This document shows, piece by piece, positions 1 through 64,000 of a stretch of DNA of 64,000 bases. The number at the start of each line of letters is the position of its first letter. Position 1 is the first letter of the stretch. The stretch lies in the NCBI GenBank assembly GCA_937920495.1, contig CALEUQ010000002.1:1-64000 (forward strand), read 5' to 3'. The stretch is from an uncultured bacterium (GTDB taxonomy: Bacteria; Spirochaetota; UBA4802; UB4802). A model generated the notes under the pieces. It had not been told where the DNA came from and did no database searches. It saw only the letters and a list, made by a program, of their open reading frames with translations. A program made the translations under genes and the position numbers.

Positions 1-652
1 TGTATATGGTATAGTATGTTGTAAATTTTTCTGGGGCCCGGACCCAAAAATCATAAAAAAAGCCAAACAATTGGGCCACATATAGTATAATTACAGCGCT
101 TATCTTAAAAAACACATATCTATATGCGCACCCGGTCTGCATATACCAATGGTACTATGCACACCTGCATCTTAAAAAGTAAAAGTGTACGTTGTTGCGT
201 AAAAGAAATGCCTGCACCAGGCGTACGTGCAATATACTCTTGCAAGCTTCATTGCTGCACTTCAAGGATGCATATCCCCGCAGTGATAATCTTAAGCGCT
301 ATGTGTGTTGTTATTGTTTTTACGTGGCAATCTTTACAAAGCCTGCTTTATCCGCATTTAATGCCTCACCTTATTTTATAAATGTTGGAAGATTTAACGG
401 TTACGCTTTTTTTATTGTAAATATATGGGCGGTATAACAGTTACCTTCTATCACTTTCCTGTTAATGTCCAACATCCATAAATTACGCAATGTGCCTATC
501 AATTTTAAAATCTATATTTCATATTGACAATTGATGAAGATTAAATTATTTTTATCATGATGCACTATATAAGCTTGCTTTCAATACATGAGGATTTGGA
601 TCTATCACTTTTTTTGGTCAGCTAATTTATCTTTTGTCTTCAGGAATAATCT
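1..652. other. left-edge region without a convincing gene
   Basis: No open frame here looks like a real protein. The frames between about 124 and 437 are short, overlap one another and lack a ribosome binding site. They are rich in cysteine, histidine and tyrosine, as expected for translated non-coding or decayed DNA. The last 130 bases hold a possible promoter for the gene at 653. The stretch could be the remnant of a lost gene, but no family is recognisable. Confidence 0.5.
524..551 (+). promoter_or_regulatory. possible sigma-70 promoter of the AmmeMemoRadiSam operon
   Basis: A perfect -35 box TTGACA at 524-529 is followed 16 bases later by TTATTT, a weak -10 match. It lies about 100 bases before the start codon at 653. 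The -10 is poor and the region is AT-rich, so this is only suggestive. Confidence 0.35.
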
Positions 653-2173
653 ATGAATAGTAAATCTAAAATACTAATTTTTTTATTTTTATTTATTCTT
701 GACTGTTCCCAAAGTTATAGCATAAACAAGCAATCTAAATTGGCAGGAAGATGGTACCCGGCTGATACTGCAGAGCTTCAAAAATACATAACGACTACAC
801 AAGTTGTGTCCCAATCTATTCAACACATACCATTAATCATTGTCCCGCATGCTGGTTATATGTACAGCGCCCATATAGCAGTAAAGGCTTATAAAGCTGT
901 ATCTGCATATAAGCCAGATGTCATTATCATTATAGGACCATCACACTATGAATATTTCACCGGTTTTGCACTGCCAGTGTATGACGCTATAACAACACCC
1001 CTTGGTACCATTCATATAGATCAAAAAACAATAAAAAATTTATCCACAATCAATCTTTTTGCATTTAACAATAATGCTTTTGAACCTGAGCACTCAGTTG
1101 AGATTCAATTGCCATTTATACAATATTATTTTCCTGAAACATTAGTTATTCCCATACTTGTTGGCAATATCAATACAAAGCAGGCACAACAGGCTGCAAA
1201 AGAATTATTAAAGGCAATATCGCATTACAAAAAACCATTATTCGTTATCAGTAGCGATTTTACTCATCATGGTCCACGCTTTGGATATGCACCCTACTCT
1301 GCACTACCACTGCAAAAGCGCATGCAACACATTACTGACCTTGATAAAAAAGCTATTGAGTACATTATAACATACAATCCTAAAGAATTTCAGCATTTTT
1401 GTGAATCATCACATATAACTATTTGTGGTCGCAATGCAATTTTATGTGCACTTTCATTATTTGACGATGTTTACACAAAAGAGTTGTTAGCTTATTCCAC
1501 CTCTGCAGAAGTTACAGGAGACTATGATAATACCGTCAGTTATGCTGCAATAGTATTAACAGGCACACTGATTCAATCCCACTTTGCATCAGAAAATTCA
1601 ATGATATTTGACCTTTCTTATTTAGAAAAAAATATTTTGCTAACACTTGCACGCAAATCAATTGAAACTATGCTTCATACGCAAACACTGTTACAGTATA
1701 AAGATCCTATTCCGCCACAGTGCGCCAAAAACGCTGGTGCCTTTGTAACACTCACTATAAATGGCTACTTACGCGGATGCATTGGATATATTGAACCTGT
1801 AAAACCGCTATATCAAACTGTGATTGAATGTGCTGCCAGTGCTGCGTTCAATGACCCACGTTTTAAACCTCTTACAAATGAAGAATTAAAAAAAGTAGAC
1901 ATTGAAATTACAGTATTATCACCGCTTAAACCAATATCATCACTTGAAGAATTGCGGCCTGGCACTGATGGACTTGTGGTTGCAAAAGGCAATAGGCGTG
2001 GTGTGCTGCTCCCACAGGTTGCAACTGAATTTGGCTTTACCACACAACAATTTTTTGATCATACATGTCAAAAAGCTGGCATTCATCCTTATGAATACGA
2101 TTCTGTCACAATGTATACATTCACAGTAAATAAATTCAGTGAAAAAGATATTAATACTAAAAAGGAATTATGA
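653..2173 (+). CDS. AmmeMemoRadiSam fusion protein: MEMO1 (AmrB) + AMMECR1 (AmrA)
   Basis: A 506-residue fusion of the two small AmmeMemoRadiSam components. The N-terminal MEMO1-like half (about residues 28-290) carries PHAGYMYS (from residue 65), IIGPSHYE, PEHSVEIQLPF and SSDFTHHG, the His/Asp positions of this extradiol-dioxygenase-like fold. The C-terminal AMMECR1 half (about 310-500) carries the family hexapeptide LRGCIG near residue 372, then NDPRF and EITVLSPLKPI. Residues 6-18 form a hydrophobic N-terminal segment resembling a signal peptide; the following Cys (ILDC) is not a canonical lipobox. The start ATG is preceded by AGGA at 8 bases. The biochemical role of this system is not established; MEMO1 and AMMECR1 homologues co-occur with the radical SAM enzyme encoded next. 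Confidence 0.93.
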   Translation: MNSKSKILIFLFLFILDCSQSYSINKQSKLAGRWYPADTAELQKYITTTQVVSQSIQHIPLIIVPHAGYMYSAHIAVKAYKAVSAYKPDVIIIIGPSHYEYFTGFALPVYDAITTPLGTIHIDQKTIKNLSTINLFAFNNNAFEPEHSVEIQLPFIQYYFPETLVIPILVGNINTKQAQQAAKELLKAISHYKKPLFVISSDFTHHGPRFGYAPYSALPLQKRMQHITDLDKKAIEYIITYNPKEFQHFCESSHITICGRNAILCALSLFDDVYTKELLAYSTSAEVTGDYDNTVSYAAIVLTGTLIQSHFASENSMIFDLSYLEKNILLTLARKSIETMLHTQTLLQYKDPIPPQCAKNAGAFVTLTINGYLRGCIGYIEPVKPLYQTVIECAASAAFNDPRFKPLTNEELKKVDIEITVLSPLKPISSLEELRPGTDGLVVAKGNRRGVLLPQVATEFGFTTQQFFDHTCQKAGIHPYEYDSVTMYTFTVNKFSEKDINTKKEL

Positions 2174-2187
2174 ACAACATAGAAGCA

Positions 2188-2227
2188 AGTGTACTGCCCC
2201 GCCGTTGAAGGCGATGAAGGATATACT
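2188..2227. repeat. possible degenerate core of repeat family A
   Basis: The GC-rich segment resembles the palindromic core of repeat family A (TGTACACC...GCCGCC...GGCGG...GGTGTACA): it has TGTACTGCCCCGCCG, then GAAGGCG, then a degraded right arm. It sits exactly between the AMMECR1 stop and the likely start of the radical SAM gene. The AT-rich outer arms of the family are not clearly present, so this may be a coincidence or an old remnant. Confidence 0.35.
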
Positions 2228-2237
2228 GGTTAATTAT

Positions 2238-3359
2238 ATGAACACACTATCTCGCAAAGAATTTTTGCAAAGTTGTTGGCATTCAGTGCAAATGCTGGTG
2301 ACTGGCTCGTTGTTTCCATTATTCCCTGGAAGCATATTTGCCAGTAACTATCGCCAGGCTATGCACTGGAAAAAAATTGATGCACAAACCGTAGAGTGTA
2401 ATCTTTGCCCAAATCAATGCATACTTCAAAGTGGCAACAAAGGCGTATGCAAAGCACGCCAGTGTATTGATGGCAGGCTATACAGTCTGGTGTATGGACG
2501 TATAGCTGCATATCATATTGACCCAATTGAAAAGAAGCCGTTATATCACTTTTTACCGGGAAATGAAGCCCTGTCAGTTGCAACCGCTGGCTGTAACTTT
2601 AGTTGCAAATTCTGCCAGAACTGGCAGCTTTCGCAATCACATCCTGAAGAACTTGAAAGCCGCTACATAACACCAGAACAGTTAGTAAATCAGGCAAAAC
2701 AAAACAAAACACCTGTGATTGCCTTTACATACAATGAGCCGTCAGTCCAGTATGAATACATTTATGACACAGTACAGATAGCCAAAAAATATAATATAGC
2801 CTGTGTTATCATATCCAATGGATATCTTAATAAAAACGCCAGCCAGTTGCTATACCCATTACTCAATGCCATCAAGATTGACTTTAAGGCATACTCGCAA
2901 AAATTTTATTCAGAGATTTGCGGCGGGAATTTATCACCAGTACTTGCAAATATTGAACTTGCAAAAAAGAACAATGTGTGGCTTGAGCTTGTTAACCTTG
3001 TCATACCTACATTAAACGATAGTCCTGATGATATAAAGGCAATGGCTCGCTTTATTAAAACGCATTGTGGCAGCACAACGCCACTACACTTCACACGATT
3101 TTATCCCATTTACAAATTAAAGAATATCCCACCTACACCGGTATCAACACTTGAGCACGCAAGACAAATAGCGCTAGCCGAAGGGCTAAAATACGTGTAC
3201 ATTGGTAATGTTCCCGGACACACTGCTAACCACACATATTGCCACAATTGTGGCAAGCCTGTAATTGAGCGAAGCGGCTTTTATACAACCACACACATAC
3301 GTAAATCAGGTAAATGCCCATATTGTAATACTGCAATTCCCGGAATATGGAATCTATGA
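2238..3359 (+). CDS. AmmeMemoRadiSam system radical SAM enzyme (AmrS-like)
   Basis: Radical SAM protein with the cluster motif CNFSCKFC (Cys 119, 123 and 126 from the chosen start), preceded by a Cys-rich N-terminal module (CNLCPNQC, then CKARQC) typical of this PflA-like family. A C-terminal zinc-ribbon-like CHNCGK...CPYCN follows. The chosen ATG gives MNTLSRKEFLQ followed by a hydrophobic stretch ending PGSIFAS, which resembles a twin-arginine-type leader with RK instead of RR. Other starts are ATG 2214 and GTG 2139, the latter overlapping the upstream gene by 35 bases. GAAGG-like sequences precede both ATGs at imperfect spacing, so the start is uncertain. Reaction unknown; identity rests on the motifs and on adjacency to MEMO1/AMMECR1. 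Confidence 0.9.
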   Translation: MNTLSRKEFLQSCWHSVQMLVTGSLFPLFPGSIFASNYRQAMHWKKIDAQTVECNLCPNQCILQSGNKGVCKARQCIDGRLYSLVYGRIAAYHIDPIEKKPLYHFLPGNEALSVATAGCNFSCKFCQNWQLSQSHPEELESRYITPEQLVNQAKQNKTPVIAFTYNEPSVQYEYIYDTVQIAKKYNIACVIISNGYLNKNASQLLYPLLNAIKIDFKAYSQKFYSEICGGNLSPVLANIELAKKNNVWLELVNLVIPTLNDSPDDIKAMARFIKTHCGSTTPLHFTRFYPIYKLKNIPPTPVSTLEHARQIALAEGLKYVYIGNVPGHTANHTYCHNCGKPVIERSGFYTTTHIRKSGKCPYCNTAIPGIWNL

Positions 3360-5524
3360 AACATACCCGCATATTTTTATATCTATCTACTTTTTTCATT
3401 GGCATTTCAGCAAGCATAGCCCAGGCCATTATGATTAGAGAATTATTAACGCTTTTCAGGGGAAATGAATTATCCATTGGTATTATTATGGTGTTGTGGT
3501 TTGCAGGTATAGCCGCTGGTGCTGCTGTCAGCAAAAAAACAACACTGCATCAATCTTATATTGCATATATCATTCTGCTTCATCCAGTTATGCTCTTGCT
3601 ATCCATTGTGATGCTATATTGCATACCACTTGTGTATACTACATACGGTTCTTTTTATTCTTTGGAAGCCGAACTTGTAATTGCACTGTTATGCCTTTTC
3701 CCACAATGCTTTGTTGTTGGTTATATCTTCCCTTTGTTAGTTAGCACTGTTTCAGCATTAAAAATACGCTATCCAGGATCAATTGTATTTTTTCTTGAAT
3801 CATCAGGTGCATGCATGGGTGGCATTATCTTTACATTTTTATTCATACAAAAATTCAATCCTATCAGCACTGCGCTTATTCTCTTCATTGCTGCCAGTTT
3901 TATAGCTTTCACTCATTTACAACAAAGGATAAAGCGTGTGGCGATAGTTACCGCTATAGTACTTGCTGCCTTTATAATAGTCCATTCAGATGCATTGGAA
4001 AAAAAACTGCTGACACTATCATTTGCTGCCAATCATCCTGGCACACTGATCGAATACCGACGTACACCATACCAGATGATGTTTGTTGCAGAGCTTGATA
4101 ACACTATTGCACTGTATGGGAACAGCAATCTATATGCGCAATTCCCTGACGATTACTCAGTGCGCCCGATTATTCATGCACTGATTTCAACTGGTTCACT
4201 TTTAAAAAATAGTAACATCCTTATCTCAGGTGATACTGCTTTTTTACAATACGTCTTTGCGTACGCAGGCGCGTCGATTGACTATGTTACTGTTGACCCG
4301 GTGATGTGGAATATGTTGCAACAACAATTTCATATACTCTATCCTGACTTCTCCACAGAAAAAATAATTGTACATTATGACGATACACGCAATTACATGA
4401 AATTTGCACAAAAGGAATATAATGCCATTATCATCTTACCGCCACCACCTGACAGCATCCTGCATAACAGGTTATATACAACAGAATTTTTCAACGATTG
4501 CAAAAAGCATTTATCAGCTAATGGTGTGTGCATTATCCAGATTGAAGGTTTTGCTAATATTATGAATACATCTTTGCGGCGATATGTAGCTTCAGTTGTG
4601 AATAGCTTCAGGCAGGTATTCCCTTCATCGCTGATTTCATCAGGGGATACAATCTATTGCATTGGATTTAATGATAACCAAAAGATTAATGTCAGTAACT
4701 ATCTGTCAGAATATATAAATACTTTTTCTAAAAATCCTGTTGCAAAGACTATACAAAAATTTGTACCCGGATTTAAGCCACAAGAGTTTCAAATGTATTT
4801 TCAGCCATCACAGCTTGAATATCTTGACAACCAGTTAAAATCTGAAAACATAATAAATAGCGATAGCCTGCCAAAAGGTTATTTTGAATATCTGGCAAAT
4901 TCATTACAACAATCAGGCTCATTTGCTCAGGATGTTATCAGCAATCCATTGTATATGATAATAATATTAATACTTACTATATGCTTAAGTTTTTTGTATT
5001 TTAAATCACGTGGTTCTCAACACATATTGTTCGGGATCATCATTTTTATAACAGGATTTATAAGTATGGCAGCAATGCTTATTGCGTTTATTGCGTATCA
5101 AAATGTGTATGGCGTTTTGTACTATAAGATTGCACTGTGCAACGCGTTATTTATGTCAGGACTTGCGATAGGCAGCGCAACCACATTTATGCAAAAAGAT
5201 TTCTTTTTAACAAGAATCATACTGCTGGTTGTGGCATTACTCATGTTGTTCTATTTCACTATATCACACAATGCAATCTTGTTTTATGTTTCTATAACAC
5301 TGATTGCAGCAACAACAGGTTCGTTTATACCTCTTTTGCTTAAAAAATTACCTGATGACATACAACTTTTAGCATCAACCATTAATGCAAGCGATCATAT
5401 TGGCGCATTGTGCGGTGCACTTGTAACTCCATTTGTATTGCTTCCTGTTTTTGGAATGTATTCGTTATGGATACTTCTTATTACGGGAATTATCCTTGCT
5501 TATTTTAGAAAAATGATTTGTTAA
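3356..5524 (+). CDS. polytopic membrane protein with internal spermidine-synthase-like domain
   Basis: About 722 residues. Roughly seven or eight hydrophobic segments (to about residue 210) precede a soluble Rossmann-like domain (about 225-460), followed by more membrane segments to the C-terminus. The soluble domain matches the spermidine/spermine synthase superfamily in layout: ISGDTAFLQY at the nucleotide loop, YVTVDP at the acidic ribose-binding position, and ILPPPPDS followed by NRLYTTEFF where the synthases carry the catalytic Asp motif before the LYxxEFY block. The catalytic Asp positions are replaced by Pro, so classical aminopropyl transfer is doubtful. The ATG at 3356 overlaps the TGA of the radical SAM gene (ATGA), arguing for coupled translation and this start rather than the ATG at 3347. 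Function unknown; probably part of the same envelope system. Confidence 0.8.
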   Translation: MKHTRIFLYLSTFFIGISASIAQAIMIRELLTLFRGNELSIGIIMVLWFAGIAAGAAVSKKTTLHQSYIAYIILLHPVMLLLSIVMLYCIPLVYTTYGSFYSLEAELVIALLCLFPQCFVVGYIFPLLVSTVSALKIRYPGSIVFFLESSGACMGGIIFTFLFIQKFNPISTALILFIAASFIAFTHLQQRIKRVAIVTAIVLAAFIIVHSDALEKKLLTLSFAANHPGTLIEYRRTPYQMMFVAELDNTIALYGNSNLYAQFPDDYSVRPIIHALISTGSLLKNSNILISGDTAFLQYVFAYAGASIDYVTVDPVMWNMLQQQFHILYPDFSTEKIIVHYDDTRNYMKFAQKEYNAIIILPPPPDSILHNRLYTTEFFNDCKKHLSANGVCIIQIEGFANIMNTSLRRYVASVVNSFRQVFPSSLISSGDTIYCIGFNDNQKINVSNYLSEYINTFSKNPVAKTIQKFVPGFKPQEFQMYFQPSQLEYLDNQLKSENIINSDSLPKGYFEYLANSLQQSGSFAQDVISNPLYMIIILILTICLSFLYFKSRGSQHILFGIIIFITGFISMAAMLIAFIAYQNVYGVLYYKIALCNALFMSGLAIGSATTFMQKDFFLTRIILLVVALLMLFYFTISHNAILFYVSITLIAATTGSFIPLLLKKLPDDIQLLASTINASDHIGALCGALVTPFVLLPVFGMYSLWILLITGIILAYFRKMIC

Positions 5525-5537
5525 ATCTATTTGTTTA

Positions 5538-6311
5538 TCACACAACAAAGTTTTCTTCATATCGCACTGTATGTATAATCTCATCAGCTTTTTGAATTTG
5601 TTCTTCAGTACCACTCACTGCAATCCACACACATCCCTCTGCACCGCTTACTCCTCCTGCAGCAAAAATTATAGCCTGTGCTCCAGTCAGAATATGAATT
5701 GCCTCTAGCTCAGTAATGATAATACCTGTGACTGGAAAATATCTAATCCCTTTTGTCTGCGGTGAATTTATAAGCTGAGCAAGTTCATTTATATTAGCTA
5801 AGATGCGTTTTTCCAATCCTACAGGGATGTATAATTTTACTCTGCGTCCCGCAACTGCCTGCATTATTACACCAATAGTACCTGCCTGCGGATGCCCAAT
5901 GAGTACCGCTGCCTGCTTTGTCTCAAGGTTTACCGCATTTGCACCTTTAAAAATAATATCGCCTTCCTGTAAATCATTGACGACATCAAATAATGTTTTT
6001 TCTTTTAACCATTTGCCGTTTTCTATTACAACATCACCGGTAAATGCTGCACCATCTTCAAGCCTTCCTGATTGACTTACCGTATATCGTGGTGGTAAGG
6101 TTATCCCTCTGAAAAAACGCTGTTTGATAAAGCCTTCGTTCTGTCCTATATACTGCAACATTTCCTCGGCAACATAGCCATTAGTTGTTCCTGATACAAT
6201 TACAATTGTTCTTTTCTGCAAGGCTTCCTGTATTTCAGGAATATGTATTATTGCTTTTGCAATCAAACGTTTACCAGCTGCAGGTGTTAATGTATATTGT
6301 TGTGTCAGCAT
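5538..6311 (-). CDS. conserved hypothetical protein
   Basis: About 257 residues from the ATG at 6311, starting MLTQQYTLTPAAGKRLIAKA. No domain is recognised with certainty. The sequence looks soluble and alpha/beta, with glycine-rich turns (IVSGTTNGYVAEE, GHPQAGTIGV, FAAGGVSGAEG) and no membrane segment, suggesting a small-molecule binding or enzymatic fold. An upstream start at 6392 would overlap the preceding permease gene by 44 bases and adds an unconserved-looking extension, so the inner ATG is preferred although its ribosome site is weak. It lies 37 bases after the permease stop, so the two are probably co-transcribed. It converges with the spermidine-synthase-like gene with a 13-base gap. 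Confidence 0.7.
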   Translation of the reverse strand: MLTQQYTLTPAAGKRLIAKAIIHIPEIQEALQKRTIVIVSGTTNGYVAEEMLQYIGQNEGFIKQRFFRGITLPPRYTVSQSGRLEDGAAFTGDVVIENGKWLKEKTLFDVVNDLQEGDIIFKGANAVNLETKQAAVLIGHPQAGTIGVIMQAVAGRRVKLYIPVGLEKRILANINELAQLINSPQTKGIRYFPVTGIIITELEAIHILTGAQAIIFAAGGVSGAEGCVWIAVSGTEEQIQKADEIIHTVRYEENFVV

Positions 6312-6348
6312 AATGACAATTTCAAGTTTCCAAAAATTCTTTAATAAG

Positions 6349-7686
6349 TCAAATTTTTCTCTGCCATATATAATACACTGGAATACCCGCAAGTAAAACT
6401 ACAATTGCAAATACTGATGTGATGGTCCAGCAAAATAATGCGGCAACCATCATAATGATTGAAAGCACAATATATGTCAATGGGATAAAAGGATAATACG
6501 GTGTGGTATATGGCCTGTGTAAATTTGGATATTTTTTCCTTGCCACTATCAACCCCATCACCGCCAGTACCGGGAAAATATTGAGTGAAAAGCCCATATA
6601 TATAACCAGTGTCATTGCACTTCCCGAATACACGTAGATGATTGCAAGAAGCATCTGCAAAAGAATTGCATTCACAGGTGTTCCAAAGCGCTCATTCACG
6701 CTGGCCAGTGAACCAAATATCATTCTATTCTGTGCCATTGCATAGTACACGCGTGGTCCAAGCATCATCTGTGCTGACACTGAAGACAATAAAATAATGG
6801 CGATAGTTATACTGAAAAAATTGCTTGCTACTGGACCAAACAGTGCCTGTGCAGCAATAGCACCTATTTCATCCTTGCCCATAATCGATGATGCTTCAGT
6901 TGACATAAGGAAAACAACATTTATCAGGATATATAATACTGTTGTGATGCTTACCCCCCAGAACATTATCTTGGGTAAATTTTTTCCGGGATTGGTTATC
7001 TCTCCTGCAATATATGTTGCACCATTCCATCCTGTGTATGCAAACATCACAATGAGTAGCGACAGCCCTACGAAAGGAATGGATTGTATTTCCAGTGAGC
7101 CGTAATTTGCATACAGGCGGCTTATGCCGGAACTATCGAGCACATAAAAACCTGCAACAATGAATGCAAGCACTATGCCAATCTTGATTACAGTAAGTAC
7201 GTTCTGAATATTGCTACCCTTTCGAACACCAATTATATGTGTGATAGCAAACAGTATTATTATTGTACTGGCGATAGTTTTTTGCCAGAACACATTCCCT
7301 GTGTAAGCGGTGATAGTAGATGCATTAATATTTACAAAAAATGTATTAAGATACTGCACAAGCAACATTGAGCTTGTTGCAACCGGTGCAGTAAACCCAA
7401 CTAACAGCGAAACCCACCCAGTTAAAAATGCAGGAAGATCTCCAAATATTTTTTTCAGGTACACATACTCGCCGCCGGCATCAGGCCACATTGTGGCAAG
7501 CTCACTGTAGCTTAATGCACCGCACAGTGCAACAATTCCGCCAAGAATCCATAGCAGTATTACAATCAGAGCACTTTGCGTCATACCCAAGATATTGCCC
7601 GTGGTCATAAAAATGCCAGTGCCTATCATGTCGGCAATGATAACCAGAATGCCGGTATAAAGTCCTAATTGACGTTTTAGTTCCAC
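6349..7686 (-). CDS. APC-family amino acid permease
   Basis: A 445-residue inner-membrane transporter with about 12 hydrophobic segments. The N-terminus has the APC signature on helix 1 (IADMIGTGIFMTTG), where the unwound GTGIF supplies the substrate site, followed by SYSELATMWPDAGGEYVYL, which is typical of amino acid/polyamine antiporter-like permeases. Substrate cannot be assigned; the family moves amino acids by proton symport or exchange. The start is GTG at 7686, supported by AGGAG six bases upstream. It lies 108 bases downstream of smc on the same strand and just upstream of the conserved hypothetical gene. Confidence 0.9.
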   Translation of the reverse strand: MELKRQLGLYTGILVIIADMIGTGIFMTTGNILGMTQSALIVILLWILGGIVALCGALSYSELATMWPDAGGEYVYLKKIFGDLPAFLTGWVSLLVGFTAPVATSSMLLVQYLNTFFVNINASTITAYTGNVFWQKTIASTIIILFAITHIIGVRKGSNIQNVLTVIKIGIVLAFIVAGFYVLDSSGISRLYANYGSLEIQSIPFVGLSLLIVMFAYTGWNGATYIAGEITNPGKNLPKIMFWGVSITTVLYILINVVFLMSTEASSIMGKDEIGAIAAQALFGPVASNFFSITIAIILLSSVSAQMMLGPRVYYAMAQNRMIFGSLASVNERFGTPVNAILLQMLLAIIYVYSGSAMTLVIYMGFSLNIFPVLAVMGLIVARKKYPNLHRPYTTPYYPFIPLTYIVLSIIMMVAALFCWTITSVFAIVVLLAGIPVYYIWQRKI

Positions 7687-7794
7687 AATAGCTCCTGAAT
7701 ATTATTTTTTGTTATGTTGAATGTGTTTCTTCACCTTTTTTTGGCTACAGAGATTACAAGTTGGGTGTACAATGACGTATGATATTTTATCACG

Positions 7795-10542
7795 CTACTT
7801 AGTCATTGCGTATGCTGTTTCAAGCTTGACGGATAACACCTTGGACACACCCGGCTCCTCCATGGTTACACCAAAAATTGAATCACACACACTCATGGTT
7901 TTTTTGTTGTGTGTCACAATAATAAACTGCGTTGATTTGGAAAACTTTTGTACCAGCCGTATAAAGCGGTTAATATTTTCTTCATCAAGCGCAGCATCAA
8001 TTTCATCCAGAAAACAAAAGGGTGATGCCTTTACCATATAGGTTGCAAATAATAACGCAATTGCAATCATTGAGCGCTCGCCACCTGAAAGCATGTTAAT
8101 GTTTTTATTCTTTTTACCCGGTGGGCGCACAATTATTTCAATTCCGCTTTCAAGTATATTATCAGGGTCAGTTAATTCTATGATAGCTTCACCGCCATTA
8201 AACAGCTGTTTGAATATCTCCTGAAAGTTTTTTTGAATCTCTTTAAATGTTTGTAAAAATAAATCCACTGATTGTTTATTAATATCTCCAATAACAGATA
8301 GTATATCCTCACGTGCTTTTTCAATATCTTTTTTCTGTTCAATGTAGTATTCAAATCGCTTTTTTAAATCTTTGTATTCCTCTATAGCCAGATTATTTAT
8401 TGGACCAAGCTCCTGTATTTGTCGCTTTATATCCATTAACTCAGTATTTATGCTTTCATACATCGATTCATCAAGATGTATCTTTGTATCGGAAATTCGT
8501 GTTTCATATTCAGTCCATAAATATTCTTCAATAGAATTAAGTCTGAACTGAAACTCAACAATATTCTTATCAAGAGCACTTATACGCTCAGCAAGACGCT
8601 GTAATTGCTCCATGTCTTTTTTTGAAGACTGTTTGCGACCAATAATACGCTTTTCAATTTCATCACGTTTTGCAACAAGTTCATGTATTTGTTGTTTTAA
8701 TTCATTGCTTTTTTCATTATATTCAATCAGGTTACTCTGCCATTGTTCAATTTCTTTTGTAAGCTCATCAATCTGCAATTGTATCTTTTGAATCTCATTT
8801 TCAAGATGAGTTTTTTGTTTAGTATCTTCTGCAATCTGGCGTTCAATGGTTTGTATATGTTTGTCAATCCATGCTTTTTCATTCTCGTTCTTTGACAGAT
8901 CCTTTTCCACACGCGTGATCATGTTATTGACTTCTTCAAGTTCTTCCTGTTCATTGCGTATGGTTATTTCCAGCTGGTTAATATCATTTCTGAGTTGTTC
9001 AATATCAGATGTTGCTTTGTGAATATTTGAATCAAGCTGTTCTTTTTGTGCATGGATACCGGTTTTATCAAATAGTATTGATCTAAATCCATCTTCATAG
9101 TTTTCAAAAAGCTGTATATCCTGCTTCAACGCTAAAAAGTCAATCTTTTGAAGATAGGTAATTGCTTCATTAACCAGATTCAGTGATAGATTGTGTAACG
9201 CTCTTTGTAAAAATTCTTCAGCTACGGTGAGTGTAGTATGAATCCGTTCACGTACCTGCTCTCGCTGGGCTTCTGATGATTCAAGCTCGTGTTTACGCTT
9301 TTCTATGGCATCTACTAATTGTTTAATAACTATCTCCAGTGACTCACGTAATTTTTTTACAGTGGACTCAAGATCTTTAATAGAATGTTTTTTTTGTTCG
9401 ATAGTATCTCGATATGCATGAATATTCTGAATTTTCTTTTTCCGGTGAGCATACAGGTTTTCAAGCTGTTCTTTATCCTTAGCTATGTTGTCAACTATAG
9501 ATTTGCTGTGTTCAATATTCTTTTCTTTTTCTTCGGATAATCGTCTGATTGCATCATCAATTTCTTGAATACGAAGCTTTGTGGTTGCAATTCGCTGCTG
9601 TTGCTGTTGTATTAATTGTTTGTTGCGCAAAGTTTTGCCATCTATATCTTCCACCTTTACGGTATAGGTGTGTAGCTTTTTATCCCATTCAAATAGCTGT
9701 AATTGTATATCGTTTTTTCTTTTTTCATCGTTCTCGTTTTCTGATGATATCAATGCTACCTTTCTGGATAATTCCTCGCGCTCATCAAAAAGCCTCTGCC
9801 GGTCTTCAGTAACCTTTTGCAATTTTTTCTGAAAATCCCGATACTTTAAAAGTTGCAAGGCAATGTCACTTTTTTTGTACTTTTCACGTAATCCAAAGTA
9901 TATTTTAGTTTTTTCTGCCTGTTTTGCTTTAAAATCCTTTTCGCGTTCTATTTCTTTAATTATATCATTCAGACGCTCTAAATTAACTGTGGTATCTTCC
10001 AATTTTTTTAAAGACTCTTTTTTCTGAACCTTAAAGCGTGAAATCCCTGCTGCTTCTTCAAATATATAGCGGCGGTCTTCAGCCTTTGTTGAAAGAATAA
10101 GGTCAATCTTTCCCTGCTCCATCACGGAATATGACGCTTTACCCAATCCCGTATCAAGAAACAGTTCCTCAATATCCTTAAGCCGCACTGGCGATTTATT
10201 GATCATATATTCAGATTCACCGTCACGGAACACCCTGCGTGTAACAGTAACTGTATCCGAATCGATATGTAAAATTCGGTTGGTGTTGTTAATAACCAGC
10301 GAAACCTCAGCCAGCGACAATGGCTTACGCTGATCTGTGCCTGCAAAGATAATATCCTCCATTTTATCGCCGCGGATATTCTTTGCCTGCTTTTCGCCAA
10401 GTACCCACTTTATGGCATCAACAATATTTGATTTACCGCAACCATTTGGTCCAACAATTGCGGTAATGCCTTTTTCAAAATGTATTTTTGTTTTATCAGC
10501 AAATGATTTAAAACCAAATACTTCCAGTGTATCCAGGTACAT
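7795..10542 (-). CDS. smc: chromosome partition protein SMC (short form)
   Basis: SMC ATPase for chromosome condensation and segregation. N-terminal head: YLDTLEVFGFKSFADKT and Walker A GPNGCGKSN, then the Q-loop region. C-terminal head: signature LSGGERSMIAIALLFATY and Walker B FCFLDEIDAALDEEN, with THNKKTM following. Between them are long heptad-like coiled coils. At 915 residues it is well below the usual bacterial 1150-1190. The middle (about residues 430-510) has no obvious glycine-rich SMC hinge, only NLSLNLVNEAITYLQ and ENYEDGFRSILFDKTG between coils. Short SMCs are known in some spirochaetes. Start: ATG 10542 with AAGG six bases upstream is preferred over GTG 10551. No ScpA or ScpB gene is nearby. 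Confidence 0.92.
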   Translation of the reverse strand: MYLDTLEVFGFKSFADKTKIHFEKGITAIVGPNGCGKSNIVDAIKWVLGEKQAKNIRGDKMEDIIFAGTDQRKPLSLAEVSLVINNTNRILHIDSDTVTVTRRVFRDGESEYMINKSPVRLKDIEELFLDTGLGKASYSVMEQGKIDLILSTKAEDRRYIFEEAAGISRFKVQKKESLKKLEDTTVNLERLNDIIKEIEREKDFKAKQAEKTKIYFGLREKYKKSDIALQLLKYRDFQKKLQKVTEDRQRLFDEREELSRKVALISSENENDEKRKNDIQLQLFEWDKKLHTYTVKVEDIDGKTLRNKQLIQQQQQRIATTKLRIQEIDDAIRRLSEEKEKNIEHSKSIVDNIAKDKEQLENLYAHRKKKIQNIHAYRDTIEQKKHSIKDLESTVKKLRESLEIVIKQLVDAIEKRKHELESSEAQREQVRERIHTTLTVAEEFLQRALHNLSLNLVNEAITYLQKIDFLALKQDIQLFENYEDGFRSILFDKTGIHAQKEQLDSNIHKATSDIEQLRNDINQLEITIRNEQEELEEVNNMITRVEKDLSKNENEKAWIDKHIQTIERQIAEDTKQKTHLENEIQKIQLQIDELTKEIEQWQSNLIEYNEKSNELKQQIHELVAKRDEIEKRIIGRKQSSKKDMEQLQRLAERISALDKNIVEFQFRLNSIEEYLWTEYETRISDTKIHLDESMYESINTELMDIKRQIQELGPINNLAIEEYKDLKKRFEYYIEQKKDIEKAREDILSVIGDINKQSVDLFLQTFKEIQKNFQEIFKQLFNGGEAIIELTDPDNILESGIEIIVRPPGKKNKNINMLSGGERSMIAIALLFATYMVKASPFCFLDEIDAALDEENINRFIRLVQKFSKSTQFIIVTHNKKTMSVCDSIFGVTMEEPGVSKVLSVKLETAYAMTK

Positions 10543-10677
10543 CAATAACACCTTATAAAATTAATTTTATTATGTTGTGCAATAGCTCATTATATACAAT
10601 TTTAGTGAATTGTTTATGTCACACTACAAAGTGTAATTACTTGCACCATAGCTGTAAATGTGCAACAATATTTTTTT

Positions 10678-11225
10678 CTTCTTTCCGTATTTTTGAGAAA
10701 TAAGATTATCCATTAAAAAAGGGATTTCAGCTTTGCGTTAATTCATTATGCATAAAAACTCTAATTATGCATAATATTATTGCATAAAAAGATTGTTTCA
10801 ACAAAAAACCCGCATAGCAGATATCATGCTTGTAGAATAATCTATTTTTTCCAGAAATAAAACCTCTTAAGAGGGACAGTATTGCTAAAATAAGGCAATT
10901 CATGCTCAGATTTAAGGATGCATCATTTCATAGCAGGCGTTAGGAAAGTACCCTGCCAAACCACGGATGCTGAGCTTGTCGAAGCATGGTTGCTGAGCCC
11001 CGCCGAAGCGTGGTTGCTGAGCTTGTCGAAGCATGGATGCATCCTAACGCGTTGTACTGAGTTTATAGAAGTACGCCGCACTGAGTTTATCGAAGCGTGC
11101 CGTATATCCCTGTACGGCATGTCTATAGAAACCTTTTGAACTATTACTCATTGCATTGATATTAAGAGTACCTACCTGTTTTCATCTTTTGTATAATTTT
11201 CCAACATTCTGGAATGAAGCATTTA
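10678..11225. repeat. repeat family B, long copy B1
   Basis: Starts with CTTTCCGTATTTTTGAGAAA followed by TAAGATTATC and ends with a block GTATAATTTTCC...GGAATGAAGC, which read on the opposite strand resembles the start, giving imperfect terminal inverted repeats. Inner blocks (GCGTTAATTCATTATGCAT, ATTATTGCATAAAAAGATTG) are shared with copies at 34.7, 37.6 and 43.2 kb. This copy is long because it carries a stem-loop cluster in its middle. An inverted pair GCGTTAGGA (about 10937) and TCCTAACGC (about 11042) brackets that cluster. The short frames that can be translated here are artefacts of the repeat. Confidence 0.75.
10965..11100. repeat. cluster of TGAGCTTGTCGAAG stem-loop repeats inside B1
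   Basis: Five imperfect units of about 21-24 bases, each a variant of TGCTGAGCTTGTCGAAGCA, with arms that can pair (for example GTAC...GTAC around CTGAGTTTATAGAA). Units begin near 10968, 10991, 11013, 11053 and 11077. GC content is clearly higher than in the surrounding DNA. A similar cluster lies in the other long B copy at 37.95 kb. Short palindromes of this sequence type are common in unrelated bacterial genomes; their role is unknown. Confidence 0.8.
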
Positions 11226-11350
11226 AAAGAAAACGTTGTCGAATTTTCAATGCATCATTATACAAATATATTTTTATGACAAATATTTTATTATTGCCAA
11301 AATATTAATATTGAGTATTTTTATATCAGGGCAAAAATGAATGTATTTAT

Positions 11351-12397
11351 ATGATAATACAATTGAATAATCTAAGATCATTTCAAATTTCAGACGTTTT
11401 GGCTGTGGTTTTAATCATATTATTAATGGTCTTAACTGCATGTGACCGTTTAAATATGTATGATATCGCAAGCGGAAAATCAAAAACAGCCTATGCATTG
11501 GCATGCGATGGAACAAATTGTTCTTTAATACTGGCAAATGTGGAGTATGTTAAAACATTTAGCATTACACCAGCTTTCTCATCTACGCCTGCTGGTATAT
11601 CAGTGAGTGAAAAAGGTAAAGTAATTGTATTTGATACTAATTATACATATAGATTATCTAATGATCTAAACACTTATTCTTATATTAATTCAGCTCCACC
11701 TGATTCTGATGTGCATGGTGGTTCTAATTACTTTAATTGTATTTCACAAAGCGCATCTGATAATAATTACATTTATACGTTATCCACTGACAATTTATCA
11801 TGGCAACAATTTCATGGACCTTTTGGTCAAATAAATGGTAATCAATTAAGATTATTTAAAGGAATAAACAAAGAAATATATTTTGTTGAGTTAATTGGTT
11901 CTACTACAGGAAATATTTATTCCGTAAATGATCAACTCACACTATTATTTACTAAAACCAATCTTTTGAGCGGAACTATTGGACATCTTTTAGGTGGGTA
12001 TAAAACTAATAATTATTTTTATATCTGGGGTAATTATCCTAATAATTCTATTATACGATTTACACCCACCACTTCAGTTATACTCAATCCAACTTCTATT
12101 GGGAATTTCCTTGTAGATGTAACTGTAACAGATAATGATAAAGTATTTGCGATAGTATTCGAATCCGGTTCATACTATTTAAAAGAAATAATTTCAGATA
12201 ATAATTATCCTGTACTACTTAACCTTGGCAGTATTGGAAATTTTAATATTGACTCACTTGATAATAATCATTTAATAATCGCATCTTCAAATGCTGAAGC
12301 TGCGTATAATGGACTACTTATTTATAACATCGAAGAAAATAAAATAGAAAAACATATAACCAGCACTAATGTTGTCGCAATGTATGTATTGCGATGA
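11351..12397 (+). CDS. putative lipoprotein, possible beta-propeller-like
   Basis: A 348-residue protein with an N-terminal hydrophobic segment ending in LTAC (Cys31), a plausible lipobox, so probably a cell-envelope lipoprotein. The rest is rich in Asn, Ser, Thr and Tyr with recurring short beta-strand blocks (such as ISVSEKGKVIVFDTNY, VTDNDKVFAIVFESGSYY, and DSLDNNHLIIASSN), suggestive of a beta-propeller or repeated beta-sheet fold. No catalytic motif or named family is recognised. The gene stands alone after repeat element B1 and no strong ribosome site is visible at this ATG. Its base composition is more AT-rich than the housekeeping genes nearby. Confidence 0.7.
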   Translation: MIIQLNNLRSFQISDVLAVVLIILLMVLTACDRLNMYDIASGKSKTAYALACDGTNCSLILANVEYVKTFSITPAFSSTPAGISVSEKGKVIVFDTNYTYRLSNDLNTYSYINSAPPDSDVHGGSNYFNCISQSASDNNYIYTLSTDNLSWQQFHGPFGQINGNQLRLFKGINKEIYFVELIGSTTGNIYSVNDQLTLLFTKTNLLSGTIGHLLGGYKTNNYFYIWGNYPNNSIIRFTPTTSVILNPTSIGNFLVDVTVTDNDKVFAIVFESGSYYLKEIISDNNYPVLLNLGSIGNFNIDSLDNNHLIIASSNAEAAYNGLLIYNIEENKIEKHITSTNVVAMYVLR

Positions 12398-12610
12398 TAT
12401 TTTTCTTATTAATAGTTATAAACCATCAAGGGAGTAGCAATATCTTTTTTATCAAAGTGTTGGACAGTGAACGCATTTCCCGGGGCTAACTCTTTGTTTT
12501 ATACTAATGCCTGGTCCCGATTGCATCAAGGTTGATTGAAAAACATTATATTGACTTTGTTAGTAATGTTGTTAAGTAAATAATGTATTTATACATAAGG
12601 AATGTACATT

Positions 12611-13126
12611 ATGACTCAAAATAATATTTACACCATAATCGTTATTGTAATAATTTTTCAATTGACTATCTCGTGCGCAGCTGTTCGTACATCTGAAAAA
12701 AAAACTTCTGTGTATTCTTTTACCGCTGATACACTAACACTTTCAAAAAGCAAAGAGCTCATTGATAAAACACCAACTTATGAATTATATTTTGATTTAA
12801 TGGATAATGCTCAATGTATAGATATCACAGTTATCGCACAGGATAGAAATGGCAAAAGAGTGCGATGTGCGTTTATACTTGAATCGCTTGTTGACATGTC
12901 TCGCTTTCAAAAAAAGCCTTTACAGCCTGTGTATACTGAATTAGCAAAAAATTATGACATCAACTGGCGTTTCCAGAGCAATATACAGTTTTGCAATGAT
13001 AATAATGATCCTCTCAAGCGGCTCATTAAAGGTAACTATCGCCTAAAATTATCTGCTTTTACAAACAATTTTTATACATTTACTGTTGACATCAAGTCAC
13101 AAGTGCCAGTAGAATTTAGAAAATAA
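12611..13126 (+). CDS. putative lipoprotein of unknown function
   Basis: About 171 residues. The hydrophobic leader MTQNNIYTIIVIVIIFQL is followed by TISC (Cys22), a probable lipobox. The body is mostly beta-strand-like (YELYFDLMDNAQCIDITVIA, then DRNGKRVRCAFILE) and ends KSQVPVEFRK. It contains no recognisable enzymatic motif and could be a small immunoglobulin-like or OB-type lipoprotein. ATG 12611 is chosen over ATG 12602 because AAGGA at 12597 is correctly spaced only for the inner start. The TPR gene follows 33 bases downstream, so the two may be co-transcribed. Confidence 0.7.
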   Translation: MTQNNIYTIIVIVIIFQLTISCAAVRTSEKKTSVYSFTADTLTLSKSKELIDKTPTYELYFDLMDNAQCIDITVIAQDRNGKRVRCAFILESLVDMSRFQKKPLQPVYTELAKNYDINWRFQSNIQFCNDNNDPLKRLIKGNYRLKLSAFTNNFYTFTVDIKSQVPVEFRK

Positions 13127-13159
13127 AATCTCTATCCTGTTATTACAGGAACAGTGTGT

Positions 13160-13531
13160 ATGCCAAAGTATTACGATGACATAGAATCTGAAGATCTGTA
13201 CGAGATGGCGCTACAGTGGGCATCACAGGGTTTTTATGACAAAGCAATTGAGCTAATAAAAAAATCTATAAAGCTTAATCCCAACTTTATTGGCGCTTAT
13301 ATTGACCTTGCACACTACTATGCAAAAAAGCATCGTTACAACGAAGCGTTTCATGTATTAAAAAGAGCTTCAAAGATTGATACGCAATTTCATCGTTTAA
13401 ATTATCTTATGGCAAAATACGCGTATAAAAGCGGCGATTATATTGCCGCTGTAAAATATATTGACAGGGCAATTGAGCTTTCACCGGAAAAGTTATATAT
13501 AAAAGCTAAAGCAGTGATTGAAAAAAAATAA
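13160..13531 (+). CDS. small TPR-repeat protein
   Basis: A 123-residue protein made of about three tetratricopeptide repeats: LYEMALQWASQGFYDKAIEL, then IGAYIDLAHYYAKKHRYNEA, then LNYLMAKYAYKSGDYIAAVK. Spacing and the small/aromatic positions fit TPR helices. No signal peptide is visible, so it is probably cytoplasmic and acts as a protein-interaction scaffold; the partner is unknown. ATG 13160 has AGGA nine bases upstream and is preferred over GTG 13154. It sits between a lipoprotein gene and an outer-membrane barrel gene. Confidence 0.8.
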   Translation: MPKYYDDIESEDLYEMALQWASQGFYDKAIELIKKSIKLNPNFIGAYIDLAHYYAKKHRYNEAFHVLKRASKIDTQFHRLNYLMAKYAYKSGDYIAAVKYIDRAIELSPEKLYIKAKAVIEKK

Positions 13532-13636
13532 TATTGGAATCTGGATCAGACAATAATACAAAAAAATTTTATTGCATTTTTTGTTTTATTGATTTTTAAT
13601 GTATATGAGTTAAAAAATATCTTATCAGGAGGATAT

Positions 13637-14158
13637 ATGAAAAAATTATTACTTGTATTGGCGGTGATTTTTACTGCTTCCAGTGTATTTGCTGCCGGTA
13701 TAGGCATCAAAGGTGGCTACTCAAAGATGTACGATGATTATGCTGATAATTATGATGACACATGGAACATTGGCATAGTATTTGACATGGGGACATTTTT
13801 ATTTAATAACCTGCAGTTTAGACCAGGTATTGATTATCTATCTCTGGAAAATGAAGATACCAATTATAAGTTTGCTGATGTATATGGTATTCACTTAGAC
13901 TGGTACTGGTTCTTTATGGGTAAAAAGAGATTTTCACCATTTTTAGGTTTTGGCCCAGCTTTAAACTACTATAGTTTCGATAATACTAGTACAAATAATG
14001 ACGATTCTGATGCTGGTCTTGAAGGTTTTGCAGGCGTTGATTTTGATATTACCGGTCCCTGGAAACTTTTTGTTGAACTGCGGTATCTGTGGCATGATAT
14101 TGCAGACAGAGATTCAACAATTGTAAAACTTAATGTTGGTTTATTGTACTATTTTTAG
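13637..14158 (+). CDS. outer-membrane beta-barrel protein
   Basis: 173 residues with a clear signal peptide (MKKLLLVLAVIFTASSVFA, then AGIG) cleaved after about residue 19. The mature part shows the alternating pattern of an eight-stranded OmpA/OmpX-type barrel: short amphipathic strands (GIGIKGGYSKM, TWNIGIVFDMG, KLFVELRYLW) joined by Asp/Asn-rich loops, ending in LNVGLLYYF with the terminal aromatic expected for barrel assembly. AGGAGG lies directly upstream of this ATG, which rules out the frame's earlier start at 13589. Probably a small surface barrel; ligand unknown. Confidence 0.82.
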   Translation: MKKLLLVLAVIFTASSVFAAGIGIKGGYSKMYDDYADNYDDTWNIGIVFDMGTFLFNNLQFRPGIDYLSLENEDTNYKFADVYGIHLDWYWFFMGKKRFSPFLGFGPALNYYSFDNTSTNNDDSDAGLEGFAGVDFDITGPWKLFVELRYLWHDIADRDSTIVKLNVGLLYYF

Positions 14159-14250
14159 TATGTAAAGCAAATTGAGATTGCCTGATATTGTTTTCTTTGG
14201 GCTCAAGTAATCTCTTTATGCAGTTGTGCTACGTTAAATATGCAACATAT

Positions 14251-14276
14251 AGGGGCGTTGTGGTAACGCCCCTTTG
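14251..14276. terminator. rho-independent terminator between convergent genes
   Basis: Arms AGGGGCGTT and AACGCCCCT (9 bp) around a GTGGT loop, then a short T-rich tail. It lies between the barrel gene and pyrE, which converge, and may serve the + strand transcript chiefly. Confidence 0.75.
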
Positions 14277-14280
14277 TATG

Positions 14281-14841
14281 TTATCCTAACCGTTTTTTAT
14301 CAAAATCAGATCGTGTAAACAACGATAAAACCTCAATCCCTTTTTCTTCTATTGCTTCTCGTCCACCTTCCTGTCGGTCAATGATAACTGCTGCTGCAAT
14401 TACATTGAGCCCTGATTCTGTAAGCCGTTCTATTGCAGTGATGGTGGACCCCCCGGTGGTAATCACATCGTCAATGGCAATGACATTCTTTACGCTGGCT
14501 GTATTGCCTTCAATCCATTTCTGCGTACCGTGTTTTTTTGGCTCTTTGCGCACTATCAGTGGATACAGTATTTTCCCCTGTGCATACGCTTCCATTGCTG
14601 TAGAAAGTGAAATGGGGTCGGCACCAAGCGTAAGTCCGCCAATTGCATGGGCATGTAAATCTTTTATTAATTGATACATACATTTGCCTATTAACACACA
14701 ACCTTCAGGATCAAGTGTGGTAGCCTTACAGTCAAAGTAGTAAGGACTTTGCTTACCGCTTACCAGTGTAAATGGCGGATTGTCTCTGTACATAAATGAT
14801 TTCTGATATAATATTTCAAAAAGCCTTTCTTTTTCTTTCAT
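14281..14841 (-). CDS. pyrE: orotate phosphoribosyltransferase
   Basis: 186 residues, normal length for PyrE, which converts orotate and PRPP to orotidine 5'-phosphate in pyrimidine synthesis. The PRPP-binding loop VIAIDDVITTGGST is intact near residues 117-130. The catalytic flexible loop contains RKEPKKHGT, and FTLVSGKQSPYYFDCK is the usual N-terminal orotate-site block. Its ATG overlaps the rarA stop (ATGA), so translation is coupled to rarA. No other pyr gene is in the window. Confidence 0.95.
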   Translation of the reverse strand: MKEKERLFEILYQKSFMYRDNPPFTLVSGKQSPYYFDCKATTLDPEGCVLIGKCMYQLIKDLHAHAIGGLTLGADPISLSTAMEAYAQGKILYPLIVRKEPKKHGTQKWIEGNTASVKNVIAIDDVITTGGSTITAIERLTESGLNVIAAAVIIDRQEGGREAIEEKGIEVLSLFTRSDFDKKRLG

Positions 14842-16148
14842 TCCTTCTTCTCCTTCTTATATTTTTTGGGCCACAGTTTAGCAAGCCTTTCTTTTATACT
14901 CTTTTCATTCCCTTCTTCAGAAGGCTCATAAAAAATCAAATCTTTTATTTTTTCTGGGAGATACTGTTCGTCAACAAAATGCCCTGGGTAATCGTGCGGG
15001 TATTTATAACCTTTTGCATATCCCATCTGCTTCATAAGCTGTGTGGGCGCATTTCGCAGGTACAGTGGAATCTGATGCAATTCCTGCGACGCTACATCTT
15101 TAGCTTTCATCAGTGCCATGTATGATGCATTGCTCTTTGGGCATGAAGCTAAAAATGTGGCCATGTGTGCCAGGATTATCTGGCATTCAGGAAGTCCTAC
15201 ATTTTTTACCGCAAGCATCCCTGATGTGGCAACAGAAAGTGCTAACGGATACGCATTGCCCACATCCTCTGATGCAAATATAACCATACGCCGCGCAATA
15301 AATTCAGGATCCTCGCCTGCAACAAGCATACGCGCTAAATAATATACCGCTGCGTTGGGGTCAGAGCCCCGTAATGATTTGATAAACGCCGAGATGGTAT
15401 CATAATGTTTGTCACCAGCCTTATCGTATGAGATAGTCTGTTCTTTATAGGCTTCAAAAATTGTGTCCTTATCAATTGTCCCCTCACCTTTTAAAAATGC
15501 TGCAGCTTCAAGTATGTTGAGCGCTCTGCGTGCATCTCCCATTGCAAGCTGTACCAGCACATCCGTGGCATCTGCATCAAGCATAATTTTTTTGTGCGAT
15601 AGTTCCCGGTCATTTGTCACTGCAGCAGTAACTATCGCCCTTATATCATCCTCCGTTAACGGATGCAGATGCAACACGCGAGTACGCGAAAGCAACGGCG
15701 CAATGATGCTGAATGACGGATTTTCTGTTGTGGCACCAATTAACACAATATCGCCATTTTCAACAGCACCAAGCACAGCATCCTGCTGAGCTTTGTTAAA
15801 CCTGTGAATTTCATCAATGAAAAGAAGTGTCTGCACACCTGTAACACGATTGGATTTGCCTTTTTCAATGACCTTGCGCACATCGGCAACACCGGCAGAT
15901 ATTGCACTGATAAAATACGAATCCATGTTACACACTTGTGCAATAAGGCGGGCCAACGTGGTTTTGCCAGTGCCGGGATCGCCCCACAGGATAAGTGACA
16001 GAGCCTTTTTTTGCTCAAATATTGAATACAGTAACTTACCTTTTGAAAGCAGATGCTTTTGCCCCACAAACTGTTCAATGGTTGTGGGGCGCATACGCTC
16101 TGCTAAAGGAATGTAGGTAGATTTATCAAATAAACTCATATTGTTCAC
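14838..16148 (-). CDS. rarA: replication-associated recombination protein A (AAA+ ATPase)
   Basis: 436 residues, full length for RarA/MgsA, a clamp-loader-like AAA+ ATPase acting at stalled replication forks. It has [20 protein letters not shown] at the N-terminus, Walker [11 protein letters not shown], Walker [11 protein letters not shown], sensor 1 GATTENPSF and the C-terminal MgsA tetramerisation region ([19 protein letters not shown]). GTG 16148 overlaps the icmF TGA stop (GTGA), and MNNMSLF matches the usual RarA N-terminus, so this start is preferred over ATG 16139. It forms a tightly coupled run with icmF and pyrE. Confidence 0.95.
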
Positions 16149-19100
16149 ATGCTTCGCCTGTACATACCTCCTACACTGTACAGGGCATCAGTCAACTGAC
16201 CTAATGAACAATATTTTGACACATCCATTAATGTTTCAAACACATTTTCATGAACTGTTACAGCTCTTGTTAATTTTTTAAGCGCTACCTCTGCTTCCAT
16301 TTTCCACACATCATGAAATGCCTGCAATGATGTAAGCTGCAGATTCTTTTCTTCAGGTGTTGCACGTACCACTTCATCCGGGATTTGTATAGGGCTACCA
16401 TCTTTTGAAAGAAATGTGTTGACACCAATAATGGGCAACTCTCCGGTCATCTTTTTATTTTCATAATACAGGGATTCCTCCTGTATCTTATTTCGCTGAT
16501 ACATGGTTTCCATGGCACCAGGTACACCGCCACGTGCACTCAAGTTATCAAATTCTGCCAAAACCGCATCTTCCACCAGATTGGTAAGTTTATCAATAAT
16601 AAACGATCCCTGCAGTGGATTCTGATTCTTTGCCAATCCGTATTCCTGGTTTATTATCATCTGAATTGCAAGCGCACGCCGTACCGATTCTTCTGTTGGT
16701 GTGGTAATAGCCTCATCGTATGAATTGGTATGCAGTGAGTTGCAGTTATCATATATTGCATACAGCGCCTGTAATGTGGTGCGGATGTCGTTAAACTCAA
16801 TCTCCTGTGAGTGAAGTGAACGGCCTGATGTTTGTATGTGGTACTTTAACATTTGCGAGCGTTCATTTGCATTATATTTGTATTTCATAGCTTTTGCCCA
16901 TATTCTCCGTGCAACCCTGCCAATAACCGCATATTCCGGATCAAGCCCATTTGAAAAGAAAAACGAAAGATTTGGTGCAAAATCATCAATGTGCAAACCA
17001 CGTGCAAGATAATATTCAACATACGTAAAACCATTTGCCAGCGTAAATGCAAGCTGAGTTATGGGATTTGCCCCGGCTTCGGCAATATGATAACCGGAAA
17101 TAGAAACTGAATAAAAATTATTAATCTTATTTTTAACAAAATATTCCTGCATGTCGCCCATAAGCTTTAAGGCAAAATCAATTGAAAATATACAGGTGTT
17201 TTGAGCCTGTTCCTCTTTGAGTATATCTGCCTGAACGGTACCCCGCACCGCTTGCAGTGTGTGATTTTTTATGTTGTGATACACTTCAGCAGGCACAACC
17301 AGATTGCCAGGCATTCCTAAAAGAAGCAATCCTAATCCATTGTGTCCATCTGGCAACTGAGGTGCACGATATACTGGTGGGGCTGCATGTCGCTTGCTGT
17401 AAAAGTTTTCAATTTTTGCTTTTACTTCTTCCATTAATCCGTTTTGCCTTATGTACTGCTCACACTCCTGATCTATTGCAGCATTGAAAAAAAATGCAGT
17501 CATTATTGGTGCAGGGCCATTTATGGTCATGCTCACCGACGTGGTGGGATTTGTGAGCGTAAATCCTGAGTATAAACGCTTTACATCATCAAGCGTTGAA
17601 ATTGATACACCTGAGTTTCCTATCTTGCCATAGATGTCAGGGCGCCTGTCAGGATTACATCCATACAATGTTACTGAATCAAATGCCGTTGACAGACGCA
17701 CCGCTTTCATACCATACGAAAGATAATGAAAGCGCTTATTGGTTCGTTCGGCTATACCTTCACCTGCAAACATTCTGGTGGGGTTTTCATCCTCGCGCTT
17801 AAACGGATACACACCCGCAGTAAACGGGAACTCACCCGGTACATTTTCCTGCATGCACCACTCAACGATATCACCCCAGTTTTTAAATTTTGGCATACAC
17901 ACTTTTGGTATTTTTGTGTGCGATAGTGACTGTGTAAAAGCCTCAACCTTAATTTCTCTCCCGCGAACTTTGTAGGTATAATAATCACCCTGATAATTTT
18001 CCTTTTCATCATCCCAATGTTGCAATATCCTTTTGCTTTCTTCATCTAACGATGAGTATGCTTCGTTATATTTTTGTTTTAGATCTTTAATGATTTTTTC
18101 ATCCCCGTTGTGCTGTACATAATACTCAATGCTGTTTTGTAAACTGAAACAATACTCAGCTTTCAACGATTCCTGTTTTACTTTTTGATTATACCTTCTG
18201 ATTGTTTGAGTTATCTCAGAAAGATAACGGTTGCGTTCTGGCGGAATAATGTATAGCACATCTTTTTTCTGCTTTTCTGCTGTGTGGTATAAAAACTTTA
18301 TTTTACTTTTTGCATTGATTACTTCTATGAGATAATTAAATAATACATTAACTCCATCATCATTAAAATGGCTTGCAATAGTTCCAAATACTGGCATTTC
18401 ATCAGGTGACGTATCAAATGCCTCTTTATTTCGTTGTACCTGTTTTTTTACATCACGAAGTGCATCAAGTGCTCCCAGTTTATCAAATTTATTTATGACT
18501 ACAATATCGGCATAATCTAACATATCAATTTTTTCAAGTTGTGTTGCTGCACCATACTCCGGTGTCATTACATACATTGAAATATCGCTATAATCAATCA
18601 CATCAGTTTGTACCTGACCAATACCTGATGTTTCAAGTAGTATTAGATCAAATCCTGCAAGCTTTAAGATATGTAGTGCATCAGTTATATTGTGCGATAC
18701 TGAAGACTTTGAACCACGTGTAGCAAGTGAACGCATATATACGTTAGAGTGATAGATTGCATTCATACGAATTCTATCGCCAAGTAAAGCACCACCAGTC
18801 TTTTGCCGTGTTGGATCAACTGAAAGTATGGCAATGGTTTTATCCGGATTTGACTGCTGAAAGCGTAGCACTAACTCATCAATCAGTGATGATTTACCAC
18901 TGCCACCTGTACCTGTGATTCCCACAACAACTGTAGTAACATCTTTGACTAATTTTTCCACTGATGCCATATCGGCTTTTATGTTATCTTTAAAGTTTTC
19001 ACAGGCAGAGATTGCGGTTGCTATCGCCCGTATATTTTTTCTTCTGATTGCATCAATATCAAGAGAATCGACATTTCCTGCGGGATAATCACATTTTGAT

Positions 19101-19546
19101 AAAAGGTCATTTACCATTCCCTGTAGTCCCATCAATCTGCCATCATCAGGCGAATATATTTTGCAAATACCATAACGTTCAAGCTCCTGTATTTCATACG
19201 GTAAAATTGTGCCGCCACCGCCAGCAAAAATTTTTATTGCGGTAGCATCATGCTCTTTAAGTAAATCATACATATATTGCAAAAATTCAAGATGCCCACC
19301 CTGATACGATGTAATGGCTATTGCCTGCACATCTTCTTCAAGTGCACTTTTTACAATTTCCCATACTGACCGATTGTGCCCTAAGTGAATGACCTCAGCG
19401 CCTGTGCCAATCATAATCCTGCGAAATATATTTATCGAAGCATCATGCCCATCAAATAGTGAAGCAGCAGTGACTATGCGCACATGGTTCTTTAGTGTAT
19501 ACTTTTGAATGATTTCAGGATGTGTCATAAGACGGCTAACCCCCAT
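16145..19546 (-). CDS. icmF: fused isobutyryl-CoA mutase (IcmF)
   Basis: 1133 residues in the IcmF architecture. The N-terminal B12-binding domain (1-140) has the DxH signature [10 protein letters not shown]. The MeaB-type G-protein chaperone (about 205-430) has P-loop GTGGSGKSS at 212-220. A linker and the TIM-barrel mutase domain (about 560-1100) follow, with [20 protein letters not shown] and [17 protein letters not shown]. IcmF interconverts isobutyryl-CoA and n-butyryl-CoA (or pivalyl/isovaleryl-CoA in relatives) using adenosylcobalamin, with the G domain gating cofactor loading. The domain order and sequence favour IcmF over methylmalonyl-CoA mutase, whose chaperone is a separate protein. 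The ATG at 19546 fits the family N-terminus. Coupled to rarA. Confidence 0.94.
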
Positions 19547-19563
19547 ATCGTTTTTTGTGCATT

Positions 19564-19591
19564 ATTATAATATATATTACAATATTACAAT
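19564..19591 (-). promoter_or_regulatory. possible promoter of the icmF-rarA-pyrE operon
   Basis: Read on the minus strand, TTGTAA is followed 15 bases later by a perfect TATAAT (complement of 19564-19569), about 20 bases before the icmF ATG. The region is nearly pure A/T, so chance matches are easy. Confidence 0.4.
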
Positions 19592-19656
19592 AAAAATTTG
19601 GGGATGAGTAGGAATTTGTTATAAGCGAAGGTTAGCTTTTTTTGTATTTTTCTAAA

Positions 19657-20050
19657 TCAGATTTCTATATTAAGTTTATTTAAAATAAATTCCTTTACTT
19701 TTTCTGCTATCTCAATTGCCTCCTTTGCCTCTTCAATGGATGGAATATAAAAATCATCAGGACATCGTATTTCAACTGCATATATTGTAATCCCATCAGC
19801 TTTAATTTCATATAAGTAGTTAAAAGACTTATCAATCGCTATACACTTTTTTATTAACTGTGTTATATCATGACTTTTGGTAATAGTAGTATCATTATAG
19901 ATTAAATTTGTTTTGAGATACTTTTCAACAGATTGTTGAGCATGAAAAAGATGCATCCGTCACGGGGTTTTCATTATTAAATAAATCATGAGCTGTTTTT
20001 AAATGATTATTTGCTTTTATAATCCAATTGTTAATATCCCTATTATTCAT
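19657..20050 (-). pseudogene. HEPN-domain protein, frameshifted
   Basis: Two frames together make one HEPN-type protein. The first starts at ATG 20048-20050 and reads MNNRDINNWIIKANNHLKTA then HDLFNNENPVTDASF; the second continues with FHAQQSVEKYLKTNLIYND to the stop at 19657. The join falls in a run of five T (about 19951, minus-strand sense) where one base fewer restores the family block ASFHAQQSVEKYLK. HEPN proteins pair with MNT nucleotidyltransferases as toxin-antitoxin modules. The start overlaps the MNT stop (ATGA). Either a real disabling mutation or a homopolymer sequencing error. Confidence 0.8.
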
Positions 20051-20376
20051 AAAGGTATACCTTCCCTTACAGCATAATAGGTTAAACAAGCGATATTGTT
20101 TTCTCTGCTTTTTTTTATTTGATATGATTGAATGATTAAATCCGATGAAATTCCTAATTTTACCAATCTACGCCGGATAAGCATTGTTACTTCCTTTTTA
20201 GTTGAAAAGTCGATATCTTTATCTACTATTATCAGGAAGTCCCAAGCACTATCAGACTTTTCACAACCTTTTGCACGGCTTCCAAAAAGTATAACTTCAA
20301 GAACAGTATAATAAATTTTTTTTAATTCATCAATTATGATATCTTTGACATTTTTTAATATTTCATTACTATTCAT
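20047..20376 (-). CDS. MNT-type nucleotidyltransferase with altered active site
   Basis: About 109 residues, starting MNSNEILKNVKDIII. It contains the nucleotidyltransferase loop GSRAKGCEKSDSAWDFLI. The family active site is GS followed ten residues later by DxD; here the first Asp is Ala (AWD, codon GCT, one base from GAT), so metal binding and AMP transfer should be impaired. MNT proteins are the antitoxin partners of HEPN toxins and act by adenylylating them. The upstream extension to 20469 begins with an improbable Ile-rich stretch and is not accepted. It is translationally coupled to the frameshifted HEPN gene, so the pair looks decayed. Confidence 0.75.
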   Translation of the reverse strand: MNSNEILKNVKDIIIDELKKIYYTVLEVILFGSRAKGCEKSDSAWDFLIIVDKDIDFSTKKEVTMLIRRRLVKLGISSDLIIQSYQIKKSRENNIACLTYYAVREGIPL

Positions 20377-20478
20377 TGTCAGTAACTGTTTTAAATTTAT
20401 TTTAAACATGATAATAATTAATAAATTAATAATTTGGTAAATTTCAAAGATGTGAATGTTTTTTATCATACAATCAAC

Positions 20479-20508
20479 AAAAAAATCCGGCTTTTGCCGG
20501 ATTTTTTT
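20479..20508. terminator. bidirectional rho-independent terminator
   Basis: Arms AAATCCGGC and GCCGGATTT around TTTT, flanked by A-runs on the left and T-runs on the right, so it can end transcripts in either direction. It sits just downstream of rpsU on the minus strand. Confidence 0.85.
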
Positions 20509-20531
20509 AGGTTTCTCTTAATTTGATAGCA

Positions 20532-20798
20532 CTACTCTTCATGTGAAGATCCACCTCTGCCAGACGGCTTTGCAACAAATCTGCGCTGCTTTGTCTGCGT
20601 TTCAAATCTTCGTATCTTCTTCAAACGGCGGCGCTCAGCTTCTTCCTTTTTGCGTTTCTTTTCTTCACTTGGCTTTTCATAGTATCTGCGCCTTTTTAAT
20701 TCCTTGAAGATACCTTCAAACGCCATGCGTTTTTTTAGATTTTTAAACGCACGTTCCAGATCGCCGTCTATTACCTCAACTTCTAAAGGTACTGGCAT
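20532..20798 (-). CDS. rpsU: 30S ribosomal protein bS21
   Basis: 88 residues with the bS21 core LERAFKNLKKRMAFEGIFKE and RRRYYEKPSEEKKRKKEEA, a strongly basic helix that helps mRNA engagement on the 30S subunit. The C-terminus is extended by a basic then Gly/Ser-rich tail (RRFVAKPSGRGGSSHEE), longer than the roughly 70-residue enterobacterial form. ATG 20798 has an AGGGA-like site about 12 bases upstream. It appears monocistronic with its own terminator. Confidence 0.93.
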   Translation of the reverse strand: MPVPLEVEVIDGDLERAFKNLKKRMAFEGIFKELKRRRYYEKPSEEKKRKKEEAERRRLKKIRRFETQTKQRRFVAKPSGRGGSSHEE

Positions 20799-20944
20799 TT
20801 TGTAATCACATCCCTTCTAATTATTATTTATTAAGGTCTTTACAATATTAATATAGCAGTATAATTGTCAAGATAAAATTATTTAGAATTTAATTTTCCA
20901 AATTCCTTAGCAATTATTTTCTTTACAATACACAAAATTTAATC

Positions 20945-21067
20945 ACTAATAATTAATAATTACTTAAAAATATTTTTTAATAAAGCGGTGTACACCCTCG
21001 CCGCCGAACGCAGCTGGGGTGTACAATATGTTTATTATGTTCACATATATTATTTAAGGAATAAATC
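20945..21067 (-). repeat. repeat family A, copy A1 (reverse orientation)
   Basis: The left side begins ACTAATAATT...CTTAAAAATATTTT; the core reads GGTGTACACCCTCGCCGCCG ... GCTGGGGTGTACA; the right side ends TTTAAGGAATAAATCGT, the complement of the ACGATTTATTCC start seen in forward copies. The ends are imperfect inverted repeats. The right end supplies an AAGGA just ahead of a GTG at 21068. Confidence 0.8.
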
Positions 21068-21124
21068 GTGAAACTTACTAGTAAAATAAAATATATTTCA
21101 TTCCAATTAACAAATTTTGGTAAT

Positions 21125-21610
21125 ATGAATAAAACATACATCTTATTGATTATATCATCATATTTAATATTCCAACTTCTAAGCTGTACCAGACCGATAC
21201 AAACATCATCACCTCAAAAGTCACAGTTTCCTGATATTGCATATACACACATTACCCTTGAATGCCTTCAAAAATCAAATAATGGATATCCTTTTGTTGA
21301 GCTTTCGCTTTTTATTGCAAATACTGGTCAGCGGTATTACATAGCTACAGTTTATGGCCAGATTTACAAAACATTTAACGCCCCTCCTCTATTTGCACCA
21401 CCCGACTCAATATGTGGAGTTGCTATAAAGAACAATACTACGATTCATTATTTCTTTGTATGTGCAAATGCAACAACTGGAACCCTTGAAGTACAATCAT
21501 TAATTGAAAAATTATCTGATAACTATAACAACACTATGGATTATACAACAATTATTACAATACCAACGACACTACACAATATAATAAAATCAAACGTTAT
21601 CGTAAAATGA
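21125..21610 (+). CDS. putative lipoprotein of unknown function
   Basis: About 161 residues. The leader MNKTYILLIISSYLIFQL is followed by LSC (Cys21), a good lipobox, so an envelope lipoprotein is likely. The remainder is a small beta-rich domain (YTHITLECLQKSNNGYPFVE, IANTGQRYYIATVYGQIYK) with no recognised motif. An upstream GTG at 21068 has a better-spaced AAGGA, contributed by the end of repeat A1, and would add 19 residues; the inner ATG gives the more typical signal peptide. The start is therefore open. No clear operon partner. Confidence 0.65.
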   Translation: MNKTYILLIISSYLIFQLLSCTRPIQTSSPQKSQFPDIAYTHITLECLQKSNNGYPFVELSLFIANTGQRYYIATVYGQIYKTFNAPPLFAPPDSICGVAIKNNTTIHYFFVCANATTGTLEVQSLIEKLSDNYNNTMDYTTIITIPTTLHNIIKSNVIVK

Positions 21611-21735
21611 TGGTTTAGACATTCAACAGTTATAATTTATTACGATGCAATTGTTTTGTTAAGGACAAGAAAAAATGATTGCCTGCACATCGTTTTGTTA
21701 TAATATACGGTTACATTACTTCTGGATGGCACTGT

Positions 21736-22683
21736 ATGGTTATTGGGCTTGATATAGGTGGAACTAACATTAAGGGCGTTGTGGTGGATAGCACCGGCGT
21801 AGTGCATGCACATACATCTGTTGCCACTGGATCAGCAATGCCTGAAACTGAAAAAAATATTTTGTACTGCATTAACCATTTACAGGAACTATCGCACATA
21901 AATAAAGATGAAGTTGAAGCGATAGGCATTGGCTCTGCTGGTGCAATTGATAAACACAAAGGGATGGTCATAACAAGCCCCAATATTCCATGGTGGAAGA
22001 ATCACCCCCTGTCAGCAATATTACATCAATTAACCGGATACCAGGTGTTTCTTGAAAATGATGCAAACTGCGCAGTATTTGGCGAATTGTGGCTTGGCAA
22101 TGGCAGTCATTATAAAAACTGGATTATGTTGACACTTGGTACCGGCATTGGTGGTGGTGCAGTTATTAATGGCATACCATATACAGGTAGAGCTGGAAGC
22201 GCTATGGAATTTGGTCATACCACTATCGATTACAATGGTTTGTTGTGCAAATGCGGGCGAAAAGGGTGTTTAGAGTGTTATGCGTCAGCAACTGCGGTTG
22301 TCAATTTTACCAAAAGCCATATACACTTATATCCGGATTCCACAATTGTTGAACGCATACAACATGAATCACTAACAGCAAAGCTTGTGTACCAAGAAGC
22401 ACAAAAAGGCGATGCGCTTGCACTATATATTTTCAACTTAATTGGTAATTATCTTGGAATTGGGATTGCAAATTTAGTCAATATTTTCAATCCTGAAGCT
22501 GTGATACTTGGTGGCGGGCTATCAGGAGCACATGAGTTCTTTATGCCACACATTATACACACTGTGCACGCATTAGCATTGGCAGGCATGAAAGAGGATA
22601 TACAGTACTGCATTACGTCATACGGTGATTACACAGCCGCAATTGGTGCAGCAAAATATGCGCTTGATAACATTAAAATTTAA
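21736..22683 (+). CDS. ROK-family sugar kinase, probable glucokinase
   Basis: About 315 residues from ATG 21736 (MVIGLDIGGTNIKGVVVDS), the canonical phosphate-1 loop start; the frame's upstream TTG 21679 adds an unlikely extension. ROK features present: LENDANCAVFGELWLG with catalytic Asp, LGTGIGGGAVINGIPYTG, GSAMEFGHTTID, and the zinc-binding CKCGRKGCLECYAS. The protein phosphorylates a hexose with ATP, most likely glucose, in the cytoplasm, though N-acetyl sugars cannot be excluded. The GH13 glucosidase elsewhere in the window would supply glucose. Confidence 0.9.
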   Translation: MVIGLDIGGTNIKGVVVDSTGVVHAHTSVATGSAMPETEKNILYCINHLQELSHINKDEVEAIGIGSAGAIDKHKGMVITSPNIPWWKNHPLSAILHQLTGYQVFLENDANCAVFGELWLGNGSHYKNWIMLTLGTGIGGGAVINGIPYTGRAGSAMEFGHTTIDYNGLLCKCGRKGCLECYASATAVVNFTKSHIHLYPDSTIVERIQHESLTAKLVYQEAQKGDALALYIFNLIGNYLGIGIANLVNIFNPEAVILGGGLSGAHEFFMPHIIHTVHALALAGMKEDIQYCITSYGDYTAAIGAAKYALDNIKI

Positions 22684-22739
22684 TGTAAACAATAAGGTTT
22701 CTGGCAAGGTTAAATCTAAAATTTTTTAAGGAGGATGGT

Positions 22740-23633
22740 ATGTTTTTTGGCAATGAACTACTTTTTGGAGAACAGACGATAAATTCAATCCATTTACATG
22801 CCGGAAGGTGGCTGGATTTTGTAATGGTGGCGTTTACGCAGCTTGGAAACGAAATGTTTTATATATTAGTTATTCCATTTTTATTCTGGTGTGTTAACAA
22901 ACGTATTGCCACTATTGTTGGCATCGCGTTTTTGTTTTCTGCTGCAATCAATGATATTGCAAAGTTTTTATTTATACGTCCCCGTCCCAATCCTGAAAAT
23001 CTTGCTGCCGGTATTGCAGAGTTAAACCGCATATATGCCCCCGTTCACAGTCCGGGATTCCCAAGCGGACATGCTCAAAGCGCGGTAGTTTTCTGGGGAA
23101 CACTTGCGTATGTGCTTAAACACAGATGGTTCACCATTTTTTCATTATTTCTAATTATTGCTATTTCATATTCACGATTGTATCTGGGTGTTCATTTTTT
23201 GGGCGATGTGGCAGGTGGCATAATTTTAGGCACAGTTATTTTTCTGTGTGTAATTGCAGCAATCCCTCACTACGATAAACTCTGGGAAACTGGAATTATA
23301 TCTGCTATTGTTTTTTTTGTGATAGTCCCTTTTATCATTTCGATTGCATTAACCGGCAATGAAATTGCAAAATCATTGGGTGTTCTTTCCGGCTTTGCTA
23401 TTGGTTTTATACTAAACAAGGATAAATCAGAAGAAATTGCATTTTCATTATTCCCGGCACTTGCAAAATTTTTTGTTGGGATAACCATTCTTCTTATTTT
23501 TAAAGAAGGTCTTAAATTACTATTTCCTGCATCACACGTATTTGATTTTATACGATACTGGATAATGGGTTTGTGGGTATCATACGGGGCACCAGCAATA
23601 TTCATGCGCATACCATATCTGTCAAAACAATAG
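22740..23633 (+). CDS. PAP2-family membrane phosphatase
   Basis: 297 residues with about seven membrane segments. It holds the three phosphatidic-acid phosphatase type 2 motifs: KFLFIRPRP, PSGHAQ, and SRLYLGVHFLGD with the catalytic His pair. Members dephosphorylate lipid phosphates such as phosphatidate or undecaprenyl pyrophosphate on the outer face of the inner membrane; the substrate cannot be told here. AAGGAGG directly precedes the ATG. It follows the ROK kinase by 56 bases and is followed by a tandem hairpin repeat. Confidence 0.9.
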   Translation: MFFGNELLFGEQTINSIHLHAGRWLDFVMVAFTQLGNEMFYILVIPFLFWCVNKRIATIVGIAFLFSAAINDIAKFLFIRPRPNPENLAAGIAELNRIYAPVHSPGFPSGHAQSAVVFWGTLAYVLKHRWFTIFSLFLIIAISYSRLYLGVHFLGDVAGGIILGTVIFLCVIAAIPHYDKLWETGIISAIVFFVIVPFIISIALTGNEIAKSLGVLSGFAIGFILNKDKSEEIAFSLFPALAKFFVGITILLIFKEGLKLLFPASHVFDFIRYWIMGLWVSYGAPAIFMRIPYLSKQ

Positions 23634-23635
23634 TA

Positions 23636-23802
23636 TTTATTATTGTTGCATTATTTAATCTCATGGCGCAAGCCATGAGGTCCATCATACTCATATTTTA
23701 TAAAAATTCGCAGTATTATTGTTGCATTATTCAATCTCATGGCGCAAGCCATGAGGTCCATCATACTCGCATTTTATAAAAATTCGCAGTATTATTGTTG
23801 AC
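23636..23802 (+). repeat. 76-bp tandem repeat with GCAA-loop hairpins
   Basis: A unit beginning TATTGTTGCATTATT recurs at 23641 and 23717, with a truncated start at 23793, a period of exactly 76 bases. Each full unit holds CTCATGGC-GCAA-GCCATGAG, an 8-bp perfect stem closed by a GNRA-type tetraloop. The two units are nearly identical. No T-run follows the stems, so these are not typical terminators, although position after the phosphatase gene would allow an mRNA 3'-end role. Confidence 0.85.
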
Positions 23803-23853
23803 TTTTTTTAAACACTTTCTTTGTAATACAAATCTAAAAATGATTTACCGGTT

Positions 23854-23888
23854 ACTATCGCCCAAAAATAATTTTTTGTAGCGATAGT
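23854..23888 (+). promoter_or_regulatory. inverted octamer pair (hairpin) in the pheST leader
   Basis: ACTATCGC at 23854 and GCGATAGT at 23881 form a perfect 8-bp inverted repeat with a 19-base A/T-rich loop, 45 bases before the pheS ATG. It could be an mRNA leader hairpin or simply two copies of an octamer that is over-represented across the window. Confidence 0.45.
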
Positions 23889-23932
23889 TTATAGTAAATA
23901 ACACAAAGATTTGTAATTGCCAGGTGATGTAT

Positions 23933-24964
23933 ATGAAAAAGCAGCTTCAGGACCTATACGAACATACAATATCTGCAATAGATAACGCTACTAGCATTGA
24001 TGAATTAGAACAGTTGCGAGTTAAGGTGTTGGGTCGTAAAGGTGATTTAACCCAGATTTTACGTTCGCTTGGCACTTTGCCACAGGAAGAACGTATTGAG
24101 ATTGGTAAACTGTCAAACGAGCTAAAAGATAAAATTGAAAAGCATCTGGAAATCCGCAAGGGCCAGTTAACCGAACAACAAATAAACAAACTCATTATGG
24201 AAGATTGGCTTGATGTGACACTTACCATGCCCGGCACATTAAAAAAATATGACAGAGGACACCTGCATCCTATTTCACAAATTCAGTATGAAATAGAAGA
24301 CATATTTACTTCTATGGGTTTTGAGATTCTGGATGGCCCTGAAGTTGAAACCGATTACTACAATTTTGAAGCTCTCAATATACCACCGTATCATCCTGCT
24401 CGTGATATGCAGGATACATTCTGGACTGAAGATGGCAACTTGCTTAGAACGCATACTTCAGCAATTCAGATAAGGGGTATGGAGCGCCTTAAACCGCCAT
24501 TTAGAGTTATTGGTCCTGGCAGAGTTTTTAGGTATGAAAGTATTGATGCATCACATGAAAATACGTTTTACCAGGTTGAAGGTATGATGGTAGACAGGGA
24601 TATTTCTGTTGCACATCTTATCTATTTTATGAAGACATTACTTAAAGAAATTTTCCAGAAAGAAACCACTATTCGTCTTCGCCCGGGCTATTTCCCGTTT
24701 GTGGAACCTGGTTTTGAGCTGGATATTCATTGCCTGATATGTGGCGGCAAGGGTTGCAGTGTATGTAAATATTCCGGCTGGGTTGAACTTTTGCCATGCG
24801 GTCTTGTACATCCCAATGTATTGCGTTATGGCAATATAGACCCTGATAAATGGTCAGGGTTTGCATTTGGATTGGGATTAAACAGGCTTGTGATGATGCG
24901 TTACGGCATTAATGACATTCGCCATTTTTTAAGCGGTGACATCCGTTTCCTCTATCAATTTTAA
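23933..24964 (+). CDS. pheS: phenylalanine--tRNA ligase alpha subunit
   Basis: 343 residues, the usual size. An N-terminal coiled-coil tRNA-binding arm precedes the class II catalytic core, with motif 2 (VFRYESIDASHENTFYQVEG), the bacterial Cys-rich insertion CLICGGKGCSVC, and motif 3 (GFAFGLGLNRLVMMRYG). It charges tRNA-Phe as an alpha2beta2 complex with PheT, encoded 21 bases downstream. ATG 23933 is preferred because AGGTG lies six bases upstream; earlier GTG and ATG codons at 23924 and 23927 are too close to it. Confidence 0.97.
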   Translation: MKKQLQDLYEHTISAIDNATSIDELEQLRVKVLGRKGDLTQILRSLGTLPQEERIEIGKLSNELKDKIEKHLEIRKGQLTEQQINKLIMEDWLDVTLTMPGTLKKYDRGHLHPISQIQYEIEDIFTSMGFEILDGPEVETDYYNFEALNIPPYHPARDMQDTFWTEDGNLLRTHTSAIQIRGMERLKPPFRVIGPGRVFRYESIDASHENTFYQVEGMMVDRDISVAHLIYFMKTLLKEIFQKETTIRLRPGYFPFVEPGFELDIHCLICGGKGCSVCKYSGWVELLPCGLVHPNVLRYGNIDPDKWSGFAFGLGLNRLVMMRYGINDIRHFLSGDIRFLYQF

Positions 24965-24985
24965 GTCTTATGTGGAGATGTAATT

Positions 24986-27382
24986 ATGTGGATTTCATTA
25001 AATATTATTCAAGACATGGTTGATATTAAAGACATTCCAGTGGCTGATATTGCCAGCAGACTGACAATGTCTACTGCTGAGATTGATTCCATTGAGTATT
25101 CTCATGATCTTTTGAAAAATATCTATACTGCAAAAATTCTTGAAGTTGTCAAACACCCCAATGCTGATAAGCTCACTGTGTGTAAAGTTGATACTGGAAA
25201 AGGCATTGTACAGGTTGTATGTGGTGCACCAAACCACAAAGCGGGTGATATTGTTGCACTTGCTCCGGTTGGCACCAAATTTACTGATACATTTACTGTT
25301 ACAAAAGCAAAACTCAGAGGTGTTGAGTCAGAAGGAATGCTTTGTTCTGAACGCGAATTGGGCATATCTGATGACCACTCAGGTATAATGATATTTCCTG
25401 AAAATACACCAATTGGCGTCAGCCTGGCACAACTGTATCCAAACCTTATAGATGTACGTCTGGAGATAGATAATAAATCAATTACGCACCGTCCTGATTT
25501 ATGGAGCCATACAGGTTTTGCTCGTGAGATAGCAGCACTATTTAAAAAGCCATTCAAGTACCCGGTAAACTACAACCTGGCTAAAGATTTCAAATCAAAA
25601 GAAACTCTGGTTGTTACTATCAAAAACCCTGAAGGTGCACCACGGTATTGCGGATTGATGGTAAACAACATAACTATTAAGGAATCACCTGACTGGCTTA
25701 AAGCCAGGATTGAATCAATAGGCATGCGCCCCATAAATAATATTGTGGACATTACCAACTATGTTATGGCTGAACTGGGTGAACCCATGCACGCTTTTGA
25801 CCGTGCAAAGCTTCGTGGCAACGAAATTATCGTTCGATTTGCTGAAGAAGGCGAACATCTAACCACGTTAGATGGCCAGGAACATGTATTAACTTCTGAG
25901 GATATAGTAATAGCCGATAATGGTGGTGCCATTGCACTTGCGGGTGTTATGGGTGGCGGCAATAGTGAGATTGAATACACTACCACTTCAATTGTTCTGG
26001 AAGCTGCTAATTTTAATCCTGTCTACATTCGCAGAACCGCCAACAGATATAATCTGCGTACTGAAGCTGCTATACGTTTTGAAAAATCACTTGATCCTGA
26101 ACTTTGTCCGGCTGCAATAATTAGATGCTACGAATTAATAAAGATGCTATGTCCTGAAGCCGAAGCAGTAACTACAATAATTGATTGTTACCCGCTTCCA
26201 GCAAAACCAATAAGCATTTCAACTACCACAGACTTCATACGTAAAAAACTTGGCCATTCAATTGACGATAACACAATTGTATCTATACTTACATCTTTAG
26301 ATTTTAAGGTAACCCGGGATAACAATAATTTGTTGATAGATGTACCAGGTTACCGTGCAACAAAAGATATCTCTATCCCTGATGATATAGTTGAAGAAAT
26401 TGGAAGAATTTATGGATATGACAATATTCCAGAACAACCGCCTTTTGTGCCCTGTGCTCCTCCATCACGCAATAAAAAACGCACGTTTGAACGGGAAATT
26501 AAATCTATTTTAGTGAATGACTTTCATATGACAGAAGTAAGTAATTATTCATTTGTTGGTGAAGCATTGCTTAATAAATTACAATTAAATGAAAACAAAG
26601 AACTGCAATTAAAAAATCCACTTTCAAAAGAACAGGATCGGTTACGAAGAAGCCTCATTCCTAATTTAATTATGAATATAACAACCAATCAGCGTTTCTT
26701 TGATGATTTCAGAATATTTGAATTGGGAAGGATATATCTTAAAGAGGACAGACTCTCTAAAGATTTGGCTTCTGAAAATACAAGAGTTACTGGTGTTATT
26801 TATTCAAAAAGACCTCCATATCCAGTATTCTACGATGCAAAAGCCTGCTGCATTGGTATCTTTGACAAAACATTACGAAACAACTTCACAATAAAGCCAA
26901 AAAATGACAATCTGCCACCATATGCACATCCCGCACGTTCATTAGAACTTTTAATTGATAATAAGCCTGTTGCACTTGTGTGCGAACTGCATCCAAAAGT
27001 GGCAAATGAGTTTGAAATTAAAGGCAATGTTGCACTTTTTGATATTGATGTTGACCTGCTTTTATCAATGCCAAAACAGGATATCAGTTTCAAAGAACTG
27101 CCCAAATTCCCTGATGTACCCTTTGATGTTTCTATACTTACTGATGAAAAAGAATATGCAGCTACATTAGTAGATATGCTCTATAATGCTGATAAAGAAC
27201 ATATAGCAAATATTGAAGTTATTTCAGTATACAATCAACCGCCAATACCTCAGGGGAAGAAATCCATTTCTTTACGGATAACATTCAGAGCTGAAGATCA
27301 CACATTATCACCTGAAGAAATCGATACCTTGCAGAAAAAAGTAATTTCATTTGTAGAAAAGAAAGGGTATAGACTGAGATAA
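24986..27382 (+). CDS. pheT: phenylalanine--tRNA ligase beta subunit
   Basis: 798 residues, full length. The domains follow the family order: EMAP-like tRNA-binding domain (about 40-150, with VVCGAPNHKAGDIVALAPVG), B3/B4 editing domain (about 200-400, MRPINNIVDITNYVMAELG then PMHAFD), B5 domain (about 400-475), class II-like core (RFFDDFRIFELGRIY) and C-terminal ferredoxin-like anticodon-binding domain ending QKKVISFVEKKGYRLR. The start codon has GGAGATG upstream. Co-transcribed with pheS. Confidence 0.97.
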   Translation: MWISLNIIQDMVDIKDIPVADIASRLTMSTAEIDSIEYSHDLLKNIYTAKILEVVKHPNADKLTVCKVDTGKGIVQVVCGAPNHKAGDIVALAPVGTKFTDTFTVTKAKLRGVESEGMLCSERELGISDDHSGIMIFPENTPIGVSLAQLYPNLIDVRLEIDNKSITHRPDLWSHTGFAREIAALFKKPFKYPVNYNLAKDFKSKETLVVTIKNPEGAPRYCGLMVNNITIKESPDWLKARIESIGMRPINNIVDITNYVMAELGEPMHAFDRAKLRGNEIIVRFAEEGEHLTTLDGQEHVLTSEDIVIADNGGAIALAGVMGGGNSEIEYTTTSIVLEAANFNPVYIRRTANRYNLRTEAAIRFEKSLDPELCPAAIIRCYELIKMLCPEAEAVTTIIDCYPLPAKPISISTTTDFIRKKLGHSIDDNTIVSILTSLDFKVTRDNNNLLIDVPGYRATKDISIPDDIVEEIGRIYGYDNIPEQPPFVPCAPPSRNKKRTFEREIKSILVNDFHMTEVSNYSFVGEALLNKLQLNENKELQLKNPLSKEQDRLRRSLIPNLIMNITTNQRFFDDFRIFELGRIYLKEDRLSKDLASENTRVTGVIYSKRPPYPVFYDAKACCIGIFDKTLRNNFTIKPKNDNLPPYAHPARSLELLIDNKPVALVCELHPKVANEFEIKGNVALFDIDVDLLLSMPKQDISFKELPKFPDVPFDVSILTDEKEYAATLVDMLYNADKEHIANIEVISVYNQPPIPQGKKSISLRITFRAEDHTLSPEEIDTLQKKVISFVEKKGYRLR

Positions 27383-27384
27383 AT

Positions 27385-28089
27385 TTAATTCACAAATTCC
27401 CTTTCCCAGGGGTAATGAGCTCTATTTTGTCTTAAAGCTGTTTCTTCTTTTTTAAACATGGTGAATTCATCCCATAATTTCTGGGTGAAATATTGTGGTT
27501 TAATAAATAACTCAACCTCACCCTTTTTCAATTCATAGTTTCCATCCACATGCTGGAAAAGATGGTTCCAGGATACAACTTTAAACCTCAAGGGCAAAGT
27601 AATATTTTGTGTTATTTCGTTTGTTTTATGTTTAACCGAAAAATCATGGGGATTATAATTTTCAGGGCTTTCATATATAACTTGGGTAATTTTATTTTTC
27701 TTATCAATGACAATACCAATCACCTCAATATCATGTTTACCAAACATTATTTTCTGGAGTTTTAACCCACCTGTATAAATATTTCTGCTTAGCCATGGTA
27801 CAAAACCTTTGGTGTTATTTACCTCGCGTTCCCAGAAGAAATGATATGCAATATAAGTATTACCCTTATCATCCACACTGGATCTATAATATACAGCATA
27901 GGGATATTCATATTCATCATTAGAAATAATATAAGGGCAATATTTATTTGCTAAAGAGTCATCTTTAATAGGCACAAAATTAGGTATATCAGTTTCATTT
28001 ACTCTAACTGTTTTGTTTGCAACGTATGTCACAAATCCAATAAGTAAAACAAGAAAAACTACAATGATAGATATTATAATTTTTTTCAT
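27385..28089 (-). CDS. membrane-anchored hypothetical protein
   Basis: 234 residues. A single N-terminal hydrophobic helix (MKKIIISIIVVFLVLLIGFV, then TYVANKT) is a signal anchor or uncleaved signal, followed by an extracytoplasmic domain with many aromatic and charged residues (YAVYYRSSVDDKGNTYIAYH, SRNIYTGGLKLQKIMFGKHD). No family is recognised. GAGGTG lies eight bases before the ATG. It starts 17 bases after the UPF0182 stop, so it is probably the last gene of an MFS-UPF0182 operon and may assist UPF0182. It converges with pheT, leaving only two bases. Confidence 0.7.
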   Translation of the reverse strand: MKKIIISIIVVFLVLLIGFVTYVANKTVRVNETDIPNFVPIKDDSLANKYCPYIISNDEYEYPYAVYYRSSVDDKGNTYIAYHFFWEREVNNTKGFVPWLSRNIYTGGLKLQKIMFGKHDIEVIGIVIDKKNKITQVIYESPENYNPHDFSVKHKTNEITQNITLPLRFKVVSWNHLFQHVDGNYELKKGEVELFIKPQYFTQKLWDEFTMFKKEETALRQNRAHYPWEREFVN

Positions 28090-28106
28090 AGTAAAGCACC
28101 TCAGTG

Positions 28107-30812
28107 TTACCTTTTATTTCGCAAGGCAGTCAGTGTGTCTTTTAATTGTCTTAATTCCTCACCATATTTTGCCCAGTTACCCTGGCGCTGATATTCTTCA
28201 GCCTGAATTAAATGCATATATGCCTTATTAATCAGATCTTGTAACCCATAATCTGTTGAATAATCAGAACTTATTCCACCACCTTGGGTAAATAATCGTG
28301 AAAGCGCCAATGGAAGATTTTCTTCCATGATGATTTTGTCTCTATATGAAACAATCACTCTTTTTAATTCTGGCATTTCGCTTGTTTCGGCTTTAAGGTA
28401 TAATGGCTCAATAAAAAGAATTGAATCTTTAACAGGTAAAACTAACATATTTCCACGTATGACCCGTGAACCTCGCTGGCTCCATAGAGTAAGCTGCTTG
28501 GATATCTCTGCATCCTGATTAATACGTGCCTCAATCTGCATAGGTCCAAAGTTAAGTTTATCTTTGGGCAATGTATACAACAGTAACTGTCCATAATGCG
28601 GCATATCACATCGAGCTACAAGAAATGCTATCATATTATCCTTTTTTACAGGAGTAAATGGCAAAATTAAAAGAAATTCCGTAGTTTTTTCTCCGGGTAA
28701 TGAAGTAACCAGGTAATAGCTGTGCATATATTCTTTTTCATTTTCATATATTTGCAGTGGGATATCCCACAAATCCTCATTATTATAAAAAACATTTATG
28801 TTTGTCATATGATACCGCAGAAGTTGCTGTGCCTGCACATTAAATAAGCCTTCCGGATAACGCAGATGAGCCTGCAATTCAGAAGGCATTTTTTCTATGG
28901 GTACAAATAAATTTTTAAATATCTTGGAATATGTCATAATTACGGGATCACCTGGATCAGAAACATAATAGGTAATACTACCATTATATGCATCTATGAC
29001 AATCTTTACTGAATTACGGATATAATTTATTGATTCACCATTATCCAGTTGTACAGGTGTTGAATATGGGAACGCATTTGAATATGTATAGCCATCAACA
29101 ATCCAGTATATTTTACCACCTGCAACTACAACATATGGATCAGTATCATAATATAGAAATGGAGTGATAGCCTTTATCATTTCTGTTATATTTCTTCTGA
29201 AGTGTATTCTGCTGGTACTGGTGATGACATTAGAAATTACAATATTAAAATCACCAAATGCTATGGCATACATTGCTCGCTTAAGGAAAGAATCAAGTAC
29301 ATCCCCGCCTGTCCCGTTATAAAGTGTATATTTGTTCTCATCGCCATACGGATAGTCAAACTCACCAGGAGCAACCTTGGTATTTGTTATAATATATGAA
29401 TTATTGTGCTCACCATAATATATTTGAGGAACATCTATTGGTATCTGGATTTTGTATTTTGGTGGTATGTCATATACTACTAATTCTGGAAGACCTTCAG
29501 GTGTAATCCTGTCTACTCTGCTTGCAACAATACCATATCCATGTGTAAAAATAAGACGATTGTTGAGCCATGAATTTTTTGAAACAGTTAACTTGCTATT
29601 ATCAAGTTCACGTGCAGACATATTGAGGGCAATTTTCTGATTGTCTACAGAATACCGTACTATATCTACATCAATAAAATCATAGTAAGGTTTCAAACCC
29701 TGTAATTGTTTATATGTTTGTTTTAATGGACGCCAGTCCCATAAACGTATATTATTGACTACATCTTTATTTTTTTCTAAATCTTTTAATGTCAATGTAG
29801 GAGCATTTTCAAATGGGAACTCCTGTATTGCATTCAACCCAAAAGCTATACGTGTAAATTCTATGTTATGTTTTATATATGGGGTTTCTTTCTCTAATTC
29901 ATTGGGTTCTACTATAAATCTTTGTTGCAATACGGGAAATAAGTTTGCAAAAATAAAATACACAGGCAACAATGATAGTAATACTATTACCGGCAATTTA
30001 AAACTGCGGGTAATGATATTTGCAAAAAGTAAAATGGCTGCAATGACCGATATAACTATGCAAATGTCATAAGCCAATAACTTTGCATGTACATCAGTAT
30101 ATCCTGCACCAAAAAACCTTGCCCTGTTATTAAACAACAAATCATATGACAGCAAACGATACCCAGCTGCTATCAGTAATACTATTAAACCCAGAAGTGT
30201 TGATAAATGCGCACGTGCAAAACGCGAAAACTCCAATCTACCATCCTGTGAAAAAATACCATTATTCAATATGTGAAAGAAAAAAGAGAATATAGTAATA
30301 ATTGATAAAGAAACAAGTAACCACCGGAACATGAATTTGTAGAAAGGCAATATGAACACAAAAAAACCAATATCTTTGTTAAAGAGGGGATCATGTGGGA
30401 ACCCATCGAACAAAACTGCATTCTTATACATTAAGTATTCTTTCCAGTACGCAGAAGCCCACAAACCCATAAAAAAACCCATAACTATTACGCCAGCAGC
30501 CAATAAAATAAATAACAGATTGCGGGTTGTTCCAAACCCAGGAATTTTAATTCTATCCAGAATATTTCTGGTGAATATTCTTCCTTTGCCACCCAACATC
30601 CTTATAAGAATAAAATTAAGTATGAACAATCCTATGAATAAACCCCAGAACAAAGTCTGTACATTAAACTTTGAAAAGAAGAGAATCCAGAATATATCAA
30701 GATGGTTATATATTGAAAACCAGCGATAATCTATATAAAAATTACCTACCGAGTATACCAGTATATATATGAACATGAAAATGATCAGTGAGATTAAAAA
30801 TTTTTTATTCAT
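28107..30812 (-). CDS. UPF0182-family membrane protein
   Basis: About 901 residues, the usual size for UPF0182. The N-terminal third has about seven membrane segments, the last before residue 310 (LPVIVLLSLLPVYFIFANLF), followed by a large extracytoplasmic region with family landmarks: NIRLWDWRPLKQTYKQLQGL, YYDFIDVDIVRYSV, LIFTHGYGIVASRVDRI, YWIVDGYTYSNAFPYS, and GPMQIEARINQDAEISKQLT. Function unknown. ATG 30812 with GGAG six bases upstream is preferred to ATG 30824. It follows the MFS gene closely (24 bases). Confidence 0.93.
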   Translation of the reverse strand: MNKKFLISLIIFMFIYILVYSVGNFYIDYRWFSIYNHLDIFWILFFSKFNVQTLFWGLFIGLFILNFILIRMLGGKGRIFTRNILDRIKIPGFGTTRNLLFILLAAGVIVMGFFMGLWASAYWKEYLMYKNAVLFDGFPHDPLFNKDIGFFVFILPFYKFMFRWLLVSLSIITIFSFFFHILNNGIFSQDGRLEFSRFARAHLSTLLGLIVLLIAAGYRLLSYDLLFNNRARFFGAGYTDVHAKLLAYDICIVISVIAAILLFANIITRSFKLPVIVLLSLLPVYFIFANLFPVLQQRFIVEPNELEKETPYIKHNIEFTRIAFGLNAIQEFPFENAPTLTLKDLEKNKDVVNNIRLWDWRPLKQTYKQLQGLKPYYDFIDVDIVRYSVDNQKIALNMSARELDNSKLTVSKNSWLNNRLIFTHGYGIVASRVDRITPEGLPELVVYDIPPKYKIQIPIDVPQIYYGEHNNSYIITNTKVAPGEFDYPYGDENKYTLYNGTGGDVLDSFLKRAMYAIAFGDFNIVISNVITSTSRIHFRRNITEMIKAITPFLYYDTDPYVVVAGGKIYWIVDGYTYSNAFPYSTPVQLDNGESINYIRNSVKIVIDAYNGSITYYVSDPGDPVIMTYSKIFKNLFVPIEKMPSELQAHLRYPEGLFNVQAQQLLRYHMTNINVFYNNEDLWDIPLQIYENEKEYMHSYYLVTSLPGEKTTEFLLILPFTPVKKDNMIAFLVARCDMPHYGQLLLYTLPKDKLNFGPMQIEARINQDAEISKQLTLWSQRGSRVIRGNMLVLPVKDSILFIEPLYLKAETSEMPELKRVIVSYRDKIIMEENLPLALSRLFTQGGGISSDYSTDYGLQDLINKAYMHLIQAEEYQRQGNWAKYGEELRQLKDTLTALRNKR

Positions 30813-30836
30813 GAATTGCTCCATTAATTTACGTCA

Positions 30837-32171
30837 TCAATTTCTTTTCATCTGCGCTGCACGTTCTTTTAATATTGCATTTAACTTAGCCTCATCCTGG
30901 GGGAATGTCCATATCATAACCAGCAACAATATGCCACATACCAACCAGAAAAGATTTGCAACATTAAATGCCATAAGCCTTCCAAACCATACAATCAAGG
31001 CGCTAATTATGACAGGCCCAAAGCCCTTTCCTAAATCATCTGTAAGGTTATAAAGTGAAAATATTGAACCACGTGTTTCAGGAGTATTCACGTTAAGTAA
31101 AATTGCACGTACATTAGGTCCGGTGATAGTAACCGTAAATCCAGTTATAAATCCAAAAATCAAAGGCCAGGTTGGATCAGGTTCAGGTATTATAACCTGC
31201 GGTGTATAATTGAGTAACAGTGCCATAGGTATAATGCCAATAAGCGTTGAAGTACCACAAAGCATAGGAAGATATTTAGGATTGATATTATATAATTTAT
31301 TTCCTATCAGGCCTCCGATAAACGCACCTAATATGGCAGCGGCACCAACAGTCATAACAATAAGTGTTGCCATCTGAACAGAATATCCTTTATCCTGTGA
31401 ATAAAAGTCATTTAAAAATATAAAGAATACACCCCAGGGAACAGTGCCAGGAATTCCCTGCAAAAATACAAGAATATTGGATTTAATCTTAAATAGGTTT
31501 TTATATTCTTTCCAGTTGATGCGACCGGTGTATGCAATGCCCTCTTCAATAAGTTCTTTAAGGCTTTCTTCGGTTTTGCCACGCTGTGGTTCTTTTACAA
31601 ATAACAGGAATATAATAGCCAGAATAAAATTTGGTACAGCCACCAGTATAAAGGGCAGACGCCATCCATACACAGGACCTATGAATCCGGCCATTAGCTG
31701 CCCTACAGCGATGCCAAGCCCCTGCGCAAGCCCAATCCATGCTGCTGCTGCTGCTCTGTTTTTATGTGAAAAATAATCTCCTATCAGGGAAAATGTTAAT
31801 GGAAGTGCTCCGCCAATACCAATACCAGTTAAAGCTCTTAGCCAGAAAAGCTGATCATAATTTTGTGCAAAACCCGTAAGCAAGCAAGGTACTTCACCAA
31901 CAAGAATAACAAATAAAAATAGATTACGTCGTGATATCTTATCAGTGAGGTATCCAATGGCAAGAGTAACAAGCCCACCCAGCACCCAGAATACAAATGA
32001 GATGCGACCACCCAGCATAACATCGCGCTGTACATCATCAAAGCCAAAATCATGGGCAATTTGTGTCAGATTAGGTGCCATCAGATTCTGATCAGCAAAC
32101 AAAAATAAATTCATCAATGCAATTAATAGAATTGCAAAAATTTCATTTTTAGCAAACTTTTGTTGTGCCAT
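30837..32171 (-). CDS. MFS transporter
   Basis: 444 residues with about 12 hydrophobic segments. The loop between helices 2 and 3 carries the MFS motif A variant GYLTDKISRRNLF, and RALTGIGIGGALPLTFSLIG matches motif B on helix 4. The sequence resembles the sphingolipid/spinster-like and aromatic acid branch of MFS, but the substrate cannot be inferred. It is the first gene of an apparent three-gene unit with UPF0182 and a membrane-anchored unknown protein. Confidence 0.9.
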   Translation of the reverse strand: MAQQKFAKNEIFAILLIALMNLFLFADQNLMAPNLTQIAHDFGFDDVQRDVMLGGRISFVFWVLGGLVTLAIGYLTDKISRRNLFLFVILVGEVPCLLTGFAQNYDQLFWLRALTGIGIGGALPLTFSLIGDYFSHKNRAAAAAWIGLAQGLGIAVGQLMAGFIGPVYGWRLPFILVAVPNFILAIIFLLFVKEPQRGKTEESLKELIEEGIAYTGRINWKEYKNLFKIKSNILVFLQGIPGTVPWGVFFIFLNDFYSQDKGYSVQMATLIVMTVGAAAILGAFIGGLIGNKLYNINPKYLPMLCGTSTLIGIIPMALLLNYTPQVIIPEPDPTWPLIFGFITGFTVTITGPNVRAILLNVNTPETRGSIFSLYNLTDDLGKGFGPVIISALIVWFGRLMAFNVANLFWLVCGILLLVMIWTFPQDEAKLNAILKERAAQMKRN

Positions 32172-32288
32172 ATATATTCCCCCAATACGTTATAATCATA
32201 TTGTTTTTAAGATTTCTTTATATAATAGCATATTCATAAAATCAAGGATTTTTTATACTCTATATTCATATTCTTATTTATGTTAAAT

Positions 32289-32763
32289 TTAAACCGTTGG
32301 TCTTGGTACCAGCAAAATTTCGTTTTCAGCATCATCAAATATAATACATTCATTATGTACACAACAATATACTGTATATGCACACACAAGTGCATCAAGC
32401 ATATCTTCATACTTTTTTAATTCTTTACCTTTAGCCTGTGCGATAGTTACTGTAAATAAATTACTGCAATCAATTACCTTTGATAAATAATAATATAATT
32501 TTTACACGATTTATCCCTTAAATAATGTTTGTGAACATAATAAATATATTGTACACCCCAAGCGTCGAAGGCAGCGGAGGTGTACATCTTTTCATTAACA
32601 ATATTTTGTCTGCGCAAAGTAACAATGTATTTAGTATCGCCCCTATAATTTCCTTAAGATCATGAGTATAACAACTATGAATAATTTTTAAATTGTTATC
32701 ACATTTAACAAGCGCGGTATTATACTTTCCAGTCCATGAAGGATCAATGCCATTGTAATACAT
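32289..32763 (-). pseudogene. DUF429 (RNase H-like predicted nuclease) remnant carrying repeat element A2
   Basis: The N-terminal fragment starts at ATG 32763 with AAGG six bases upstream and reads MYYNGIDPSWTGKYNTALVK to about ILNTLLLCADK. The C-terminal fragment, in an open frame from about 32502 to the stop at 32289, contains KKYEDMLDALVCAYTVYC and ends AENEILLVPRPTV. Both match the two ends of the DUF429 family, whose members are about twice as long. Between them lies repeat element A2 in place of the missing middle (roughly 100 codons). The pieces cannot form a single protein. Confidence 0.8.
32507..32609 (+). repeat. repeat family A, copy A2
   Basis: Begins ACACGATTTATCCCTTAAAT, core TTGTACACCCC...GCAGCGGAGGTGTACA, then CATTAACAATATTTTG. 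The right terminal block TTTTTAAGGAATTATTAG seen in A3 and A4 is missing, so this copy is truncated on the right. It lies between the two halves of the DUF429 gene. Confidence 0.8.
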
Positions 32764-32778
32764 TTTTATACCTTTTAT

Positions 32779-32808
32779 AAAAATAGAGACGCACATTGAG
32801 TGCGCCTC
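32779..32808 (-). terminator. rho-independent terminator of the acyl-CoA ligase gene
   Basis: On the minus strand GAGGCGCAC and GTGCGTCTC form a nine-pair stem with one mismatch around a five-base loop, followed by TATTTTTAT. It lies 32 bases past the stop of the ligase gene and just ahead of the DUF429 remnant's start. Confidence 0.75.
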
Positions 32809-32840
32809 ATTATTACACATTGTGGCAATACACAATTATA

Positions 32841-34520
32841 TTAACCCGCCTGCTCTTTCTGCATCTTTTCAAGCTCCATCTTCCTGAGCTCTTTTCGCAG
32901 TATCTTGCCAACGTTGCTCTTTGGCAGGCTATCAATAAATTCTACCATCTTTGGAACTTTATAAGCAGCTAATTTTGTTTTGCAATAGTCTATAACTTCC
33001 TGTTCGGTCATGGTTTCACCAGGCTTCAATACTACAAACGCTTTGACAGTTTCACCACGATATTTGTCGGGAACACCTATTGCACATGCCTCCATAATTT
33101 TTGGATGCTCAAACAGGACTTCATCTATATCACGAGGATAGATGTTATATCCACCTGCAATAATCATATCCTTCTTGCGGTCAACAATATAGAAATAGCC
33201 ATTTTCATCCATCTTGCCAATATCACCTGTATATAGCCAACCATCGCGCAGTGTTTTTGCAGTTTCATCAGGCATCTTATAGTACCCACTCATGACCTGT
33301 GGTCCTCGTATACACACCTCACCTTCCTGGCCAGCTGGCATCTCTTTGGTACCCTCTTCCAGATCCATTATCTTCAATTCAGTATCTGGAACTGGCAACC
33401 CTATAGAACCCGGTATTGTTTTTCCACCATAGGGATTTATTGTTGCAACAGGTGATGTTTCGGACAATCCATAGCCCTCACATATCTGTGCACCGGTTTT
33501 TGCCTCAAATTCTTTTATGACATCAACAGGCAACGGTGCTGCCCCTGAAAAACACCCTCGTATACTCGATATGTCGGAATCTTTGATCTTTGGATGATTT
33601 AACAATCCAACATACATTGTTGGGACAGCAGGGAAGAAATTAACTTTATGTTTTACTATCGCCTCAAGTATTGCACCTGGCTCTGGTCGTGGTATCAATA
33701 CCTGTGTCCATCCCTGCCATAAGCACAGGTTCATCACAGTTGTAAGTCCAAAGGAATGGAAGTAAGGAAGAACACCTAAACTGGTAAGCTCACCACGTTT
33801 AAAACCTGGAAACCATGCATTAATCTGTTGCAGATTGCATGATAAATTCTTGTGAGTAAGCATAACGCCTTTACTTACACCAGTTGTTCCGCCCGTATAC
33901 TGTAAATTGGCTAAATCATTGAATTTTGCCATTGTACCTGGATCTTTATCGGGATATTTTTTCAATAAATCAGTCCACTCATATACATCAGGTGTAGGCG
34001 GAATGTCTTTGTGCTTATCTTTTGCCACAATAGGAAGAAGTTGCTTTTTGGGAAAACCCAGATGATCGCGTATATGTGCAATTATAATCTTTTTGATGGG
34101 TGTTTTTGGGCGTAATGCAATCATCCTGGGGCCCAGTAGATCAAGAGTAATCAGCACGGTTGATTCTGAATTGTTTAATTGATATTCCAGTTCATGGTCA
34201 GTGTACAAAGGATTATTCATCACAACTACTGCACCTATCTTCCATGCAGCATACGAACCTATCACAATCTGAGGCATGTTGGGTAGCAACATCGCAACCT
34301 TATCCCCTGGCTTAACTCCCATATCAATCAATGCATTTGCAATTTTGTTAACCATTGATTGCATTTTTTTAAAACTGATTTTGGCATCTAAGAAGATAAG
34401 CGCATCTTTGCCCGGGAATTCTTTTGCTGATCTTTCAAACCCGTGCACAACGGTAATCTCATCATATTTGATTGAGTGAGGCACACCCGGTGCATAGGAT
34501 TTTAACCACGCCTTTTCCAT
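32841..34520 (-). CDS. long-chain-fatty-acid--CoA ligase (AMP-binding)
   Basis: 559 residues of the adenylate-forming superfamily. It has the P-loop-like YTGGTTGVSKGVMLTHKNL, motif GYGLSETSPVATINPYG, GWLYTGDIGKMDENGYF and the C-terminal hinge DRKKDMIIAGGYNIYPRDID, with the catalytic Lys near PKSNVGKILRKELR. These are hallmarks of bacterial FadD-type enzymes that activate fatty or aromatic acids to CoA thioesters; chain length preference is unknown. ATG 34520 has AGGAGG six bases upstream, which rules out the longer frame. It may feed acyl-CoAs to IcmF and beta-oxidation, but that is inference. Confidence 0.93.
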   Translation of the reverse strand: MEKAWLKSYAPGVPHSIKYDEITVVHGFERSAKEFPGKDALIFLDAKISFKKMQSMVNKIANALIDMGVKPGDKVAMLLPNMPQIVIGSYAAWKIGAVVVMNNPLYTDHELEYQLNNSESTVLITLDLLGPRMIALRPKTPIKKIIIAHIRDHLGFPKKQLLPIVAKDKHKDIPPTPDVYEWTDLLKKYPDKDPGTMAKFNDLANLQYTGGTTGVSKGVMLTHKNLSCNLQQINAWFPGFKRGELTSLGVLPYFHSFGLTTVMNLCLWQGWTQVLIPRPEPGAILEAIVKHKVNFFPAVPTMYVGLLNHPKIKDSDISSIRGCFSGAAPLPVDVIKEFEAKTGAQICEGYGLSETSPVATINPYGGKTIPGSIGLPVPDTELKIMDLEEGTKEMPAGQEGEVCIRGPQVMSGYYKMPDETAKTLRDGWLYTGDIGKMDENGYFYIVDRKKDMIIAGGYNIYPRDIDEVLFEHPKIMEACAIGVPDKYRGETVKAFVVLKPGETMTEQEVIDYCKTKLAAYKVPKMVEFIDSLPKSNVGKILRKELRKMELEKMQKEQAG

Positions 34521-34732
34521 TACAAACCTCCTGTTATTTTTATAATTTAAATAATTGAATTTATAGACCAAAAAACAAATTCTTTAATGTAAAAACTTTA
34601 TATAGTATCAACAATATATTATAACATTGTCAACTATTTATTTTTATATAATATATATTGATTTATGATGATTATAAATAACATTATCTATTTATTCTTT
34701 TATATAATATTGTATATAATTTTTTAAATCCC

Positions 34733-34905
34733 TCTTTCCGTATTTTTGTGAAATAAGATTATTTATTAAAAAAAGATTACATCTTTGCGTTAATTCCTTA
34801 TTGATAAAAAACTTTAATTAAGAATAATATTATTGCATAAAATGTTTGTAGTACCTGCATTTTTTCATCTTTTGCATAATTTTCCAAAATTCTGTTGTGA
34901 GCCCA
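34733..34905. repeat. repeat family B, short copy B2
   Basis: Begins TCTTTCCGTATTTTTGTGAA followed by ATAAGATTATTTATT, has the shared inner blocks TTTGCGTTAATTCCTTATTG and ATATTATTGCATAAAATG, and ends CATAATTTTCCAAAATTCTG followed by TTGTGAGCCC. It lacks the stem-loop cluster present in B1 and B3 and therefore shows the minimal form, about 170-200 bases. Confidence 0.78.
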
Positions 34906-34977
34906 AACATTTCATTGAAGTAAATAAAGTTTAAAAAAATATTTATAGCGTTATAAAAATATCATTGAAAAATTTCA

Positions 34978-35092
34978 CGATTAATTCCTTACATAAAATT
35001 TGTGAACCTAATAAACATATTGTACATCTCCGCCGCCGTAGGCGGTGATGTACACCTTTTTTTAACAAAACATTTTTAAGGAATTATTAGTT
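34978..35092 (+). repeat. repeat family A, copy A3
   Basis: Full-length copy. Start ACGATTAATTCCTTACATAA; core TTGTACATCTCCGCCGCC-GTA-GGCGGTGATGTACA, a near-perfect palindrome; end TTTAACAAAACATTTTTAAG then GAATTATTAGT. The outer ends are imperfect inverted repeats about 22 bases long. Confidence 0.85.
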
Positions 35093-35145
35093 GAAAAATT
35101 TATTATTTCTACTTCTCTATCACTAATCTTACTGAGAGGTTCAAT

Positions 35146-35691
35146 ATGAAAAACAAAAAAGTTTTTTCACGTACTATAGATATTACATGTTATGAAGATC
35201 AGCAGGATTCTGTTATTATTGAAGGTGAAATAAAAGATACTCGTTTATGCCATTATTATCTAGTTACAGGTGAAAGAAAAGAACCTGGCATTCTTCATAA
35301 TATGAAAATTACCATGAATGTAGCCGAGAACACATTAACTATCAGCGATATCCATGTTGAGATGATACATTATCCACGTGAAGAATGTATTGAAGCAAAT
35401 AGGAACATTCATAAATTAAACGGTTTATCCATTACCAAAGGTTTTACAAAAGCTGTAAAAGATATTATTGGTGGCACCCATGGATGCACACATGTAGCAA
35501 ATTGTATTTTAGCTATGGCCCCCGCTGCTGTGCAGGGTTTCTGGGCATATAAAGCTCAAAAACCTGTTACAAAAGAATTTGCTAATCAAGGCGCAATGAG
35601 TCATTATTTAGTTGATACATGTTATGTGTGGCGAAAAGATGGCCCAACAATAAAAAAATTATCCAATGCAATAAATGAATTACATAAATAA
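35146..35691 (+). CDS. DUF2889 domain protein
   Basis: 181 residues, essentially one DUF2889 domain. Landmarks: DSVIIEGEIKDTRLCHYYLV, GILHNMKITMNVAENTLTI, IHVEMIHYPREECIEANRNI, LNGLSITKGFTKAVKDIIGG, then THGCTHVANCILAMAPAAVQG with the conserved Gly-Cys-Thr-His. The domain's biochemistry is not established; the conserved Cys and His could bind a metal or a cofactor. It is 20 bases upstream of an aldehyde:ferredoxin oxidoreductase gene in the same operon, suggesting a shared pathway or an assembly role. GAGAGG precedes the ATG. Confidence 0.85.
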   Translation: MKNKKVFSRTIDITCYEDQQDSVIIEGEIKDTRLCHYYLVTGERKEPGILHNMKITMNVAENTLTISDIHVEMIHYPREECIEANRNIHKLNGLSITKGFTKAVKDIIGGTHGCTHVANCILAMAPAAVQGFWAYKAQKPVTKEFANQGAMSHYLVDTCYVWRKDGPTIKKLSNAINELHK

Positions 35692-35711
35692 CATTCATAA
35701 AGGAGAATTTG

Positions 35712-37532
35712 ATGTTTGGATATCATGGTAAAATAGTAGAAATTGACTTAACCACTAATAGCGTAAACATTAAAAATTTTAGTGAAGATTTTGCACGCAT
35801 TTATCTTGGTGGTAATGGTTTTGCAGCAAAAATTATCTATGATATGGTAAAACCCGATACCGATCCTTTTTCTGAAAATAATGTTGTTGTATTTGCAACA
35901 GGTCCATTTACCGGTGGTCATGTATGGGGCGGAAGTCGTGGCCACTGTGCCAGCATATCGCCACTAACCAATATATTCTGTGATTCAAACTTTGGTGGTA
36001 ATTTTGCAGCAATGTTTAAACGAACAGCCTATGATGCAGTTGTAATAAAAGGCAAAGCTTCTTCACCGGTATATATAAATATACATAATGAGATAGTAAC
36101 TATAAATGATGCATCATTTATATGGGGAAAATCCGTGTCACAGGCACATTTGTTATTGTCACAACGTGAGAATAAAAGAATTGAATCAGCTTTGATTGGT
36201 CCTGCCGGTGAAAATCTTGTACGCTATGCTTCTGTAATCTGCAGTGGAACACGCGTGAGTGCTGCCGGGCGTGGTGGTATTGGGGCCGTACTTGGCTCAA
36301 AATTATGCAAAGGCATAGTAGTATCCGGCGATAGTAAGATAGAAATTCATGATACTGAAAAACTTAAAAATTGCCTCAACCAACTCTATCCGGGATTGAA
36401 AGAACGTGCAAAACTTTTAACAGAGTTTGGTACGCCTGTGCTGGTACAGATGATAAATAGTAAAGGAAAATTATGTACACGAAATAATCAGAAAGAACAA
36501 TTTGATAAGGCGTATGCGATAAGTGGTGAATATATTAAAGAGCACCACAAAAAGAAAAACATCGCCTGCCATGGTTGCCCTGTTGCATGCGGAAAACTTG
36601 TTGATGTGCCTTATGGTGTTTATGCTGCTAATAATGTTAAAATGCCTGAATATGAAACAATATATGCAATTGGTTCAATGTTAGAAAATAGCGATGTTGT
36701 TTCAATTTATAACGCCAATACTGTATGTGATGAGATGGGAATGGATACCATTAGCTTTGGTGTTACTGTTGCGTTTTTGACCGAGTGTATTGAAAATGGG
36801 TTGATTCAAAATTCTGATTTAGAAATTCCACTGCACTTTGGAAAATGGAATCATCTTCATGAAATTGCTGAATATACTGCATATCAGAAAGGACTTTTAG
36901 GCAAACTGCTGGCGATGGGATCCAAACGTTTATCCGAATATTTTGGCAAGGATTCATATAGGTATCTTTATGAAGTAAAAGGTCTTGAGATTGCCGGCCA
37001 CTCTGCACGAGGACTCAGACAGATGAGTTTAGGATACGCAACTGCCACCCGTGGCGGAAGTCATCATGATACACGCCCAACCTACTATCCTAATGACCCT
37101 GAAGTGGATCCCGGATTTACTCATCAGCCTGAATATTCATTTAATTCACAAAACAACACTGCCGTGGGCGATTCGCTTGTATTATGCAGGTTTATTCACG
37201 AGCGCAGTTTTGGTACTCAGATTAACGAAACACTGGCTCAGGCTCTATCGTATGTTACTGGCTGGGATATAACTAAACAGGAATTAACAGAAATTGGCGA
37301 ACGAATCTACACATTAGAACGCCTTATCAACGTATCCCGCGGTATTGACAGGCAAAGCGATATACTGCCACATCGCGTTATGAATGAACCAATTCCTGAC
37401 GGTCCTTCTAAAGGATGGGTATGTTCACACGATGATTTGCAGAAAATGCTTGATGAGTATTATGCACTACGTGGTTGGGATGAAAACGGGATACCAAAAC
37501 AAGCAACATTACAACGTCTTAAAATTGTATAG
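35712..37532 (+). CDS. aldehyde:ferredoxin oxidoreductase family protein
   Basis: About 606 residues of the tungsten/molybdenum-pterin AOR family. The N-terminal domain has the cofactor-binding pattern LGGNGFAAKIIYD, TGPFTGGHVWGGSRGH and CDSNFGGNFAAMFKRTAYDA. The [4Fe-4S] ligands are in ACHGCPVACGK (CxxCxxxC), with a fourth Cys in DSLVLCRF near the C-terminal domain. Members oxidise aldehydes or reduce carboxylates with ferredoxin; a related subunit drives benzoyl-CoA reduction. No ferredoxin or pterin-synthesis gene is adjacent; the partner gene here encodes DUF2889. ATG 35712 has AGGAG six bases upstream. Cytoplasmic. Substrate unknown. Confidence 0.93.
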   Translation: MFGYHGKIVEIDLTTNSVNIKNFSEDFARIYLGGNGFAAKIIYDMVKPDTDPFSENNVVVFATGPFTGGHVWGGSRGHCASISPLTNIFCDSNFGGNFAAMFKRTAYDAVVIKGKASSPVYINIHNEIVTINDASFIWGKSVSQAHLLLSQRENKRIESALIGPAGENLVRYASVICSGTRVSAAGRGGIGAVLGSKLCKGIVVSGDSKIEIHDTEKLKNCLNQLYPGLKERAKLLTEFGTPVLVQMINSKGKLCTRNNQKEQFDKAYAISGEYIKEHHKKKNIACHGCPVACGKLVDVPYGVYAANNVKMPEYETIYAIGSMLENSDVVSIYNANTVCDEMGMDTISFGVTVAFLTECIENGLIQNSDLEIPLHFGKWNHLHEIAEYTAYQKGLLGKLLAMGSKRLSEYFGKDSYRYLYEVKGLEIAGHSARGLRQMSLGYATATRGGSHHDTRPTYYPNDPEVDPGFTHQPEYSFNSQNNTAVGDSLVLCRFIHERSFGTQINETLAQALSYVTGWDITKQELTEIGERIYTLERLINVSRGIDRQSDILPHRVMNEPIPDGPSKGWVCSHDDLQKMLDEYYALRGWDENGIPKQATLQRLKIV

Positions 37533-37638
37533 ATCCTGAATCAAGTTCAGTATGACGATGGCTTTTCAGGATGTCGGTTGGTGTGTATGTGATAGTTGGT
37601 ATTTAGAATGGCGATTTGCATAAATATTGTAATTTTCC

Positions 37639-38165
37639 CTCTTTCGGGATTTTTGGTAAATAAGATTATTCACCAAAAGGTATTTTATATTCACGTTAAT
37701 CTCTTATGCATAAAAAACTCTTCTGGCAATAATAGTATTGCATAAAAAGACTGTTTCAATAAAAACCTCGCAGTGCGTGTTTTGTTGTTATAGCACAATA
37801 TATGTATTCCTGAAAACAAAAATTCCCGTAAAGTGTGACAGTATTGCTACAACAACGTAACGTTAGCTGATATTTAAAAATTTATCTTTCCACGTCAGGC
37901 GCTCCTGAATAACATCATTTATGGCTACCTGTGATGATATAAAAAAGCATGGTTGCTGTGCGTGTCGAAGCATGGTTGCTGAGCTTGCCGAAGCATGGTT
38001 GCTGAGCTTGTCGAAGTACGCCGTACTGAGCTTGTCGAAGTACGCCGTACATCCCTGCACGGTACGTGTATACGATCCTTTGTAACTATTAATCTTTGCA
38101 TTGGACTTATAGCACTTACATTTTTTTGTATTTTGTATAATTTTCGCAAAATTGCGGAATGAGCC
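37639..38165. repeat. repeat family B, long copy B3
   Basis: Begins CTCTTTCGGGATTTTTGGTA then AATAAGATTATTC and ends TTGTATAATTTTCGCAAAAT then TGCGGAATGAGCC, imperfectly inverted relative to the start. Shared inner blocks include CACGTTAATCTCTTATGCAT and AGTATTGCATAAAAAGACTG. A stem-loop cluster fills the centre, as in B1. Confidence 0.75.
37948..38055. repeat. cluster of TGAGCTTGTCGAAG stem-loop repeats inside B3
   Basis: About four units of CATGGTTGCTGAGCTTGTCG / AAGCATGG type, then GTACGCCGTACTGAGCTTGT / CGAAGTACGCCGTAC, the last with inverted GTACG arms. They match the cluster inside B1, including position within the host repeat. Confidence 0.8.
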
Positions 38166-38203
38166 GTAATTTTTTACACAGCTGCATCGTATGTATGTGC
38201 ATA

Positions 38204-39208
38204 TTACGCAAAGTGGTCCCAACCTTTTGGTTTTATATTAACCAAAGTTTTGTCTCTTGTTCTCATTAGATATTCTTTTTCTTTGGTGATTGTTCCAATT
38301 TTGTATAATGGCCTGTGGAAAGTTTTGTAAAAATCATCTGCAAGCTTTCGTTCTTTTACTGGATTAGCTGTACACACCAGAACATAATCCTCGCCACCTG
38401 CCAGCGCATAGTCTCTGGCACTATATCCGCGTTCATTACAATACTGCAGCAAATAGGATGATACCGGCAATGCCTCTTCATCCAGCATAAAGCCCACATT
38501 ACTTTCTTCGGCTATGTGCATCAAATCCGAACTTAATCCATCACTTACATCTATACATGAATGCACTGCACCTGATTTTGCCAGAAACAAACCTTCCTCT
38601 ATGTGTGGACGTGGCTCACAGTGAGCTGCAACAAGTAGCTTTTCATAATCCTTAGATGGTTGTTCTGATTTCAGGATAAAGTCTAATCCCGCCCTACTAT
38701 CGCCCAAAAATCCGGTACAAAAAATACAATCACCTGCCTGTGCTGTATTACGATACAGTATTCTATCTTTTTTGGCAACACCTGTCACAGCAACATTAAT
38801 TATTAAATCAACTTTTGAAGATGTGGTATCACCTCCCAAAATGTTAACGTTGTACTGTTTTGCCAGTTCCTTCATGCCTCTGTAAATCTGGTCAAGGTAT
38901 TCTATCTGAGTTTCTTTGGGAATGCCTATGCTTACAAATGCATGCTGGGGGATGGCACCCATTGCTGCGATATCGCTTAAATTAACTGCTAATGACTTAT
39001 AGCCCAGCTGATAACCAGTCATTGCATCTTTAATAAAATGTACACGTTCAACAAGCAGATCAGTTGTAAGAATAACACATTCATTTTTACCAATCGCAAA
39101 CACTGCTGCATCATCACCAATTGCACGCACTACATTTTTTTGATTATTAACGCTATTGGGAGTGATGCGTTTTATAAAGCCAAATTCACCAATATCTTTC
39201 AGGTTCAT
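38204..39208 (-). CDS. thiL: thiamine-monophosphate kinase
   Basis: 334 residues, full length. ThiL phosphorylates thiamine monophosphate to the active cofactor thiamine diphosphate with ATP. Family landmarks: GEFGFIKRI at the N-terminus, AIGDDAAVFAIGKN, LTTDLLVERVHF, NLSDIAAMGAIPQHA, ILGGDTTSS, CIDVSDGLSSDLMHIAEES and ALAGGEDYVLV, supplying the Asp residues that bind the Mg-ATP. It is the last gene of the thiamine operon, 35 bases after thiE. Confidence 0.95.
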   Translation of the reverse strand: MNLKDIGEFGFIKRITPNSVNNQKNVVRAIGDDAAVFAIGKNECVILTTDLLVERVHFIKDAMTGYQLGYKSLAVNLSDIAAMGAIPQHAFVSIGIPKETQIEYLDQIYRGMKELAKQYNVNILGGDTTSSKVDLIINVAVTGVAKKDRILYRNTAQAGDCIFCTGFLGDSRAGLDFILKSEQPSKDYEKLLVAAHCEPRPHIEEGLFLAKSGAVHSCIDVSDGLSSDLMHIAEESNVGFMLDEEALPVSSYLLQYCNERGYSARDYALAGGEDYVLVCTANPVKERKLADDFYKTFHRPLYKIGTITKEKEYLMRTRDKTLVNIKPKGWDHFA

Positions 39209-39243
39209 TATCTTTTTTACCTGTTCACTCTAATTTAAAACTG

Positions 39244-39882
39244 CTACGTTCCCTTAGCCACAGATATAATTCCTTTTAATGTTCTGGATGCTTCATACGG
39301 ACTTTCCGATGAAACTATAGCCGAAACCACAGCAATCCCATCCGCACCATGCTGCACCACACTTTCAGCGTTATGGATCTGTATGCCACCAATTGCTATA
39401 ACAGGAATTTTCACTGCCTTTTTAATTTCCTGCAATCCTTCCAATCCAATAATTCCTGATATGTCATCTTTGGTTGATGTAGTAAATATTGAACCTGCTC
39501 CAATGTAATCTGCCCCATTCTCTTCAGCTTCTATAGCCTCATTAACAGTTGATACAGATATACCTATTATCATGGAATGTGGTACAATGCTTCGTGCCTT
39601 TTTTAAAGGCATATCATCCTGCCCCAGATGTACACCATACGCGTCTACTGCCAGTGCCACATCAATTCTGTCATTAATAATCAATGGCACATTATATCTG
39701 TCAGTAATGTACTTAATAGTGTGTGCTATTTCAACAAATTCTCGTGTATTGATATTCTTCTCGCGTAATTGCACACAGTCAACACCGCCTTTTATTGCTT
39801 CTTCAACTACAACTTCAATAGGCCTGCGTGCAAGCTGCCTATCGGTTACAAGATATAACAAAGCTTTAAACCGTGCTTTCAT
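39244..39882 (-). CDS. thiE: thiamine phosphate synthase
   Basis: 212 residues. ThiE joins HMP pyrophosphate and the carboxythiazole phosphate to make thiamine monophosphate. The TIM-barrel landmarks are present: VDCVQLREKN, LIINDRIDVALAVDAYGVHL then GQDDMP, IGISVSTVNEA, GADYIGAGSIFTTSTKDD for pyrophosphate binding, and IPVIAIGGI near the C-terminus. It begins four bases after the thi4 stop, so the two are almost certainly co-transcribed. Confidence 0.95.
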   Translation of the reverse strand: MKARFKALLYLVTDRQLARRPIEVVVEEAIKGGVDCVQLREKNINTREFVEIAHTIKYITDRYNVPLIINDRIDVALAVDAYGVHLGQDDMPLKKARSIVPHSMIIGISVSTVNEAIEAEENGADYIGAGSIFTTSTKDDISGIIGLEGLQEIKKAVKIPVIAIGGIQIHNAESVVQHGADGIAVVSAIVSSESPYEASRTLKGIISVAKGT

Positions 39883-39886
39883 TGTA

Positions 39887-40666
39887 TTAGCCTTTTATTT
39901 TTTTTATAATCTCTTCTGCAACCTTTTTGCCCGATAGCAACATGCCGCCAAATATTGGTCCCATGCGCGGTCCGCCAAATACCGCATTTGCAGCCATACC
40001 AGCAACAAAGAGACCAGGAAATATTTCGCGAGTATTGTCCAGCGTGAGCTTTTCAGCTTTTTCAGCCCACATGGATTTTTCGCCTTCAATTGTACCGCCT
40101 GGCGTATTAAGCTTGCCAGGGACCTTCTTTACCACAACCCGCACTACTTCAGTATCATGCCCGGTTGTATCTATAACATATGTCGATTGCACTGTCAAGG
40201 GATCAACATGTAGTTTGGCAATATCAACTGCCGACCAATTTATCACAAGTCCACATACTTTGTCTTCCCTCATCATGACATCTTCAACACTCATACAATT
40301 AAAAATAGTTAATCCCGCTTTGACTGCTTTTGACGCTATAGTGCACACTGCTTCTATTGCATCTGCAGTGTAATAATTTTCAGCATACTGTGTATACCGC
40401 ACATCAAGTTCTTCAAGTACAGGCAACGCTTCTTTCTGCACAACTATCTCATTAAACTGCATGCCACCACCCCACATGCCACCACCAATTGAAAGTTTTC
40501 GCTCAAACATAATTGTCTTAATATTATGTTTTGACAGATAGTAACCTGCAACAAGCCCTGACGGGCCTCCGCCAACAATGGCAACATCGCTTACAAGTGA
40601 ATTTTTTAATCGCTGGTAGTAGCGATCAATGATTGCAGATGTGATTGTAATTTCATTAAGTTCCAT
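39887..40666 (-). CDS. thi4: Thi4-type thiazole synthase (probably sulfide-dependent)
   Basis: 259 residues. Thi4 makes the adenylated thiazole precursor from NAD and glycine. The dinucleotide-binding loop is [19 protein letters not shown], followed by [16 protein letters not shown] and the C-terminal [18 protein letters not shown]. In the active-site block [12 protein letters not shown] there is no Cys where the single-turnover yeast enzyme carries its sulfur-donating Cys, so this looks like the catalytic, sulfide-using type known from methanogenic archaea and anaerobes. This replaces ThiF/ThiS/ThiG/ThiH, none of which is in the window. Upstream thiM is 141 bases away. Confidence 0.9.
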
Positions 40667-40712
40667 ACTATGTCCCCCTTAGTTTATTATATAATCATAT
40701 GTACAAAATTAT

Positions 40713-40800
40713 GAGATCATGAATCCCGGACAGAAGTCGGGATTAAGGATGACGGCTTATCCTCATAAGTCGAGATCATTCTAAACTTAACTCAGAATGC
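40713..40800. repeat. two GAGATCAT-linked hairpins between thiM and thi4
   Basis: GAGATCAT occurs at 40713 and 40772, each followed by a small palindrome: AATCCCG...CGGGATT (40722-40744) and CATTCT...AGAATG. Text between them (GGATGACGGCTTATCC) resembles the sequence after the oxidoreductase gene at 37.53 kb. Probably short dispersed palindromes; they interrupt the thiamine operon and could adjust mRNA stability. Confidence 0.55.
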
Positions 40801-40807
40801 ATACCTT

Positions 40808-41611
40808 TTATCCAATTTCAATTTTTGCATATTGTTTCAACTCATCTGGTGTCACAGAATACAGTTCATCAATGAGTCTAATCATAAAACTTCCTGGAGC
40901 AATTGCTTTCCTTGCTGCTAATTCACCAGCTACACCAAAGTATGCCAATGCTGATGCTGTAGCTTTGAGATAGTCATTATCAACGGCACAGAATGCACCA
41001 ATCAGCGCTGTTGCGGTACATCCGGTTCCGGTTACATAGCTCATCAGCTTATGACCATTGTGTACTTTCACTACTACAATCCCATCAGTGATAATATCTG
41101 TGGGACCGGTTATGGCAACTATAGTTTTATATTGTGTGGCGATAGTTTTTGCTACATCAACAGCATCACCAGCAGAGTGCAATGCATCAACACCTTTTGT
41201 GCGCACATCTTTTACAGCAAGTGCCATAATTTCAGATGCATTGCCTCGGATAACTGATACGTTTCCTGAATTTATTATTTTTATTGCTGTGTTAGTCCTC
41301 AGCGTAGTTGCGCCTGCACCCACAGGATCCAGTATCACCGGAATCTTATTGCTGCAAGCCACACCAGCAGCAATAAGCATTGAATGAATCCACTCATTGT
41401 CAAGAGTACCAATATTGATAACCAGAGCGTGCGCAATAGAAGTCATTTCATTTACTTCATTATATGCATGGGCCATCACTGGCGAAGCCCCGCATGCAAG
41501 CAGCGCATTAGCAGTGTAGTTCATTACCACATAATTGGTGATGTTATGTATCAGCGGTTTTTGTGTTCTTATTTTTCCCAGCAATAACGCTGCGTATTCA
41601 TTGTGATCCAT
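40808..41611 (-). CDS. thiM: hydroxyethylthiazole kinase
   Basis: 267 residues. ThiM salvages hydroxyethylthiazole by ATP-dependent phosphorylation. Landmarks: LIHNITNYVVMNYTANALLA then CGASPVMAHA, ILDPVGAGATTLR, VIRGNASEIMAL, VAITGPTDIITDG, and SYVTGTGCTATALIGAFCAV with the catalytic Cys. GGAG lies six bases before the ATG. It is second in the operon, 26 bases after thiC, and gives a salvage route beside de novo thiazole synthesis by Thi4. Confidence 0.95.
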   Translation of the reverse strand: MDHNEYAALLLGKIRTQKPLIHNITNYVVMNYTANALLACGASPVMAHAYNEVNEMTSIAHALVINIGTLDNEWIHSMLIAAGVACSNKIPVILDPVGAGATTLRTNTAIKIINSGNVSVIRGNASEIMALAVKDVRTKGVDALHSAGDAVDVAKTIATQYKTIVAITGPTDIITDGIVVVKVHNGHKLMSYVTGTGCTATALIGAFCAVDNDYLKATASALAYFGVAGELAARKAIAPGSFMIRLIDELYSVTPDELKQYAKIEIG

Positions 41612-41637
41612 TACAATCTCCTTTTTTAGAATTTTAT

Positions 41638-42918
41638 TTACAGCAATTCACACTCATTATGCGTTTTGATTGCACATAACTTACCGCACATGGTGCATAC
41701 TTTTTCTCCATAATCTTCACTTCTCTTTCGGCGTATACGTGCCATATCCGGATCTATTGCCTTACTGAACATACCTTCCCAATCAAGCGCTTTTCTACAC
41801 TTTGACATTTCTAAATCCTGTTTCACTGCTTTTGGAATGCCTTTTGCAATATCAGCTGAATGTGCTGCTATCCGTGTACCAATGACACCCAACCGCACAT
41901 CCTCCACTGTTGGAAGGCACAGATGCTCTGCAGGTGTCACATAACACAAAAAGTCAGCTCCAGCAAGTGCGGCAATGGCTCCTCCAATTGCTCCAACGAT
42001 ATGGTCATATCCGGGAGCAGCATCGGTTGTTAATGGCCCCAGTACATAAAATGGTGCGTTATCACAGATGCGTTTTTCAGCAATGATGTTTGCGGTAATT
42101 TGATCCATTGGCACATGCCCTGGCCCTTCCACAATTACCTGTACTCCTGCATCGCGTGCGTATTTTACCAGCTGACCTAAAATCACCAGCTCTTCTATCT
42201 GGGCAGCATCAGTAGCATCTGCAATGGCTCCCGGCCGCAATCCATCTCCCAAACTAAGTGTGACATCATATTTATGTGCTATCATACACAATCTGTCAAA
42301 CTGCTCATAGAGTGGATTTTCCTTGTTATGATGTTTCATCCATGCTGCAAGCAGAGAACCGCCACGACTCACAATTCCCATCACCCGCTTTTGCTTTGAT
42401 GCAAGTTCTGCACTCTTTTGTGTTACACCACAATGCACGGTAATATAATCAATACCTTCTTCACATTGTTGTTCTATTGCATCAAACAGCTGTTCACCAG
42501 ACATATGAATAATTGATTTATTCTTTGCCGAAAGTTCTGCCGCAACCTGGTAAATTGGAACTGCACCAACCATTACTGTTGATTGTTCCAATATCATTTT
42601 GCGAATTGCGTGTAAATCTCCGCCTGTTGATAAATCCATAACACTGTCAGCACCATAGTATATTGCCGCTTCAAGTTTTTTTATTTCTTCCTGTATGTCT
42701 ACATGATCAGTTGATGTCCCAATGTTTGCATTTACCTTTGTAAGTAAACCTTTACCAATTGCACGTGCTGCAAAAGTACGCTTCACATTTTTTGGAATCA
42801 CCGCCCATCCTTTGGCTATCAATTCCCTCAACACTTCAGGTGCTATTCCCTCATACTCTGCTGCGTGCTGCATCTCGTCTGTTATTACACCCTGTTTTGC
42901 AAAATCCAGCTGTGTCAT
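41638..42918 (-). CDS. thiC: phosphomethylpyrimidine synthase
   Basis: About 426 residues, the short form typical of anaerobes. ThiC is a radical SAM enzyme that rearranges aminoimidazole ribotide to HMP phosphate. Landmarks: [96 protein letters not shown] and the C-terminal cluster [12 protein letters not shown]. The cluster reads CxxCxxxC, one residue shorter than the usual CxxCxxxxC. The start is the ATG at 42918, with GAGGGG eight bases upstream; the longer open frame runs back through the riboswitch and its terminator and is not coding. Confidence 0.95.
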
Positions 42919-42935
42919 ACTATTACCCCTCATAA

Positions 42936-42968
42936 CAAAAAAACCGCCCAGCGAGTGGACGGTTTTTG
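42936..42968 (-). terminator. riboswitch-controlled terminator ahead of thiC
   Basis: On the minus strand AAAACCGTCCA and TGGGCGGTTTT form a stem (one G-T pair) around CTCGC, followed by a T-run. It lies 40 bases after the TPP aptamer and ends 18 bases before the thiC ATG, an attenuation layout. Confidence 0.88.
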
Positions 42969-43008
42969 TAATTTTAAATAAATGAAACCAGAAGCAATTA
43001 TAAAAACT

Positions 43009-43089
43009 ACTCCCTCCGCTGGCATTACCCAGTTCAGGTTCTAAGGGTATACTCTCAGGCCTGTGCACCAGCACAAACCACCCCTGCTG
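43009..43089 (-). ncRNA. TPP riboswitch (THI element)
   Basis: On the minus strand the leader carries the conserved THI-box elements in order: GCAGGGGTG, the loop CCTGAGA, ACCC, GAACCTGAACTGGGTAATG, and CCAGCGGAGGGAG closing the P1 stem. Binding of thiamine diphosphate should fold this aptamer and favour the terminator downstream, switching off thiC-thiM-thi4-thiE-thiL. Confidence 0.95.
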
Positions 43090-43460
43090 TAAAGATCAGT
43101 TATATAGTACAAAATACTATAACAAATATATAAAAGCAAGTAATTATCAACGTAACAATAAAAATTTTTTCATCTTTCTGGAATTTTGGGAAATAAGATC
43201 TATCAAAATCAAATTTCATCTTTGTGTTAATTTCTTATTCAAAAAAAAAACTCTACTTACGTATGATAGTATAGCATACAAAGATTGTTGCAATAAAAAT
43301 TGCGCAGAGCTGATGTCAGTTTTATAGAGGTGCCTACATTTTTATCTTATTTTGTACAATTTTCCCAAAATTACCGAATGAGCCAAATTTTTTTAAATAA
43401 GCTATGCTTGCTTATTATTATTGTTTATTGCAAAATGGCATACCCTATATTCAAAGGATA
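43090..43460. other. intergenic region upstream of the thiamine operon
   Basis: This 371-base region contains the unresolved promoter of the thiamine leader (AT-rich, about 43090-43140) and a family B repeat at 43171-43385. No gene is visible. About 75 bases of unremarkable DNA separate the repeat from the stop of the reductase gene at 43461. Confidence 0.6.
43171..43385. repeat. repeat family B, short copy B4
   Basis: Begins CATCTTTCTGGAATTTTGGG then AAATAAGATC and ends TTTTGTACAATTTTCCCAAA then ATTACCGAATGAGCC. The two ends are imperfect inverted repeats (CTGGAATTTTGGGAAA against TTTCCCAAAATTACCG). Inner blocks TTTGTGTTAATTTCTTATTC and GCATACAAAGATTGTTGC match the other B copies. No stem-loop cluster. 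Confidence 0.78.
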
Positions 43461-43802
43461 TTACTTTTTATAAAAATATTGTCTTCGTTCGGGTATGCTT
43501 TTTGGCGTCCCACCGTTTTTAATAAACTCAGGATCATTATATAATCCGCAATAACAATGTCCATATTCTTCAATATCCGGTGAACAGTAATCACAGGGAC
43601 ATATTATATCATTATCTTTATCACGTATGCCATCAGCATCTCTGCATGGGCAGGAATAATATCCATAACGATTATAATTGGTTGTAAGGCCTTCTATTAA
43701 TATATCAAGGAATTCTTTATCAGGGTGTAGCACCCATCCATGTTTGGATGCCACCATCTGTGCAAACTGTAATGTATCCTGAAATGTTTTTTCTTTTTTC
43801 AT
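43461..43802 (-). CDS. ferredoxin-thioredoxin reductase catalytic (beta) subunit-like protein
   Basis: 113 residues starting MKKEKTFQDTLQFAQ. It has the signature Cys pattern of the catalytic subunit: SCPCRDADG, IICPCDYCSPDIEEYG, HCYCGLY. In this family four Cys bind a [4Fe-4S] cluster and two form a redox disulphide, passing electrons from ferredoxin to a thioredoxin-like protein. No variable (alpha) subunit gene is nearby. ATG 43802 has GGAG upstream and follows the glutaredoxin-like gene by two bases, so the neighbour is the obvious partner. Confidence 0.9.
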   Translation of the reverse strand: MKKEKTFQDTLQFAQMVASKHGWVLHPDKEFLDILIEGLTTNYNRYGYYSCPCRDADGIRDKDNDIICPCDYCSPDIEEYGHCYCGLYNDPEFIKNGGTPKSIPERRQYFYKK

Positions 43803-43804
43803 GG

Positions 43805-44110
43805 CTATTTCTCCAGTTTCAACATACGACGCCATTCTTCTTCAATAAAGCCTGTAAAAAAAGTGGTGTCATCAATGACTAAAAAAGGAAATGCAACATA
43901 CATATTTGATTTTTGAACAAGATATTCCTTTAATTTATTTTTTACATCAACAGGAAGCAAATCTACATACACAAAACGGTATTTTACCGAATTGCTGTCT
44001 AAAAAATTGAGTGCACGTTTGCAATGACCGCATGTTGAAAGTGCATATATAGTAACATTACCGGCATTATGTGTTCCATCTTTGTATGTAAAATTGATAG
44101 TTTCTTCCAT
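43805..44110 (-). CDS. glutaredoxin/thioredoxin-like protein
   Basis: 101 residues with the thioredoxin fold. The redox motif is STCGHCKRALNFL (CxxC), then the cis-Pro block VAFPFLVIDD and a C-terminal EEEWRRML helix. Compared with a glutaredoxin it lacks the usual Tyr before Pro and has CGHC, a motif often seen in protein disulphide oxidoreductases, but no signal peptide is present, so it should be cytoplasmic. Directly upstream of the ferredoxin-thioredoxin-reductase-like gene, implying it is the electron acceptor. Confidence 0.87.
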   Translation of the reverse strand: MEETINFTYKDGTHNAGNVTIYALSTCGHCKRALNFLDSNSVKYRFVYVDLLPVDVKNKLKEYLVQKSNMYVAFPFLVIDDTTFFTGFIEEEWRRMLKLEK

Positions 44111-44156
44111 TTGAATGTATCCTGATATGTTTAATAGTAATCATGACCAACTAAAC

Positions 44157-45974
44157 TTATACCTTAAAACGCTTTACAATATTGTTCAGCGTTTCCGCCT
44201 GAGATGACAACTCTTCGCTGGCTGCAGCAAGTTCCTCAGAACCGCTTGATACAACCTGTGTCACATCATTTATCTGATTTATTGCCCTGATTATTTCATT
44301 GGTAGAAGCACTCTGTTCTTCCATCATGATGGAAATTTCCTCAGACATTTTGTTTACTTCTTCCACCTCAGATTTTACATTATTGCTCATACGATTTAAT
44401 TCTTGCGACGACTGTGCTATATTCTCCATTAAAACAGCGGTAGTCTTTACATTCTCAATAATCTTTCGTAGTGAATTAGCGGTTTTTTCAACCAGTTCTG
44501 AGCCAGCATTAACTTTATTATTTGTCTCAAGAATAAGTTTATTAATCTCCTTGGAGCTCTGTGCAGTTTGATCAGCCAGTTTTGAAATTTCTTCAGCTAC
44601 CACAGCAAATCCCCTTCCATGTTCACCAGCTCGAGCTGCCTCAATTGACGCATTTAATGATAACAGGTTAATTTGGTCAGAAATGTCAGAAATGATGGTG
44701 ACTATCTCCGTTATTCGACGCGAGCTTTCATTGATTGCTTTCATCCCGCTCACGGTGCTCCCTAACACTGATTCGCCTTCTTTTGCATAACCATGAGTTT
44801 CGTCAGCCATTTTGTACGCATCCTGTGCATGTTGATTGATACGTTCAATGGCTTCAGCTAAATACTCCATTGAATTGCGTGTAGCATCAGCTTTTTTGGC
44901 CTGTCCTTTAGCATTTTCAGATACCGAATCGATAGTTGCCTTAATCTCTTCCATTGCAGAAGATGTTTCCTCAATGGAAGCAGCCTGATCCTGAGCAACA
45001 TTTGCAAGCTGCTGGCTTGACTGAGTCATCTCGTTAGAAGACGACGCTACATGATCTGCAGCATCTTTAACTGCAAGAATGAGCTGGCGTAAATTATCTA
45101 TGAACAGATTAAAAAGATGAGCAAGATGCCCAACTTCATCCTGTCGTTCAATTGTAATTTTTCGTGTTAAATCACCCTGTCCTTTATTGATTTCTTCTAA
45201 AGATTTCACCATCTCATCAAGGGGATGTAAACCTGTATGAACAACTCTCCGTATGAGAACTATAGCAACGCCAAATATAATAAAATTAACCACAATGCTG
45301 ATTATTAGTATCTTAAACCGGGCTGAAAAATAATCTTTTAATGAATAGATTATCTGAAACGCACCATGTATTTCACCTTCTTTCCATCCTTCCATTGGGC
45401 CACCTGTAGGATCTTTGCCATCCTTACGCCCCCACAACTCATAGGATTGAGCAGGATCTCCATGACATATCAAGCAATCCTTTGTGAGTTTTACAGGTCT
45501 AAAATAGCGCAATGCTCTGTTTTGATAATCTATCATGAAATATTCGGAAAGATTTTTTGATGCTATTTCATTCAGAATTTTTTGTTCTAATGGTGTAGGT
45601 GTATTTTTTGGATTTCTTGGATATTCCTTAGGGACTCTAAATTCGTAACCCAAATCCTGTGATTTTTTTTGCATTGCAATTATAGACGAGAATACTGGAA
45701 CCGTATACACAAATTTTCCTTTCACATCTGTGATTAAATACTTCTTATCATAAATTGCTCTTTCCCAGTTATTAGCCATATACTCTCTGAATGCTTCACC
45801 CATTGTACAGATGGAACGCGCCTTATCTACAAATTGCCTTTCAACTTCCTTTATATAGCCAATACGCCAAAAAATGTTTGTAAAAGCTAAACTAAATAGA
45901 AGTACAAGAATTACACCAATTGTAACTTTAGTCCGTATTGTCATGTTTTTCAAGACATCTTTGATTTTAGTCAT
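44157..45974 (-). CDS. methyl-accepting chemotaxis protein with haem c-type (Tll0287-like) sensor
   Basis: 605 residues. Membrane helix at about 17-38, a periplasmic sensor domain with a CxxCH haem motif (CLICHGD, Cys167-Cys170-His171), a second membrane helix at about 222-245, a HAMP domain, and the MCP signalling domain with the hairpin tip [20 protein letters not shown]. The sensor resembles the DUF3365/Tll0287-like haem domain ([17 protein letters not shown] before the motif, [14 protein letters not shown] after). Likely senses redox state or a small gas and relays it to CheA/CheW, which are not in the window. Second gene after a dual-HD protein on the same strand. Confidence 0.92.
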
Positions 45975-46074
45975 GACTTTAACCCATTGTTGCGATAATG
46001 ATCCATTTTATTTTGTTATGTAATTTTAGTAAAACTTTTACATATAATTCAAAAAGTAATGTACAAATAGTAAT

Positions 46075-47319
46075 TTATATATTATCAAAAAGCAAGGAAA
46101 AATCTTTTAATGAGTTGCAAAAAGATTCTGTACGTATTTGTTTTAAATAATCATAATTGCACAATAACGTATCAACAACTTTACCGTCTAATGCACTGTC
46201 CTTTGCATTTTGCAGTATGGATATTATTTCATCGTCATTCAAAGCTGTTCTATACGGCCGTGATTCAGCCAGTGCAGTAAACATATCAGCTACAGCTAAA
46301 ATTTTTGAACCAATCGTTAGCATATTCCCGGATATTTTAAATGGATATCCCTTGCCATTGATTGATTCATGATGAAATGAGGCCCATTCATTTATAACTT
46401 TAAATAATGGACTTTCTATTTCATCAATAAGCTGATATGTAAAGTATGTATGTTGTTTCATTATTCTCCATTCGTCAGGTGTTAGCTTATCAGGCTTTTC
46501 AAGTATTGATAGCGGTATTGCCAGTTTCCCAAGATCATGCATATGTCCTGCTATATCAAGCATATTACATTCCCTTTCTGACATATTACAAAGTCTTCCC
46601 AATTCTCTTGAAATCCTGGCAACTGATGATGAGTGGGTTGCAGTGAATCTACTTCTAAAATCTATAATCTTTGTAAATAACATAGCTATTGAGTGAATTT
46701 GTTCAAGTGTTAAAGGTGCATTATAGAATATATAATATTTGATCTTTTTTTCAACTTTATTAAATTGTAGATCAAACCAGAATGATTCTTGTTCAGCTAA
46801 AGACAGAAAACACTTAACAATTTCAGGATTAAATTGTTCTCCGGAATGTTCTTGAATCATACTACATATACTGTTTTTTTGCGACAACAAGTCTTGTTTA
46901 TAATTAATACTCACATCAACTCTATCTGCTAAGTGTATTATTTCCGAAGCTAAAGGAATTTCCACCTCATTGTAGTTATTTTTATCAGAATAATATACGT
47001 GATGAAATTTTATTATTGGTGCAATACCTTTTGTTATCTCACATGTATCAAGTAATCTATATCCAACTATGCTATGATAATCAATTCCGCCTTTATATCT
47101 TAAATCAATTAATTCCTTATATTCACTTTCTTTCAATACTCCGATATCATGTAGAGCCGCTGCAACAACTATTTTTGTTATATCACTGGATTGTAATCCT
47201 AAAGAATGTGCTAATCGGCCACTTATGTATGCCACTCTTTTATTATGACTGCCAATATATGGATCAACTAAATCAATTGATCTGGAAAGTGCCATTAATA
47301 AATCAACATATAACATCAT
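46075..47319 (-). CDS. dual HD-domain protein with C-terminal HD-GYP
   Basis: 414 residues with two HD modules. The first (about 5-150) has SHNKRVAYISGRLA, ALHDIGVL and HHVYYSDKN. The second (about 225-390) has THSSSVARISRELG, GHMHDLGKLAIP, and HHESINGKGYP, the HHExxxGxGYP motif of cyclic-di-GMP phosphodiesterases, then DMFTALAESRPYR. The second module should hydrolyse cyclic-di-GMP; the first lacks the full GYP motif and may be regulatory or vestigial. No signal peptide, so cytoplasmic. It precedes the chemoreceptor by 100 bases, which may link signalling with chemotaxis. Confidence 0.9.
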   Translation of the reverse strand: MMLYVDLLMALSRSIDLVDPYIGSHNKRVAYISGRLAHSLGLQSSDITKIVVAAALHDIGVLKESEYKELIDLRYKGGIDYHSIVGYRLLDTCEITKGIAPIIKFHHVYYSDKNNYNEVEIPLASEIIHLADRVDVSINYKQDLLSQKNSICSMIQEHSGEQFNPEIVKCFLSLAEQESFWFDLQFNKVEKKIKYYIFYNAPLTLEQIHSIAMLFTKIIDFRSRFTATHSSSVARISRELGRLCNMSERECNMLDIAGHMHDLGKLAIPLSILEKPDKLTPDEWRIMKQHTYFTYQLIDEIESPLFKVINEWASFHHESINGKGYPFKISGNMLTIGSKILAVADMFTALAESRPYRTALNDDEIISILQNAKDSALDGKVVDTLLCNYDYLKQIRTESFCNSLKDFSLLFDNI

Positions 47320-47589
47320 ATTATCAATTTAATAATCAAAATGTATTATTAAAAATACAATATTCAAATTCATACTAATTACTCTTAATATACTAATAAC
47401 TTCAAAAATCGTCAATTTTATTAACCGTCTAAACTTCTTTTTTATTGAATTTTAACATAAAATTAATAATTTCTTAAAATCTATTTGATGATTATTGAAA
47501 TTTGATGCTCATTCATGAATCATAATAAAATTAGACAAAAGATAAATAAGCTTAATCTTACAAAAACAAAAAAAGGAAATTTCATACTA

Positions 47590-47708
47590 CGATTAATTCC
47601 TTAAATAAAATTTGTGTACATAATAAACATAGTATACACCCCCGCCACCTTAGGCGGAAGGGGTGTACACCGTTTTATTAACAAAATATTTTTAAGGAAT
47701 TATTAGTG
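47590..47708 (+). repeat. repeat family A, copy A4
   Basis: Full-length copy. Start ACGATTAATTCCTTAAATAA; core AGTATACACCCCCGCCACCT / TAGGCGGAAGGGGTGTACAC; end TTTTATTAACAAAATATTTT then TAAGGAATTATTAGT. The outer arms are inverted repeats of each other with mismatches. Confidence 0.85.
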
Positions 47709-47800
47709 ATTTCATACCATAAATTTTATATAAGAAAGTAAGATTAGAGAAATTGTGCATCTTACACCAATAAAACAAGATCTAAAGTAGAACAACTACG

Positions 47801-47887
47801 GCCCCGTTTTTTTTTGCCAATTTATCGCAGTACACGGCAAAAAGGGGCTATGACTAACACCCATTAAATCGGTGGCTACAACCCCTT
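47801..47887. other. region with two mutually exclusive RNA/DNA helices
   Basis: GCCCC (47801-47805) plus TTTTTGCC (47811-47818) can pair with GGCAAAAA (47836-47843) plus GGGGC (47844-47848), 13 pairs with a five-base bulge. The same AAGGGG segment (47842-47847) can instead pair with CCCCTT (47882-47887), enclosing a CACC/GGTG stem (47858-47861 with 47871-47874). The GC-rich blocks stand out from the AT-rich surroundings. Switch-like, but no known RNA family is recognised. Confidence 0.4.
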
Positions 47888-47952
47888 CTGCGTACAAAGA
47901 GTGCAAGGAATCCCTACATATTATAACAAATTTTCTTTAGTATTTCATAATT

Positions 47953-47987
47953 AAAAAAGGGTGCACCTTTTGAATGCACCCTTTTTG
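47953..47987. terminator. rho-independent terminator
   Basis: AAAAAGGGTGCA and TGCACCCTTTTT form a 12-bp stem around about nine bases, with A/T runs on both sides, so it can act in either direction. It is 35 bases past the stop of the small membrane protein gene. Confidence 0.85.
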
Positions 47988-48021
47988 TGAAAATAATATC
48001 TAAATTTTTAAATATTACACA

Positions 48022-48204
48022 TTAATGTCCTTCCCTCAGGCTTTCTGCAGGTGGATAAATTCCTTTGGCTCTCCTATACACTGCAATTCCAAAACGGATA
48101 CAGCCGCATATTACAACCCACACAGCGATTATTGTGGAAATTGTTAACGTATGCATCACTGCTGTATGATATTCACGAATAAGATAAAGTATGAGATCAT
48201 CCAT
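48022..48204 (-). CDS. small single-pass membrane protein
   Basis: 60 residues with one hydrophobic helix (ISTIIAVWVVICGCIRFGIA, about 22-41) and a basic, cytoplasm-type C-terminus (YRRAKGIYPPAESLREGH). AGAGGTG lies just upstream of the ATG and a strong terminator follows, which supports a real transcribed gene despite the size. No family recognised; small helical proteins of this type often modulate a larger membrane complex, but nothing nearby identifies one. Confidence 0.6.
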   Translation of the reverse strand: MDDLILYLIREYHTAVMHTLTISTIIAVWVVICGCIRFGIAVYRRAKGIYPPAESLREGH

Positions 48205-48349
48205 TGCACACCTCTAATTATATAAGTTTTTACTATATCAGTTCGTTTAAACTCTGAAATTTTATATAAATATTGTCAATATAAAATTTTGTATTTTATT
48301 AAATTTTACCACAACTTATCTCTTAAATAAAATATATTAGATATATTAT

Positions 48350-48376
48350 AAATTTCCCAAAATTACGGAATGAGCC
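48350..48376. repeat. repeat family B, right-end fragment B5
   Basis: Matches only the terminal block of family B (TTTCCCAAAATTACGGAATG and AGCC), as in B4. The remainder of the element is absent. Confidence 0.6.
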
Positions 48377-48391
48377 AAAAATAAAAACTGT

Positions 48392-48419
48392 TTGACATTC
48401 TCTATTATATTCTTAAAAT
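48392..48419 (+). promoter_or_regulatory. probable promoter of yggS-proC-M23 operon
   Basis: TTGACA at 48392-48397, 16-base spacer, TAAAAT at 48414-48419. It lies about 125 bases before the yggS ATG and abuts the fragment of repeat family B. Confidence 0.5.
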
Positions 48420-48542
48420 TCACAGCAGCCAATATTTTACTGTAAAAATTGCATACATAGTTTCATTTATGAGCAGGTTTATTTATTTCAATGCATATAA
48501 TCGTGTATTTTTATATTGAGGAACTGTAGTTATACTACCACA

Positions 48543-49226
48543 ATGAGCATTATTGATAATTACAATCATATTAAAGCTAAAATAGATGCAATAGCCCGTA
48601 CCACTGGCAGGGATGCTCGTTCTATTACCATTATTGCTGTTAGCAAAACCTTCCCTGCACAAATAATTCAGGAAGCCATAGATAATGGAATAACACTGTT
48701 TGGCGAAAACAGAGTCCAGGAAGCAAAAGCAAAAATCCCACAATTACATGGCAGCTTCACCTTTCATCTTGTAGGTCATTTGCAATCCAACAAAGCAAAA
48801 GATGCTGTAAAGCTTTTTGAGTGTATTCATTCTATAGACAAGCTTTCAACTGCAATTGAAGTTGACAAAGAAGCTAAAAAGATTAATAAGATACAAAATA
48901 TTCTTATTGAAGTAAATACATCAGGTGAACCATCAAAATTTGGTGTGGAACCTGAAAAAGCGTTTGAGCTGTGCAAAGGAATTATGGATCTGCACAATCT
49001 TAATTGTATAGGTTTAATGACTGTTGGGCCTTTGACAGATGACCGCAACAGAATACGTGATGCATTTAAACAGCTGAATCTATTAAAGGAAGATATAAAT
49101 CAAAAGTTAGGTATTTCAATGCAGGAATTATCGATGGGGATGTCAGGAGATTTTGATATCGCCATAGAGGAAGGTGCCACAATGGTACGCATCGGCACTG
49201 CAATTTTTGGGCAAAGGGTATCGTGA
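48543..49226 (+). CDS. yggS: YggS/PROSC-family pyridoxal-phosphate homeostasis protein
   Basis: About 227 residues from ATG 48543. A single-domain TIM-barrel PLP-binding protein that controls free PLP, with [18 protein letters not shown] (PLP Lys in VSKT), [82 protein letters not shown] then VRIGTAIFG. The frame's TTG at 48516 is unlikely. The stop overlaps the proC start (TGATG). Pairing yggS with proC is widespread in bacteria. Confidence 0.95.
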
Positions 49227-50029
49227 TGGATCTTGCAAAGGTAACTATCGGTTGTATTGGCCTTGGCAATATGGGTAGTGCTATCTGTATTGGACTATCT
49301 AAAATGGTGCCGGAAAAAAACATTATTGCGTATGATGTCGATAGCTCTAAAGTGAATATTTTATCGCAGAAAATTAATTTTACTATTGCAGGTTCTATTC
49401 AGGAACTATCGAACAAAAGCGATGTAATTATAATAGCCGTAAAACCAAACACAGTACAGACAGTTACCAAAGAAATACAACGCATACAAAAAGATTTATT
49501 AATTATATCAATAGCTGCCGGTATTACCCTTGCAAAGCTTTCAGAATGGTTGGGCGATAGTTACCGGATAATTAGATGTATGCCCAACACACCGGCCTTA
49601 ATTGGTGAAGGAATGTCAGTATTATCCACCGTTTCAGCATCAAAACAAGATATGCAGATTGCTGAAGCTATTTTTGGCGTCCTGGGTAAGGTAATGACAT
49701 TGCCCGAAAGCCTTATGGATGCAGTTACTGCTCTGTCTGGTAGCGGTCCTGCGTATGTCTTTACGTTTATACAGGCAATGGCAGATGCCGGAGTAAAAAC
49801 AGGGTTATCCAGAAACGATGCACTAACGTTAGCTGCTCAAACTGTACTTGGTGCAGCAAAAATGGTGTTACAGGGGGATGAGCCAATAGTACTGCGGGGT
49901 AAGGTTACCTCACCTGGAGGTACCACCATTGATGCTATTCATATACTTGAAAAAAATGGATTTTCAGGTATTGTAATGGATGCTATCGACGCTGCCTATA
50001 ATAAATCAAAAAAATTGGGGGAAAAGTAA
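49226..50029 (+). CDS. proC: pyrroline-5-carboxylate reductase
   Basis: 267 residues. ProC reduces pyrroline-5-carboxylate to proline with NAD(P)H. The Rossmann loop is [17 protein letters not shown], followed by [46 protein letters not shown], the catalytic-domain block [20 protein letters not shown] and [20 protein letters not shown]. The ATG at 49226 overlaps the yggS stop. The stop overlaps the next start (TAATG), so three genes are translationally chained. Confidence 0.97.
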
Positions 50030-50985
50030 TGCTTACTAACTACCATATCTGGCAGATAAAAAAAGCAATCAGGTTCATTATACCACTGCTTATTGCAATT
50101 GTTATTATAGGTAATGTCGTAACGTTTTTTTTAAAAGACCCTGTTAAAGTACCTGATAATGTACTTTACAAAAAAAATGGATTTCTTCTTTTTAAAGATG
50201 CAAATACTTATATATCACTTCTTGAGAAATATCCTTATAACCCGGGTGTTCCAATTACCATTTATACACTTCGTGAAGGCGAATCATACTGGGATGTGAT
50301 TCAGAAATATCGCATCAGCATTGACACATTTATAGGTGCCAACCCACAGATAGATTCACTACTTGCAAAAGCCGGCACCAAAGTAGTAATACCACATAAG
50401 GATGGATTGCTCATTGTCTGCAAACATTTTTTTGATGCATGGTTGGCTAAATTATATACAACAGGCAAAGGTTCAATAAGCGGCAGATACATACACCATC
50501 CACTGGAATTGCTGGCAATGGACGATATTCGCTTTGCTTTTATTGAAAATGCACGGCCTGTTGCTGTTAACAATAAAATTGAGAAGCTGTATACCTTACG
50601 GCAGAAATTTCAGTCACCAATAAATGGAAGATTTACATCCATGTACGGAGACAGGGTTGACCCGCTTGAGCACGGTATGGCTTTCCATAATGGTCTTGAT
50701 ATCTGTGCACCACAGGGTACACCGATAAAACCGGTTCAAAGCGGGTATGTCAACTTCACCGGTTGGCTGGACGGCTACGGCTTTACAATCATTATTCAGC
50801 ATGATGAAGGTTACGAAAGCTGGTATGGACACTGCCAGAAGATATTTGTTCAAACCGGAGAATTTGTAACAACTGATACAATCATTGGCACCGTTGGCTC
50901 AACAGGTAGGTCAACAGGTCCACATCTGCATTTCATGCTACTTCAGCATGGTAAGATGCTAAATCCTATAATGTTTATCTGGTAA
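50029..50985 (+). CDS. LysM and M23 metallopeptidase, membrane-anchored
   Basis: 318 residues. N-terminal membrane anchor (IIPLLIAIVIIGNVVTFFL, about 18-36), a LysM peptidoglycan-binding domain (about 80-120, YTLREGESYWDVIQKYRIS), and an M23 peptidase domain (about 195-315) with HNGLDICAPQGTP, SWYGHCQKIF and STGPHLHF. These are the HxxxD, H and HxH zinc ligands, so it should be an active DD-endopeptidase, cutting peptidoglycan cross-links. In the envelope, it may act in cell growth or division. Its ATG overlaps the proC stop. Confidence 0.93.
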   Translation: MLTNYHIWQIKKAIRFIIPLLIAIVIIGNVVTFFLKDPVKVPDNVLYKKNGFLLFKDANTYISLLEKYPYNPGVPITIYTLREGESYWDVIQKYRISIDTFIGANPQIDSLLAKAGTKVVIPHKDGLLIVCKHFFDAWLAKLYTTGKGSISGRYIHHPLELLAMDDIRFAFIENARPVAVNNKIEKLYTLRQKFQSPINGRFTSMYGDRVDPLEHGMAFHNGLDICAPQGTPIKPVQSGYVNFTGWLDGYGFTIIIQHDEGYESWYGHCQKIFVQTGEFVTTDTIIGTVGSTGRSTGPHLHFMLLQHGKMLNPIMFIW

Positions 50986-50992
50986 TTACATT

Positions 50993-51724
50993 TTAAGAAA
51001 AATTTGGATTTTGAAATAATCCTTTTTCTGCCTTTATTAGATCCTGTTCATCGTCCACTTCATACCATCCAAATCCTGACAGGTCACATATTATTGGTGC
51101 AGTTTTTGGATTTTCTGCCAGTACTTGCAATATGTTTTCAACTACTGCTTTTTCACCAAACCTTTCTATAGCCCTGTACGCTGAATCTCTGTATACTGTT
51201 TCCATGGATCTATCCACATAGGTCATCCCTATATAGCCGCAGTCAAAATCATGCAGTTGTTTACTTATGTGAACAACTGTTTTTCCATCACTATCTAATT
51301 TTACCTTCATGTCATCAGGTCCCAGTTGCCTGTCAAAATCACACATTGCAGTAATTCTGGTAAATGATTGCTTCATTTTTTCAAACATAACCCTTGGATA
51401 GATATGATCAACATTGGTTATAAGGAATGAATCATGGGCAAATGTCTTCAATGCAGTAAGTAGAGTAAAAATATTACCTTTATGGTAATCCTTATTTTCA
51501 AGTATCTTCAAATGATCTATCTGCTTTTGCTTTAGATGTTTTTCAAGGTCAACAAACGCAAAACCACCTACCACGATTATTTCATCAAAAAAGTTCAGGT
51601 CAAAAAATTCAAATAAATAGTCTATAAGAGGTTTTCCATTAACCTGCACCATACCCTTGGTTTTATCTTTGGTCATTTCACCTAAACGGCTACCAGTACC
51701 TGCTGCTAATACAATTGCACGCAT
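50993..51724 (-). CDS. sugar/inositol/choline-phosphate nucleotidyltransferase
   Basis: 243 residues with a nucleotidyltransferase fold. N-terminal signature LAAGTGSRLGEMTKDKTKGM for NTP and metal, then VNGKPLIDYLFEFF, NVDHIYP as the metal-binding Asp region, and GWYEVDDEQDLIKAEKGL near the end. The sequence is closest in pattern to LicC-type phosphocholine cytidylyltransferases and inositol-1-phosphate cytidylyltransferases, but the substrate is uncertain. Its start overlaps the upstream HAD gene by 19 bases, so the two are translated together. It converges with the M23 gene. Confidence 0.87.
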   Translation of the reverse strand: MRAIVLAAGTGSRLGEMTKDKTKGMVQVNGKPLIDYLFEFFDLNFFDEIIVVGGFAFVDLEKHLKQKQIDHLKILENKDYHKGNIFTLLTALKTFAHDSFLITNVDHIYPRVMFEKMKQSFTRITAMCDFDRQLGPDDMKVKLDSDGKTVVHISKQLHDFDCGYIGMTYVDRSMETVYRDSAYRAIERFGEKAVVENILQVLAENPKTAPIICDLSGFGWYEVDDEQDLIKAEKGLFQNPNFS

Positions 51725-52353
51725 GATAATAACTCCTTCAATGATTCAATTGTTACAATATCAGGATATTTTTGTAAAAATTGCTCCCTGGTAAAAGTTC
51801 CGCATAAACCTATAAATTTAATATTATTGGTAATAGCCTTTTCTGCATCTTTAAGTGAATCTCCAACAAAAGTCAAATCATCTTTTTGCAAATTAAAATG
51901 TTTAATCACATATTCAAAATGCTGTGCACCTTTTTCAAAACCATCCTTAAAGCCCAGCACAATATCAAATTGGAGCCCTTCTCTGCTAATGAATTGTTCT
52001 ATGAGATATTGAAAATTATTTGACGAAACACCAACAATAAATCCTGATTTGCGCAGCTGTTCTATTACATACCGTACATCTTCAGAAAATGTTGATCTGA
52101 AAAAACCATCCTTTTTTGTTTCTTCAAAGATTGCAGCTTTCTGGCTGTTGGTTGGATCCCCTGGCAAAATTATCTCAAGCTGCTGAAAAAAAGGGACACC
52201 AGATGTTTCAAGATATCGTTTGCGTGCTTCATCAAATGAAATTTCTGGATGGAATCTATGTATAACCTGGCCCGCAATATCAGCAAAACCTTCCATGGTA
52301 TCAACCAGTGTACCGTCAAAATCAAAAAGAAGAGCCTTTGTTTTAATGATCAT
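51706..52353 (-). CDS. HAD-family phosphatase (phosphoglycolate phosphatase-like)
   Basis: About 215 residues. HAD motif I is LLFDFDGTLVDTMEGFADIA, motif II VGVSSNNFQYLIEQF, motif III contributes Lys in LGFKDGFEKGAQHFEY, and motif IV is LTFVGDSLKDAEKA. The helical cap between motifs I and II places it with the Gph/PgmB branch. It could hydrolyse a phosphate intermediate in the pathway of the overlapping nucleotidyltransferase. ATG 52353 is preferred; a TTG two codons earlier is also possible. Confidence 0.88.
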   Translation of the reverse strand: MIIKTKALLFDFDGTLVDTMEGFADIAGQVIHRFHPEISFDEARKRYLETSGVPFFQQLEIILPGDPTNSQKAAIFEETKKDGFFRSTFSEDVRYVIEQLRKSGFIVGVSSNNFQYLIEQFISREGLQFDIVLGFKDGFEKGAQHFEYVIKHFNLQKDDLTFVGDSLKDAEKAITNNIKFIGLCGTFTREQFLQKYPDIVTIESLKELLSCVQLY

Positions 52354-52753
52354 GTTCAATTATTCCTTTTTCAATTAGTGACACCGGTAACTATCAACAA
52401 AAACCAATCATGATTGCGTATAAATTAGTAAATATAATAATATCTATCAATCTCAATGAGTTTATGTGATTGTCAATAGAAAAAAGCAGTATTTATTGCT
52501 AAATGCAAATTTATAGTATTGCAATCTCTGGCATCAAGGCAGTTTGTATATATTATTTATTATGGGTGTACACCTTATTGCATCATTTTGACACAAAATG
52601 AACACAATACTTGACATATAATCAAATATATAATTATATAATACATATCATCGCAAATTGTACCCTGGATTATTTTATGAATTACAAAAAGTCACGCTTC
52701 CATATTTTGGTACGCAATCATAGTGCAAGGAATACATTGCAAAACACAATGCT
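52354..52753. other. intergenic region upstream of the Smr gene
   Basis: This 400-base divergent gap is AT-rich. It contains GGGTGTACACC near 52564, an isolated palindrome like the middle of repeat family A, and a candidate promoter for the downstream genes. No coding frame or complete repeat is apparent. Confidence 0.6.
52611..52642 (+). promoter_or_regulatory. possible promoter of the smr-TIGR01777-mutS2 genes
   Basis: TTGACA at 52611-52616, followed by an AT-rich stretch with TTATAT 17 bases on and TATAAT at 52637-52642, 20 bases on. The -10 choice is ambiguous. Confidence 0.4.
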
Positions 52754-53044
52754 ATGAATAGTGCACATATAAATAACTCAGATGAATTCATCGTAATAGA
52801 GTTATCAGATAGTATTGATCTGCATTGTTTTCATCCAAAAGACATCAAAGATATTCTAAATGAGTTTCTGGATAATGCTGTAACAAAAGGTTATAAAAAA
52901 GTTGAGATAATTCATGGTAAGGGGAAATCAATAGTTAAATCTATTGTACATAACTATCTCAAAAAAGATGTAAGGATTACAGATTTTTTTGATAAACCCG
53001 GGAATTGGGGAACTACAATTGTAATCATGAAAAATGGAGAATAA
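52754..53044 (+). CDS. stand-alone Smr-domain protein
   Basis: 96 residues, essentially one Smr domain. SIDLHCFHPKDIKDILNEFL carries the DLH motif, and EIIHGKGKSIVKSIVHNYL the HGKG motif of the nuclease-like fold (Smr domains have been shown to nick DNA or cleave RNA in some proteins). No second domain. The gene after the next encodes MutS2, which ends in its own Smr domain. The next start is just past the stop. Confidence 0.9.
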   Translation: MNSAHINNSDEFIVIELSDSIDLHCFHPKDIKDILNEFLDNAVTKGYKKVEIIHGKGKSIVKSIVHNYLKKDVRITDFFDKPGNWGTTIVIMKNGE

Positions 53045-53045
53045 A

Positions 53046-53963
53046 ATGAAAAAAATAATAATTACCGGTGGTACAGGTTTTATAGGAACCCATTTAACTC
53101 AAAAACTGCTTTCAAAGGGATATTCAGTTGTTGTACTAACACGTAACCCCTCTAAATTTTTATCGCATACACCATCACTAACATATGCCAGATGGGATGG
53201 GAACACTGCTGATGGCTGGGGTGACCTTGTAAATGAATCGTATGCAATAATAAATCTGGCTGGCGAATCAATTGCAAGTACCAGATGGACCAGTGAAAAG
53301 AAATCAAAGATATTACAAAGCCGGCTCAATGCAGGTAGTGCCATCATTGATGCAATAAAAAAGGCAACACAGGTACCTGAAGTACTGATACAAGCTTCTG
53401 CCATTGGATACTATGGTTCACGATCTGAATCATTAACTGAAACATCCAGTCCGGGATTAGGGTTTTTACCTGATGTAGCAATTCAATGGGAAGCATCAAC
53501 AAAAGAAGCAACTAACTATGGGGTGCGCCATGTCACTATAAGAACGGGACTGGTACTTGGAGAAAATGATGGCTTTCTAAAATTCTTAATCCCAATATTT
53601 AAATGGTATTTAGGCGGTTATTTTGGTGATGGTACTCAGTGGATATCCTGGATTCATATTGAAGATGAAGTAAATGCAATCATTCATTGTTTGGAAAACA
53701 ATGATATTAAAGGTCCGGTTAATGCTGTGAGCCCAAATCCAGCACAGGCAAAATATTTTTATAAAACATTAGCCAGTGTGTTGCATAGGCCATGTGTATT
53801 TAAAATACCTGAATTTCCAATTAAATTGCTATTGGGGCAAATGGCTGAAGAGCTTATTTTGTCCAGTCAAAAAGTCCATCCAGATGTGCTGATATCTACA
53901 AAATTTAACTTTACCTATCCCAATCTATATGAAGCCCTATATTCTTTACTATCAAAAAGATGA
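53046..53963 (+). CDS. TIGR01777-family NAD-dependent epimerase/dehydratase-like protein
   Basis: About 305 residues. NAD-binding loop IITGGTGFIGTHLTQ, followed by family-specific blocks AIINLAGESIASTRWTSEKK, LIQASAIGYYGS, SSPGLGFLPDVAIQWEAS, RTGLVLGENDGFLKFLIP and WISWIHIEDEVNAIIHCLEN. This is the YfcH-like branch, whose substrate is not known. GGAG lies six bases before ATG 53046. It starts directly after the Smr gene and is 33 bases upstream of mutS2. Confidence 0.93.
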   Translation: MKKIIITGGTGFIGTHLTQKLLSKGYSVVVLTRNPSKFLSHTPSLTYARWDGNTADGWGDLVNESYAIINLAGESIASTRWTSEKKSKILQSRLNAGSAIIDAIKKATQVPEVLIQASAIGYYGSRSESLTETSSPGLGFLPDVAIQWEASTKEATNYGVRHVTIRTGLVLGENDGFLKFLIPIFKWYLGGYFGDGTQWISWIHIEDEVNAIIHCLENNDIKGPVNAVSPNPAQAKYFYKTLASVLHRPCVFKIPEFPIKLLLGQMAEELILSSQKVHPDVLISTKFNFTYPNLYEALYSLLSKR

Positions 53964-53996
53964 AGATTTACCTAACTGAATAATCTACACTGCACT

Positions 53997-56390
53997 ATGA
54001 ATAACAATCAGTTAATAACATATGATGAAGCACAGATGCTTGAATGGCACACACTTTTGTCATATTTCAGAGATCTTTGTTATACCGAACCAGGAAAACA
54101 GTACTGCACAAACCTACAACCCATGGCATACCACGATATCATCACACAATATAAAAAGATTAACTGTATAAAAGAAATCTTACTTATAGGGCATTATCCT
54201 GATTTTTCCGGCATATACGATATAACACAGTTACTGGATAAGGCGGCTAAAGGTGGAACACTTTTATTAGATGAGATTTTCAAAATACGATTGTTTTTAA
54301 ACGCGCAACACAGAATCACCTCATTTTTTAAATCAGTCCATTATGATACAACAGAACTCACAGAACTTTATAAGCTTGATGATTGCACAAAACTTTTCAA
54401 GCTATTAACCTCATCAATAACCGAAAACGGCACTCTTAATGAAAACACCTATCCGGCTTTACGAAAAATTCAAAAAGATATTAGCCAAATTCGAAATACC
54501 ATAGAAAAAAATTTAAATAGTCTGATTCACTCACAAGATTTTGCACATGCATTACAGGATAAAATATTCACAGTAAAAAATAACAGATATTGCCTCCCCG
54601 TGAAATCATCTTATAAAGGCAAAATTAAAGGCACTATTTTAGATATATCATCTTCTGGGGCTACTTTCTTTATAGAACCTGAGAGTATCCATGAATTAAA
54701 TAATGTGTTACTATATAAAGAAATTGAACTGCAACGTGAAATTGATAGAATACTACAGATCCTCTCTTCAGAAATTGGATCACATGCAACCGAGTTAAAA
54801 CATAATGCCACAATTTTAGCTTATATAGACTTTTGTACAGCCTGTGCGCGTTTTGCCATTACGTATAATGCACATACACCGGGTATTACACCAGAACCAT
54901 ACATGACATGCATTAATGCCCGACATCCTCTCCTGGCAATTCTTATGCGTGATGCGGTAATCCCCTGCACCATTACATGTGGCAAATCATTCAACTGTCT
55001 TATCATCTCTGGTGTGAATACCGGTGGAAAAACAGTGTTGCTAAAAATGCTGGGATTGTTTGCTCTCATGGTGCGGCATGGCCTTCCTATCACAGCCAAT
55101 CCGGATTCTACTGTAGGATATTTTGAACGTATATTTGTTGATATCGGCGACGAACAGAATATTATGCAATCGCTGTCAACCTTCAGTGGACAGATAAAAA
55201 ATATTGTACGAATACTTAAAGAATCCAATGAAAAAAGCCTTATACTGATAGATGAGATAATTGTTGGCACAGACCCCAAACAGGGAGCAGCCATTGCACA
55301 GGCAGTACTTGAACACCTTGCCAGTAAAAAAGCAATAATAGCAGTTACCACACACTATTCACAACTTAAAGAAATTGCATCGCACGATAGCCATTTTGAA
55401 AATGCATCAGTGGTATTTGATATTCATACTATGAAACCAACATATCATGTACTTTTTGGTATTCCTGGTGCAAGTTATACAATTGAAATAGCAAAAAATC
55501 TATCTTTGCCGGATGATATAATCCAGAAAGCATTATCGCTTCTGGATGCAACCTCGCAATCTGTTGATGCACTGCTTTCCAAAATTACTGAGCAATCACA
55601 TGCTTTACAGCAAAAAGAGCAGGAACTATCGCAACTGAAAGAAGAACTACAGAATCTTAAAGAAGAATATAATAAAAAAATCAAAGAACTGCAGACAACC
55701 ATTGAAAAGGTCACTAAAGAACAGGCAACCTCTTTTATGAATGAATTATATGAGTATCGTAATATAATTGTCAGCAGAATCAGGGAAATACAATCCATGT
55801 CCATGAAAGATGCAAACACTCTCATACAGGATATCACTCAGTTGCAAGAAAAGGTTAAACACACCATTACATCATTGCAAAAGCCTCATGAGAACGCGTT
55901 GCCATGCACTGCCAAAACTGCAGAAAAGGGCAAAAATGTGTATATACCTTCCCTGCAGCAATACGGTATAATTGAAGAAGTGGATACCAAAGAAAATACT
56001 GTAAAAATAAGAATGGGAGCTATTGCCAGCAGGTTTCATTTTGATGAAGTGTATTGTATTGCAGAATCAAAAAAATCTATTGCCACAAAAAAGAAACCGC
56101 CAGTTGTAAAAGAAGAAACAACATCAATACCCCTGACAATACAAACGCAGTACAATACAATTGATCTAAGGGGATTGCGTGTTGATGAAGCATTACAAAA
56201 GTTAGACAGCGAACTTGATAATATGATAAAACGAAATATTCCATCTGCAGTTATTATACACGGACATGGGACAGGATCATTAAAAAAAGCAGTACGGGAT
56301 AATCTGAAACATTCGTTCTATGCAAAAAATTTCCGTCCCGGTGAACCTGAAGAAGGCGGTGACGGTGTTACCATCATTCAGTTGCGATAG
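53997..56390 (+). CDS. mutS2: endonuclease MutS2
   Basis: 797 residues, full length. N-terminal core and lever domains, then the ATPase with Walker A SGVNTGGKTVLLKMLG, DIGDEQNIMQSLSTFSGQI, Walker B LILIDEIIVGTDPKQGAA and AVTTHYSQLKEIA; a coiled coil (about 520-620); and a C-terminal Smr domain with NTIDLRGLRVDEALQKLD and VIIHGHGTGSLKKAVR, ending GGDGVTIIQLR. MutS2 proteins suppress homologous recombination and help rescue stalled ribosomes rather than repair mismatches. The Walker B region reads IIVGTDP instead of the usual LGAGTDP. Confidence 0.96.
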   Translation: MNNNQLITYDEAQMLEWHTLLSYFRDLCYTEPGKQYCTNLQPMAYHDIITQYKKINCIKEILLIGHYPDFSGIYDITQLLDKAAKGGTLLLDEIFKIRLFLNAQHRITSFFKSVHYDTTELTELYKLDDCTKLFKLLTSSITENGTLNENTYPALRKIQKDISQIRNTIEKNLNSLIHSQDFAHALQDKIFTVKNNRYCLPVKSSYKGKIKGTILDISSSGATFFIEPESIHELNNVLLYKEIELQREIDRILQILSSEIGSHATELKHNATILAYIDFCTACARFAITYNAHTPGITPEPYMTCINARHPLLAILMRDAVIPCTITCGKSFNCLIISGVNTGGKTVLLKMLGLFALMVRHGLPITANPDSTVGYFERIFVDIGDEQNIMQSLSTFSGQIKNIVRILKESNEKSLILIDEIIVGTDPKQGAAIAQAVLEHLASKKAIIAVTTHYSQLKEIASHDSHFENASVVFDIHTMKPTYHVLFGIPGASYTIEIAKNLSLPDDIIQKALSLLDATSQSVDALLSKITEQSHALQQKEQELSQLKEELQNLKEEYNKKIKELQTTIEKVTKEQATSFMNELYEYRNIIVSRIREIQSMSMKDANTLIQDITQLQEKVKHTITSLQKPHENALPCTAKTAEKGKNVYIPSLQQYGIIEEVDTKENTVKIRMGAIASRFHFDEVYCIAESKKSIATKKKPPVVKEETTSIPLTIQTQYNTIDLRGLRVDEALQKLDSELDNMIKRNIPSAVIIHGHGTGSLKKAVRDNLKHSFYAKNFRPGEPEEGGDGVTIIQLR

Positions 56391-56404
56391 TTTATCATAA
56401 AGTA

Positions 56405-57991
56405 TCACAGGCTGCAGATAACTGCTTCAAAAGGCTGCAATGTGATTGTGTGCACATCACTATTTTGCTTATTATACGTGGACAATAACAATTTGCATGT
56501 ATTGTTGCAATTGACTTCTTTTACTTTAGAAGAAAAATTTAATGCAACAATACACTGCTTATTTTTATACGATCGCCTATAGAGCATAACCTCACCCGGT
56601 GCAGACATAAATTCAATATCCCCTGCATATAACGCTTCATGCGATTTCCTTAATACTATGAGTTGCCGGTAAAATTGGAGCATTGATTGCTCTTCCTGTA
56701 ACTGTATTGTAACATTAGTACGTTGATAATCTTGGTTTACCGGCAGCCACGGTTTAACAGCTGAAAAACCAGCATATTTGGTAGCATTCCATTGCATAGG
56801 TGTACGGGCTTTATCTCTGCCTTTATGAAATGGCCAGTACTTTTTGCCAAGTGGATCCTGAATATACTTATACGGTATTTTTCCATCAACCATACCAATC
56901 TCTTCGCCATAGTAAATAAAAGGGGTTCCTTTCTGCGTTAACAACAAAACTGCTAAAAGCTTTGCTTTGACAGTATCATTCTTCAGCATACGGGTAATTG
57001 CACGCGATTGATCATGATTTGAAAAGACATGGCATGGCCAGCCTCTGTTACCAATTGCGTTGTACCAATCTACTAAAATAGTTTTTAATTCGTGGCAGTC
57101 AAAAGATGCAAAGATTGTTGAAAAATTAAAATTCAAATGCAGTTCGTCATTATCACCCAAAAACGATGCCGGAAGGTGGGGATCCCTTACCCCTTCATCC
57201 AGATACACCTCGCCAACACTCATGATATCACCATAGCTATCAAACAACACACGCATTTCTTTCAAGATGTCATGTGTTTCAGGCTGATTGCGGTCATATT
57301 TGTGCAATTGCTGGTCATGCCTTCTGGGATTTGTCAAACGCAGTTTATACGGATTATTCCTGAATTGGCGGTCCTTAACCAGTAGATTAATTACATCAAA
57401 CCTGAAGCCTTTCACTCCATTATCAAGCCAGAATCGCAACACATCAAACATTGCCCGTTTTACCCGGGGATTACGCCAGTTTAAATCCGGCTGTTGCCTG
57501 GTAAATAGATGAAGATAATATTCGTTAGTGAGAGAATCCCATTCCCATGCCCTTCCGCCAAAAGCCGCCATCCAGTTATTGGGCACCTTCTTATTGATAC
57601 CAGGATGCCAAATATACCAATCCCTTTTAGGATTGTCTTTTGATGATCGCGATTCCAGAAACCATGGATGTAAATGTGAAGTATGATTAAAGACCATATC
57701 CATGATTATTGCAATGTTTCGCTTTTCCGCTTCTTTTATCAGCCGCTTGAAATCGCGCATGGTTCCAAACACAGGGTCAATAGCGCAATAATCACTTACA
57801 TCATACCCAAAATCATACATCGGAGAACGATAAATTGGCGAAAGCCACACACCATCAATACCAAGATCTTGTAAATAATCAAGATTATCGGTAATGCCAT
57901 TTATATCGCCAATTCCATCATTATTTGAATCTTTAAAGCTACGGGGATAAATCTGGTATATTACCCCGTGCTTCCACCAGATTTTCTTCAT
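56405..57991 (-). CDS. GH13 alpha-glucosidase (oligo-1,6-glucosidase/trehalose-6-P hydrolase type)
   Basis: 528 residues of the alpha-amylase family. Motifs: GVIYQIYPRSFKDSNNDGIG, DMVFNHTSHLHPWF, GFRFDVINLL with the nucleophile Asp, SVGEVYLDEG with the acid/base Glu, and FSNHDQSRAI with the third acid. Layout and DYCAIDPVFGTMRDFKRLIKE fit oligo-1,6-glucosidase or alpha-glucosidase. No signal peptide, so cytoplasmic; probably degrades small imported gluco-oligosaccharides. It converges with mutS2 and follows the aldolase gene by 14 bases. Confidence 0.92.
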   Translation of the reverse strand: MKKIWWKHGVIYQIYPRSFKDSNNDGIGDINGITDNLDYLQDLGIDGVWLSPIYRSPMYDFGYDVSDYCAIDPVFGTMRDFKRLIKEAEKRNIAIIMDMVFNHTSHLHPWFLESRSSKDNPKRDWYIWHPGINKKVPNNWMAAFGGRAWEWDSLTNEYYLHLFTRQQPDLNWRNPRVKRAMFDVLRFWLDNGVKGFRFDVINLLVKDRQFRNNPYKLRLTNPRRHDQQLHKYDRNQPETHDILKEMRVLFDSYGDIMSVGEVYLDEGVRDPHLPASFLGDNDELHLNFNFSTIFASFDCHELKTILVDWYNAIGNRGWPCHVFSNHDQSRAITRMLKNDTVKAKLLAVLLLTQKGTPFIYYGEEIGMVDGKIPYKYIQDPLGKKYWPFHKGRDKARTPMQWNATKYAGFSAVKPWLPVNQDYQRTNVTIQLQEEQSMLQFYRQLIVLRKSHEALYAGDIEFMSAPGEVMLYRRSYKNKQCIVALNFSSKVKEVNCNNTCKLLLSTYNKQNSDVHTITLQPFEAVICSL

Positions 57992-58005
57992 GCAGTTTCT
58001 ACCGG

Positions 58006-59202
58006 TTATTCGTAATCCCTTTCCTTTGATTCTTTCACAGTCTGTTTGCTTACAGTCTTTTCCATCTGAGCTTTCACATCATCGGCTTTCCCCACAGCCT
58101 GAAGTGCCTTAAAGTATGCAGCAGCAGTTTCATACACAGCCTGATCAATCCTTTCCTGTATCTTTTTGTTGGAGTAATACTCTTGAGCCATTGCATCTTT
58201 GAAAGGCTTAAAGAGTTTCTTCATGTTGCCGCCTTTCATATTATTAGACAGGGCATACTCCTCCATCTTTTTCCACAAATCCATTGAAATTCCTTTATCG
58301 GGATTCTTTTGATATGAGGGACCTTTTTCTATTGCAACGCCATACTCATCCGTATCAATACCCCATATCACATTTTGCCAGGTAGTACCTACGTTGGCTT
58401 TAAAAATACCGTATTTATAAAATTTTCCAACATCCTCTATAGCTGTTCCGGTTGTTCCATGCTGAGCAATACCTACACCCCACGGAGCCATTGCTTTATA
58501 CGTATTATATGTAAGCTCAAGATCAATATTGCCCCGCACATTGCCATGTGTTGTACCGTTATTAATGGCAATTAAATCCGGGCACTGTCCCAACTTTGCA
58601 AGTGCCTCAACAAGCGTAACAGCCTCACTTACGGATGAATTGCCATGGGCACCACCAATCTCCCCAACTTCAGATTCATACATTAACCCTGCTTTCACAA
58701 CCTGTTCACTCAATAGCGCACTGAGTGCAATATTCTGTTCCATAGGCAAAAATGAAACATCAATTGAAAATGAGCCGTACCCCGCTTCAATAGAAGCTTT
58801 AATAAGTGCATCAGCTTTATCAAACGCCTTTCGGCTCACTTCCTGCACAGTGGTGTGGTCCCTGTGACAGGTAAATGGAACAGCCTTTGGACCAACATTA
58901 CCCATCTTTTCATTTAAGGTTACTACAAGTGTAATGAAATCCTTGGGTGTCAGTCCTGTATATCCACCCGTTAAATCGCTTTCTGATAAAGCCAGTTCAT
59001 ATATTACAGGAGCGTTGAGCTCCATTGAAGCCTTTATTAACCCTGGAATAGCAATCTCATGGCGTGTATTCACAGCCATCACCACCCAGTGACTGCCTTC
59101 CTTCATTGCTGATTGTATAATAGATTTCCCGTTGACATGCATCACTTTTGAATCGGGGAATGCTTTCTTAAAATTTTCAGGCCTCAAATCAAGTATATTC
59201 AT
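58006..59202 (-). CDS. class II fructose-bisphosphate aldolase family protein
   Basis: About 398 residues. Zinc and substrate motifs of the class II family: VPFTCHRDHTT, FSIDVSFLP, YESEVGEIGGAHGNSS, LIAINNGTTHGNVRG and WGVGIAQHGTTG. It is longer than Escherichia coli FbaA and may act on a related sugar phosphate. ATG 59202 with GGAGG upstream is preferred over the ATG at 59223. With the GH13 enzyme downstream it makes a carbohydrate unit. Confidence 0.85.
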   Translation of the reverse strand: MNILDLRPENFKKAFPDSKVMHVNGKSIIQSAMKEGSHWVVMAVNTRHEIAIPGLIKASMELNAPVIYELALSESDLTGGYTGLTPKDFITLVVTLNEKMGNVGPKAVPFTCHRDHTTVQEVSRKAFDKADALIKASIEAGYGSFSIDVSFLPMEQNIALSALLSEQVVKAGLMYESEVGEIGGAHGNSSVSEAVTLVEALAKLGQCPDLIAINNGTTHGNVRGNIDLELTYNTYKAMAPWGVGIAQHGTTGTAIEDVGKFYKYGIFKANVGTTWQNVIWGIDTDEYGVAIEKGPSYQKNPDKGISMDLWKKMEEYALSNNMKGGNMKKLFKPFKDAMAQEYYSNKKIQERIDQAVYETAAAYFKALQAVGKADDVKAQMEKTVSKQTVKESKERDYE

Positions 59203-59281
59203 ATTTTCCTCCATTAAATTCAAATAATGTATTTATAATGTAATAAATATTTAATTTAACGCAAGCATAATTTTTTACACG

Positions 59282-60112
59282 TTAAGCATTTGTATCGGTT
59301 ACTATCTGTCCTATGATTCTATTGCCGTTATCATACAGTATCTTGTGTAATGTTGTTTCAGATAACCCATATCTCATTAACGTAGCTATCTCCAGCTCAC
59401 GGGGAAACACAATATTTGGAAAATCCGAACCATAAAGAATTCTATCCTGATATTTTTCTATGATTTCAGGTTCTTTGTGAAATGCCCCTTCATAATCTGG
59501 TAAAAATACAAAAGCTGTATCCATCATAAGATTGGGATAATCATCCAGAAGCTGTAAAAATTCATCATATTCATATGCACCCATATGTGCGATAGTTACC
59601 GGTATATCAGGATATTGCCTTAGCAGCTTTTTAAATCCGCTAACCCCAACGTATTCGTTGCCCACAGGGCCTGTGCCAACATGCATCAGGATGCGCTTCT
59701 TGTGGTGTAGCACCAGTTCATACAGCGGGAAAAGCCGTGTATCGTATGGATAAAACTTCTGGACTAAAAGTTGCAATTTAAATCCCAGTACCCGGGGGTG
59801 AGTAATAAAATCTTCAGCAAGTGCGATATCATCATCGGCATGGTAAGCTCCAAAGCAATACACATCGTCCTGTTCATCAAGAATTTTAATATTCCAGTCA
59901 TTTAAATTTTTTGCAATACCCGCTCTGTGGGCATAATTTGAATACACAATTTTTTCAACACCATGCTCTTTAAGATATGCAATGCACTCCTTATGGTACA
60001 GGTGATAGAGTACATCCCACCCATAATCGTTTATAAACGATTTCCATATTGCATCAAACATGCGTTCCGGGAACAGATGAACATGAAAATCGATGATTGG
60101 ATGCGTTTTCAT
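59282..60112 (-). CDS. amidohydrolase 2-family metal-dependent hydrolase
   Basis: 276 residues with a TIM-barrel amidohydrolase pattern: IIDFHVHLFPERM (HxH), RILMHVGTGPVG, VTIAHMGAYEYDEF and ILYGSDFPNIVF supplying the metal-binding His and Asp. Members hydrolyse or decarboxylate small organic acids; the substrate is unknown. Its ATG overlaps the stop of the AraC regulator gene (ATGA), suggesting joint control. Confidence 0.9.
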   Translation of the reverse strand: MKTHPIIDFHVHLFPERMFDAIWKSFINDYGWDVLYHLYHKECIAYLKEHGVEKIVYSNYAHRAGIAKNLNDWNIKILDEQDDVYCFGAYHADDDIALAEDFITHPRVLGFKLQLLVQKFYPYDTRLFPLYELVLHHKKRILMHVGTGPVGNEYVGVSGFKKLLRQYPDIPVTIAHMGAYEYDEFLQLLDDYPNLMMDTAFVFLPDYEGAFHKEPEIIEKYQDRILYGSDFPNIVFPRELEIATLMRYGLSETTLHKILYDNGNRIIGQIVTDTNA

Positions 60113-61239
60113 TTTTTACTATGTTCCTTGCGGTATTGTTTTGGCGACATCCCTGTCATTTTAGAAAAAACCGTACAAAACGTAGTATTGGAATTAAACC
60201 CCACTGCAACTCCAATGGATAATACAGAACGGTTAGGTTCTTCCAGCAAAAGCTTTTGTGCTTCTTTTACCCTGAACTCATTAACAAATGTGTTAAAATT
60301 TTTTTGTATATGTTCGTTTAAAATCTCTGATAACTGATGAGTGCTTATATTGAGTTCTTTAGCCAGGTCAGGTAGCGACAGTTCCTCATCAGCAAACGCC
60401 TTTTCATCTTCCATGATTTCATATAATCTTTGAATAATTTGATGCACATCAAGCCCCTTAATTCGAGAACGCTCATACCGTGCCTTCATCGCTTCGCTTT
60501 TTAAAAGTTTGTTATAATCAGGGTGTCGCTGTGTTACAAGATATACAAATGTCATTGCTACATTTGCAATGATTACTGCCCACTTAACTATCTGTAATGA
60601 TACAAATGCACCATACACACATATTACATTGGAAACAACAATGGATAATGCAAAAATGTAGCCCATCCGTGAAACACCTGGTACGGTATGCCATTTTTTC
60701 TTTTTCCATACATAGGCCATAGTTATCAAATTAGGCAACATGAAAGTAATAAGATAGATATTGGGAATTATAAATAGCAGATATAATCCTTTATCATAAT
60801 GCGAAAGATCATAGAATCTATCACTCAAAATTGGTAATCCGGGAAAACATGATGCACCGCATGAAATTCCTTTGATCAAAATGGGCACCAGAATATAGCC
60901 TAAAGAAATAACAGATGGTAAAAAGATAATATAGTAAAGTTTCTTTATATCAAAGAAGCTTGAAATTATCCATGTGTATCGCATCACCATAAGCGGGGGA
61001 ACAATAAAAATTATTGGAATGGATGCAATACTTAGATAGTATCCTATACCGGAGCTATCGAACAAGCCTGATGAATAGATGCATATTTGCAGTAGCCATA
61101 CTCCTAAGCCAAAGAAAGAAACTGCATATATTTTATTAATAGTGACAATTTTCTTCTGAACAAACTGCCCTAAAGCAATAATCACTGAAAATACTGCCCC
61201 ATAGAACATAAAGAAATGTAATACTGATTCCGCGCTCAT
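60109..61239 (-). CDS. AraC-family regulator with N-terminal seven-helix membrane domain
   Basis: 376 residues. About seven hydrophobic segments occupy residues 7-235 (for example FFMFYGAVFSVIIALGQFVQ and IASIPIIFIVPPLMVMRY), then a cytoplasmic linker and an AraC-type double helix-turn-helix at about 280-373 (LPDLAKELNISTHQLSEILN, NRSVLSIGVAVGFNSNTTFC and FSKMTGMSPKQYRKEHSKK). Membrane-bound AraC regulators of this layout are frequent in spirochaetes such as Leptospira. It may control the divergent acyl-CoA synthetase gene, which lies beyond a palindrome, or its own operon. Confidence 0.9.
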   Translation of the reverse strand: MSAESVLHFFMFYGAVFSVIIALGQFVQKKIVTINKIYAVSFFGLGVWLLQICIYSSGLFDSSGIGYYLSIASIPIIFIVPPLMVMRYTWIISSFFDIKKLYYIIFLPSVISLGYILVPILIKGISCGASCFPGLPILSDRFYDLSHYDKGLYLLFIIPNIYLITFMLPNLITMAYVWKKKKWHTVPGVSRMGYIFALSIVVSNVICVYGAFVSLQIVKWAVIIANVAMTFVYLVTQRHPDYNKLLKSEAMKARYERSRIKGLDVHQIIQRLYEIMEDEKAFADEELSLPDLAKELNISTHQLSEILNEHIQKNFNTFVNEFRVKEAQKLLLEEPNRSVLSIGVAVGFNSNTTFCTVFSKMTGMSPKQYRKEHSKK

Positions 61240-61352
61240 AATTATTCAAATTTATATAATTATAATTTTATAATTATAAAACATTCAAAGTTATAACTCT
61301 GAAAGACTTCTAAACATATACATGATATAATCTTTACAGTATCAAATAATAC

Positions 61353-61382
61353 CATCCGGTCGTTCTATAACATTACCGGATG
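61353..61382. promoter_or_regulatory. 8-bp inverted repeat between AraC regulator and acyl-CoA synthetase
   Basis: CATCCGGT (61353-61360) and ACCGGATG (61375-61382) are perfect inverted arms with a 14-base centre, in the 168-base divergent gap and 25 bases before the synthetase ATG. It may be an operator or a leader hairpin. Confidence 0.5.
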
Positions 61383-61407
61383 AAACGCTCTAATAGGAGG
61401 TTATAGT

Positions 61408-63249
61408 ATGACTCAGCATCAAAATGTCAATTATGAAAAGGAATTTGAAGAATATCTTAACAGGGAAAAGCACCTTGCGCTGATGGTGTTAAGCAGGGCA
61501 AAAAAATTTGGTGATTCTAAGATTGCTGTACGGCACAAAGCGTATGGCACATGGGAAGCGTTTAACTGGAAGCAATTTGGCGAGCTTATTGAATCAGCAG
61601 GTAAAGGTTTGCTTGAGTTTGGAGTAAAGGAATTTGAATTTGTTGGTATATTCTCAAATAACAGGGTGGAATGGGCAGTTGTTGATTATGCATCATTTGC
61701 AGTAAGGGCATGTTCAGTACCGGTATATGCCACAAACTCAGCCAAAGAGCTGGAATATATTATAAATGATTGTGGGATACGCATTCTTTTTGTTGAAAAA
61801 CAGGAACACTATGATAAGGCAAAGAGTATACTCGATTCATCCAAAACTCTTGAAAAAATCATTGTTTTTGACCGTAATACAAAAATTGCTAATGATCCGC
61901 GTATAATGCTGTTTGATGAATTTATTGCCATGGGTAAAAATTCTGGACTTGGTGAAAAGTTACAGGAGCGTTTATCCAAAGTACAAAGTGATGACCTTTC
62001 GACGCTTATTTACACTTCAGGTACAACAGGCCAACCAAAAGGTGTAATGCTTACTCATAAAAACTGGTTTGCTATGCTGTTTGGAACAGGCTATCATATT
62101 CCTGTGGAACCATCTGATGTCAATTTAGCGTTTTTGCCATTATCACATGTTTTTGAACGTGCTTGGAGTTATTTCATACTGTGTAATAATGCACAGGTTG
62201 ACTACTGCCATGATACAAAAGCACTTCTTGATTTCTTAAAGGAATCACGACCACACTTTATGTGTAGTGTACCGCGAATGTGGGAAAAAGTGTATGCTAC
62301 CATTATGGATGGTATTAAGAATGCGCCTACTGCAAAGCAAAAACTTTTCAACTGGGCACTGGAGATTGGCGGGAAATATCAGTATTTGAAGAAAGACCAT
62401 AAACCCATACCATTAGGATTAAAGCTTAAACATATATTAGCTACAAAACTGGTGTTACATAAAATTCGTGACCTTTTTGGTGGCAGGAACAAAGTATTCA
62501 ATTGTGGTGGTTCAGCATTTTCAGGCGAAATAAGTGAATTCTTTTTTAAAGCGGGTGTATTCATTCTGCAGGGTTATGGCATGACCGAATGTTTTGTTAT
62601 ATGTGTTTCTAACCCTGAAAGAAATAAATTTGGCACATGTGGCCCTGTTGTACCACTTATGCAGGTGCGTATATCCTCAGAAGGTGAAATTCAAGCTAAA
62701 GGGCCCAGTATGACTGCGGGATACTGGAATAAACCTGAACTTACTGAAGCGCTTTTTACTGAAGATGGATGGATTAAAACTGGGGATGTTGGCTTTATTG
62801 ACAGTGAGGGTTTTATTACCATTACTGACAGAATTAAAGACCTGTTCAAAACTTCTGGTGGTAAATATATTGCTCCACAACAAATTGAAATGTTATTTAA
62901 GGAGGATATATACTTTGAACAGACCGCAGCAATTGGTGATGGACGCAAATTTGTTTCAGCATTAATTGTTCCTGCATTTGAACCATTGGAAAAATGGGCA
63001 AAAAGCACTAATATAAGCTTTTCTTCACGCGAAGACCTGGTAAAACATCCTGAAGTGATTAAATTCTATCGTGAAAGAATTGATTATTTAACACGAGATT
63101 TAGGTCAGGTTGAAAAGATAAAAAAATTCACTTTGCTTCCACATGAATTTACTCAGGAAAGCGGTGAAATGACACCCACTCAGAAAATACGACGTAAAGT
63201 AATAAATGAGCATTACAAAGATATCATCGAGGCTATGTATGCTGAGTAA
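61408..63249 (+). CDS. long-chain acyl-CoA synthetase (AMP-forming)
   Basis: 613 residues, adenylate-forming. P-loop TLIYTSGTTGQPKGVMLTHK, then FLPLSHVFERAWSYF, FNCGGSAFSGEISEFF, LQGYGMTECFVICVSN, GWIKTGDVGFIDSEGF and the C-terminal DRIKDLFKTSGGKYIAPQQI. The long form, with extended linker and LTPTQK-like Lys region (EMTPTQKIRRKVINEHY), fits the FadD15/ACSL type that activates long-chain fatty acids. AGGAGG precedes the ATG. Divergent from the AraC regulator. Confidence 0.94.
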   Translation: MTQHQNVNYEKEFEEYLNREKHLALMVLSRAKKFGDSKIAVRHKAYGTWEAFNWKQFGELIESAGKGLLEFGVKEFEFVGIFSNNRVEWAVVDYASFAVRACSVPVYATNSAKELEYIINDCGIRILFVEKQEHYDKAKSILDSSKTLEKIIVFDRNTKIANDPRIMLFDEFIAMGKNSGLGEKLQERLSKVQSDDLSTLIYTSGTTGQPKGVMLTHKNWFAMLFGTGYHIPVEPSDVNLAFLPLSHVFERAWSYFILCNNAQVDYCHDTKALLDFLKESRPHFMCSVPRMWEKVYATIMDGIKNAPTAKQKLFNWALEIGGKYQYLKKDHKPIPLGLKLKHILATKLVLHKIRDLFGGRNKVFNCGGSAFSGEISEFFFKAGVFILQGYGMTECFVICVSNPERNKFGTCGPVVPLMQVRISSEGEIQAKGPSMTAGYWNKPELTEALFTEDGWIKTGDVGFIDSEGFITITDRIKDLFKTSGGKYIAPQQIEMLFKEDIYFEQTAAIGDGRKFVSALIVPAFEPLEKWAKSTNISFSSREDLVKHPEVIKFYRERIDYLTRDLGQVEKIKKFTLLPHEFTQESGEMTPTQKIRRKVINEHYKDIIEAMYAE

Positions 63250-63287
63250 AAAATTACGCCGCTGCAAAAGGTAGCGGCGTAATTTTT
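63248..63287 (+). terminator. rho-independent terminator of the acyl-CoA synthetase gene
   Basis: AAAAATTACGCCGCT and AGCGGCGTAATTTTT form a 15-bp stem around about ten bases, with T-run and A-run flanks. It starts at the stop codon of the gene. Confidence 0.92.
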
Positions 63288-63306
63288 AAAAAAAATATAT
63301 TACAAC

Positions 63307-63335
63307 TTGACATGTAATATCCTTTTAGTTATATT
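63307..63335 (+). promoter_or_regulatory. sigma-70-type promoter of the small exported protein gene
   Basis: TTGACA at 63307-63312, 17-base spacer, TATATT at 63330-63335, about 38 bases before the ATG. Both boxes and spacing are close to consensus. Confidence 0.7.
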
Positions 63336-63373
63336 TAAGTAAATTCTTATTTACTAAATAAAAGGAGTTTTAT

Positions 63374-63811
63374 ATGAAAAGTATTAAATCAATTGTAACT
63401 TTAAGTTTTATATTTATAACCTCTATGGTTCTTGCACAGCATCAACATGGCAAGGGAATGATGTATCATATGTATGATACAAAATCAGAAGTAACTGTTT
63501 CAGGTACTGTTGAAGATACAGTAACTGAAGTTCATCCATGTTGTGGTTCTAATATGAACCACTATTACATAAAAGTAAAAAGTGATAACGAAACCATTAA
63601 GATATTCTTAGGACCAACTGATTATGTTAAATCACAAATTACTATAAAAAAGGGTGATAGTGTTACAGTATTTGGTTCAAAAATTGTATTGAATAAAGAA
63701 ACTGTGATAATTGCAAAAAACGTTAAAACAAAAGAAAAAGAAGTAACTTTGCGTAATGATGACGGCACGCCAAAATGGGCAGGCCAGATGAAATATAAAT
63801 ATCAGAAATAA
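63374..63811 (+). CDS. small exported protein with possible metal-binding N-terminus
   Basis: 145 residues. Signal peptide MKSIKSIVTLSFIFITSMVL then AQ; the mature start HQHGKGMMYHMYD is rich in His and Met, as in copper or heavy-metal binding peptides. The rest (SEVTVSGTVEDTVTEV, HPCCGSNMNHYYIKVKS, GDSVTVFGSKIVLNKETVII) looks like a small OB-fold beta-barrel. Family not recognised with certainty. AAAGGAG precedes the ATG and a strong promoter sits just upstream. Confidence 0.75.
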   Translation: MKSIKSIVTLSFIFITSMVLAQHQHGKGMMYHMYDTKSEVTVSGTVEDTVTEVHPCCGSNMNHYYIKVKSDNETIKIFLGPTDYVKSQITIKKGDSVTVFGSKIVLNKETVIIAKNVKTKEKEVTLRNDDGTPKWAGQMKYKYQK

Positions 63812-63815
63812 GTTA

Positions 63816-64000
63816 CTATTTGGTTTTAAGCCTGTACACTCCATCCCATTTTTTAGGGGGTGGAGTTTTGGCAAATTCTTTGCAACGCTCAATATAGGTT
63901 TTGCAAGGTCCATCGTCAGGAACAATTTTTAATCCAGCCTTAAAAGCTGATTGAGCATCATCCCATTGCCTTTCTCTGAAAAGTGTTAATCCCTCATTAT
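63816..64000 (-). CDS. C-terminal end of a probable adenylate/guanylate cyclase-type protein (partial)
   Basis: Only the last 60 codons are inside the window; the gene continues past the right edge. The frame reads NEGLTLFRERQWDDAQSAFK, then GLKIVPDDGPCKTYIERCKE and FAKTPPPKKWDGVYRLKTK to the stop at 63816. This TPR-like pattern followed by a Pro-Pro...WDGV...LKTK ending is the usual C-terminal tail of many class III adenylate cyclases in spirochaetes and relatives. The catalytic domain is not visible, so the assignment is by tail only. Converges with the small exported protein gene with four bases between. Confidence 0.65.
   Translation of the reverse strand, partial: NEGLTLFRERQWDDAQSAFKAGLKIVPDDGPCKTYIERCKEFAKTPPPKKWDGVYRLKTK

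Follow-up and report, generated by a model that had tools for sequence, protein, structure and literature searches.

A putatively export-targeted AmmeMemoRadiSam gene set with a membrane-embedded, spermidine-synthase-like partner in the Spirochaetota

Inspection of open reading frames at the start of the window (the whole 64,000-nucleotide stretch of DNA that was analyzed) revealed three co-directional forward-strand genes, in agreement with the frames described in an earlier note on this DNA. P1 (653..2173) codes for a 506-residue fusion of MEMO and AMMECR1, P2 (2238..3359) for a radical SAM enzyme and P3 (3347..5524) for a 725-residue membrane protein with 14 transmembrane (TM) helices and a spermidine-synthase-like domain. 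The start codons were assigned from the sequence: position 2238 is the most likely start of P2, with further in-frame starts upstream, and P3 overlaps P2 when read from 3347, with an alternative start at 3356 that forms an ATGA overlap. Judged by their encoded features, the three genes are an export-targeted variant of AmmeMemoRadiSam that is distinct from the ordinary cytosolic set, and this exported version is present in many bacteria and some archaea. AmmeMemoRadiSam is widespread and, to our knowledge, has no known function. Elsewhere in the window a TPP riboswitch lies at 42994-43095 on the reverse strand (RF00059, 67.6 bits).

The MEMO part of P1 covers residues 27-301 (TIGR04336, 2e-70, 237 bits versus a cut-off of 26; PDB MEMO1, E 1.2e-33) and the AMMECR1 part covers residues 328-495 (TIGR04335, 1.3e-55, 187 bits versus a cut-off of 99). 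The N-terminus, described earlier as signal-peptide-like, is indeed so and can be refined to a lipoprotein-like signal sequence (653..721) in which a hydrophobic stretch is followed by Cys18 (nucleotides 704-706), a Cys shared by most homologues that in the window protein is preceded by Leu-Asp, making an unusual putative lipobox. Among 40 homologous fusions, a hydrophobic leader is present in 39, with the remaining one cut by a contig end, and a lipobox-like Cys is present in ~28, with the others resembling ordinary signal peptides. The 40 fusions also retain the residues that align to the metal site of human MEMO1 (H66, H98, D202, H205 and C258), and Cys376 in the AMMECR1 part is likewise conserved.

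P2 matches TIGR04337 at 6.5e-110 (367 bits versus a cut-off of 220) and contains the CxxxCxxC motif as well as all 11 conserved Cys. With truncated rows set aside, the same eleven Cys and other invariant residues are shared by the exported and the cytosolic radical SAM enzymes, and neither the exported enzymes nor the fusions show any sign of lost chemistry as far as their residues can tell. The P2 N-terminus carries a Tat-like motif, SRKEFLQ (2250..2270), followed by a hydrophobic stretch. When leaders were scored by a simple rule (motif then hydrophobic stretch) rather than by a trained predictor, 52 of 60 radical SAM enzymes from P3-linked loci, a sample that includes one leader form with its P3 on another contig, were found to have such a leader (39 RR, 8 RK and 5 KR), as compared to 0/42 of the other radical SAM paralogues. 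The remaining eight comprise two with Sec-like leaders (loci L114 and L150), three leaderless enzymes from Nitrospirota, one second paralogue and two truncated sequences. Thus the Tat-like leader proposed for P2 is the RK variant of the window genus, most homologues have the canonical RR form, and leaders are kept in homologues of both exported proteins. In locus L137 a tandem pair of radical SAM genes (2806-5246) lies beside P3, and only one of the two has a Tat leader.

Conservation of these leaders supports the earlier suggestion that the system acts at or outside the membrane, and envelope targeting of the set is well supported by the protein sequences. The window genome encodes TatC, as do 16 of 19 genomes with the set; none was seen in G002, G021 and G023, perhaps through incompleteness. 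Furthermore, tatC adjoins the set in one altiarchaeal and one nanoarchaeal locus (L159 and L164; Pfam TatC 4e-56 and 1e-58) and also neighbors it in an Omnitrophota locus (L154). A different reading, which we consider rather unlikely, keeps the radical SAM enzyme at the cytoplasmic face, with its leader serving as an anchor or quality-control tag, so that only MEMO-AMMECR1 and the P3 domain would lie outside and P3 would pass the product across. It has in its favor the cytoplasmic location of SAM and reductants, together with three Nitrospirota loci (L119, L124 and L158) where P3 and a lipoprotein-type MEMO-AMMECR1 fusion accompany a leaderless radical SAM enzyme, indicating that the leader is dispensable. 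These leaderless enzymes are the main counter-evidence to export and the strongest argument for action inside. However, a cytoplasmic-face location is difficult to reconcile with a twin-arginine motif that is kept from phylum to phylum but missing from the other paralogues, with tatC as a neighbor at three loci, or with the leaders that are Sec-like rather than Tat-like.

We also analyzed the membrane architecture of P3, for which an AlphaFold2 model was obtained with a pLDDT of 92.5 and a pTM of 0.92. The first 6-TM half (~residues 12-190, 3380..3916) and the second (~residues 557-723, 5015..5515) are homologous (residues 8-191 versus ~557-723, probability 99.0, E 6e-18), and two extra helices flank the intervening spermidine-synthase-like domain (~residues 214-530, 3986..4936), giving a 6+2+6 layout. 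The first half resembles a half of MFS transporters with a TMq of up to 0.59, a likeness that is weak by E-value (0.05 or worse). With the N-terminus inside, inner loops have a mean of 16.3 Lys plus Arg versus 2.9 for outer loops, a difference that has the same direction in 61/61 P3 proteins and that places the synthase-like domain outside the cytoplasm. This placement stays a prediction, given that the same charge pattern is shared by related synthases with 7 TM helices, the majority of which retain both catalytic Asp. Taken together, the model and charge pattern predict a 6+2+6 membrane protein of duplicated, MFS-like build whose synthase-like domain lies outside.

The synthase-like domain gives weak spermidine synthase matches over ~residues 283-424, a fold match to 1uir (4e-9) and a profile match to 3anx (2.4e-37). 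The window protein is below the cut-offs of all three curated families that were compared, namely NF002956 (101 of 472 bits), TIGR00417 (30 of 250 bits) and NF037959 (16 of 40 bits). One criterion for an aminopropyltransferase is the acid of the GxG(D/E)G motif, which binds decarboxylated SAM (dcSAM) (PMC10349129), and this position is non-acidic in 58 of 61 P3 proteins. The three with Asp there belong to the window genus, whose Gly-rich loop is otherwise altered (SGDTAF), which suggests weaker SAM binding in that genus. The catalytic Asp pair (DxxDP) is also changed across these 61 proteins, with the first position mostly Asn (Asn 34, Asp 10) and the second mostly acidic (Asp 23, Glu 14, Pro 9). 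The earlier note had placed Pro at both sites, which is correct for Pro367 of the window protein but not for the first site, Leu364, nor for the wider family. The nucleoside-binding acids are kept, with D346 present in 60/61 proteins and Asp occupying position 317 in 52 (Asn in the other 9), and N374-R375 is invariant (61/61). P3 is not the degenerate partner that it had been called; rather, P3 proteins form a conserved family found in many phyla, with an altered active site that, going by its residues, is without those needed for aminopropyl transfer while keeping the nucleoside-binding acids.

These residue changes led us to reject an aminopropyltransferase role for P3. Family matches named polyamine aminopropyltransferase and a spermidine synthase fold would fit an ordinary membrane-bound aminopropyltransferase in a polyamine-linked operon, but we regard this as very improbable because P3 is far under the curated cut-offs and has lost the dcSAM acid and the catalytic Asp pair. 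Moreover, the window genome has a separate spermidine synthase (240 bits) beside SpeD on contig C5, and no SpeD was found in six P3-bearing genomes (G002, G023, G031, G034, G038 and G048).

The earlier proposal that P3 binds rather than transfers is sustained only in part: there is good support for the loss of aminopropyl transfer, and a binding-only role is possible, but another SAM-dependent transfer, of a methyl group for example, is possible as well, as illustrated by NHMT of Aspergillus, a proven histidine methyltransferase with seven TM helices (PMC10349129). In the leading rival to a SAM-handling role, the P3 domain would catalyze a SAM-dependent transfer, most likely of a methyl group, to an exported substrate shared with the radical SAM enzyme and MEMO-AMMECR1. 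NHMT provides the precedent, being an ER protein with a spermidine-synthase-like domain that is without the dcSAM acid and that methylates secreted enzymes (PMC10349129). P3 is likewise without this acid and carries an invariant motif of its own, N374-R375. However, the TM region of NHMT is reportedly confined to filamentous fungi (PMC10349129), and the likeness between NHMT and P3 is one of described features. Furthermore, the presumed active-site loop of Spirochaetota P3 is Pro-rich with both Asp replaced, and a transferase would still require SAM outside, so we hold this alternative to be possible though doubtful.

Association of P3 with the other genes was addressed by co-occurrence. Among 59 genomes of the phylum, the fusion and P3 are both present in 21 and both absent from 37, with one having P3 only and none having the fusion only (Fisher 4e-15; in two of the cases P3 is a contig-end fragment). 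A 531-residue MEMO frame in G018 that was initially considered a fusion without P3 was dropped, as it has no AMMECR1 match. A similar pattern is seen among 81 genomes of the class of an acidobacterial MAG (G074), where ten have a full-length P3 (E below 1e-200) and exactly these ten have radical SAM matches at E 1e-99 to 1e-114. In these ten, the P3 contig also bears a long MEMO frame in nine and the radical SAM gene in eight. If independent, the exact 10/10 overlap would have a probability of 1/C(81,10), or ~5e-13, a figure that shared ancestry makes too optimistic. We inspected 80 P3 loci drawn from many phyla, and 58 of them have a gene for the radical SAM enzyme or for MEMO/AMMECR1 nearby, as do 30 of the 37 loci where both flanks reach 5 kb. 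For the 22 loci that have no such neighbor, 21 genomes were searched and contained a radical SAM gene elsewhere in 21/21 and MEMO in 20/21, which is a weak point alone because both genes are common. Incomplete assemblies bear on every absence given here. The tie between the set and a membrane-bound synthase-like protein, noted initially from a single locus, is therefore seen as co-occurrence in two phyla, of P3 with the fusion in one and of P3 with its own radical SAM subclade in the other, and P3 co-occurs with the other two genes across phyla. Of the two conditions that the earlier note gave as refuting its reading, absent leaders in homologues and an unconserved third gene, neither was borne out.

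These results also bear on whether the grouping is a matter of chance, with the leaders being start-site artefacts and P3 an unrelated neighbor. Start codons assigned from the sequence leave some room for this, as does the fact that TIGR04337 alone is common (56 of 59 relatives). However, the leaders and P3 are conserved jointly across phyla while gene order changes, with P3 neighborhoods showing several orders and orientations. We consequently reject a chance neighborhood on the basis of the co-occurrence in two phyla and give it next to no weight.

Neighbor clustering revealed no constant fifth gene, only lineage-specific genes and, for the most part, antisense artefacts. In nine loci (L118, L127, L139, L143, L148, L151, L167, L170 and L171) from Acidobacteriota, Latescibacterota and Aminicenantes, the radical SAM gene adjoins a DUF362 gene whose product frequently has a Tat-like leader and is possibly an electron donor or substrate. 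In two Planctomycetota loci (L106 and L122) the radical SAM gene lies beside genes for a DUF3106 protein and for anti-sigma-like and sigma-factor-like proteins; DUF3106 was assigned by Pfam in L106 and the remaining neighbors by eye.

The window genome also has a second, leaderless MEMO and AMMECR1 pair (a 305-residue frame and 191 residues, respectively) on contig C33, located at 1387-2889 of L001, where a TonB-receptor-like gene precedes them. The window assembly yielded no cytosolic radical SAM partner for this pair, although a short leaderless enzyme is present in four congeners. In three congeners (G001 C109, G002 C37 and G003 C27) a cytosolic MEMO gene is encoded on the strand opposite to the exported set, at a distance of ~5-6 kb. 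L180 (G048) and many acidobacterial genomes have a third kind of MEMO, with frames of ~410-445 residues and an extra N-terminal stretch that is PqqD-like by eye. Among the relatives, long leader-bearing radical SAM forms sit beside the fusion and P3, and the short forms (~335 residues) have no MEMO, AMMECR1 or P3 nearby. A tree of 104 radical SAM enzymes sets a clade of 35 leaderless Spirochaetota forms apart from a 67-row side (branch support 99/97) that contains all 60 P3-linked enzymes. The match between leader and clade is imperfect, since short forms of the window genus fall on the P3-linked side on a long branch.

From these observations we favor, at a probability of about 0.45, an export-targeted AmmeMemoRadiSam whose site of action is the outer face of the cytoplasmic membrane and in which P3 supplies or otherwise handles SAM. 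The MEMO-AMMECR1 protein would be exported by its lipoprotein or Sec signal and the radical SAM enzyme by its Tat leader. P3 would carry SAM outwards, or clear spent nucleoside, with its outer domain holding SAM for the exported radical SAM enzyme. The radical SAM enzyme, the MEMO metal site and AMMECR1 would then modify an envelope molecule, either protein or lipid, with the radical chemistry located on the outer side of the cytoplasmic membrane. The SAM role of P3 is an inference, the most economical task for a transporter-like part joined to an outer domain with a SAM-binding fold being to supply SAM or to clear spent nucleoside. A radical SAM enzyme requires both SAM and an electron. We identified no extracytoplasmic source of SAM or of low-potential electrons, which counts against the export model, and we know of no evidence that SAM is available outside the cytoplasm nor of any established extracytoplasmic radical SAM enzyme. 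A search of the available literature likewise returned nothing relevant on AmmeMemoRadiSam function or on a precedent for Tat-exported or extracytoplasmic radical SAM enzymes. The more specific proposal, that an extracytoplasmic radical SAM enzyme is fed SAM by a dedicated MFS-type protein with an external SAM-holding domain, is speculative and less likely than not.

Two human proteins with links to disease, MEMO1 and AMMECR1, have relatives in AmmeMemoRadiSam. The exported variant would narrow the location of the substrate and offers a genetically separable set for testing; it also poses the problem of how SAM and electrons would get to a radical enzyme outside the cytoplasm. A 2019 study by Burroughs reportedly covers the Memo superfamily and its genome contexts and may already mention a P3-like partner.

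Comparison with known systems shows where the set departs from each of them. P3 shares its fold and two nucleoside-binding acids with soluble SpeE (1uir and 3anx), from which it differs in having neither the catalytic Asp pair nor the dcSAM acid and in being membrane-embedded with the domain predicted outside. It matches PRK03612 (NF002956) over the first TM part and the synthase domain in 61/61 members, and several members, though not the window protein, are above the cut-off of the fused MFS/spermidine synthase family NF037959. P3 differs from both families in having a further 6-TM half, homologous to the first, and altered dcSAM and catalytic positions. NHMT, which serves secreted proteins, has by description the same combination of seven TM helices and a spermidine-synthase-like domain without the dcSAM acid, but has no radical SAM or MEMO partner and has a TM region reported from filamentous fungi only (PMC10349129). 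The closest relative of the set as a whole is AmmeMemoRadiSam itself (TIGR04335, TIGR04336 and TIGR04337), whose three proteins are all present above curated cut-offs with conserved active-site residues. The set described here differs from it in the fusion of MEMO and AMMECR1 behind a signal sequence, in the Tat leader of the radical SAM enzyme, and in the addition of P3 as an obligatory, or nearly obligatory, fourth component.
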